NCBI GenBank assembly: GCA_016234405.1
Contig: JACRCC010000024.1
Location: forward strand, 1-34,544
Origin: Deltaproteobacteria bacterium
Lineage (GTDB): Bacteria; Desulfobacterota; GWC2-55-46
Reading direction: 5' to 3'
DNA length: 34,544 nucleotides
The notes below the pieces were generated by a model. The model did not search any database and had not been told where the DNA came from. It saw nothing but the letters and a program-made list of their open reading frames with translations. Position numbers and translations under genes: made by a program. Positions 1 to 34,544 of this stretch are shown here, one piece after another (the first letter of the stretch is position 1; each line of letters begins with the position of its first letter).

Positions 1-253
1 CGTTGGTGATGTAGAATTTCTCGCGCGGAAGTCCGAAGACCTCCCTCAATATCCCGACGAGAAACCGCCCTGCCTTTCCGACAAAAGGGGTTTTGAGCTT
101 GGTCTCCTCGCGCCCCGGGGCCTCGCCGATGACCATTACCCTGCACGGACACGGGCCTGAGGCGAAGACGAGGTCAACGCCCTTGAGGCGCGGGGATTCG
201 GAGATTTTCTTGAAGAGTCTTTTAAGGTGGGGGTTAACGGGGTTCAGTGACAA
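1..253 (-). CDS. Uracil-DNA glycosylase, family 4-like (partial, 3' end outside window)
   Basis: The visible 84 codons read as the N-terminal half of a UDG-superfamily enzyme that removes uracil from DNA. Seen: the catalytic-loop motif GEAPGREE, then PFVGKAG and the strand REKFYITN, in the order and spacing of family 4 enzymes. The usual N-terminal C-x2-C pair, which with two later Cys holds the [4Fe-4S] cluster, is not present; there is only a PCPC just before the first motif. The start is uncertain: after the in-frame stop near 290 there is no ATG or GTG before the motifs. I chose TTG at 253-251, which has no visible Shine-Dalgarno. The gene begins immediately after the restriction-modification pair, so its native 5' end may have been replaced. 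The superfamily call is firm; the exact family and start are not. Confidence 0.8.
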   Translation of the reverse strand, partial: MSLNPVNPHLKRLFKKISESPRLKGVDLVFASGPCPCRVMVIGEAPGREETKLKTPFVGKAGRFLVGILREVFGLPREKFYITN

Positions 254-292
254 GGTTCGAGAGAGGTTGATCGTTAAGGGGTTGATAAAAAG

Positions 293-1168
293 TCAATTAA
301 GCCAATCCAGTTTGTTGGAAATCAGCAGTTCGTTTTTCTGCCTATGATGAGTCGTTTTCATTGGGATGGCTTCGTATGGAAAATTGAATTTGGATGCCAA
401 GTCTCGAATCTCCTCGGAATCATCATACGTCATCAGGAAATTTCCCTTAATCCTTGAAGTCAGATCGAAGAGCTTAGCATGATCGACTTGATGATGAGTG
501 TACAATCTTCTCCCCGCAACCGTATACGGCGGATCAATAAAGAAGCAACAGTCCTTTTTATCGGCATATTTGCCGAAGACCTTGAATATATCTCCATGGA
601 AGAATGAAATCTTCTCTTTAACCTGATGAATTGCAAGAATCCTGTCTCTTATTGTTTTGGGATACCACCTCGAAGCAATGCCTTTCCCGTTCTCTCCGTG
701 TTTTATAAGTCCGGAACCTTTTGCCATAATGCCGCCGTGAAATATTCTATTCCTTAAGATCGTGCAGAAGGCCGCCTCTCGGATGCTCTGATTGGGTCTT
801 GTAAGCTCTTTTTCAACATTCTGTAAAGCCAGATCGAAGCGAAAAATTTTATTCGCCAACCATTTATTATCTTCACCCAGAATCGTTTTCCAAACCGCCG
901 CAATATCCGCATCCAGTTCTATCATGACGATATGTCTCGCGCGATTTTCAAAGGCCGCCGTTAAACTTACGATGCCTCCGCCCCCGAAACAGTCAACCAA
1001 TGTCGTTTCCGATGCCTTGAAAGACCTGAGCCATTTTCTGATGACCGGGATGAGCCATGTCTTGCCTCCCGGGTAGCGAAAAGGACTGCGCTGAGGAACG
1101 GATGCCACGTTTACGGGAGAGGCGGTTTGCGGCGTTCTGATATCTTTAAAGAGCTCAAGGTTATTCAT
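293..1168 (-). CDS. D12-class (Dam-like) DNA adenine-N6 methyltransferase of a type II R-M system
   Basis: Transfers a methyl group from SAM to adenine N6 in a short DNA site, protecting it from the neighbouring nuclease. Seen in 291 residues: SAM-binding motif FRYPGGK at 30-36, DCFGGGG at 59-65, acidic motif IELDAD near 83-88, and catalytic motif DPPY at 212-215. This order (I then IV, with the F-x-Y-x-G-x-K start) is the D12/alpha class of Dam. Its ATG lies two bases after the stop of the restriction nuclease gene, so the two are almost certainly co-transcribed with the nuclease first. By eye the pair is clearly more AT-rich than the flanking genes, consistent with transfer. Recognition sequence unknown. 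Confidence 0.92.
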   Translation of the reverse strand: MNNLELFKDIRTPQTASPVNVASVPQRSPFRYPGGKTWLIPVIRKWLRSFKASETTLVDCFGGGGIVSLTAAFENRARHIVMIELDADIAAVWKTILGEDNKWLANKIFRFDLALQNVEKELTRPNQSIREAAFCTILRNRIFHGGIMAKGSGLIKHGENGKGIASRWYPKTIRDRILAIHQVKEKISFFHGDIFKVFGKYADKKDCCFFIDPPYTVAGRRLYTHHQVDHAKLFDLTSRIKGNFLMTYDDSEEIRDLASKFNFPYEAIPMKTTHHRQKNELLISNKLDWLN

Positions 1169-1170
1169 AA

Positions 1171-2067
1171 TTATTCTTCCAGAAGGTCAGTCAATGTAGG
1201 CGCATCGGGAGGATTGGACTCAAGTTTTTCATCGAGTCTTTCCTGTAATAATTCAATGAAGCCCTTTTCTGTCCCCGGCAATGGGGTCGATATCTTCGCC
1301 AGGGCAGGCTCGAATTCAGTGTATACGATTTCTTTCAAACTTAAATTATAGCGGCAAGTCCGCTTGTTGAACTCTAAGTCATAAAGATGCCAGGCAATAT
1401 CCGCTTTTTCTTTTTTCACTTTTTGCAAATCAGGGAGTGTGTCAAAGAAGGATTTTTGCAATACAACGGATTGCTTCTTACCCCAAGCCTTGAAAATGCC
1501 GCCCTTGTATAATAATTGAGGCAGTAAGCGTTTTCTTGACGAGGATAAGAAATCAGGCTTTGGATAATTGAATCCGGTTTTCCATTTAAAATTTTTGCTC
1601 GGTTTTTTGGTATACGCTTCAAACGGGTTCCTTAAATTACCAGAGATATAAACGGCCTGAACTTCCAATGAGGCAAAATCAGTCAATCTCCCTCTGTTGT
1701 CATACGAGACAAGGACGTAATCAATATTCCCGGCCGCATGGTTATTTGCGTCAGTCAGTCGTATTTCGGTCAATGATGTCCAGCTTGTTCCTTTTGGGAA
1801 GAAGAATTTGGCTGCGTTCTCAACAATAAGCCAGCTTTCTCTGAATCTGACGGGACAAGTTATAACGGTTTTATAGTCGTTAAAAATCGAACAGACGCCA
1901 AGAGGGTTGTTAGCCTTATCCTTTGTGCAATTAGGGACTCTGTTGTTGAACGGACAGAGTTTTTCACGCCGATAACGTTTGGAATCACCGCTATCGTTAA
2001 TAACAGGGAATCCGAAGATTTCCGCCAAAGGGTTTTTAAAATTTCCGTCCGAGCGCATAATCACCAT
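1171..2067 (-). CDS. NotI-family type II restriction endonuclease
   Basis: Predicted to cut unmodified DNA at the site protected by the adjacent methylase. The 298-residue protein has the NotI-family layout: an N-terminal segment NPLAEIFGFP, then four cysteines at about residues 38, 47, 59 and 71 (LCPF, NCTKDKA, GVCSIF, TCPVRF). This is the family's iron-binding Cys4 fold. After it comes a PD-(D/E)XK-like core: GNIDYVLVSYD, followed by SLEVQAVYISGN, whose Asp and Glu-x-Gln are the likely metal ligands. Start: the first ATG, 36 bases after the YhaM stop; another ATG lies three codons in, and neither has a good Shine-Dalgarno. The partner is an adenine methylase, whereas the NotI site GCGGCCGC has no adenine, so the target must differ. 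The family call rests on these motifs. Confidence 0.88.
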   Translation of the reverse strand: MVIMRSDGNFKNPLAEIFGFPVINDSGDSKRYRREKLCPFNNRVPNCTKDKANNPLGVCSIFNDYKTVITCPVRFRESWLIVENAAKFFFPKGTSWTSLTEIRLTDANNHAAGNIDYVLVSYDNRGRLTDFASLEVQAVYISGNLRNPFEAYTKKPSKNFKWKTGFNYPKPDFLSSSRKRLLPQLLYKGGIFKAWGKKQSVVLQKSFFDTLPDLQKVKKEKADIAWHLYDLEFNKRTCRYNLSLKEIVYTEFEPALAKISTPLPGTEKGFIELLQERLDEKLESNPPDAPTLTDLLEE

Positions 2068-2103
2068 AAAGAAATAAAAATTGACTGAGAAACCGTTTGT
2101 CCC

Positions 2104-3174
2104 TCACTTAAACAACGGCAGCGGCCCTTCGGGGGTATTCCCCCCCTTCGGGTCTTTGCCAGGTTTTTCATCTGGATTGCCCTTCTCCCCTCCCCGATTC
2201 AGGTCTTCGGGGACAGGCTCCCACCCGCCCTTGTAGATGTAGCGCTCGAAGAGTTTCTGATACGGCGTCCAGTTGGAGTCGTTGACCTTGCCGTTGTTGC
2301 CGATGAGCGCCTTTACGGCCGCGACCTTCGCGTCCATGTCGTCGAGGTAGGATAGTATTATTGCCTCGAGGGTCTTGGGCCTCTTTGGGGAGCCGAACTC
2401 CAATTGCCCGTGGTGGCTCAAGATCATGTGTTTCATGAGCACGGCAAGTTGACGAGGGAAGTCGTTTATCTTGCCGATATGCGCGTCCATAAGCTCCACG
2501 CCGATGGTTATGTGCCCGATGAGGCGGCCCTCGTCCGTATAATCGAAGGATCTCCTGTATGAAAGCTCGTATATCTTTCCGATGTCGTGCAATATCGCGC
2601 CGGCCATGAGAAGGTCTTTATTGACCCCGTTTTTGTAATGCCCCGCGACCGACGCGGCAAGCCCGCACATTGACAACACGTGCTCGACAAGTCCGCCGAG
2701 GTAGGGGTGGTGCATGGTCTTTGCCGCGGGCGCGGTCTTGTAGAGTCCGCGTATCTCCGCGTCTTTGAATATGGACGTGAGGAGCGCCTTTAAGTGTTTG
2801 TCCTCCACGCCGGAGATGACGCCGTCGAGTTCGGCCATCATCTCGTCCGGGTCTCTTTTGGATGAGGGGAGAAAATCCCGTATCGAATAATCCGTTTCAG
2901 GCAGGGCGTAGATGTCCGAGACGTTCAACTGGATGCCGCCCTGATAGGCCACGGCATAGCCCTTTATCGCCACGACGTCGTCCTTGTCAAAGCGTTTTGC
3001 GGCGCCCTCGGCGTCGTCCCATATCCGCGCTTCGATGTCGCCCGTGGAGTCCATGAGCCTTATGACGAGATAGGGTTTTCCGGTCTTGCCGATGCCCGTC
3101 TCTTTTTTCGCCGCAAGGAAAGGCCCGCTTATATGGTCCTTCTCCTTTATGTCCTTCACGAAGATTTTTTTCAT
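2104..3174 (-). CDS. yhaM: 3'-5' exoribonuclease YhaM family (OB-fold + HD domain)
   Basis: YhaM proteins trim RNA or single-stranded DNA 3' ends; an OB-fold binds nucleic acid and an HD metal site cuts it. In 356 residues the OB-fold spans about 5-95 (YLVIRLMDSTGDIEARIW...DDVVAIKG) and the HD domain about 150-300, with HHPYLGGLVEH, the HD pair in LHDIGKIYE, and HMILSHHG...LSYLDDMDAK. I start at ATG 3174 (MKKIFVKD), preceded by GGGG at a workable distance. The longer frame from 3207 overlaps the epimerase stop. The stop of the upstream epimerase is only two bases away, so the two are one operon. The tail is a low-complexity Gly/Pro/Lys stretch ending PLPLFK. Confidence 0.93.
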   Translation of the reverse strand: MKKIFVKDIKEKDHISGPFLAAKKETGIGKTGKPYLVIRLMDSTGDIEARIWDDAEGAAKRFDKDDVVAIKGYAVAYQGGIQLNVSDIYALPETDYSIRDFLPSSKRDPDEMMAELDGVISGVEDKHLKALLTSIFKDAEIRGLYKTAPAAKTMHHPYLGGLVEHVLSMCGLAASVAGHYKNGVNKDLLMAGAILHDIGKIYELSYRRSFDYTDEGRLIGHITIGVELMDAHIGKINDFPRQLAVLMKHMILSHHGQLEFGSPKRPKTLEAIILSYLDDMDAKVAAVKALIGNNGKVNDSNWTPYQKLFERYIYKGGWEPVPEDLNRGGEKGNPDEKPGKDPKGGNTPEGPLPLFK

Positions 3175-3176
3175 GC

Positions 3177-4133
3177 TTATACCCCTGTCCGTCGCGCTAA
3201 AAACCATTTGACGTAACGCGCCACACCCTCTTCTATCCTGACCTTTGGCTCAAAACCGAATAGTTTTTTCGCCTTTGTAACGTCCGCGTATGTTATTGGC
3301 GCGTCCCCGGGCGCGGGCACGGAAAATTTTATTTGAGCCTTTTTGCCGAGGGAGGTTTCAATCACCTCGATGAGCCTCTTGACCGTAACTGTCTTTGACC
3401 CCCCGATGTTGACTATCTCGTATGACGACGGGTTGTAGACGGCGTTTACGACCCCTGAGATGATGTCGCTTACGTATGTAAAATCACGCAGCGCAGACCC
3501 GTCGCCGTAGACCTCGATGGGTTTTCCCTCGTGAATGAGGCGCGTGAATTTTGCTACAGCCATGTCGGGCCTGCCGCGCTCGCCGTAGACCGTGAAAAAA
3601 CGCAGACACGTCGCGGGGAGTCCGTAGAGATGCGAATACGTAAAGCAGAAAAGCTCGCCTGCCCTTTTTGTGGAGGCGTATGGGGATATGGGGCGCGTTA
3701 TCGGGTCTTCCTCGGAAAACGGGGTTTTGCTATTGATGCCGTAGACCGAAGAAGACGACGCGAAGACGAAGTTTTTGAGGCGCAGGTCTTTAACGGCTTC
3801 GAGTATGTTGAGCGTGCCTTGACAGTTCACCCGTTCGTAGAGGAGAGGGTCTTGTATGGAGGGGCGCACGCCGGCGCGCGCCCCAAGGTGGCAGATGACG
3901 TCGGGCGAGAACGAACCGATGCTTCGCGTTACTTTTTCCCTGTCCGTTATATCGCCCTCAAATAGGGTAAGGCGCGGATTTTTCGCAAAGCCTTTGACGT
4001 TTTCCCTCTTGAGCGCAGGGTCGTAGAATGAGTTGAAGTCGTCTATTACGGCGACCGTGTCGCCCTTGTTCAACAACGCCTCCGTAAGATGCGAGCCGAT
4101 AAAGCCAGCGCCGCCCGTGATGATTATCTTCAT
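3177..4133 (-). CDS. NAD-dependent UDP-sugar epimerase (UDP-glucuronate 4-epimerase-like)
   Basis: Extended short-chain dehydrogenase that inverts a nucleotide-sugar carbon through a tightly bound NAD; likely supplies UDP-galacturonate or a related sugar for envelope polysaccharide. Seen in 318 residues: Rossmann loop TGGAGFIGSH near the N-terminus, the acidic end of strand 2 (VIDDFNSFY), SSSSVYG with the catalytic Ser, Y-x3-K as YASTK, and the substrate motif FFTVYGERGRPDMA typical of the UDP-glucuronate 4-epimerase subgroup. Length is normal for the family. First gene of the run epimerase-YhaM; the 5' side is a 171-base intergenic stretch in which I see no convincing promoter. Substrate is inferred; UDP-glucose/galactose or dTDP sugars are possible. 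Confidence 0.9.
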   Translation of the reverse strand: MKIIITGGAGFIGSHLTEALLNKGDTVAVIDDFNSFYDPALKRENVKGFAKNPRLTLFEGDITDREKVTRSIGSFSPDVICHLGARAGVRPSIQDPLLYERVNCQGTLNILEAVKDLRLKNFVFASSSSVYGINSKTPFSEEDPITRPISPYASTKRAGELFCFTYSHLYGLPATCLRFFTVYGERGRPDMAVAKFTRLIHEGKPIEVYGDGSALRDFTYVSDIISGVVNAVYNPSSYEIVNIGGSKTVTVKRLIEVIETSLGKKAQIKFSVPAPGDAPITYADVTKAKKLFGFEPKVRIEEGVARYVKWFLARRTGV

Positions 4134-4304
4134 TCGGTAAGGCTAACATATTGAAAAAAACGGGTCAACGTGAAACTCCCCCTTGTGTCAAAGCAAAGTA
4201 GAAATTCGGTTAGGGAGGCTCCGCCGTCCCGTAAGGGGCGGGCATTGGGAGGGGGTACGTTTAAGGCTTAACGATGAAACAAACCACAAGCCTTTAAAGT
4301 CGGT

Positions 4305-6137
4305 TCAACCCGGTATCTCCGTTGCGGGTCTGCCTATCATGAAGCCCTGCGCGTAGTCCACGCCTAAGTCCCTGAGTATGTCGAGGGTCTCTTTTCTTTC
4401 CACGAACTCCGCGATTATCCTTATGCCCATGCCCTTCGCCACTTCCGTTATGGCCTTGACAAAGAGTCTGTCGTTTAAATTTTGGTCTAAGGATTTTATG
4501 AAAGACCCGGCTATCTTGATGTAGTCAACCTCCATCTCGCGCAGATACATGAACGAGCTGAAGCCCACGCCGAAATCGTCCATCGCTATGCGGCATCCGA
4601 TGGATTTAAGCTCTTTTATGAACTTGGCGGCCTTTGAGAGGTCGCTTACCGCCGAGGTTTCGGTTATCTCGAAGATGAAGTTCTTTGGGTCTACCCCCTC
4701 TCGGCCAAGGGCGTCCTTCAGGAACGAGAGGAATGCCTCGTCGCCTACGTTTTTGCCGGATACGTTCATGCAGAAGTTGAGTCCTTTGGCGTTTTTTTCG
4801 AGCGTTGAATGGAGTCTCATGGCCTTACTTATTATCATCTGGTCTATGGAATTTATAAGCCCGAACCTTTCCGCGATGTCAATGACGACGCCGGGCTGCA
4901 CGACGGCGCCGTCATTTTCCTGCATCCTCGCAAGGGCCTCGTAATGCGTGATGCTCTCTTCCCTTATGTCCATTATCGGCTGGAACCACGGGACGAAGAG
5001 GTCGTCTTTCAACGCCCGGACGATGCTGTTTTTCCAATGGAGGCGGGACTTCATGGTCTCGATGTATTGGTCTTCGGGGGCGAAGACGTGGCATTTATTC
5101 CGGCCCAGATCCTTTGCCTTGTACATGGCCGCGTCCGCCTTCGTAAGAAGCTCCGCGGCGTTTGCCCCGTGTTCCGGATAAACGGAGACGCCGATGCTCG
5201 CCGTGGCGTGGCCGGACACGTCGGAGTGGTAAAAACCTTCAAGGGTCTTTCTGAACCGCTCGGCGGCCATTAAACCCTGCTCGCGGACAAGGGAGGGCAG
5301 GAACACGGCGAATTCGTCTCCGCTCAATCTGCCGATGAAGTTGAACTGTTTGCGGCCGACGACGGAGGACGCCCCACCCTTGTCCTCGACGAACCTGAGC
5401 GCCGTTTTCAAAACCATAGCCACCTTGTGCAGGAACTCGTCCCCCAACCCGTGCCCGTAGATGTCGTTTATGAGCTTGAACTGGTCTATGTCGAGAAGGA
5501 GCAGTATGCCCTGCTTGAACTGCGCGCCGCTTAGAGCGGCGTTGAGGAGTTCTATGAAGTGCGAACGGTTGTAAAGCCCGGTGACCTTGTCGTAGTCGGT
5601 GAGGTAGCGGACATTCTCTTCAGTCACCCTCCTGTTAGACATGTCCTCTTGCACGCCTATGAAGTGACTTATGGCGCGGTCCGGGCTTTTTACCGGCGTT
5701 AGATATGTGTTTGAAAGAGTGGAGCCGCCGTCTTTTTTCCTCATCCTGAAGACCCCGTTCCACCGGGTCCCGGATGAAACGGTCTTCCAGACCTCGGACC
5801 ACTCCTCATCAGAGAGTTCGGCGAAGACCGCGCCGCGCATATTGGCGCCGGTCATCTCCGAGGCAGGGAAACCATAGAAGCTCTCGAAGACCGGGTTTAC
5901 GAATTCGATAACGCCCTTTGAGTCCGCCGTAAAAATCGCGTTTATGCAGTGAGACGTCGCCGTGCAGAATTTCCTCGAGGCGTCGTCCTCGGCGTCGAGG
6001 AGTCTTCGATACCTTTCTTGACTCTCCTCAAGCGCCTTTGACTTCTCGGAGAGTTCCTCCTTAAGGCGCCTGTTGTCTTTAAGGAGCTCATCCAACATGG
6101 GCGTTTTTCGGGGGGGGGGGGGTATCTTTTTTATCAT
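4305..6137 (-). CDS. PAS-GGDEF-EAL protein (c-di-GMP turnover) with C13 tract at codons 6-10
   Basis: Makes and/or degrades the second messenger c-di-GMP in response to a PAS-sensed signal; cytoplasmic, no membrane segment. Layout from ATG 6137: coiled coil about 14-50, PAS 55-170, GGDEF about 180-352, EAL about 370-610. The synthase signature is SGDEF (272-276); the metal motif DIDQFKLIND and GHGLGDE are intact and no I-site RxxD is seen. The EAL domain keeps YEALAR, NVSG, FEITET, DDFGVG and QGFMIGRP, so phosphodiesterase activity is likely. I chose ATG 6137, which has AGGA eight bases upstream, over an upstream TTG at 6194 without a ribosome site. The coding strand carries 13 consecutive C at 6110-6122, directly after the start. 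The downstream ATG at 6098 lacks a ribosome site. Confidence 0.92.
   Translation of the reverse strand: MIKKIPPPPRKTPMLDELLKDNRRLKEELSEKSKALEESQERYRRLLDAEDDASRKFCTATSHCINAIFTADSKGVIEFVNPVFESFYGFPASEMTGANMRGAVFAELSDEEWSEVWKTVSSGTRWNGVFRMRKKDGGSTLSNTYLTPVKSPDRAISHFIGVQEDMSNRRVTEENVRYLTDYDKVTGLYNRSHFIELLNAALSGAQFKQGILLLLDIDQFKLINDIYGHGLGDEFLHKVAMVLKTALRFVEDKGGASSVVGRKQFNFIGRLSGDEFAVFLPSLVREQGLMAAERFRKTLEGFYHSDVSGHATASIGVSVYPEHGANAAELLTKADAAMYKAKDLGRNKCHVFAPEDQYIETMKSRLHWKNSIVRALKDDLFVPWFQPIMDIREESITHYEALARMQENDGAVVQPGVVIDIAERFGLINSIDQMIISKAMRLHSTLEKNAKGLNFCMNVSGKNVGDEAFLSFLKDALGREGVDPKNFIFEITETSAVSDLSKAAKFIKELKSIGCRIAMDDFGVGFSSFMYLREMEVDYIKIAGSFIKSLDQNLNDRLFVKAITEVAKGMGIRIIAEFVERKETLDILRDLGVDYAQGFMIGRPATEIPG
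6110..6122 (-). repeat. Homopolymer tract C13 (coding strand), candidate phase-variation site
   Basis: Thirteen G on the plus strand, C on the coding strand, encoding Pro-Pro-Pro-Pro and the first base of Arg at codons 6-10 of the GGDEF-EAL gene. In this length the downstream frame is open. Loss or gain of one or two C would truncate the protein within a few codons. Could also be a sequencing-length error. Confidence 0.9.
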
Positions 6138-6710
6138 GGCCGTGTCCTGTTTTTTCGTCTCTGGTTGAAGAGGTTTTGAATTGTTCAAAAACAAAGATGC
6201 GACCGCAGTCCGGCGAATGACGATACCGGCTTAAACACGGCTGCTCGGAAGAGCGAAAGGGAGGGCCAAATCAAAGGTTGCCGAGAGTCTAAACTATAGA
6301 TTTCACAGGAAAAGTCAATGTTTTTTTAACGGCAACGGCAACGGAAGAAGCGAATTCTTCACGGAGTTTACACTGAAGCGTTGCGAACGTGTTCAGAATG
6401 ACAACCGAGGCAGCCGCGTAGTGTTGTCATTATCGTTCCCACGCTCCTGCGTGGGAACGCCGTCTTAAGCAGCAATTTACTGCAAAAACGCTGCCAACGG
6501 CAAAAAATCGCTAATGAGATGCGTCAAACAATCCAAGAGAGTCAATCTCCGCATAACCTGCCGTTTGTAAAAGATTTTTTGTGAGGCCGTTTTCCATTGC
6601 ATCAGCGGCGCAAGTGGACATGCCCAAAGGGCAGCGGATTTTTTCAGACACCATTGTCAAAAGAGGACAGGCTTGTCTGGTTTGCGCTGGAAAGCGGCGT
6701 TGGGCGAGGT
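6138..6710. other. Intergenic stretch with dispersed repeats; no convincing gene
   Basis: This stretch separates two minus-strand genes. It holds a copy of the 26-bp palindrome at 6434-6459 and, just before it (about 6366-6402), a sequence with TTTACACTGA and GTTCAGAATGACA. The latter resembles short repeats that I recall as common between genes of environmental genomes. The right part (6511-6654 minus) contains a 47-codon frame with two cysteines and no ribosome site; I do not trust it as a gene. Confidence 0.6.
6434..6459. repeat. 26-bp REP-like palindrome, copy 1
   Basis: CGTTCCCACGC then TCCT then GCGTGGGAACG: 11-base arms, perfectly complementary, preceded by TTAT. The same element recurs at 8301-8326 and 11202-11227. 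Confidence 0.9.
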
Positions 6711-7667
6711 TCAGAAAAGGATGTTGGGCCTCAAGAGCAGCTGCCATTTTTTTCTCTTGTCCTTGTCCGCGAGGTCTCCGGAGTATTTGCTCGCCCCCTC
6801 CCACACGAAACCCACCGCGAATGAAAATCCCATCTTCTCCTCTTTAAGCGGCCATTTTTTGTCCACGACGAAATAGTGTTTTATGGGGGTGAAGGTCTGG
6901 CTGTCCATGTCAATGGTGTATTCAAATCCAGAGTTGTTTATGAACGAGGCCGGAGAGTCCTCGAAGTCGAGCCTGCTCCTTCGCACCGAGAGGTAGACGA
7001 CGTCTTTTATAAAGGAGTTGCCGTGGAGCTTGCCTCCCACCCTGAAGCTCCAATGCAGGGAATGGGTCGAGAATTTTCTGTCGCCCTTTATCTTCCACTC
7101 CACCTCGGTCCAATGGTCGCGTATGAGGGAGTTGTCCTTGATGGTGTAGTTGCCGGCGCTCACGAGATACCCCATGTACCCGAAGTTGCCGTCTTTTTTC
7201 TTTTCCCCCGGTCGGGTGAAGGCTACCACGTTGCCGAGAAAGGCCGTGAGCGCATAAGGTTCTTCAAACCCGGCGGTAACGGCCTTGACGAGGTTGAGGT
7301 TTTTCATGACCTCCGTGCTGTCGTAAAAATCGCTTGCATGGTCTTTGATGAGCACCCCGGCCCCGGGCATGGGGAAGGCCGACGCCTCAAGCACGAGAAA
7401 GCGCGGGATCAAGGAGCTGAAGAGGAGGTCGCGGTATATCTGCAATTCGGGTTTTTCCCCGGCATCCGGTATGGGCGCGTCCGTAAGGCTTATATAGAGG
7501 CCGATGCTTGAATAATAAGCGTCAAGCTCAGGCTCGATACGAATCCTTTTGTTATCCGCCTCGGGTCTTTTTTGCGCGGATGCGTCCTCGGCAATAGCCG
7601 GATATGCGGCCGCGAAGACGAGGGAGGATGATAGGCAAATGAGGGCTATGAGCCGCTGAAAGGACAT
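6711..7667 (-). CDS. Putative outer-membrane protein, function unknown
   Basis: I do not recognise the family. The 318-residue product starts at ATG 7667 with a clear signal peptide (MSFQRLIALICLSS, hydrophobic to about residue 23, AIAED cleavage region). An upstream TTG would add 15 residues before the signal and is unlikely. The mature part is rich in alternating polar/hydrophobic strands (for example VEWKIKGDRKFSTHSLHWSF, DVVYLSVRRSRLDF) and ends in ...LLLRPNILF. A terminal Phe after a strand is the usual signal for outer-membrane beta-barrel insertion. It stands alone between intergenic regions, convergent with nothing, and its 5' end faces the plus-strand TPR gene about 157 bases away. 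An exported barrel-like protein is likely; role unknown. Confidence 0.75.
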   Translation of the reverse strand: MSFQRLIALICLSSSLVFAAAYPAIAEDASAQKRPEADNKRIRIEPELDAYYSSIGLYISLTDAPIPDAGEKPELQIYRDLLFSSLIPRFLVLEASAFPMPGAGVLIKDHASDFYDSTEVMKNLNLVKAVTAGFEEPYALTAFLGNVVAFTRPGEKKKDGNFGYMGYLVSAGNYTIKDNSLIRDHWTEVEWKIKGDRKFSTHSLHWSFRVGGKLHGNSFIKDVVYLSVRRSRLDFEDSPASFINNSGFEYTIDMDSQTFTPIKHYFVVDKKWPLKEEKMGFSFAVGFVWEGASKYSGDLADKDKRKKWQLLLRPNILF

Positions 7668-7749
7668 TGCGCGCCTGATGACCGGGTGTTTTTCCTCACG
7701 ATTGTATAACAAGAGACCGGAGGAAAGGAAGGAGATTTTACCGGTATGT

Positions 7750-7778
7750 TTGTCCGAGGCCGTGATTTATGTTATATA
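7750..7778 (+). promoter_or_regulatory. Putative sigma70 promoter for the membrane/TPR gene
   Basis: TTGTCC (7750-7755), 17-base spacer, TATATA (7773-7778); predicted start near 7785, about 39 bases before the chosen ATG. Four of six matches in each box. Confidence 0.45.
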
Positions 7779-7823
7779 TAAGCGATGCGGGGTAGGGGGG
7801 AAGACATTGGAGGATGGGGAAGG

Positions 7824-9656
7824 ATGCGCCATCCGGCGGCCTTTATCGCGCTCTTTGCCGTTGTATTCATCGTCTATTCCAATACGTTCAACTCGCCATT
7901 TCTCTTTGACGACAAATCCAACATCGTAAAGAATTACAGCCTCGACAACCTTTCTTTACTCTGGCCGCCCACCGGCATGAGATATTTCACAAGGCTCACC
8001 TTTGCGCTCAATTATTACTTCAACGGACTTTCGGTCAAGGGGTATCACATAGTAAATATCCTGATACACGCCTCTGCCTCCTGCCTCGTGTATCTCATGG
8101 CCCATTTGACGTTCAAGACGCCCGTTATGAAATCCGCGCTTACCGGAAAAGGCGACGCGCCATTCTACGCATCCCTTGCCGCAGCCCTTATCTTCGCCGT
8201 CCATCCGCTCCAGACCTCGGCGGTAACGTATATCGTCCAGAGGCACGCGTCGTTGGCCGCGCTTTTTTATCTCCTTTCCCTCGTCCTTTTTATTTCTTAT
8301 CGTTCCCACGCTCCGGCGCGGGAACGCATTATCCTCCTTATCATGTCGCTCGTAACCGCTGTAATGGCGCAGATGACTAAGGAAAATTCCATAACGCTGC
8401 CCGTGGTCATCGTGCTTTACGACCTTGTTTTTTTTAACGACGTAAAGGGGGCGGTAAAGAGGCTTATAACTTTAAGCCCGTATATAGCCGTCTTTGCGAT
8501 AATCCCCCTGACCATAATCGTCATCAAGACGGGCCTTTCGGTCGAGGGGTTTCTTGAGGCGACTCAAACCGTAAGCGGAATGGTCTCGGCGGTCATGAGT
8601 CCGTATCAGTATCTCATAAACCAGTTCAGGGTCGCGGTAACTTACATCCGGCTTTTATTTTTGCCTTTCAATCAAAACCTCGATTACGACTACCCTGTGT
8701 CGGATTCAATCTTCGAGGCGCGGATAATATTGTCTTTATTATTTCTTCTCTCAGCGCTCGGCGCGTCGCTCTACGTCTTTGTCCGCTCCCGCAGGTCAGG
8801 CAACGGCCTCCTATTGACGGCTGCCTGCGGGGTATTTTGGTTTTTTATCACCTTATCGGTCGAGTCCACGATAATACCCATAAAGGACATCATATTCGAG
8901 CACAGGTTATATCTTCCGCTCGCCGGGGTCGCAATAGGTTTTTCTTTTGCCGCGCTTTGGTTCTTTTTTTTCCTGAAAGAGAGGTTCGGGGTATCTACCC
9001 CGCTTTATGTCACTGCCGTTATTTTTATCGCGTTGACTGCGCTGCCCCTTGGCATTGCCGCCTACGCAAGGAACGGCGTATGGAGCGACACTGTGAGCCT
9101 TTGGAGCGACGTTGCGAGTAAAAGCCCTAATAAGCCGCGTGTCCACAACAACCTCGGCAACGCCTACCGCGAGGGCGACAGGGTGGCCGAGGCAATCAAG
9201 GCGTATAAGACGGCCGTTTTGCTCGACCCTGAACTTCCTGAAGCGCACAACAATCTTGGCGATGCGTATATGGCCCAGAATACGCCCGAAACGATTGATG
9301 AGGCAATAAAGGAATTTGGGATGGCCGTAAAATACAGGCCCAACTACGCCGCGGCGCACAACAACCTCGGCAACGCCTATCACGCAAAGGGCATGACGCA
9401 GGAGGCGGTCAAAGCCTTTAACGAATCGCTGAAATATAATCCGGCGAATTCAACCGCTTACTATAATCTCGGGGTGCTCTACGAAGAAATAGGCAGATAC
9501 GACGTTGCCGTTGATAATTACCGGATGTTTATTAAGTTCGCTCCGAGCCAGTTTACCGCGCAAAAGGCCATCGTAAAGGGGATTATCGAGGACCTGTCGG
9601 GCAAAAAGGGAGGGGTTTTAAAGACCCGGAACCCCTCCTCAAAGGCACGGCGATAA
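7824..9656 (+). CDS. Polytopic membrane protein with C-terminal TPR repeats (GT-C/TMTC-like)
   Basis: A 610-residue protein: an N-terminal membrane part of about ten hydrophobic helices, then a soluble TPR tail of roughly 170 residues with three or four repeats (for example AHNNLGNAYHAKG, AYYNLGVLYEEIG). The first outside loop carries FLFDDKSNI, the Asp-Asp position expected for GT-C glycosyltransferases and TMTC-like mannosyltransferases. It may therefore transfer a sugar from a polyprenyl donor to an exported acceptor; the substrate cannot be told. I start at ATG 7824 (MRHPAAF), with GGAGG about ten bases upstream, rather than at 7785. A 26-bp repeat lies in frame at 8301-8326 and encodes YRSHAPARERI in the loop between two helices. 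Stands alone. Confidence 0.85.
   Translation: MRHPAAFIALFAVVFIVYSNTFNSPFLFDDKSNIVKNYSLDNLSLLWPPTGMRYFTRLTFALNYYFNGLSVKGYHIVNILIHASASCLVYLMAHLTFKTPVMKSALTGKGDAPFYASLAAALIFAVHPLQTSAVTYIVQRHASLAALFYLLSLVLFISYRSHAPARERIILLIMSLVTAVMAQMTKENSITLPVVIVLYDLVFFNDVKGAVKRLITLSPYIAVFAIIPLTIIVIKTGLSVEGFLEATQTVSGMVSAVMSPYQYLINQFRVAVTYIRLLFLPFNQNLDYDYPVSDSIFEARIILSLLFLLSALGASLYVFVRSRRSGNGLLLTAACGVFWFFITLSVESTIIPIKDIIFEHRLYLPLAGVAIGFSFAALWFFFFLKERFGVSTPLYVTAVIFIALTALPLGIAAYARNGVWSDTVSLWSDVASKSPNKPRVHNNLGNAYREGDRVAEAIKAYKTAVLLDPELPEAHNNLGDAYMAQNTPETIDEAIKEFGMAVKYRPNYAAAHNNLGNAYHAKGMTQEAVKAFNESLKYNPANSTAYYNLGVLYEEIGRYDVAVDNYRMFIKFAPSQFTAQKAIVKGIIEDLSGKKGGVLKTRNPSSKARR
8301..8326. repeat. 26-bp REP-like palindrome, copy 2, inside a coding sequence
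   Basis: CGTTCCCACGC then TCCG then GCGCGGGAACG, preceded by TTAT as in the other copies. Arms differ from perfect by one base. The surrounding frame stays open, so this copy is translated. Confidence 0.9.
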
Positions 9657-9720
9657 TGGCGCGGACAAGGCCGTAATCGCGGTTCCTCGTTACGGAGCGT
9701 GAGAACGATAGTTTTTTTAT

Positions 9721-9749
9721 TTGAACTGACAAGCGAATTATCATATAAT
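9721..9749 (+). promoter_or_regulatory. Strong sigma70-type promoter upstream of the zinc-ribbon gene
   Basis: TTGAAC (9721-9726), exactly 17 bases, then consensus TATAAT (9744-9749). Predicted transcription start about 9756, four bases before the inverted repeat at 9760-9839 and about 174 bases before the next ATG. Confidence 0.7.
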
Positions 9750-9759
9750 ATGCAATTGT

Positions 9760-9839
9760 GGCCGCCCAGCACCGCTTTTCTGTGCGAAGTATGTCAATAA
9801 CCAACGTGCTTTCGTAATAAAAAGTGGCGCTGGGCGGCC
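9760..9839 (+). repeat. 80-bp inverted-repeat element (structured leader, small RNA or MITE)
   Basis: Arms of 20 bases, 9760-9779 and 9820-9839, begin and end with GGCCGCCCAGC / GCTGGGCGGCC and match at 18 of 20 positions, around a 40-base centre. It begins right after a predicted transcription start, so the RNA would open with a long stem. No T-run follows, so it is not a standard terminator. No target-site duplication is evident. Confidence 0.7.
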
Positions 9840-9858
9840 TTATATATCCCCCACCCTG

Positions 9859-9881
9859 CCCTCCCCCATAAAGGGGGAGGG
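9859..9881. repeat. Perfect 9-bp hairpin of a C-rich repeat
   Basis: CCCTCCCCC-ATAAA-GGGGGAGGG, in the leader of the zinc-ribbon gene. A stretch CCCCCACCCTGCCC precedes it; the combination looks like a dispersed intergenic repeat seen in many environmental genomes. Confidence 0.6.
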
Positions 9882-9929
9882 ATAAGAGGAAGAGGGTCAT
9901 TAAACGACTACGGTTAAGGAGGTAGTATC

Positions 9930-10220
9930 ATGGGTGATTGCGGAAGCTGCGGGCCCGCGGGAGCGGGGCCTTTTTCCGAAGGCGTTGACCTCGTGGAGTT
10001 TGTGAACAACGCGCACGGCGGGGGCGTAAAGAACGCGCCTATCCCGGACGGGGGGCTTAAAACAAAATGTCAGGGCTGCGGAGAAGTCTTCGTATTGAAG
10101 ACCTTCGTTGGCAAGTGCCCCAAGTGCGGCGGAGTTCACGCGGTATCCCCCCCGAGGTGCGACGACGAGGCGAACATCCAGTTCGCCGGCAAGGGGTATA
10201 AGCTGCCTGAGGACAGGTAA
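9930..10220 (+). CDS. Small zinc-ribbon protein, function unknown
   Basis: A 96-residue protein with an N-terminal CGSCG and a central ribbon CQGCG...CPKCGG, followed by HAVSPPRC. Two C-x2-C knuckles about 15 residues apart are enough for one structural zinc site. The rest is Gly-rich and has no membrane segment. ATG 9930 has a near-perfect AAGGAGG seven bases upstream, so the gene is well translated if transcribed. It lies behind a strong predicted promoter and two hairpins and is convergent with the KefC-like gene. The TAA stop is inside the left arm of the hairpin at 10217-10255. I know similar short proteins only as conserved hypotheticals; a redox or nucleic-acid-binding role would be a guess. 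Confidence 0.8.
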   Translation: MGDCGSCGPAGAGPFSEGVDLVEFVNNAHGGGVKNAPIPDGGLKTKCQGCGEVFVLKTFVGKCPKCGGVHAVSPPRCDDEANIQFAGKGYKLPEDR

Positions 10221-10277
10221 CGGCCGTGAACCGTGAATCGGTTCACGGCCGTTACGTCTCACGGTCACGGCCGTTGT
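10217..10277. repeat. ACGGCCGT/CGTGA repeat cluster A with 17-bp perfect hairpin holding both stop codons
   Basis: Arms GTAACGGCCGTGAACCG (10217-10233) and its exact complement (10239-10255) around TGAAT. The plus-strand TAA (10218-10220) and the minus-strand TAA (10254-10252) of the two convergent genes are in the arms. The cluster continues to about 10277 and encodes the last residues (NGRDRET) of the minus-strand protein. Probably ends transcription from both sides, although no T-run is present. Confidence 0.85.
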
Positions 10278-11118
10278 GCAGCATCTCGAATGCCTTATTT
10301 AACTCCGCGTGGCTTCCGAGCACCACGAGGATGTCCCCGGTCTCCACCTTGAAGTCCGCGCTCGGGTTTGTCCGCGCCTCCCCCTTCCTCACTACGGCTA
10401 TTATCGTGGCCCCGGTTTTTTTCCGTAACCCCAACTCCGACAAGCTCTTGCCCGATATGTCCGTCCTTCCCGCGTCCACGTAGAAGGTGTCGGTGAGGGA
10501 TTTTTCAAGGACGGCCGTGAGGGAGGCAAGTCTGTCTTTGCCAGGCGTTGGAGTCCTGAACATCGCGTAGCCCTCGCTCCTTATAAGGTCAATCTGGTTC
10601 TGGATGATGTTGCCGGGTATGCGGTAGTCCCTGAGCACCCGCGCGAATATCTCTACAGAGGTCTCAAACTCCTCCGGTATGACCTGATTTGCCCCGAGCC
10701 GGTAGAGGTCCTCGACCTCGCGTATGTAGCGCGTGCGCACGAGTATCGAGACCGCCGGGTTCATGTCGCGGCTGGTCTTCACGATTCTCCTCGTGCTTAT
10801 CGGGTCGGATATTGCCACGACGACCATCTTGGCCGACTCGACGCCCATCTTCTTGAGTATCTCCGTGTGGGACGGGTCTCCGAAGTATGCCCTGTGGCCG
10901 TCGTCTTTGGCCTCTTTGACCCTGTCAATGTTCATGTCAACGACAAGGTGATTTATGCCGGTCTCCTTTAAGACGCGCGCGAGGTTCCGGCCGTTAAGCC
11001 CGTGCCCGACGAGAAACCCGATGATGGTCGGCAGCCCCGCCCTTGTCATGAGGATGCTTATGGGCACGGACACGGCCATGAGGATTACGATGTCTTTTAG
11101 GAGAGGGATGTTTTCCAT
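10252..11118 (-). CDS. KefC-like cation antiporter remnant: N-terminal stub fused to TrkA-N/TrkA-C, transport domain missing
   Basis: The first 34 residues (ENIPLLKDIVILMAVSVPISILMTRAGLPTIIGFLV; first helix and start of the second) match the beginning of KefB/KefC-type proton/cation antiporters. The next residues are GHGLNGRNLARVLKE, the NAD-binding loop of the TrkA-N domain, which in full proteins follows about 350 residues and a dozen helices later. TrkA-N covers about 38-150 and TrkA-C about 195-280 (SLSELGLRKKTGATIIAVVRKGE...VETGDILVVLGS). Total 288 residues against roughly 650 in the family. The frame is kept across the junction. It cannot be a transporter by itself; it may be a membrane-tethered nucleotide sensor, a relic or an assembly join. 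The predicted -10 places transcription at the ATG. Confidence 0.88.
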   Translation of the reverse strand: MENIPLLKDIVILMAVSVPISILMTRAGLPTIIGFLVGHGLNGRNLARVLKETGINHLVVDMNIDRVKEAKDDGHRAYFGDPSHTEILKKMGVESAKMVVVAISDPISTRRIVKTSRDMNPAVSILVRTRYIREVEDLYRLGANQVIPEEFETSVEIFARVLRDYRIPGNIIQNQIDLIRSEGYAMFRTPTPGKDRLASLTAVLEKSLTDTFYVDAGRTDISGKSLSELGLRKKTGATIIAVVRKGEARTNPSADFKVETGDILVVLGSHAELNKAFEMLHNGRDRET

Positions 11119-11124
11119 GTTCGT

Positions 11125-11152
11125 ATAATACGCTAAAAACGGGGATTTGCAA
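11125..11152 (-). promoter_or_regulatory. Putative promoter of the KefC-like gene (minus), sharing its -35 with folD
   Basis: Reading on the minus strand: TTGCAA (11152-11147), 16-base spacer, TATTAT (11130-11125). The predicted start falls at the gene's ATG (11118), so the mRNA would be leaderless. TTGCAA is its own complement and also serves the opposite promoter. Confidence 0.5.
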
Positions 11153-11175
11153 AATCAAGAGGGTTAAAGTATACT
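11147..11175 (+). promoter_or_regulatory. Putative sigma70 promoter of folD-metV
   Basis: TTGCAA (11147-11152), 17 bases, TATACT (11170-11175). Predicted start near 11182, about 60 bases before the folD ATG; the leader includes palindrome copy 3. Confidence 0.6.
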
Positions 11176-11201
11176 GAAAAAGAGTTTATTTTTTAATTTA
11201 T

Positions 11202-11227
11202 CGTTCCCGCGTTCCGGCGTGGGAACG
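11202..11227. repeat. 26-bp REP-like palindrome, copy 3, in the folD leader
   Basis: CGTTCCCGCGT then TCCG then GCGTGGGAACG, preceded by TTTAT. It lies about 15 bases before the folD start, between promoter and ribosome site. Confidence 0.88.
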
Positions 11228-11242
11228 CGGAGTTCGGGATAG

Positions 11243-12118
11243 ATGGAAAAATACAACCGCGCTTTTATCATCAACGGTAAAGACGTCGCGGCCCGTTTAA
11301 GGGCGGAGCTTAAAAAAGAGGTCGTGCTCTTAAGGGAAAAATATTCCATTACCCCCGGGCTTGCCGTTGTGCTCATAGGCGAAAATCCGGCGTCCAAGGT
11401 CTACGTCCGCAATAAGGCGCGGGGCTGCGAGGAGGTTGGGATAACCTCCATCCAGCATACGCTGCCGGAAGGCGCCTCTCAGTCGGAGCTGTTGGCGCTG
11501 ATAGCGAGGCTCAACGGCGCGAAGGACGTCCACGGTATACTCGTGCAGCTGCCTTTGCCAAAGCAGATTGACCCTGAGACGGTCATCGAGGCCATTGCGC
11601 CGGAAAAGGACGTGGACGGCTTCCACCCGTATAACATGGGCAGGCTCATGGCCGGTATTCCGGTCTTGCAGCCCTGCACCCCTTACGGCGTGATGAAACT
11701 CCTTGAGGCGATAGACTTTAAGGTGGACGGCAAGGACGCGGTTATCATCGGCAGGAGCAATATCGTGGGGAAACCCATGGCCATGATGCTCCTCAAAAAA
11801 AACGCAACGGTCACGGTTTGCCACTCAAAGACCGCATATCTGCCCGATAAGGTGCGCGCCGCGGACATCGTCGTTGCGGCCATAGGCAGAGAAAAGTTCG
11901 TCAAGGGAGATTGGATAAAAGAGGGCGCGGTGGTGATAGACGTTGGCATAAACCGCGCGAAAGACGGCGGCCTCGCCGGGGACGTGGACTTTGAAGAGGC
12001 CAGCCTTCGCGCCGCATACATCACGCCGGTCCCCGGAGGCGTAGGCCCGATGACGATAACGATGCTCCTTGCAAACACGGTGCAGGCCGCAAAGTCGCAA
12101 TTAATCCCCCTCGCGTGA
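11243..12118 (+). CDS. folD: Bifunctional methylene-THF dehydrogenase / methenyl-THF cyclohydrolase
   Basis: Interconverts 5,10-methylene-, methenyl- and 10-formyl-tetrahydrofolate using NADP(H) in one-carbon metabolism. The 291-residue length is typical. Seen: the active-site region VYVRNKARGCEEVGI with the catalytic Lys, the signature VHGILVQLPLPKQI, PEKDVDGFHPYN, the Rossmann loop VIIGRSNIVGKPMAMMLL, and the C-terminal PVPGGVGPMTITMLL. ATG 11243 follows GGAG by about ten bases. Three bases separate its stop from metV, so the two form an operon, which fits a folate-dependent methyl branch such as that of the Wood-Ljungdahl pathway. Confidence 0.97.
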   Translation: MEKYNRAFIINGKDVAARLRAELKKEVVLLREKYSITPGLAVVLIGENPASKVYVRNKARGCEEVGITSIQHTLPEGASQSELLALIARLNGAKDVHGILVQLPLPKQIDPETVIEAIAPEKDVDGFHPYNMGRLMAGIPVLQPCTPYGVMKLLEAIDFKVDGKDAVIIGRSNIVGKPMAMMLLKKNATVTVCHSKTAYLPDKVRAADIVVAAIGREKFVKGDWIKEGAVVIDVGINRAKDGGLAGDVDFEEASLRAAYITPVPGGVGPMTITMLLANTVQAAKSQLIPLA

Positions 12119-12121
12119 TTT

Positions 12122-12814
12122 ATGATAATAACGAAGAATAAGGACATAAATGCTATTATCAAGTCCCTCGAAGGGAGAAAAAAGATATATCTCTTCGGGT
12201 GCAAGTCCTGCGCCGAGCAGTGCCATACCGGCGGTGAGGCGGAATTGAAGGAGATGTCAGCCAGCCTTGAGGAGAGGGGTTTTACGGTGACCGGGCATTC
12301 TCTCGTGCCTGAGACTTGTTACCGCCAGTACGCGTTGAAGGAATATAAAAACGCCGCGTGTAAGACGTCTGACGCCGTGCTCGTCCTTGCATGCGGGGCC
12401 GGCGTAAGGACCGTGGCGGACGCGGCTGACGAGTCCCAGCCCGTGCTCCCGGCGCTCGATTCGATATTTCTCGCCACGGTCGAGAGGCAGGGCAGGTTTT
12501 TCGAGGGGTGCTCCCTTTGCGCCGAGTGCGTGCTCGCGGATACCGGCTCCATATGCCCTCATACGGATTGCCCCAAGGGGCTTCTTAACGGCCCGTGCGG
12601 CGGCGTGGCGGACGGCATGTGCGAGGTGAACGTTGAAAATGAATGCGCGTGGGTTAGGATATACGAGAGACTCAAAAAACAGGATAGACTCCATCTGATG
12701 AAAAAAACTGCGCCCCCCAAAGACCACTCACTGTCGGTCAAGCCGAGAAGGGTGCTCCTCAGGAACCCCGTCGGCGCCGTGCCCGCGTCAAAGAAGAAGG
12801 GTTCACGGCCGTGA
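12122..12814 (+). CDS. metV: MetV-type methylenetetrahydrofolate reductase C-terminal / zinc-binding subunit
   Basis: A 230-residue Cys-rich protein of the MTHFR C-terminal family (MetV), the partner of MetF in many acetogens and other anaerobes; it joins the NADH-independent reduction of methylene- to methyl-THF. Seen: FGCKSCAEQCHTGG, ETCYRQY, VLVLACGAGVRTVAD, CSLCAECV, and CPHTDCPKGLLNGPCGG with its GPCGG signature. Cys spacing suits an Fe-S cluster or zinc site. It directly follows folD, but no metF follows; the next gene is a deacetylase. The last four residues and TGA stop come from repeat cluster B, so the native C-terminus may have been altered. Confidence 0.85.
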   Translation: MIITKNKDINAIIKSLEGRKKIYLFGCKSCAEQCHTGGEAELKEMSASLEERGFTVTGHSLVPETCYRQYALKEYKNAACKTSDAVLVLACGAGVRTVADAADESQPVLPALDSIFLATVERQGRFFEGCSLCAECVLADTGSICPHTDCPKGLLNGPCGGVADGMCEVNVENECAWVRIYERLKKQDRLHLMKKTAPPKDHSLSVKPRRVLLRNPVGAVPASKKKGSRP

Positions 12815-12913
12815 ACCGTGAGTCGTGAATCGTGAGACGTGAAGCGTGAGATGGAACGGCCGTGAGACGTGAGTCGTGAGACGTTACGATTCACGGCCGT
12901 TACGCCTCACGGC
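12801..12913. repeat. CGTGARN heptad tandem repeats with ACGGCCGT palindromes, cluster B
   Basis: Starts with the perfect palindrome GTTCACGGCCGTGAAC (12801-12816). Five 7-base units CGTGARN follow (12817-12851), a 9-base break, three more units (12861-12881), and inverted units to about 12913. It supplies the metV stop and ends eight bases before the deacetylase ATG. Confidence 0.88.
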
Positions 12914-12920
12914 CCTTAAT

Positions 12921-14039
12921 ATGACTACCGCGTTAGTATATTCCGACAGGTTCGGCGCCTTCCACTACGGCGCCGACCATCCCATGAGACCGGCCCGGTT
13001 GCGCCTCACCTTCGACCTCATGTCCGAGCTTGGCCTCACAAACCTCCCCGATGCCGTCATTATCGAGGCGCGTCAAGCCGTCGAGGGCGAGCTTTTGCTA
13101 TTTCACACCCCTGAATACCTGCGGGTTTTGAGAGAGGCGAATACCGGCGTCATCCCGGTAAAAGGGCCGGAGCACGGCATCGGTTACGGGGATAATCCGG
13201 CCTTCAAGGGCGTCTTCGAGTGGTCGTGTTATTCAACCGGCGCCTCGATTCAGGCGGCTGAGCTTGTCGCGTCCGGCGGCGCGGACATCGCATTTAACAT
13301 CGCGGGGGGACTCCACCACGCCATGCCCGGCAGGGCATCGGGGTTTTGTTATTTGAACGACGCCGTGGTTGCCATAAGGCATCTCGTGGATATGGGGCAT
13401 AGGGTGGCCTACGTTGACATTGACGCGCATCACGGCGACGGGGTCGAGTACGCGTTTTACGATACAAACAAGGTCTTGACAATATCCCTTCACGAAAGCG
13501 GGCAGTGGCTCTTTCCGGGCACTGGTCTCGTGACCGACATTGGCATTAAAGAGGGCAAGGGCTTTTCCGTGAATCTTCCATTTCCGCCCGGCGCCGGGGA
13601 CGGACTTTTCGCGCGCGGCTTCGAGGAGATAGTCCCGGCCTTTATCGGGGCATTCAGGCCCGACGTGCTCGTAACGCAGCTCGGCGTTGACACCTTTTCC
13701 ACTGACCCGATAACGCATCTGAACCTTACGACAAACGGTTTTGAGAGGATGGTCAGGGCGTTTAAGGGTTTTGGCGTCCCGTGGGCCGCGCTCGGCGGGG
13801 GAGGATACGATCTCGGCAACGTTGCCCGCGCTTGGACGCTCGCGTGGGCGGAGATGAACGGCGCAGCCCCGCCCGAAACGATCCCGGAGGATTTTATCCT
13901 GAAAAACGGCGCGATATTCAAGTCGGATAAATTACGGGACGAGCCGCTAAAACCCCTCCCCGACGCCGACGTCCGAATTGTCGAGAAGGACATTGCCTTT
14001 CTTATAAGAGAGGTTCTGCCGATGGTGTTGGGGCAGTAA
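12921..14039 (+). CDS. Class II-type histone deacetylase family protein (AcuC/acetylpolyamine amidohydrolase-like)
   Basis: Zinc amidohydrolase predicted to remove acetyl groups from lysine side chains or small amines. The 372-residue protein shows the family core in order: YHIGADHP-like start HYGADHPMRP, GGLHHAMPGRASGFCYLND with the catalytic His pair, VDIDAHHGDGVEYAFY with the Asp and His zinc ligands, SLHESGQWLFPGTG, QLGVDTF with the second Asp ligand, and GGGGYDLGNVARAW. I start at ATG 12921 (MTTALVYSD), where homology to this family begins; the longer frame runs back into repeat cluster B. No ribosome site is visible before the start. AcuC in other bacteria acts on acetyl-CoA synthetase, but no acuA or acs lies nearby. 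Confidence 0.92.
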   Translation: MTTALVYSDRFGAFHYGADHPMRPARLRLTFDLMSELGLTNLPDAVIIEARQAVEGELLLFHTPEYLRVLREANTGVIPVKGPEHGIGYGDNPAFKGVFEWSCYSTGASIQAAELVASGGADIAFNIAGGLHHAMPGRASGFCYLNDAVVAIRHLVDMGHRVAYVDIDAHHGDGVEYAFYDTNKVLTISLHESGQWLFPGTGLVTDIGIKEGKGFSVNLPFPPGAGDGLFARGFEEIVPAFIGAFRPDVLVTQLGVDTFSTDPITHLNLTTNGFERMVRAFKGFGVPWAALGGGGYDLGNVARAWTLAWAEMNGAAPPETIPEDFILKNGAIFKSDKLRDEPLKPLPDADVRIVEKDIAFLIREVLPMVLGQ

Positions 14040-14054
14040 GGCTATACCGGGCGC

Positions 14055-14083
14055 TTGACAACCGTATATGATTAGCATATACT
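14055..14083 (+). promoter_or_regulatory. Consensus promoter with palindromic operator for the BrnT-type toxin-antitoxin operon
   Basis: TTGACA (14055-14060), 17 bases, TATACT (14078-14083). A perfect inverted repeat GTATATG-ATTAG-CATATAC (14064-14082) covers the spacer and most of the -10 box. It is the expected site for repression by the antitoxin. The predicted start at about 14090 is two bases from the toxin ATG. Confidence 0.8.
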
Positions 14084-14091
14084 AATTACAA

Positions 14092-14412
14092 ATGGACATT
14101 TTTGCATTACTGTCGGGGTGCGTCGGTTTTGAGCGGGACGCGCACAACGCCGGAAAGAATTGGCAAAAACACCGCGTTACGCCGTCAGAGTGCGAAGAGA
14201 TATTCTTCAACCATCCTTTGGTGGTTGCGGATGACGTTAAACATTCGGAAAAGGAGAACCGCTTTTATGCGCTTGAACGTGCGGACGCCGGGCGGATGCT
14301 CTTTGTGGTCTTCACCGTCCGGCGGGATATTATCCGCGTGATATCGTCAAGGGACATGAACCGCAGGGAAAGGGAGGCCTATCAATCACATGAAGAAGCC
14401 GCCGAAGTTTAA
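14092..14412 (+). CDS. brnT: BrnT-family ribonuclease toxin
   Basis: DUF497/BrnT toxins are small RelE-fold ribonucleases that stop translation until bound by the antitoxin. The 106-residue product has the family pattern: FERDAHNAGKNWQKHRVTPSECEEIFFNHP (family form F-x-W-D-x-x-K-x-x-x-N-x-x-KH), ENRFYALERADAGRMLFVVFT, and IRVISSRDMNRREREAY near the end. FERD replaces the usual FEWD. There are about 10 extra residues before the motif. No ribosome site precedes the ATG, fitting a leaderless message from the promoter two bases away. The antitoxin gene overlaps its 3' end by 23 bases. Confidence 0.88.
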   Translation: MDIFALLSGCVGFERDAHNAGKNWQKHRVTPSECEEIFFNHPLVVADDVKHSEKENRFYALERADAGRMLFVVFTVRRDIIRVISSRDMNRREREAYQSHEEAAEV

Positions 14413-14656
14413 AAACGAAAACGCGGAGAGGGAATTCTGGGCAACCCGTGATTCCACGCAATACGTTGACTGGAAAAGGGCGAAGAGGGTCGTGCTGTCG
14501 AATTTGAAACCATCGCGGAAGACCATCTCTTTGCGGCTCCCTGAGGCGATGCTTGAGGAGTTGAAGCTTCTGGCCAACAAGAAGGACGTGCCGTATCAAT
14601 CGCTTCTAAAGGTCTTTCTTTCGGAAAAGATCAGGCAAGAGTTGGAGGCCGGTTAA
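14390..14656 (+). CDS. brnA: Ribbon-helix-helix (CopG/BrnA-type) antitoxin
   Basis: An 88-residue protein with a basic, disordered N-terminal half (PPKFKNENAEREFWATRDSTQYVDW) of the kind that wraps a toxin, then a ribbon-helix-helix DNA-binding part RKTISLRLPEAMLEELKLLANKKDVPYQSLLKVFLSEKI. It should neutralise the upstream BrnT and, as a dimer, bind the GTATATG palindrome over the operon promoter. The ATG has GAGG about ten bases upstream and lies inside the toxin gene. Toxin first, antitoxin second is the normal BrnTA order. Confidence 0.85.
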   Translation: MKKPPKFKNENAEREFWATRDSTQYVDWKRAKRVVLSNLKPSRKTISLRLPEAMLEELKLLANKKDVPYQSLLKVFLSEKIRQELEAG

Positions 14657-14712
14657 ACGGCGAAGGCCGGCAATGCCCTCGCACAGCTCTTCACACATCA
14701 CCCAGCGCCTCT

Positions 14713-15516
14713 TTACCCCCCTATCGCCTTTAACGTGTTTTTTGCCTCTTTGCTCACGCCCTCGTCGGGGTCATCCGCGTAGGCGCGGACAAATCCCGCG
14801 AACTGCTTGGCCCTTTTGCCGAAAGACCCTATCGCCTTGATGAGCGTCGCGGTCGTCTCGGCGTCTTTAGCGTCGCCGAATTTCATGAGGGCGTTTACGA
14901 ACATCTGCATCTCGGCGTCCGAGAGGGATGCGGCAACGGATGAGAGGGCCTCAGCCGCCGCTGCGGCTGCCCCGGACCCACCCGTATTGAGGACGTTCAT
15001 AAGGGCGTCAATCCCTTTTTTTCCGGCCTTTACGAGGGCCTCGGCCGAGGTGAGGCGGTGGTAATGGCTCTGGGTATTGCCGAGTATGTGCTTGCCGAGC
15101 GCCGCGATGCCCTCGTCTCCGAATATCTTGGTGAGCGTGGCGGCGGAGGATTTTCTCACGTGGTATGCGTCGCTGTTTAGGTGCTCGACGAGGACGAACT
15201 TGGACTCGTTCTTGAAGTAGGTGGCAAGCTCCTCGCAGGCGAAGATGGATATCTCCTCGTTTTTGTGGTCGAGCGTGGCGGTGAGCACGTCGAAAAAGGC
15301 GCGGTTCCGGGTGATGGCGATGGTGTGAAAAACGGTCTGGGCCGAGATGTTTTGCGGCGGGGTGTTTATGAATTCCGAGATGGCCGCGACCGTCTCCTTT
15401 GAGTCTTTCTTGGCAAGGGAGTTAATGAGCATGGTCCCCTCTTCCATCGAGACCGTGCCTGACATGACCTTCACGAACATGTTTGCGAGCTGTTCTTTTA
15501 TCGCGCTCACCGGCAT
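14713..15516 (-). CDS. HEAT-repeat protein
   Basis: A 267-residue alpha-helical scaffold without signal peptide or membrane segment. From about residue 60 on it is built of HEAT-like two-helix units of 30-35 residues (for example EISIFACEELATYFKNES, YHVRKSSAATLTKIFGDEG, RLTSAEALVKAGKKGIDALMNVL, DAETTATLIKAIGSFGKRA). Such proteins bind partners. The function is unknown. It stands alone, convergent with the antitoxin gene (56-base gap without a clear terminator), and divergent from the hybrid kinase across a repeat-rich gap. Confidence 0.85.
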   Translation of the reverse strand: MPVSAIKEQLANMFVKVMSGTVSMEEGTMLINSLAKKDSKETVAAISEFINTPPQNISAQTVFHTIAITRNRAFFDVLTATLDHKNEEISIFACEELATYFKNESKFVLVEHLNSDAYHVRKSSAATLTKIFGDEGIAALGKHILGNTQSHYHRLTSAEALVKAGKKGIDALMNVLNTGGSGAAAAAAEALSSVAASLSDAEMQMFVNALMKFGDAKDAETTATLIKAIGSFGKRAKQFAGFVRAYADDPDEGVSKEAKNTLKAIGG

Positions 15517-15599
15517 ATCATCCGTTGTCCGTATTTTTAGAGACCCTTGAGCAGATTCAATTTATCTTCTTAAACGGTTTTTGTCAATAACATCGATTG

Positions 15600-15775
15600 C
15601 ATTTGCGGGATTTTCGGGTAGAATTATCTTTGAAGCGTTTGCCTGTCCCGCGTTTTGAGGCCCCATCTTTGTCCTCATCTTCCGTTGTTCATCCGCGACC
15701 CCCACATAGCAGCTCAGGCCTTCAGGCCTGATTGTATCAGGGCTAAAGCCCTGAGCTGGGGGACACATCATTAGC
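15600..15775. repeat. Cruciform intergenic repeat element
   Basis: The core is a three-way palindrome. Outer arms are CAGCTCAGG (15710-15718) and CCTGAGCTG (15750-15758). Two hairpins lie inside: CAGGCC-TTCA-GGCCTG (15715-15730) and TCAGGGCT-AA-AGCCCTGA (15737-15754). The left flank back to about 15600 looks like part of the same mobile-type repeat; its exact borders are not seen. It lies in the 287-base gap between divergent genes. Confidence 0.65.
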
Positions 15776-15803
15776 TTAATTTATCAGGTGGCAAAAATAT
15801 CAG

Positions 15804-18800
15804 ATGAAGATATTCCCTCTATCGCTTTTCCGAAAGGCCCTTGCGGCCACGCTCGCCATTCTCCTGCCGATACTTATAACTTTTCTCTACGGTTACGAGA
15901 AGAACAAGGCGTTTTTGAAGAGAAGCGCGCTTACTTCCGTTTCCTCGATTGCCGAGGCCTACGAGGGGCAGCTCATCCAATTCCTCGAAATGTCCAAGAG
16001 GCGGGCCGTTGATTTTTCGAGCGACGGATTTATAAGGGATGAGCTTAAAAGGCACAACGACGGCGACAAACACGCTGCATCGAGGCTCCGCGGGCATCTT
16101 TTGAAGAACAAAATAGTCCTCGACAAGACCATAAACAGGATATGCGTTTTAAACCTCGAAGGGCGCATCGTCGCGTCAACGGAGGCAGGGGCAATCGGCA
16201 ATAGCCTCGCGGGCGAGGAATTTTTCGGTAATGCCAAGGGGTCAGCAACCGTCGCCGAGAGGTTCAATAAGAGGAGAGGTGTTTCCGAACTTGCCGTTGG
16301 AGTTCCGCTGACCGACAAGACGACCGGCGCGCCCATAGGCGTCATCGTGAACTTCATTGAGTTTACGGAGTTCAGCAGGATACTCTCCGGCCTTTTCAGC
16401 AAGGAACTCGGCGCGCGCTCCTCGGATAGAGGCAGGCCCGCGGCCATGGATATCTACCTCGTGAATAAGGACAGGCTGATGATGACGGAGTCGAAATTTA
16501 TGACGGACGCGCCCATGAAGCAATCGGTTGATACGCCGCCGGTCGAGAGGTGCCTATCGTTTAAACAGGGGCACGAAGGGTTTTATAAAAACTATCGCGG
16601 GCGAGAGGTCGTCGGGGCCTCGATGTGTATGCCGGGTTTGGGCTGGACCCTGCTTGTCGAGGTGGACACGGAAACGGCGTTAGCGCCGGTCTCGGATATG
16701 CAAAGGGACGCGGTCATCGCCGGGGGCATCGTCTTTGCGCTCATCGGGGTGTTCTTCGCGTTTTTTTTTAAATCAATAGTGAGGCGCATCCGCGTCCTCT
16801 CAAGCGCCGCGGCAATGATGTCGCGGGGCGATTACGGCGTTACGGTCCCGGTAACCTCAGGCGACGAGATAGGGATGCTCTCCGATTCCTTCAATACCAT
16901 GACACGCGAGATAAAAAAGCGCGCGGAGAAAGTCAGGGTGAGCGAAGACAGATTGAGGGCCGTTGTGGACAATTCATCTGCGGTGATATATCTCAAGGAC
17001 GTGGAAGGGCGCTATCTGCTCGCAAACAGAAGTTACGCGAGGCTTATAAAACAAGGGCGCGAAGAGATGATCGGGAAGACGGACTTCGATTTTTTCTCTA
17101 AGGGTATAGCGCAGGCGTTCAGACAAAACGATCTAAAGGTCTTAGAAGAAAAAAAGGCGATGGAGTTCGAGGAGGTGCTAACGGCCGACGGCGGCCTCCG
17201 TTACGCCATTTCAATTAAGGCGCCGCTCTTTGACGCCGAAGGCAGGGCATACGGCGTGTGCGGCATCTCCACCGACATCACGGAGAGGAAGATGAGGGAG
17301 GTGGAGCTAAAACTCCTCCACGACCTTGCGATGACTATCGGCGCATCCGAGGACTTCCACGCCGCCCTCAAGATCGCCGTAGTAAGGATATGTAAGGCAA
17401 CCGGATGGACATTCGGCGAGGCATGGCTGTCGAAACGTGAGTGGCCTTCGCTCGATTACGTTTTTGGCTGGCCTGACGACGAAAACGGCAAAAAGGGTTT
17501 CATAGAGTTAAGCAGAGGCATGACCATCGAGGCCGGGGCAGGGCTCCCCGGCAGGGTCTGGGTGTCGAAGGCGCCGGAATTGGTGAAAGACGTCTCGGCG
17601 GACGGCGCGATCTTCCTGCGCTCGGATGCGGCGCGGGCCGCCGGGTTCAAGGCCGCGGCGGGCTTCCCGATAACAACGGGCGGAGGGGTTCTTGCAGTCC
17701 TCGTTTTTTTCATAGCCGCGCCCAAGGAAGAAGACGCGCATCTCGTCGAACTCGTCTCCGTGGCGGCCGCGCAGCTTGGCTCCGTGCTTATGAGAAAACT
17801 TGCGGAGGAGCAAAGGGGGGAGTTGCAGTTCAGATACGAAGGCCTCGTCAACAACCTGACCGCCGGGGTCTTTAGATGCTCGATGTCCGAGGACGGGCGT
17901 TTTATCGAGGCGAACCCGGCGGCAATTTACATGCTCGGGGCAACGTCCAAAGACGAACTCCTCAAACGCGGCATCTGCGATTTTTATTGCGACGGCAAGA
18001 AGAAAGAGGATATGAAGGAAAGGCTCTTTGACGAGGGCCGGATAAAAAACGAGGAGTTTGAACTAACAACCCTGAAGGGCGGCCATATCTGGGTCTCGCT
18101 GAGCGCGGCGGCAAAGGAAGACAAGGCGGGCGCGGTCTACTGCGACGGCATTATGGTGGACATAACCGAGAAAAAATCCCTCGAGGAGCAATTGCGCCAG
18201 TCCCAGAAGATTGAGGCAATCGGCAGGCTCGCCGGAGGGGTTGCGCACGACTTCAACAACATCCTCACGGCGGTAATCGGCTACGGGAACATGCTTATCA
18301 TAAAGCGCGGTGCAGACGAAACGGTAAAGGGGTTCGCGGAGCACATACTGACGCTTGCGGATAAGGCCGCGCACCTCACGCACGGGCTTCTTGCCTTCAG
18401 CAGAAAACAGGTGATGAACCTGCGCCCCGTTGACATAAACGAGCTTGTAAGGAGCGTCCAGCAGCTTCTTGCAAGGCTCATCGGAGAGGACATAGAACTC
18501 AAGGCGGATTTATTTGACAAGGCCCTCGTGGTCATGGCCGATTCCATCCAGTTGGAACAGGCGCTGATTAATCTCGCAACGAATGCGAGGGACGCCATGC
18601 CCCAAGGCGGGGCGCTTGCCGTATCAACGGGCATCGCTGAACTTGACGCGGAATATGTCAATTCGCACGGCTACGGCGCGCCCGGCAGATACGTATTGAT
18701 AACCGTTTCGGATTCCGGCGCGGGCATGGACGCGGACACGAGGAAGAGGATATTCGAGCCGTTTTTCACCACGAAAGAGATAGGCAAGGGCACGGGTCTG

Positions 18801-19328
18801 GGCCTGTCCATCGTATACGGCATAATAAAGCAGCATAACGGATACATAAACGTCTACAGCGAACCCGGCAAAGGCACGTCCTTCAGGATATACATCCCGC
18901 TCGCGCAGGCGCCCGCAGAGGAGTTGAAACCCGTGGAGCACGCGCCCGTGAGGGGCGGGAGCGAGACGATTCTTTTGGCCGAGGACGAGGCCGAGGTCCT
19001 CGATATAACGAAAAAGACGCTCACGGAGTTCGGGTACACGGTCATCGCGGCCGTTGACGGAGAAGACGCCGTAGTTAAATTCAGGGAGAAAGGCGCGGGG
19101 ATTGACCTTGTCATACTCGACATGGTCATGCCGAAAAAGGGCGGGCCTGAGGCCTACGCGGAGATAAAAAAATTTGCGCCCGACGTAAAAGTCCTCTTCA
19201 CGAGCGGTTATGCCGAGGAGATGATGCGGGCGGCTGGGCTTGCAAGGGATACATTCAACTTCATCTCCAAGCCCGCGGCCCCGGGGGATTTCCTGAGAAA
19301 GGTGAGGGAGGTCTTGGATAATAAATGA
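15804..19328 (+). CDS. Hybrid sensor histidine kinase: dCache-HAMP-PAS-GAF-PAS-HisKA-HATPase-REC
   Basis: A 1174-residue membrane kinase. Helix 1 is at about 8-30, a periplasmic dCache-like sensor about 35-300 (VLNLEGRIVAST, LVNKDRLMMTES), and helix 2 about 308-327. HAMP follows to 380, PAS1 390-500 (RAVVDNSSAVIYLKDVEGRYLLANRS), a GAF domain about 510-665, PAS2 675-790, and HisKA with phosphoacceptor His815 in GGVAHDFNN. The ATPase has N-, G1- and G2-boxes (NLATNARDAM, DSGAGMD, GKGTGLGL), and the receiver has Asp1106 in VILDMVMP. The GGVAHDFNN type is the HATPase of NtrB-like kinases. The TGA overlaps the ATG of the HD-GYP regulator (ATGA), so the two are translationally coupled and likely partners. 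Ligand unknown. Confidence 0.95.
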   Translation: MKIFPLSLFRKALAATLAILLPILITFLYGYEKNKAFLKRSALTSVSSIAEAYEGQLIQFLEMSKRRAVDFSSDGFIRDELKRHNDGDKHAASRLRGHLLKNKIVLDKTINRICVLNLEGRIVASTEAGAIGNSLAGEEFFGNAKGSATVAERFNKRRGVSELAVGVPLTDKTTGAPIGVIVNFIEFTEFSRILSGLFSKELGARSSDRGRPAAMDIYLVNKDRLMMTESKFMTDAPMKQSVDTPPVERCLSFKQGHEGFYKNYRGREVVGASMCMPGLGWTLLVEVDTETALAPVSDMQRDAVIAGGIVFALIGVFFAFFFKSIVRRIRVLSSAAAMMSRGDYGVTVPVTSGDEIGMLSDSFNTMTREIKKRAEKVRVSEDRLRAVVDNSSAVIYLKDVEGRYLLANRSYARLIKQGREEMIGKTDFDFFSKGIAQAFRQNDLKVLEEKKAMEFEEVLTADGGLRYAISIKAPLFDAEGRAYGVCGISTDITERKMREVELKLLHDLAMTIGASEDFHAALKIAVVRICKATGWTFGEAWLSKREWPSLDYVFGWPDDENGKKGFIELSRGMTIEAGAGLPGRVWVSKAPELVKDVSADGAIFLRSDAARAAGFKAAAGFPITTGGGVLAVLVFFIAAPKEEDAHLVELVSVAAAQLGSVLMRKLAEEQRGELQFRYEGLVNNLTAGVFRCSMSEDGRFIEANPAAIYMLGATSKDELLKRGICDFYCDGKKKEDMKERLFDEGRIKNEEFELTTLKGGHIWVSLSAAAKEDKAGAVYCDGIMVDITEKKSLEEQLRQSQKIEAIGRLAGGVAHDFNNILTAVIGYGNMLIIKRGADETVKGFAEHILTLADKAAHLTHGLLAFSRKQVMNLRPVDINELVRSVQQLLARLIGEDIELKADLFDKALVVMADSIQLEQALINLATNARDAMPQGGALAVSTGIAELDAEYVNSHGYGAPGRYVLITVSDSGAGMDADTRKRIFEPFFTTKEIGKGTGLGLSIVYGIIKQHNGYINVYSEPGKGTSFRIYIPLAQAPAEELKPVEHAPVRGGSETILLAEDEAEVLDITKKTLTEFGYTVIAAVDGEDAVVKFREKGAGIDLVILDMVMPKKGGPEAYAEIKKFAPDVKVLFTSGYAEEMMRAAGLARDTFNFISKPAAPGDFLRKVREVLDNK

Positions 19329-20398
19329 GTAAAACAACGGACGGCTCCGTAATCATAGTGGACGACGACGCATTCGTGCTCGAGACGACCGCGTTTATCT
19401 TGACCTCGCGCGGTTTCCTCGTCAACGCATACGGCAAGGCGGCGGACGCGGTGAAAAGGTTCAGGGAAAAAAGGCCGGACGTCGTCTTGACCGACGTAAA
19501 GATGCCCGGCACGACCGGCATACAACTCCTCGAGGAGCTGCGCTCCATATCCCCGGACCTGCCAGTGATACTCATGACCGCCTACGCGGAACTTGACGTG
19601 GCGGTCGAGGCCGTGAAAAAGGGGGCGTTTGACTTCATCATAAAGCCCTTCAGTCCCGAGTACCTCATCCATTCGGTGGAAAAGGCCGTGAACTACGCCA
19701 AACTCGTTTCACTTGAGAAAAACTACAAGGGCGTCCTTGAGCGGGAGGTGAGGAAAAGGACGGACGAGCTTGCCGGCGCGCTCAAGATGGTCAAGAACAT
19801 GAGCAAGGAATTGGCGCTCCGTTTGACGACGGTCGCCGAATACCGGGACACGGACACGGGAGAGCACATCAAGAGGATAGGCCTTTACTGCGCGAGCATT
19901 GCGGCCAAACTCAAACTGTCTCCGGAGTTCGTGGAGACCATGGCCTTTGCAAGCTCCATGCACGATATCGGTAAGATTGGCATACCCGACAGCATACTCT
20001 TGAAACCCGGGTCCTTGACGGGTGAAGAGTTCGACGTTATGAAAACACACTCGGCTATCGGCGCGCGGATGCTCGAGGACTCGCCGTACCCCGCCATTCA
20101 GCTTGCCGCGTCCATCGCCCTTGTCCATCACGAGCGTTGGGACGGCACGGGATACCCTAAAGGTCTTAAAGGGACGGCAATCCCCATCGAGGGCAGAATA
20201 ATAATACTTGCAGACCAGTATGACGCGCTCACGAGTAAGCGTCCTTACAAGAAGGCTTTTTCTCACGAAGACACGGTCAAGATAATCACCGAGGGCGACG
20301 GCAGGACAAAGCCGGAACACTTCGATCCGGATATCCTCAAGACGTTTATTGAAATCGAGCCGGAGTTCAAGAAGATACGAGAATCGTTGGAAGACTGA
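19325..20398 (+). CDS. Response regulator with HD-GYP output (c-di-GMP phosphodiesterase, RpfG-like)
   Basis: A 357-residue regulator: receiver 1-125 with Asp57 in VVLTDVKMP, a linker helix, then an HD-GYP domain about 165-355. The domain has EYRDTDTGEHIKRI, MHDIGKIGIPD (HD pair), HSAIGARML, HHERWDGTGYPKGL (GYP signature), DQYDALTSKRPYK and the final HFDPDI. All metal ligands expected of active HD-GYP enzymes seem present, so hydrolysis of c-di-GMP under control of phosphorylation is likely. It overlaps the hybrid kinase by four bases (ATGA). Repeat cluster C starts two bases after its stop. Confidence 0.95.
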   Translation: MSKTTDGSVIIVDDDAFVLETTAFILTSRGFLVNAYGKAADAVKRFREKRPDVVLTDVKMPGTTGIQLLEELRSISPDLPVILMTAYAELDVAVEAVKKGAFDFIIKPFSPEYLIHSVEKAVNYAKLVSLEKNYKGVLEREVRKRTDELAGALKMVKNMSKELALRLTTVAEYRDTDTGEHIKRIGLYCASIAAKLKLSPEFVETMAFASSMHDIGKIGIPDSILLKPGSLTGEEFDVMKTHSAIGARMLEDSPYPAIQLAASIALVHHERWDGTGYPKGLKGTAIPIEGRIIILADQYDALTSKRPYKKAFSHEDTVKIITEGDGRTKPEHFDPDILKTFIEIEPEFKKIRESLED

Positions 20399-20399
20399 G

Positions 20400-20478
20400 A
20401 ACGGCCGTGAACCGTGAAACGTGAATCGTAACGTCTCACGATTCACGGCCGTTGCGATTCACGGTATCTACACGGCCG
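20400..20478. repeat. ACGGCCGT/CGTGA repeat cluster C
   Basis: Arms AACGGCCGTGAACCGTGA (20400-20417) and its complement (20436-20453), 17 of 18 matched. Further CACGG units run to about 20478. It lies two bases after the HD-GYP stop codon and could end transcription. Confidence 0.85.
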
Positions 20479-20551
20479 TGCCCCCCTAATCTCCCTTTAA
20501 TCTACGTAAATCTATACTCACAATTAAGTAATGAAGCCGGAATGTGTTTGC

Positions 20552-20560
20552 TGGTATAAT
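20552..20560 (+). promoter_or_regulatory. Extended -10 promoter of the OmpR-type regulator operon
   Basis: TGGTATAAT (20552-20560), an extended -10 element without a good -35 box. Predicted start near 20567; AGAGGA at 20570-20575 gives a short 12-base leader before ATG 20579. Confidence 0.55.
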
Positions 20561-20578
20561 CACCGTTAAAGAGGAACC

Positions 20579-21250
20579 ATGAGGATACTTGTCGTCGAGG
20601 ACGAAAAAGACCTTGCAGCGATAGTAAAACAGGGTCTTGAAGAAGAAGGTTACGTGGTGGACGTTGCCCGCGACGGGGAGGAAGGGCTGTACATGGCCGA
20701 GAACTTTCCGGCGGACGCCGTTATCCTCGACATAATGCTGCCCGTGATGGACGGCATCGCGGTGCTGACGCGCATGAGAAAGAAGGGGATTAAAACTCCT
20801 GTGATACTCCTTACGGCGCGGGACGCGCTCGCGGACAAGATTAAGGGGCTTGACACGGGCGCGGACGATTATCTGACGAAGCCCTTTGTCTTTCAGGAAC
20901 TCCTTGCAAGGGTGAGGTCTCTTTTGCGCAGGAAGGGAGAGGCCAAACAGGCCGCGATCCAAATCGCGGACCTCGAGATAAACACCGCGTCCCACGAGGT
21001 CAAGCGGGGCGGCAAGGCAGTAGCCCTCTCTGCCCGCGAATACGCGCTTTTGGAGTTCCTCGCCTACAGAAAGGACAACGTGGTGAGCCGCACGGAGATA
21101 GTGGAGCACATATACAGCGAGGACAAGGACATGGATTCAAACGTCGTTGACGTATACGTCAATTATCTGCGCAACAAGATAGACAAGGGCGCAAAGACAA
21201 AACTCATACATACCGTGCGCGGCGCAGGTTACATGCTCAAGGTTGAATAG
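20579..21250 (+). CDS. OmpR/PhoB-family response regulator
   Basis: A 223-residue DNA-binding regulator: receiver with acidic pocket VEDEKD, phosphoacceptor Asp51 in VILDIMLP, switch Thr in LLTARD and Lys in LTKPF. A winged-helix domain follows (about 127-222; LSAREYALLEFLAYRKDNVVSRTEI, VDVYVNYLRNKID, HTVRGAGYML). Good AGAGGA ribosome site. The cognate kinase starts eight bases downstream. The N-terminal half resembles metal- or envelope-stress regulators (CusR/CopR-like), but no target gene is shown by the context. Confidence 0.95.
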   Translation: MRILVVEDEKDLAAIVKQGLEEEGYVVDVARDGEEGLYMAENFPADAVILDIMLPVMDGIAVLTRMRKKGIKTPVILLTARDALADKIKGLDTGADDYLTKPFVFQELLARVRSLLRRKGEAKQAAIQIADLEINTASHEVKRGGKAVALSAREYALLEFLAYRKDNVVSRTEIVEHIYSEDKDMDSNVVDVYVNYLRNKIDKGAKTKLIHTVRGAGYMLKVE

Positions 21251-21258
21251 TCACCCCC

Positions 21259-22692
21259 ATGCTCAAATCCATAAAATTCAAACTCGTCATCTGGTGTCTT
21301 GCCGTCTTCTCGCTCGTATTCGCCGGGCTTGAGATATACCTCTATTACAAACTCGAGGGCGTGGTGATAAGCCTCGTGGATGACCACCTCTCCACGAGCG
21401 TGCAGTCGCTGGCGAATCTTCTTACAATCGAGGAGGCGCACGGACAGCTCGAAAAGGAGCTTGCGGAACTCTCCTCGACCGCGACCGGCGATTACGCCAA
21501 GAGTCTCTCCGGCCATTATTATCAGGTGCTTAGCCCCGACGGGGAGGTCGTCGTGCGCTCTCCCTCCCTCTCGATTTCAGGGGCGTCCCTGCCGGCCATG
21601 AAGGGGATAACCGAGACGGCCAAATACGAGACCGTAACCGGCCCAGCGGGAGAGAGGATGCGGATGATAACGAAGCCCGTGCGATACGCGGTGGGGCATC
21701 TCACGTTCCAGGCCGCCGATGACCTTGCGGATACCTATCTGCTTGTCATCTCGTTCAGGAATATCATTCTTTATATTTTCCCCGCAGTCTTCATCCTCAC
21801 GATAGGGGGGGTCTTCGTTATCACGGGAGTTGCATTGAAGCCCCTCAAGAGGTTCAGCTCTAAGTTAGGGCAGATAACCGAGGAGAACCTGAATGCAAGG
21901 GTGGACTCGGACGGGCTTGATGACGAGTTGGCCCCGCTCGCATCGAGTTTTAATATGATGCTTGCGCGCCTCGAGGGGTCTTTTTCGCGCCAGAAGCAAT
22001 TCCTCTCGGACGCCTCGCATGAACTGCGCACGCCCACGTCCATTATAAGAAGCTACTGCGACGTGACGCTCGGTAAAGAGAGGACGGTAAAGGAATATAA
22101 AGAGACGCTCAATAAGGTAAGCACGTCCGTAAACAGGATGTGCGAGATAATAAACAGGATACTCGTCATATCGAGGTTAGACGCAAAGACCATAGAGTGG
22201 AAGCCTGCGCGGATTGATCTGTTCGATATAATGAAAGACGTCGTCAAGCTTCTGGAGCCGGCCGCCGCCGGCAAAGACGTCGTATTGAAGTTAAAGGGGG
22301 TGAGCGCGGTGGTGAAGGGTGACAGGGAAGGGCTGACCGAGGCGCTCACCAACATAGTCGAGAACGCGATAAAGTACAACAAACCCGATGGCCGGGTGGA
22401 TATGACCGTAAAAGAAGATGGGGGTATTGCCCCATTCGGGGAATTCGCGGTTGTGAGCGTCGCGGACACGGGGATAGGCATCCCTGAAGGCGAGCGGGAA
22501 AAGATATTCGACAGGTTTTACCGCGTTGACGCGAGCCGGGGCGTAACGGTCGGCAGCGGCCTCGGACTTTCGATAGTTCGCACCATCGTCGAGGCGCACG
22601 GCGGCGGCATCGAGGTCGAGAGCGAAACCGGGCGCGGGAGCACTTTCGTCGTGCGGCTGCCAAAAAACCTTGATTTAAAGAACGGGGATTAA
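21259..22692 (+). CDS. Membrane sensor histidine kinase (EnvZ/CusS type)
   Basis: A 477-residue kinase, partner of the OmpR-type regulator eight bases upstream. Helix 1 about 9-29, a periplasmic sensor of about 130 residues, helix 2 about 172-193, HAMP to about 245. HisKA follows with His254 in FLSDASHELRTP, and an ATPase with NIVENAIKYN, DTGIGIP, FDRFYR and GSGLGLSIV. It lacks a strong ribosome site, suggesting coupling to the upstream gene. Signal unknown; the periplasmic part has no metal-binding cluster that I can see. Confidence 0.95.
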   Translation: MLKSIKFKLVIWCLAVFSLVFAGLEIYLYYKLEGVVISLVDDHLSTSVQSLANLLTIEEAHGQLEKELAELSSTATGDYAKSLSGHYYQVLSPDGEVVVRSPSLSISGASLPAMKGITETAKYETVTGPAGERMRMITKPVRYAVGHLTFQAADDLADTYLLVISFRNIILYIFPAVFILTIGGVFVITGVALKPLKRFSSKLGQITEENLNARVDSDGLDDELAPLASSFNMMLARLEGSFSRQKQFLSDASHELRTPTSIIRSYCDVTLGKERTVKEYKETLNKVSTSVNRMCEIINRILVISRLDAKTIEWKPARIDLFDIMKDVVKLLEPAAAGKDVVLKLKGVSAVVKGDREGLTEALTNIVENAIKYNKPDGRVDMTVKEDGGIAPFGEFAVVSVADTGIGIPEGEREKIFDRFYRVDASRGVTVGSGLGLSIVRTIVEAHGGGIEVESETGRGSTFVVRLPKNLDLKNGD

Positions 22693-22723
22693 GGAACCTC
22701 TGATTAATTGCGTTCTGTTGTCA

Positions 22724-22786
22724 TCCTGAGCGGAGCGAAGGATCTGCTTCTTCCGTTGTCGTGCGGAGCGAAGAATGACAAGACTT
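22724..22786. repeat. Dispersed TCATCCTGAGCGGAGCGAAG-type repeat
   Basis: Between the kinase and reductase genes. The first unit has CCTGAGCGGAGCGAAGGATC and the second has GCGGAGCGAAGAATGAC, about 30 bases apart. I recall this short sequence as a very common intergenic repeat in diverse bacteria. Confidence 0.65.
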
Positions 22787-22803
22787 TTTGTTTTCAATAA
22801 AGA

Positions 22804-22831
22804 TAGACTCGTCTAAAAATACTGGTATAAT
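22804..22831 (+). promoter_or_regulatory. Extended -10 promoter of the aldo/keto reductase gene
   Basis: TAGACT (22804-22809), 16 bases, TGG then TATAAT (22826-22831). The predicted start at about 22838 coincides with ATG 22839, giving a leaderless message. No ribosome site is present. Confidence 0.55.
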
Positions 22832-22838
22832 GTCCGCC

Positions 22839-23669
22839 ATGTCCGATAGAAAAGAAATCCCTAAGAGGCGTCTTGGCAGGACTGAATTCGAGGCGTCGGT
22901 ATTGGGCCTCGGGGGTGAGGGGCTTTTAAGGAGCTTCGGAAGGCCCAAAGAGGCCGACGCCCTCATCAACACGGCCATAGATTTGGGCGTCAATTACATG
23001 GAATCGGCCCGTGCCTACTCGGGCGGCGAATCCTATTACGGGGACAGCCTCAAGGGAAGGCGCGCAAAGGTGTTTTTGGCGAGCAAATCTCATGCGCGGG
23101 ATAAAAAGGGCGCGTTCGCACACCTCGAAGAGACGCTCTCCGCGATGAAAACGGATTACCTCGATCTCTGGCAGATACACGACGTGAGAACTGAAGACGA
23201 CATTGCGGCGATATTCAGCCCCGGAGGGGCGATAGAGGCATTTACTGAGGCGCGGCAAAAGGGGTTGGCGCGTTTCATCGGCGTTACCGGCCACCACGAC
23301 CCGGTCGTCCTCCGAAAATGCCTTGAGATTTACGATTTCGACACGGTCCTTGCGCCCGTAAATCCGGCGGAGCCGGCCTACAAGTGTTTTCTCGACGAGA
23401 TAGCGCCGATAGCCGGGGCAAAGGACGTGGGCGTGATGGCGATGAAGGTGTATCTCCGAGGACAACTCGACGCCCCGAAAAAACTCCTCTTGAGCTACGC
23501 CCTCACCCAACCCGTGTCAATGGCCGTAGTGGGCTGCGACAACGTGGAGCAGATGAAGGAAAACGTAGAGGCCGCCTTAAATTTCACGCCCCTTAAATAC
23601 AAAGAGGTTCAAAGGGTTACCGCCCTTTTTTCGGCCTTCGCCAAAGAGCTTATGTATTACAAGCCCTGA
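22839..23669 (+). CDS. Aldo/keto reductase family protein
   Basis: NADPH-dependent carbonyl reductase fold, 276 residues from ATG 22839 (MSDRKEIPKRRLGRTEFEASVLGLGGEG). Of the catalytic tetrad, Tyr (NYMESARAYSGG), Lys (FLASKSH) and His (LWQIHDV) are seen, but the usual Asp of N-x-x-D-T-A is Glu here, so activity may differ. No C-terminal ferredoxin motif follows. Earlier ATG (22830) and TTG (22788) starts lie within or before the predicted promoter. The frame continues open after the TGA for 69 codons, see separate entry. Monocistronic; substrate unknown. Confidence 0.9.
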   Translation: MSDRKEIPKRRLGRTEFEASVLGLGGEGLLRSFGRPKEADALINTAIDLGVNYMESARAYSGGESYYGDSLKGRRAKVFLASKSHARDKKGAFAHLEETLSAMKTDYLDLWQIHDVRTEDDIAAIFSPGGAIEAFTEARQKGLARFIGVTGHHDPVVLRKCLEIYDFDTVLAPVNPAEPAYKCFLDEIAPIAGAKDVGVMAMKVYLRGQLDAPKKLLLSYALTQPVSMAVVGCDNVEQMKENVEAALNFTPLKYKEVQRVTALFSAFAKELMYYKP

Positions 23670-23879
23670 TTGCGGCAACCTCGTGTTTTTTCCGCCGCTT
23701 ACTCCAATAAACCCGTCAGCCCGCTAAAATGGCAGGATCCAAGCCTCGCACTGCTTGGCGGGGCAATAATTGCCTTGACAAGTATTGCGGGGCTGATTAT
23801 ATTTGGTTTGAACCCCTGCCTCTGTCCCGGTCAAGGGACAATGGAGATTGGAAGATGCGAAAGATTATCGTTGTGCTGA
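23670..23879 (+). CDS. Possible small membrane ORF or read-through extension (doubtful)
   Basis: Directly in frame after the aldo/keto reductase TGA, 69 codons run open. They contain a hydrophobic helix (LALLGGAIIALTSIAGLIIF) followed by NPCLCPGQG. The only near-start is TTG with no ribosome site. The macA promoter and start lie within it in another frame. It may be a relic, a small membrane protein, or an extension made by UGA recoding. I do not recognise it. Confidence 0.2.
   Translation: MRQPRVFSAAYSNKPVSPLKWQDPSLALLGGAIIALTSIAGLIIFGLNPCLCPGQGTMEIGRCERLSLC
23775..23840 (+). promoter_or_regulatory. Promoter and candidate MarR operator of the efflux operon
   Basis: Consensus TTGACA (23775-23780), 17 bases, TATATT (23798-23803); predicted start near 23810. 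Two palindromes follow: GGTTTGAACC (23805-23814) and TGTCCC-N6-GGGACA (23823-23840), between the start and the macA ATG. They are plausible binding sites for the MarR regulator encoded last in the operon. Confidence 0.65.
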
Positions 23880-25015
23880 TACTTTTGGCCGTTGCGGGCG
23901 GCGGCGCGTTTTTCTTTTTTTGGAGCAAGGAAACAGCCCCTAAATATAAGACCGTTAAGGTAACGAAGGGAGACATGGAGGCCGTTGTCACCGCTACCGG
24001 CACGGTCAACGCCGTTACGACGGTGCTAATCGGGACGCAGGTCTCAGGCGCCGTAAAAAACATATACGTTGATTTTAATTCGCCGGTCCAAAAGGGGCAG
24101 GTCATCGCCCGGATAGACCCCGGCATATTTCAGGCGCTCTTGGATCAGGCAGCGGCCAACCTCCTTGCCGCAAAGTCGAACCTCGTAAAGGCAAAGGCTT
24201 CGCTCGAGGACGCTAAAAGGACTTTGGAGAGGAATAAGGAACTCTTCAAGCGCGACCTTATCGCCAAGAGCGAGCTTGACACCTCAGGGACGAATTACGA
24301 AACCGCGAAGGCGCAGATAACCGCGTCAGAGGCGCAGATAGCCCAAACAACGGCCGCGCTGAACCTCGCCGAGACCAACCTAAGATACACCCAGATAACG
24401 TCCCCGGTTGACGGCATCGTGGATTCAAGGAAAGTTGACGTGGGGCAGACCGTTGCCGCGAGCTTTCATACGCCGACGCTCTTTACCATCGCGCAAGACC
24501 TCACGAAGATGCAGATAGACAGCAACGTCGCGGAGGCCGACATCGGAAAGGTCGTTGTAGGGATGCCGGTTGAGTTCACGGTGGACGCATATTCCGAGAT
24601 AACCTTCAAGGGCGTGGTCTCCGAGATACGAAACGCGCCCATCATAGTTCAGAACGTCGTAACCTATGACGTGGTGGCAAAGGTGGACAACACGGAATTA
24701 AAATTGAAGCCTGGCATGACCGCCAACATCTCCATAATCCATTCAAAAAGAAAAAACATCTTGAAGGTCCCAAATTCCGCGTTGAGGTTTTCTCCCGCCA
24801 ATTATAAGAGAGACGGGACACAGGGACGCATCGAAGGCGCGGGCGTATGGATAGAGGAGAACGGGGTTTTGAAAAGGGTCAAGGTAACAACCGGCATAAG
24901 CGACGGGATCTTCACGGAGGTCATCACTGGAGAAGTGAAGGAAGGTCAGGGGCTGATCGCGGAGTCCATCGAGAAACCTAAGGGCTATAATCATGGCGGG
25001 CCGAGGATGTTCTGA
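23855..25015 (+). CDS. macA: MacA-like periplasmic membrane-fusion protein
   Basis: Links the inner-membrane MacB pump with the TolC channel. From ATG 23855 (MRKIIVVLILLAVAGGGAFF) the protein has 386 residues. One N-terminal anchor helix is followed by the first lipoyl half (VTATGTVNAVTTVLIGTQVSG), a long coiled coil with Ala/Lys/Leu heptads (about 90-160), the second lipoyl half (ITSPVDGIVDSRKVDVGQTV) and beta-barrel parts. GGAG lies 8-12 bases before the start; the longer frame from 23729 has no membrane anchor at its beginning. The next gene starts two bases after its stop. Confidence 0.93.
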   Translation: MRKIIVVLILLAVAGGGAFFFFWSKETAPKYKTVKVTKGDMEAVVTATGTVNAVTTVLIGTQVSGAVKNIYVDFNSPVQKGQVIARIDPGIFQALLDQAAANLLAAKSNLVKAKASLEDAKRTLERNKELFKRDLIAKSELDTSGTNYETAKAQITASEAQIAQTTAALNLAETNLRYTQITSPVDGIVDSRKVDVGQTVAASFHTPTLFTIAQDLTKMQIDSNVAEADIGKVVVGMPVEFTVDAYSEITFKGVVSEIRNAPIIVQNVVTYDVVAKVDNTELKLKPGMTANISIIHSKRKNILKVPNSALRFSPANYKRDGTQGRIEGAGVWIEENGVLKRVKVTTGISDGIFTEVITGEVKEGQGLIAESIEKPKGYNHGGPRMF

Positions 25016-25016
25016 C

Positions 25017-25715
25017 ATGCTGAGAGCCGGTCATATCGTCGTCGAGGACGTTGCAAAGGATTATATGCTCGGCGAGATACGTATCCCCGCCATTAAGCGT
25101 GTCTCTCTCACCATAGAAAAGGGCGAGTTCATCTCAATCATGGGGCCTTCGGGTTCCGGCAAATCCACCTTCATGAACATATTGGGATGTCTTGACAGGC
25201 CCACGTCCGGCAGATACCTGCTTGACGGCGCGGACGTGTCAAGTCTTAAAAAAGACGAACTCGCGGAGATACGGAGTAAAAAGATCGGGTTCGTCTTTCA
25301 AGGATTCAACCTCCTTTCACGCACAACGGCCCTTGAAAACGTCGAGCTGCCCATGCTCTACAACGGGTTATCGGCAAGCGAGAGAAAAGGGAGGGCTGCC
25401 TCGGCGTTAAAGACCGTGGGTCTTGCCGGCAGAGAAGGGCATCACCCCAACCAGCTCTCCGGCGGACAGCAGCAGAGGGTCGCCATAGCAAGGGCGCTTG
25501 TGAATAACGCGCCCATAATACTCGCGGACGAACCTACCGGAAACCTCGATACCAAGACGGGCGTCGAGATAATGGAGCTTTTCGTGAGGCTCAATACCGA
25601 GGCCTCCATCACGGTGATATTGGTCACGCACGAGCCGGACATCAGCAAATTCGGCAAACGCGAGATAAGATTTTTAGACGGCGCGGTCGTAAGCGACGGA
25701 CCGCATACCTTATGA
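25017..25715 (+). CDS. macB: ABC transporter ATPase, MacB/LolD type
   Basis: Energy-supplying subunit of the exporter, 232 residues, start ATG 25017. Seen: Walker A GPSGSGKST, Q-loop VFQGFNLL, signature LSGGQQQRVAIARAL, Walker B IILADEPTGNLD and switch His in LVTHEPD. The insert of MacB/LolD ATPases is typical. The permease is a separate gene here, not fused as in E. coli MacB. The stop overlaps the permease start (ATGA). Confidence 0.94.
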   Translation: MLRAGHIVVEDVAKDYMLGEIRIPAIKRVSLTIEKGEFISIMGPSGSGKSTFMNILGCLDRPTSGRYLLDGADVSSLKKDELAEIRSKKIGFVFQGFNLLSRTTALENVELPMLYNGLSASERKGRAASALKTVGLAGREGHHPNQLSGGQQQRVAIARALVNNAPIILADEPTGNLDTKTGVEIMELFVRLNTEASITVILVTHEPDISKFGKREIRFLDGAVVSDGPHTL

Positions 25716-26947
25716 TAAACGTCCCGTCTACGGTCAAGATAGCGGCCATCTCCATAATGGCCAACAAGATGCGCTCCGGCCTTACGATGCTCGGCATTAT
25801 CATCGGCGTTGGCGCAGTGATAACCATGCTCGCCGTGGGCACGGGCGCGAGGGAGAAGATAGGCGAGCAGATTTCCAGCATGGGCAGCAATCTCCTCATC
25901 GTGCTGCCCGGGGCCACGTCAGCCGGCGGTTTTAGGATGGGCGCGGGCACGCAGTCAACGCTCTCCATGGGGGACGCGGAGGCCATATTGAAGGAGAGTC
26001 CGTCCGTGCGTGCAGTCGCGCCCATACTCGGCGGCATAGCGCAGACGGTCTACGGCAACCAGAACTGGTCTACGGGAGTAACCGGGACGACGCCGGATTT
26101 TTTCAACGTAAGGGATTGGCTGGTCGAGAGCGGGCGGGCATTTACCGATGACGAGGTGAGGGGCGCGTCTAAGGTATGCCTTTTGGGGCAGACGGTGGCC
26201 GAGAAACTCTTCGGCGGCATTGACCCCGTTGGGCAGGTGGTGAGGATCAAAAAAGTGCCTTTTACCGTAATCGGCGTGCTTGAGAAAAAAGGTCAGTCTC
26301 CCATGGGGCAAGACCAGGACGATACGATAATCATCCCGGTTACGACGGCGCAAAAAAAGATATTCGGAACCGCGTTTCCCGGCATGGTGAGGCTCATTAT
26401 GATCAAGGCCGGCGGCGTAGAGGAACTCGCCTCGGCGGAGAGGCAGGTGGCCGAGCTTTTGAGACAACGGCACCGTCTATCGGGCGCTCAGAGGCAGGAA
26501 GACGATTTCACCGTGAGAAATCTCACGCAGATGATGCAGGCCGCGGAGCAGTCCACTAAGGTCATGACGCTCCTGCTGGGCGCAATAGCGTCCGTCTCGC
26601 TCCTTGTCGGCGGCATCGGCATAATGAACATAATGCTCGTATCGGTTACGGAGAGGACGCGGGAGATAGGGATAAGGATGGCCGTGGGCGCAAAGACGTG
26701 GGACATACGCCTTCAGTTCATAATCGAGGCGGTCATTTTGTCGCTTATCGGCGGCGTCTTCGGGATACTCGCTGGCGTACTCGGCTCCATGCTCCTCACG
26801 AGTATCGCCGGGTGGAACACGGTCATATCGCCGCTTTCGGTATCTTTGGCGTTTAGTTTCGCCGGGGGCATAGGCGTGTTTTTCGGTTTTTATCCGGCGT
26901 ACAAGGCCTCGCTCCTCGACCCGATAGACGCGCTTAGGCACGAATGA
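25712..26947 (+). CDS. MacB-type FtsX-fold permease
   Basis: Mechanotransmission permease of 411 residues: helix 1 about 20-45 (LTMLGIIIGVGAVITML), a large periplasmic domain about 50-280 with DWLVESGRAFTDDEV, and three C-terminal helices of the FtsX domain (LLLGAIASVSLLVGGIGIMNIMLVSVTERTREIGIRMAVGA; IIEAVILSLIGGVFGI; FSFAGGIGVFFGFYPAYKASLLDPIDALR). Those sequences are strongly conserved in MacB. It uses ATP hydrolysis in the cytoplasm to push substrates through MacA-TolC. Substrate unknown: macrolide-like drug, peptide or lipid. Confidence 0.94.
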   Translation: MINVPSTVKIAAISIMANKMRSGLTMLGIIIGVGAVITMLAVGTGAREKIGEQISSMGSNLLIVLPGATSAGGFRMGAGTQSTLSMGDAEAILKESPSVRAVAPILGGIAQTVYGNQNWSTGVTGTTPDFFNVRDWLVESGRAFTDDEVRGASKVCLLGQTVAEKLFGGIDPVGQVVRIKKVPFTVIGVLEKKGQSPMGQDQDDTIIIPVTTAQKKIFGTAFPGMVRLIMIKAGGVEELASAERQVAELLRQRHRLSGAQRQEDDFTVRNLTQMMQAAEQSTKVMTLLLGAIASVSLLVGGIGIMNIMLVSVTERTREIGIRMAVGAKTWDIRLQFIIEAVILSLIGGVFGILAGVLGSMLLTSIAGWNTVISPLSVSLAFSFAGGIGVFFGFYPAYKASLLDPIDALRHE

Positions 26948-28290
26948 TGGATAAGTCAAAACTCAAAGCGATAGTTTTTTCGACGACGTTTCTTTTTTTA
27001 GCGGCCCAAATGCCCTCCTGCGCGGAGACGGACTTGGATGCGCCGGAGGGCGGGCACGACCGCGCGATAATCAAACAAGGCGAGAGGCTTGACCTCAGAA
27101 GATGCATCGAGACAGCCCTTGCGCGCCAGCCCGGCGTTACCGTTGCCGCGAATAACGTCTATTCGAGCATGAACAAGGTCTTTCAGGCGCAGTCCTCCTA
27201 CTACCCGCAGGTTGAGGCCACGGGCGGTTATAGCCGGACCGACACCGCGTCTTCAACGGCAACCCTGTCGAGGGCATACGACCAATACAAGGGCAGCGTC
27301 GGTCTTAAACAAAATCTCTATGACTTCGGAAAGACCGCTGAGGCGATAAAGGCGCGTGAGATCAATTTGGGGTCTTCGCGCTTTGACCTCGAAAACGCCA
27401 AAAACCAGACGGCCTTTAACGTAAAAAAAGCTTACTACAACGCGCTGCAGGCCGGAAAGAATAAGATTGTGGCCGAAGAGGCCGTCAAACAGTTTGAGCA
27501 GCACCTTGTGCAGGCAAAGGGGTTTTATGAAGTAGGCGTCAAGCCCAAGTACGACGTAACGAGCGCCGAGGTCGCCTTGAGCGAGGCCAAGGTCAACCTC
27601 ATAAAGGTAAAAAACTCGCTCAAGATAGCGCGGTTAAACCTGAATAACGCGATGGGCGCGCCGGATGCGCCGGATTTTGAGATAGTAGACGACGAAGAGG
27701 CGACTCTGCGCGCGCTTAAAGAATACTCCGTTACTCTCGAAGGCGCCTTGGCAAAGGCATTTGCCAACCGCCCGGATTTGAAATCCGCGGTCGAGAAAAA
27801 AAGGTCCGCCGAACGGGGCGTCGAGCTTGCGAGAAAGGGCTATTATCCGTATCTCTCCGGCGCTGCGGCCTATAACTGGTCGGGTGAGTCTTTTCCGCTC
27901 GATAACGGATGGAGCGCAGGGGCCTCGATTACGATACCCATCTTCAGCGGATTTCTGACAAAGTATCAGGTTGCCGAGTCCAAGGCCGATCTCGGCGCGG
28001 CCCGCGCCAATGCCGAGCTTTTAAGGCAATCGGTCTCCTTCGAGGTGCAGCAGAGCTATTTCAATCTTAAGGAGGCAGAGGAGAGGATACCGGCGGCCGA
28101 GCTTTCGGTAAAGAAGGCCGCTGAGAATCTCGACCTTGCCAATGCGCGGTATTCCACGGGCGTAGGCAATCCGGTTGAGACGACGGACGCGTCCGTGGCG
28201 TACAGCAACGCAAAGCTCGCATACGGACAGGCGCTCTCGGATTATAATATCGCGCAGGCGTTTTTGGTTCTTGCCGTCGGCGGGAGATAG
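26944..28290 (+). CDS. TolC-like outer-membrane efflux protein
   Basis: Outer-membrane channel of the operon, 448 residues. An N-terminal signal region (residues 6-28, cleavage probably after SCA) is followed by two OEP repeats of helical hairpins with Ala/Lys/Glu-rich coiled coil (LENAKNQTAFNVKKAYYNALQAG; VSFEVQQSYFNLKEAEERIPAAELSVKKAAENLDLANARYSTGVG) and strand segments. The start overlaps the permease stop by four bases, ATGA followed by a second ATG three bases on. The second start (26947) is equally possible. Confidence 0.93.
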   Translation: MMDKSKLKAIVFSTTFLFLAAQMPSCAETDLDAPEGGHDRAIIKQGERLDLRRCIETALARQPGVTVAANNVYSSMNKVFQAQSSYYPQVEATGGYSRTDTASSTATLSRAYDQYKGSVGLKQNLYDFGKTAEAIKAREINLGSSRFDLENAKNQTAFNVKKAYYNALQAGKNKIVAEEAVKQFEQHLVQAKGFYEVGVKPKYDVTSAEVALSEAKVNLIKVKNSLKIARLNLNNAMGAPDAPDFEIVDDEEATLRALKEYSVTLEGALAKAFANRPDLKSAVEKKRSAERGVELARKGYYPYLSGAAAYNWSGESFPLDNGWSAGASITIPIFSGFLTKYQVAESKADLGAARANAELLRQSVSFEVQQSYFNLKEAEERIPAAELSVKKAAENLDLANARYSTGVGNPVETTDASVAYSNAKLAYGQALSDYNIAQAFLVLAVGGR

Positions 28291-28299
28291 GGGACGTAT

Positions 28300-28755
28300 A
28301 TGAAGACGCGGCATTATACCTTGGATAATTACAGGATGGACGAGGGCGTTGGATTTCTTCTAAAACAGGCGGTCCTCGCCGTGGACAAGAGGCTCGCCGT
28401 TGAATTGAAGAAAAAGTGCCCCGAGGCCACAGTCGCGCAGTGGGCGATTTTGACGCTGCTCGGCAACAAGAAATGCGCCACCGTTGCCGAGCTCTCGGTG
28501 GTCATGGACGGCGACATGGGCGCGATAACCCGGATGATTGACCGTCTTGAGGCAAAAGGACTTATCCTCCGGCGCCGTTCGACCAGTGACAGGCGCGTCG
28601 TCAACCTGAGTCTTACTGACGCGGGCATTGGGTTGATGCCTATGCTGCCGGCCGTGCCCGTCAATGCGCTAAACGACCTCCTCAAGGGGTTTACGAAAAA
28701 AGAGGTGTCGCAGTTCAAGCAATTTCTCGTCCGGATTATCGCGGCGGGCGCTTGA
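28300..28755 (+). CDS. MarR-family transcriptional regulator
   Basis: A 151-residue winged-helix repressor. Seen: helix bundle (DEGVGFLLKQAVLAVDKRLAVELKKKCPEATVAQWAILTLLG), recognition helix region (TVAELSVVMDGDMGAITRMIDRLEAKGLI) and wing LRRRSTSDRRVVNLSLTDAG with the family Asp-Arg. It lies nine bases after the tolC stop and ends the efflux operon, so it most likely represses the operon and releases it when it binds an exported compound. Two palindromes after the operon promoter are candidate operators. Confidence 0.92.
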   Translation: MKTRHYTLDNYRMDEGVGFLLKQAVLAVDKRLAVELKKKCPEATVAQWAILTLLGNKKCATVAELSVVMDGDMGAITRMIDRLEAKGLILRRRSTSDRRVVNLSLTDAGIGLMPMLPAVPVNALNDLLKGFTKKEVSQFKQFLVRIIAAGA

Positions 28756-28799
28756 GGCGGACGCGATGAAACCGAGGGAAAGACCATAACTCTCACAGG

Positions 28800-28953
28800 T
28801 TGTAGAAAAACTCAAAATTCGTTCAGGCTGCTCAAATCTTCCCATTGCAAAAATAAAAAGACGCAATGGGAGCCCTGCCAGATGCGAGGCCCCTATAGTA
28901 TAGGGGAGCGACGAATGAGGCGCACTTTGTTGTGCGCCGCAGTGAGGAGCGAC
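28800..28953. repeat. Repeat-rich leader of the cytochrome b561-YceI gene
   Basis: Palindrome CCCCTATA-G-TATAGGGG (28890-28906) and hairpin GGCGCAC-TTTGTT-GTGCGCC (28919-28938). The text around them (GAGCGACGAATGAGGCGC, CGCAGTGAGGAGCGACG) resembles dispersed repeats I know from other genomes. It ends in GAGGAG, the ribosome site of the next gene. Confidence 0.6.
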
Positions 28954-28954
28954 G

Positions 28955-30118
28955 ATGACAACGAAGCAGATGGACGTTTTCGGGGCACCCACGCCAAGTG
29001 GCGCGGGTCGGCCTGCTAACGGCTACACGCTTACGTCCATAGTCCTGCACTGGGCGATTGCAGGCTTGATATTTTCCGGCGCAGCGCTCGGCGCATACAT
29101 GGTGAGGCTCTCCATTTCGCCCGCGAAGCTCCGGTTCTTTTCGTATCACAAGTGGATAGGCGTAACGATATTCCTCGTTGCCGTCGTGAGGCTCTTATGG
29201 CGCGCAACACACCCTGCGCCTGAGTTGCCGCCGTCCTTGCCCCGATGGGAGCGCATGGCGGCAAAGGCAGGGCATCTTGCGCTTTACGCCCTCATCTTCA
29301 TGGTCCCGGTCTCCGGCTGGTTGACGAGCTCGGCCCACGGTTTTCAGACCGTATATTTTGGGGTCTTGCCTCTGCCGGATATTTTGGAAAAGAATAAAGA
29401 ACTTGCGGGGAGGCTGGAGACTGTTCATTTCGCGCTGAACAAAACCCTGCTCATCCTCGCGTTCATGCACGCGGGGGCCGCCTTTAAACACCACTTCATT
29501 GACAGGGACGACGTTTTGAAGAGGATGTTGAAACCCGGCAAGTGGATGCTTATCCTTGCGCTTCTTGCCGGCCCAGCCGGTCTATCCGCCGCGCCGCTCA
29601 ATGATGAAATAGCGCGCGGGACAAGCAATATTGATTTTACGGCGTTCCAGTTGGGCGCGCCCCTGAGAGGGAGTTTTACTCGATTCGACGCTGACGTCAG
29701 GCTTAATGAAAAATATCCGGAAAAGAGCCGCGCAAAGATTATCGTCTACATTGACGGGATTGACGCGGGCGCGGACGACGCCACGATAGAGGTAAAAAGG
29801 AAAACGTGGTTTGACGCGGTCAATTACCCTAAGGCTGAATTTGTCTCTACCTCGGTTAATGCGTTAGGGAATGATAAATATAGGGTCGCGGGCAAGCTGA
29901 CCATCAAGGGACGCACGCGGGACGTTGCCGCGCCGGTATCCGCCGCGAGGCTCAAAGACGCATGGCTCATCGAAGGCAGGTTCATCGTGAAGCGGCTCGA
30001 CTTCAACATCGGCGAAGGCGCATGGGCGGGCACGGACACGGTGGCCGACGAGGTCGAGGTTTCGTTTAAGCTGCATGTCTTGGATGCAAAAACAAACAAA
30101 CGGGGGAGGGAGGAATGA
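28955..30118 (+). CDS. Cytochrome b561 fused to a YceI domain
   Basis: A 387-residue two-part protein. Residues about 20-215 form a four-helix cytochrome b561 with candidate haem ligands in VLHWAIAG, YHKWIG, AGHLALY and FMHAGAAFKHH, which passes electrons between quinol and a periplasmic acceptor. A hydrophobic stretch (about 190-212) leads into a YceI lipocalin-like domain (about 225-378; DFTAFQLGAPLRGSFTRFDADV, VAGKLTIKGRTRDVAAPV), which binds isoprenoids such as ubiquinone in known members. It should sit in the inner membrane with the YceI domain outside. The stop overlaps the next gene, a second YceI (ATGA). The leader's GAGGAG lies five bases before the ATG. Confidence 0.93.
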   Translation: MTTKQMDVFGAPTPSGAGRPANGYTLTSIVLHWAIAGLIFSGAALGAYMVRLSISPAKLRFFSYHKWIGVTIFLVAVVRLLWRATHPAPELPPSLPRWERMAAKAGHLALYALIFMVPVSGWLTSSAHGFQTVYFGVLPLPDILEKNKELAGRLETVHFALNKTLLILAFMHAGAAFKHHFIDRDDVLKRMLKPGKWMLILALLAGPAGLSAAPLNDEIARGTSNIDFTAFQLGAPLRGSFTRFDADVRLNEKYPEKSRAKIIVYIDGIDAGADDATIEVKRKTWFDAVNYPKAEFVSTSVNALGNDKYRVAGKLTIKGRTRDVAAPVSAARLKDAWLIEGRFIVKRLDFNIGEGAWAGTDTVADEVEVSFKLHVLDAKTNKRGREE

Positions 30119-30678
30119 AAAGAATGGCAGCGATTTTTTTTATCCTGTTGTCGTCGTCCGCTGTTTTCGCGGCTGAGAACTATACGGTGGACAACAGGCA
30201 CACGTTTCCGAGCTTCGAGGTAAACCACATGGGGCTGTCCACCTATCGAGGGCGATTTAACGTTACGAGCGGCAAGATAGTTTTAGACCGCGCGGCAAAA
30301 ACCGCGTCCGTGGAGATAGAGATAGACGCCTCATCCGTCAGCACGGGTTTGGCCGAGCTTGAAAAGCACCTGAGGGCCGAGGATTTTTTCAACGTGGAGA
30401 AGTTTCCTAAGATGACCTTTAAATCCACGAGGGTCGAGTTCGAGGGCGAGAACCCAAAGGCCGCGCACGGGGATTTAACGCTCTTGGGCGTGAAAAAGCC
30501 GGTAACGCTTTCAATCTCGTCGTTTAATTGCAGGGTGCACCCGATAAATAAGAAATACGTCTGCGGCGCGGACGCATTCGTCACCATCAAACGCTCCGAG
30601 TTCGGCATGACCTACGCCATCCCGGCCGTGAGCGACGAGGTGAAACTCCTTATTCAGGTCGAGGCTATAAAGGACTGA
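30115..30678 (+). CDS. Periplasmic YceI-family protein
   Basis: A 187-residue protein with a signal peptide (MKRMAAIFFILLSSSAVFAAENYT) and one YceI domain: YTVDNRHTFPSFEVNHMGLSTYRGRFN, SVEIEIDASSVSTG, DFFNVEKFPKMTFKSTRVEF, GDLTLLGVKKPVTLSI, SEFGMTYAIPAVSDEVKL. The family forms a long beta-barrel for polyprenyl molecules and lies in the periplasm. Four-base overlap with the b561-YceI fusion suggests both domains act together. Confidence 0.94.
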   Translation: MKRMAAIFFILLSSSAVFAAENYTVDNRHTFPSFEVNHMGLSTYRGRFNVTSGKIVLDRAAKTASVEIEIDASSVSTGLAELEKHLRAEDFFNVEKFPKMTFKSTRVEFEGENPKAAHGDLTLLGVKKPVTLSISSFNCRVHPINKKYVCGADAFVTIKRSEFGMTYAIPAVSDEVKLLIQVEAIKD

Positions 30679-30720
30679 GCTTGGCGCTGATTGACGGTCG
30701 CAAAATTCAGGGAGAGCCTT

Positions 30721-32022
30721 TTGAAATACAAACTCACGCTCATATATCCGGCGCACAAGAAAAACCTCGGCGCCAACAGGAGAAAGAAATACCCCATCCC
30801 GCAATTGAGCCTGCCGACCATTGCGGCCCTCACGGACGACAGGTTCGACGTAGCTATCGTTGACGACAACGTCGAGGAGGTGGACTTCGACGCAAAGACG
30901 GATTTGGTCGGCATAACCACCATGACCACGCTCGCGCCCCGCGCTTACGAGCTGGCCGCCGAGTTTAGGAGGCGCGGCGTGCCCGTCATCCTCGGCGGCA
31001 TACACGCCTCCATGATGCTTGACGAGGCCTCCCGATACGCGGATTGCATCGTCGCGGGCGAGGCCGAGGGCGTTTGGCCCACTGTGCTCGACGACTTCGT
31101 GAATAAGAGGCTCAAAAAATTCTACAAGGGCGCGGGTCTCCACAATCTGGAAAACCTTCCGAGGCCGCGGCTCGACCTTTTGAAAAAGGACAGGTACTTC
31201 TCGACGTCCCTGATTATGGCCTCACGCGGGTGTCCGCACGATTGCCACTATTGCTCGGTTACGACTTTTTGGGGCAAGGGTTTTCGATATAGGCCAGTAG
31301 CAGAGGTCATTGCGGAGCTAAAGACACTTCCTGATAAGATTGTATTTTTCGCGGACGACAACCTCTACGGCAACAAGGTCTACGCCAAAAAATTATTCAA
31401 GGAGATGATACCTCTCAAGAAAAAATGGTCGTGTCAGGGAGACAGCCTCATAGCAAACGACCCTGAGCTTCTAAGGCTCGCCGCACAGAGCGGTTGTCAG
31501 TGGATATTCATAGGCATAGAATCCATATCGCAAAAAAATCTTGCAAAGATGAGAAAATCATTCAACAAGGTCGAGCAGTATAACGAGTCGTTCAAAAAGA
31601 TACAGGACGCGGGCATAAGCATCTTCGGCTCGTTCATCTTCGGCCTTGACGAGGACGACGAGCATGTCTTCAAGGACACGGTGAATTTTGCGATTGACGC
31701 GAGGCTCGACGGCGCGAATTTTTACATCTTAACGCCCCTTCCGGGCACGAAATTATTCGAGGAGATGAAGGCGGCCGGCAGGGTGCTCCATACGGAGTGG
31801 GACAAATACGACGCGAACCACGTTGTCTTCAAACACACGAGACTCACCTCCGAGCAGCTCTTGGAGGGCCTCATATCCGCTTATAGGCATTTCTACTCGG
31901 TTTCATCCATCGCCAAGAGGGTTTTAAGGCCCGGCAACAAAAGGTTCATGCAGGCATTGGCCTTGAACGTCGGACGCTATTTCAGGCGGAAACGCTTCGA
32001 GCAGACGTGCCGGATGGAGTGA
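30721..32022 (+). CDS. B12-binding radical SAM enzyme
   Basis: A 433-residue enzyme: cobalamin-binding domain about 1-140 (LTIAALTDDRFDVAIVDDNVEEVDF, VGITTMTTLAPRAYELAAEFRRRGVPVILGGIHASM, DCIVAGEAEGVW) and radical SAM barrel with Cys171, Cys175 and Cys178 (RGCPHDCHYC). VVTTFWGKG-type and FADDNLYG motifs match methyl- or alkyl-transferring members such as those of lipid/hopanoid methylation. I start at TTG 30721 (KYKLTLIYP), where AGGGAG lies six bases upstream, and not at TTG 30691. It follows YceI by 42 bases and may be in the same transcript. Substrate unknown. Confidence 0.92.
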   Translation: MKYKLTLIYPAHKKNLGANRRKKYPIPQLSLPTIAALTDDRFDVAIVDDNVEEVDFDAKTDLVGITTMTTLAPRAYELAAEFRRRGVPVILGGIHASMMLDEASRYADCIVAGEAEGVWPTVLDDFVNKRLKKFYKGAGLHNLENLPRPRLDLLKKDRYFSTSLIMASRGCPHDCHYCSVTTFWGKGFRYRPVAEVIAELKTLPDKIVFFADDNLYGNKVYAKKLFKEMIPLKKKWSCQGDSLIANDPELLRLAAQSGCQWIFIGIESISQKNLAKMRKSFNKVEQYNESFKKIQDAGISIFGSFIFGLDEDDEHVFKDTVNFAIDARLDGANFYILTPLPGTKLFEEMKAAGRVLHTEWDKYDANHVVFKHTRLTSEQLLEGLISAYRHFYSVSSIAKRVLRPGNKRFMQALALNVGRYFRRKRFEQTCRME

Positions 32023-32133
32023 GGGGGGCAAACCTTATCCAGTTAAAACTGGAATCCAGAGTTTTGTGGCGGGCGATGCCAGCCGAATTGGACTTAACAT
32101 AACGCAACGTCGAAAAAAAGGCGGGACTAAAAC

Positions 32134-32616
32134 ATGCTCGACCAAAAAACAACAGATGAATTGAAAAAAGGGATGCGCACTCTTTGGTTTATTTGGACGG
32201 CGATGTTTGTCTCACTTGGTATATACATACGGATATGTTATCAACTGCAGAATGTAATGTCTGTACGCATGGGGCAGAATTTCCCGTATGCACTTTTGCG
32301 AAATATACTGTTAATAGCAGCGGCAGTTAGTATCGGCCTTAGTTTCTTTTTTCGAAAATACTTTAAAAATGCTAATTTAACAAAATTCACCTCGCCAAAT
32401 CGGGCGCTGTCAACTGCAGGTGTTCCATTAGCTAAATATTATTCTGCAGTATTAATCTCTCTCGCTCTCGCCGAAAGTGTCGGCATATACGGGTTTGTTC
32501 TTTTCCTTCTCAAGAAAGATTTCGATTCTCTCTATTTATTTATGACTATTTCTGCCATAACAATGATTATTCACAGGCCCAAAATCGAGGAGCTTGAAAA
32601 AATCGCAGAAAAATAA
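32134..32616 (+). CDS. AT-rich four-helix membrane protein, function unknown
   Basis: A 160-residue protein with about four hydrophobic helices (15-37, 55-73, 95-117, 125-143), short termini and no known domain. The third helix has LISLALAESVGIYGFVLFLL, which reads like the proton-binding helix of F-type ATPase subunit c (LA-x-x-E-S-x-x-IY). The preceding part does not look like subunit c. Its base composition is clearly more AT-rich than its neighbours. Adjacent to a toxin-antitoxin pair and tRNA-Sec, so possibly acquired. The start has GGCGGGA upstream. Confidence 0.75.
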   Translation: MLDQKTTDELKKGMRTLWFIWTAMFVSLGIYIRICYQLQNVMSVRMGQNFPYALLRNILLIAAAVSIGLSFFFRKYFKNANLTKFTSPNRALSTAGVPLAKYYSAVLISLALAESVGIYGFVLFLLKKDFDSLYLFMTISAITMIIHRPKIEELEKIAEK

Positions 32617-32672
32617 ATAGCAAAGCAGGGTGGCACAGCCCACCGCGTTATTTTCGGAAGTTCCGATGTTCA

Positions 32673-32701
32673 TTGACAGCGGTTAACCTGCGTGTTAACA
32701 T
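32673..32701 (+). promoter_or_regulatory. Consensus promoter with GTTAAC repeats for the HigBA-type operon
   Basis: Perfect TTGACA (32673-32678), 17 bases, TAACAT (32696-32701). Two GTTAAC palindromes (32682-32687, 32694-32699), 12 bases apart, lie in the spacer and -10 box. They are candidate sites for the HTH antitoxin. The predicted start is one base before the GTG of the toxin. Confidence 0.72.
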
Positions 32702-32708
32702 GTGAATC

Positions 32709-33059
32709 GTGAAGCGGACGGTAATCTTTTACAAGACTGCTGACGGCAAATGTCCTGTACGGGATTTTCTGGATTTTTTGCCCGGAAAGGTCGCGCAAAA
32801 GGTTACGTGGGTTCTCAGTCTGTTGGAGGATTTGGATTTCGTCCCGTCGTCATACTTCAAAAAACTCGTTGGAACGGAAGGGATTTGGGAGTGCAGGATT
32901 TCGTTCGGGTCGAATATATATCGCATATTCTGCTTTTACGCGGACAATTCCGTTGTCGTCTTGACCCACGGGATTATTAAAAAGAGCCGGAAAATACCAA
33001 GGGCGGAAATCGAAAGGGCGGAGGCTTACAGAGGAGATTTTTTGAAACGGAGGGCATGA
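32709..33059 (+). CDS. RelE/HigB-type toxin (phage-derived Gp49-like family)
   Basis: A 116-residue predicted mRNA endonuclease toxin. Seen: VRDFLDFLPGKVAQKVTWVLSLLED, SSYFKKLVGTEGIWECRISFGSNIYRIFCFYADNSVVVLTHGIIKKSRKIPRAEIERA. The L-x-G-x-x-x-I-W-E-x-R and the final K-K-S-x-K-x-P-x-x-E are typical of HigB-2/Gp49 toxins. Start GTG 32709 has no ribosome site and is reached directly from the predicted transcription start. Antitoxin begins two bases after the stop. Confidence 0.9.
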   Translation: MKRTVIFYKTADGKCPVRDFLDFLPGKVAQKVTWVLSLLEDLDFVPSSYFKKLVGTEGIWECRISFGSNIYRIFCFYADNSVVVLTHGIIKKSRKIPRAEIERAEAYRGDFLKRRA

Positions 33060-33060
33060 C

Positions 33061-33336
33061 ATGAGTGATCTAAAAAGATATATAGGCGAACGGAAGAAAA
33101 GAGACATAAAATTCGCGGAAGGATATGAAGAGGGTTACGGACAGTTCAGGATCGGGGCGACACTCCGTCAAGCGCGGGAATCGGCTGGCCTTACGCAGGA
33201 AGAACTTGCCGACAGGCTCAAAACAAAGAAGACCGCGATTTCACGGATTGAAAATCATGCTGAAGACATAAAGCTTTCGACATTGGAGCGTGTCGCTTCG
33301 GTTTTGGGAAAGCATCTGTACGTCAGCATATCTTGA
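33061..33336 (+). CDS. XRE-family HTH antitoxin
   Basis: A 91-residue protein; N-terminal basic helix (1-20), then a Cro/C1-type HTH (QFRIGATLRQARESAGLTQEELADRLKTKKTAISRIENHAEDIKLSTLERVASVLGKHLYVSIS) of the HigA-2 type. It neutralises the upstream toxin and should repress the operon at the GTTAAC repeats. Stop is followed by a hairpin terminator. Confidence 0.92.
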   Translation: MSDLKRYIGERKKRDIKFAEGYEEGYGQFRIGATLRQARESAGLTQEELADRLKTKKTAISRIENHAEDIKLSTLERVASVLGKHLYVSIS

Positions 33337-33386
33337 CGTTTGGAATTTAATATTTTCCCGGCAGCGGCAGTCTGGGAACGCAATTT

Positions 33387-33424
33387 CAGCGGGTTATCAC
33401 GAAGATAACCCGCTGATTTATTTT
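33387..33424 (+). terminator. Rho-independent terminator of the toxin-antitoxin operon
   Basis: Perfect 12-bp stem: CAGCGGGTTATC (33387-33398), loop ACGAA, GATAACCCGCTG (33404-33415), then ATTTATTTT. It lies between the antitoxin and tRNA-Sec 3' ends and may serve both strands, although the T-rich side favours plus. Confidence 0.9.
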
Positions 33425-33434
33425 AAGGTAATCT

Positions 33435-33530
33435 TGGCGGAAGGAGGAGGGAGTCGAACCCACCCGTCCCCGGTTACGGCGACAGCATGGTTTTGAAGAC
33501 CAGCAGGGCCACCGGGCCCTATCCCCTTCC
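33435..33530 (-). tRNA. selC: tRNA-Sec (anticodon TCA)
   Basis: Read on the minus strand, 96 bases including the encoded CCA. Acceptor stem of eight pairs GGAAGGGG / CTCCTTCC (one G-U), a 6-bp D stem AGGGCC-CGGT-GGCCCT, anticodon loop CTTCAAA with TCA, a long variable arm, T loop TTCGACT, and 3' GCCA. The 8-bp acceptor, long D stem and extra arm distinguish selenocysteine tRNA from other tRNAs. Mismatches are visible at the base of the anticodon stem, in the T stem and in the variable arm. The organism should therefore decode some UGA codons as Sec. Confidence 0.93.
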
Positions 33531-33654
33531 AGCAACAACCCCGCGGCGCAGCGGAGTATCCAAAGGCAACTTCCTTCGGAAACCGAGCACGCGCCGCGAG
33601 AAATTAAACCCCGAACAAGACGTAAAATAAAAGGGATTAGCCTATCAGGGAGGA

Positions 33655-34071
33655 TTATTTTTTAGGGCTGCCGGTTTTTTTGGAGGGGATTGCCCTCTTT
33701 CCGGTTTTTTTTGGCGCTGGTTTTTGCGTGTCCTTGACCTCGGTTAAGGGCGCCTCGGCCCAGAGGCCTTCAAGGTCGTAAAATTCCCTCACCGGCTCGA
33801 AAAAGACATGCGCGATGACGTCGCCGTAATCAACGAGCGCCCATCTGCCCTCGCGCGCGCCTTCCGTGCCCATGGGACGGACGCCTTTTTTCTTCAACCC
33901 GTCCTCGATGGCGACGGCCACGGCGTGCACCTGCCTTTCCGACTGCGCGCTGCAGATGAGCAGATAATCCGCGATGCTTGACAGCTTTGCTATATTCAGT
34001 ATCACGACCTTCTCAGCCTTTTTGTCGAGCGCGAGCTTCGCTATCTCCAAGGCCTTCTTCTTGCTTTCCAG
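33655..34071 (-). CDS. rsfS: Ribosome silencing factor RsfS
   Basis: Binds ribosomal protein uL14 on the large subunit and blocks subunit joining when nutrients are short. Seen: DKKAEKVVILNIAKLSSIADYLLICSAQSERQVHAVA, GRWALVDYGDVIAHVFFEPVREFYDLEGLW, which is the family core, then a basic tail (PKKTGKRAIPSKKTGSPKK). The standard frame opens at TTG 34050, but seven codons upstream CTG 34071 lies ten bases after a strong AAAAGGAG site and gives the family's usual N-terminal length. There is no ATG or GTG after the nadD stop, so I use CTG. It starts 19 bases after nadD and shares its operon. Confidence 0.9.
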   Translation of the reverse strand: MESKKKALEIAKLALDKKAEKVVILNIAKLSSIADYLLICSAQSERQVHAVAVAIEDGLKKKGVRPMGTEGAREGRWALVDYGDVIAHVFFEPVREFYDLEGLWAEAPLTEVKDTQKPAPKKTGKRAIPSKKTGSPKK

Positions 34072-34089
34072 TTTCGTCGGTCTCCTTTT

Positions 34090-34544
34090 CTAATCCTTAT
34101 AAAGCCCCTTTGCCGCTATGAACTCTTCTACCGCCGCTGGCACGAGGTATTTCACCGAGAGGCCGCCCTTGACCAAATCCCTGACGCCGGAGGCGGAAAT
34201 CCCGATGGCAGTCGTGGGGACGTAACAGAGGCTCTTTCCGAACGAATTCAGGTAGCAACCGGCCTTTGCATCATACCAAAATTTCCTCGCCAGTTCAACG
34301 GGCAGGGCCTCCGCCGGTTTTTTCACGGCGTGCCCGGGGCGCTCCACCACGACGAAGGACGCAAGCGTCAGGAGCGTTTCGTACTCGCACCACGTGGTTA
34401 TCGCGTTGAAGGAGTCGCTGCCGAGGATGAGGCTTATGTCCGCGTAACCCTCGGCCATGAGCGCCCTGACCGTCTCTATCGTATAAGACCTGCCGCCCCT
34501 TTTTATCTCGATGTCCGTGGCCTCGAAATAGGGGTTGCCCTTGA
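34090..34544 (-). CDS. nadD: Nicotinate-nucleotide adenylyltransferase NadD (partial, 5' end outside window)
   Basis: Converts nicotinate mononucleotide and ATP to deamido-NAD in NAD synthesis. The visible 150 residues cover the C-terminal two thirds: KGNPYFEATDIEIKRGGRSYTIETV, LILGSDSFNAITTWCEYETLL (family form G-x-D-x-x-x-x-L-x-x-W), SFVVVERPGH, and TTAIGISASGVRDLVKGGLSVKYLVPAAVEEFI with the ISxSxVR motif that binds ATP (here ISASGVR). The frame is open to the window edge at 34544. Upstream of rsfS as in many bacteria. Confidence 0.95.
   Translation of the reverse strand, partial: KGNPYFEATDIEIKRGGRSYTIETVRALMAEGYADISLILGSDSFNAITTWCEYETLLTLASFVVVERPGHAVKKPAEALPVELARKFWYDAKAGCYLNSFGKSLCYVPTTAIGISASGVRDLVKGGLSVKYLVPAAVEEFIAAKGLYKD

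What the first reader, a model, noticed from the sequence alone, without database searches (positions are those of the whole stretch)
6098..6137. C13 tract right after the start codon of a GGDEF-EAL gene: phase-variable c-di-GMP signalling?
Seen: 13 consecutive C on the coding strand at codons 6-10, between the only ATG with a good ribosome site (6137) and the next ATG (6098), which has none. Known: homopolymer tracts near the 5' end switch surface and regulatory genes on and off by slippage in several bacteria. Inference: slippage here would flip c-di-GMP level, and thus motility or biofilm state, in subpopulations. The tract encodes a Pro run with no evident structural role.
Basis: partly seen in the sequence, partly recalled or inferred. 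Interest (0 to 1): 0.75.

Follow-up and report, generated by a model that had tools for sequence, protein, structure and literature searches.

The report
Slippery C13 in c-di-GMP enzyme gene
A gene for a bacterial second-messenger (cyclic di-GMP) enzyme carries a run of 13 identical bases just after its likely start codon, which could switch the gene on and off by copying errors, but the run is not conserved and nothing yet shows that it varies or is used as a switch.

Summary
On the minus (coding) strand 13 C lie at 6122-6110, codons 6-9 plus the first base of codon 10, after ATG 6137 (AGGA at 7-nt spacing); ATG 6098 has no ribosome site. The gene (4305-6137) encodes PAS-GGDEF-EAL. Run-length decay in this genome predicts about 0.03 C/G runs of 13 or more; 3 exist. 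The other two lie at or near contig ends, as do many such runs in related genomes; this one is mid-contig with an intact frame.

From ATG 6137, C14 would give 16 aa, ending 8 nt past ATG 6098 (reinitiation could leak); C12 gives 64 aa; lengths 10, 13 and 16 read through. None of 108 homologues has a C/G run above 6 nt near its start, no genome of the same genus is held, and the N-terminus is unconserved. There is no sign of a contingency-locus repertoire and no flagellin match, but PilZ and PilT are present. The motif is SGDEF and most EAL residues are intact: likelier a phosphodiesterase.

Verdict: probably hypermutable and able to change expression of this protein; a selected phase switch is possible but unproven; a neutral tract in an unconserved leader is the main rival. 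Reads would decide.

The parts
4305..6137 (-). PAS-GGDEF-EAL gene, 610 aa from ATG 6137
   Evidence: ORF; Pfam EAL 1.3e-67, GGDEF 1.2e-35, PAS_3 1.1e-9; best solved relative PA0861/RbdA, E 7e-88
6110..6122 (-). C13 homopolymer tract (codons 6-9 and first base of codon 10)
6135..6137 (-). favoured start codon ATG, AGGA 7 nt upstream
   Evidence: -4.0 kcal/mol with the anti-SD
6145..6148 (-). AGGA, moderate Shine-Dalgarno match
   Evidence: sequence; energy
6096..6098 (-). next in-frame ATG, no Shine-Dalgarno; possible alternative or reinitiation start
6088..6090 (-). TGA that ends the C11/C14 register, beginning 8 nt downstream of the A of ATG 6098
   Evidence: (16-aa product with C14) and the sequence

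Best explanation
The C13 tract is a real, slippage-prone sequence inside the first ten codons of a c-di-GMP turnover gene (PAS-SGDEF-EAL, probably mainly a phosphodiesterase). Strand slippage during replication adds or removes a C. Lengths 10, 13 and 16 give the full protein from ATG 6137; 12 and 15 give about 64 aa; 11 and 14 give about 16 aa. The gene therefore has one ON register and two low or OFF registers, and the 11/14 register may leak because ribosomes would terminate 8 nt past ATG 6098 and could restart there. Shown: the tract, its frame, and the product for each length. Inferred: the slippage rate, the start at 6137, the polarity of the enzyme and any phenotype. The tract is most likely a recent, lineage-specific expansion in an unconserved N-terminal tail, a switch in effect but without evidence that selection maintains it.
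For: In-frame length and early stops in both other registers. Run-length outlier, 3 observed against about 0.03 expected. Mid-contig, unlike many long runs of the clade. Moderate SD at 6137 and none at 6098. Intact domains. 5' homopolymer frameshifts switch genes such as swrA, flhA and inlA, and the inlA tract varied about 1,000-fold above the point mutation frequency (PMC2831843).
Against: No reads or strains show variation. No homologue has a tract; no same-genus genome is held. The 13-base length is in frame with probability one third by chance. Two MutS-family genes are present, so mismatch repair is not obviously missing. Start at 6098 not excluded.
Confidence: 0.5

Rival explanations
1. 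Neutral tract in the leader: translation really starts at ATG 6098 (or both starts are used), the tract lies in or next to the 5' untranslated region, and its length has little effect on the protein.
For: The first 16-50 residues are unconserved. In relatives long runs lie mostly in intergenic, terminal or contig-edge sites; in L243 a C15 falls in the apparent 5' extension of a regulator-like ORF whose likely start is downstream of the tract.
Against: ATG 6098 has no Shine-Dalgarno (+0.1 kcal/mol) whereas 6137 does. The frame from 6137 is open across the tract.
Confidence: 0.3
2. Sequencing or assembly artefact: the run or its exact length is wrong in this draft genome.
For: 11 of 26 runs of 13 or more in the clade lie within 500 bases of a contig end and 2 beside N gaps, including the other two of this genome.
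Against: This run is at 6110 of a 34,544-base contig and joins two halves of one open reading frame behind an SD and ATG.
Confidence: 0.12
3. The tract works in translation rather than by mutation: Pro4 (CCC codons followed by CGA) near the N-terminus causes EF-P-dependent pausing or +1 ribosomal frameshifting that sets expression.
For: Four CCC codons in a row. Consecutive prolines cause stalling, and loss of m1G37 in tRNA-Pro causes +1 frameshifting (abstracts of PMC8129111 and PMC7577736).
Against: Nothing like it in homologues. A pure C run is not needed for a Pro run.
Confidence: 0.05

Closest known systems
C. difficile pdcB, a phase-variable c-di-GMP phosphodiesterase (PMC9286219)
   Same: PAS, non-canonical GGDEF and EAL domains; expression of a c-di-GMP enzyme varied at random between cells (if the tract slips)
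   Different: pdcB is varied by a 174-bp invertible element 840 bp upstream, not by a homopolymer; variation there is shown, here it is not
5' homopolymer frameshift switches: B. subtilis swrA, C. coli flhA, L. monocytogenes inlA (PMC2831843)
   Same: Mononucleotide tract in the first codons; a one-base change truncates the product to a short peptide
   Different: Those are poly(A) or poly(T) tracts in other gene types, and variation was observed; here poly(C), variation untested
RbdA (PA0861) and CdgB (A. baldaniorum)
   Same: PAS-GGDEF-EAL core; SGDEF motif as in CdgB, a dual-function enzyme (PMC9683572)
   Different: No recognisable RxxD at the usual place, KIA in place of the usual KID, no additional sensory domain found by Pfam; those genes are not known to me as phase-variable

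Membership tests
Homopolymer (slipped-strand) phase-variable gene | Long mononucleotide tract in the 5' coding region or promoter | tested here: met
   C13 at codons 6-10, outlier in length; depends on the start at 6137
Homopolymer (slipped-strand) phase-variable gene | One-base length change turns full-length translation off | tested here: inconclusive
   From ATG 6137 yes (64 or 16 aa), but ATG 6098 downstream keeps the frame at every length and could give leaky expression
Homopolymer (slipped-strand) phase-variable gene | Tract length varies between cells or strains | not testable with these tools
   No reads; no genome of the same genus held
Homopolymer (slipped-strand) phase-variable gene | Tract kept, with varying length, in orthologues | tested here: not met
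   0 of 108 homologues have a C/G run above 6 near the start; but these are at most 56% identical and not positional orthologues
PAS-GGDEF-EAL c-di-GMP enzymes | PAS, GGDEF and EAL domains | tested here: met
   Pfam above curated cut-offs
Active EAL phosphodiesterase | Conserved EAL, N, E, DD, K, E and Q residues | tested here: met
   All present by alignment; the D of KID is A, also in 6 of 39 near homologues. Activity itself not tested
Canonical diguanylate cyclase | GG(D/E)EF motif | tested here: not met
   SGDEF, as in 19 of 39 near homologues; SGDEF has been found in active cyclases (PMC9683572), so activity is not excluded

The most novel reading that the evidence does not exclude
A poly(C) slippage switch that phase-varies a c-di-GMP phosphodiesterase, with one ON, one OFF and one leaky register, in an uncultivated bacterium with no detectable flagellin, making second-messenger level a bet-hedged trait.
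Probability: 0.15. Interest if true: 0.6.

Novelty: new member of a known kind. Interest (0 to 1): 0.35.

Why it matters
If the tract does switch, c-di-GMP turnover would join the traits that bacteria randomise by homopolymer slippage; the literature searches made here turned up phase variation of c-di-GMP enzymes by DNA inversion only. It would also be a case in an uncultivated lineage that existing metagenomic reads could test directly.

Tried and rejected
(1) Orthologous locus in relatives: homologues (at most 56% identical) have other N-termini, and none lies next to the HD/OB neighbour. (2) A repertoire of 5'-coding poly-C switches: tracts of 8 or more in this genome and of 10 or more in relatives are spread over internal coding, 3'-end and intergenic sites (gene calls there are a simple longest-ORF heuristic). 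(3) RNA structure at the start: none beyond chance, z 0.00. (4) Promoter near the start: one weak match, no more than in shuffles. (6) Flagellar motility as output: no flagellin match. (7) Sister strains in other collections: the one genome-contig scan gave homologues at 49% identity or less.

Full report
What is there. The minus strand reads ATG ATA AAA AAG ATA C13 GAAAAACGCCC ATG, with the C run at 6122-6110. The gene continues to 4305 and encodes 610 aa with PAS, GGDEF and EAL domains. Its best match among solved structures is PA0861 (RbdA), E 7e-88.

Is the run more than chance? This 2.04-Mb draft genome has 47 C/G runs of 8 or more: 35 of 8, 8 of 9, one of 11, and single runs of 13, 14 and 19. 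Extrapolating the 8-to-9 decay gives 0.03 runs of 13 or more; base composition alone gives 0.12. The run is therefore an outlier. Such outliers recur in the clade: 15 of 59 genomes searched have at least one. Of 26 such runs, 11 lie within 500 bases of a contig end and 2 more beside N gaps, which suggests assembly trouble around long C/G runs. The present run is mid-contig and in frame, so I treat it as real, but its exact length may be off by a base or two.

Other long runs in the same genome. The G19 of contig C11 is at the 3' end of a receiver-domain ORF. The G14 of contig C100 starts at base 27 of the contig, about 108 nt upstream of a large ATPase-like ORF. The G11 of contig C84 is intergenic. 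Only the C13 is at a 5' coding position. Across relatives the positions are mixed. I see no dedicated set of contingency loci.

Start codon. ATG 6137 has AGGA at 7-nt spacing (-4.0 kcal/mol; 31% of all ATG triplets score as well). ATG 6098 has no site. An in-frame TTG at 6194 scores -4.5 kcal/mol, but through a broken duplex and with a rarer start codon. I favour 6137. The N-terminus is unconserved, so a start at 6098 cannot be excluded.

Consequences of slippage. From ATG 6137, lengths 10, 13 and 16 give the full-length protein; 11 and 14 stop after 15-16 codons; 12 and 15 after 64-65. In the 11/14 register the TGA begins 8 nt downstream of ATG 6098, close enough for termination-reinitiation, so that register may be low rather than OFF (inference).

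What the protein would do. The EAL catalytic residues are present, apart from KIA where most have KID. The GGDEF motif is SGDEF, which is common among the nearest homologues (19 of 39). SGDEF occurs in active cyclases and in the dual-function enzyme CdgB (PMC9683572). A phosphodiesterase, possibly bifunctional, is the likeliest reading, and its loss would then raise c-di-GMP (inference). The genome holds 10 matches to this protein in all, 10 PilZ matches and two PilT-family proteins above the cut-off, but no flagellin match. Any output is thus more likely through pili or surface polymers than through flagella (inference).

Relatives. No genome of the same genus is held. None of 108 homologues has a C/G run over 6 nt near its start, and no homologue lies beside the same neighbour. 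At this resolution the tract is specific to this lineage.

Comparison with what is known. It would work like 5' homopolymer frameshift switches (PMC2831843). Phase variation of a PAS-degenerate GGDEF-EAL phosphodiesterase is known in C. difficile pdcB, by DNA inversion (PMC9286219). The searches made found no homopolymer-switched GGDEF/EAL gene, but the library is incomplete.

Verdict. Physical instability of a 13-base C run is likely from general knowledge. An effect on expression is about as likely as not. A selected switch is possible (about 0.15) but has no comparative or population evidence yet.

Noticed in passing
window 6435-6458, 8302-8325, 11203-11226: REP-like palindrome GTTCCCACGC-NNN-AGCGTGGGAAC, about 50 places in the genome with up to 2 mismatches and none for the reversed control; one copy lies 300 nt upstream of the gene.
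   Followed up: partly
window 293-2067: NotI-like restriction endonuclease (PF12183) next to a D12-class adenine methyltransferase (PF02086): probable restriction-modification pair.
   Followed up: no
genome G036 (same order), e.g. L201-L220, L238, L239: 51 C/G runs of 10 or more in about 2 Mb, against 0-9 in the other relatives searched, some inside housekeeping genes (DNA polymerase I-like, DnaJ-like ORFs). Mutation bias, repair defect or sequencing artefact?
   Followed up: partly
L192:430-448 and L188:27-40 (same genome): The two other runs of 13 or more: G19 at the 3' end of a receiver-domain ORF and G14 about 108 nt upstream of a large ATPase-like ORF, both near contig starts. With the C13 gene, at least two of three touch signalling genes.
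   Followed up: partly
L230:1502-1513 (genome G054): G12 about 60 nt into an ORF that looks like a SAM-dependent methyltransferase, mid-contig: another possible 5' coding tract in the class.
   Followed up: no
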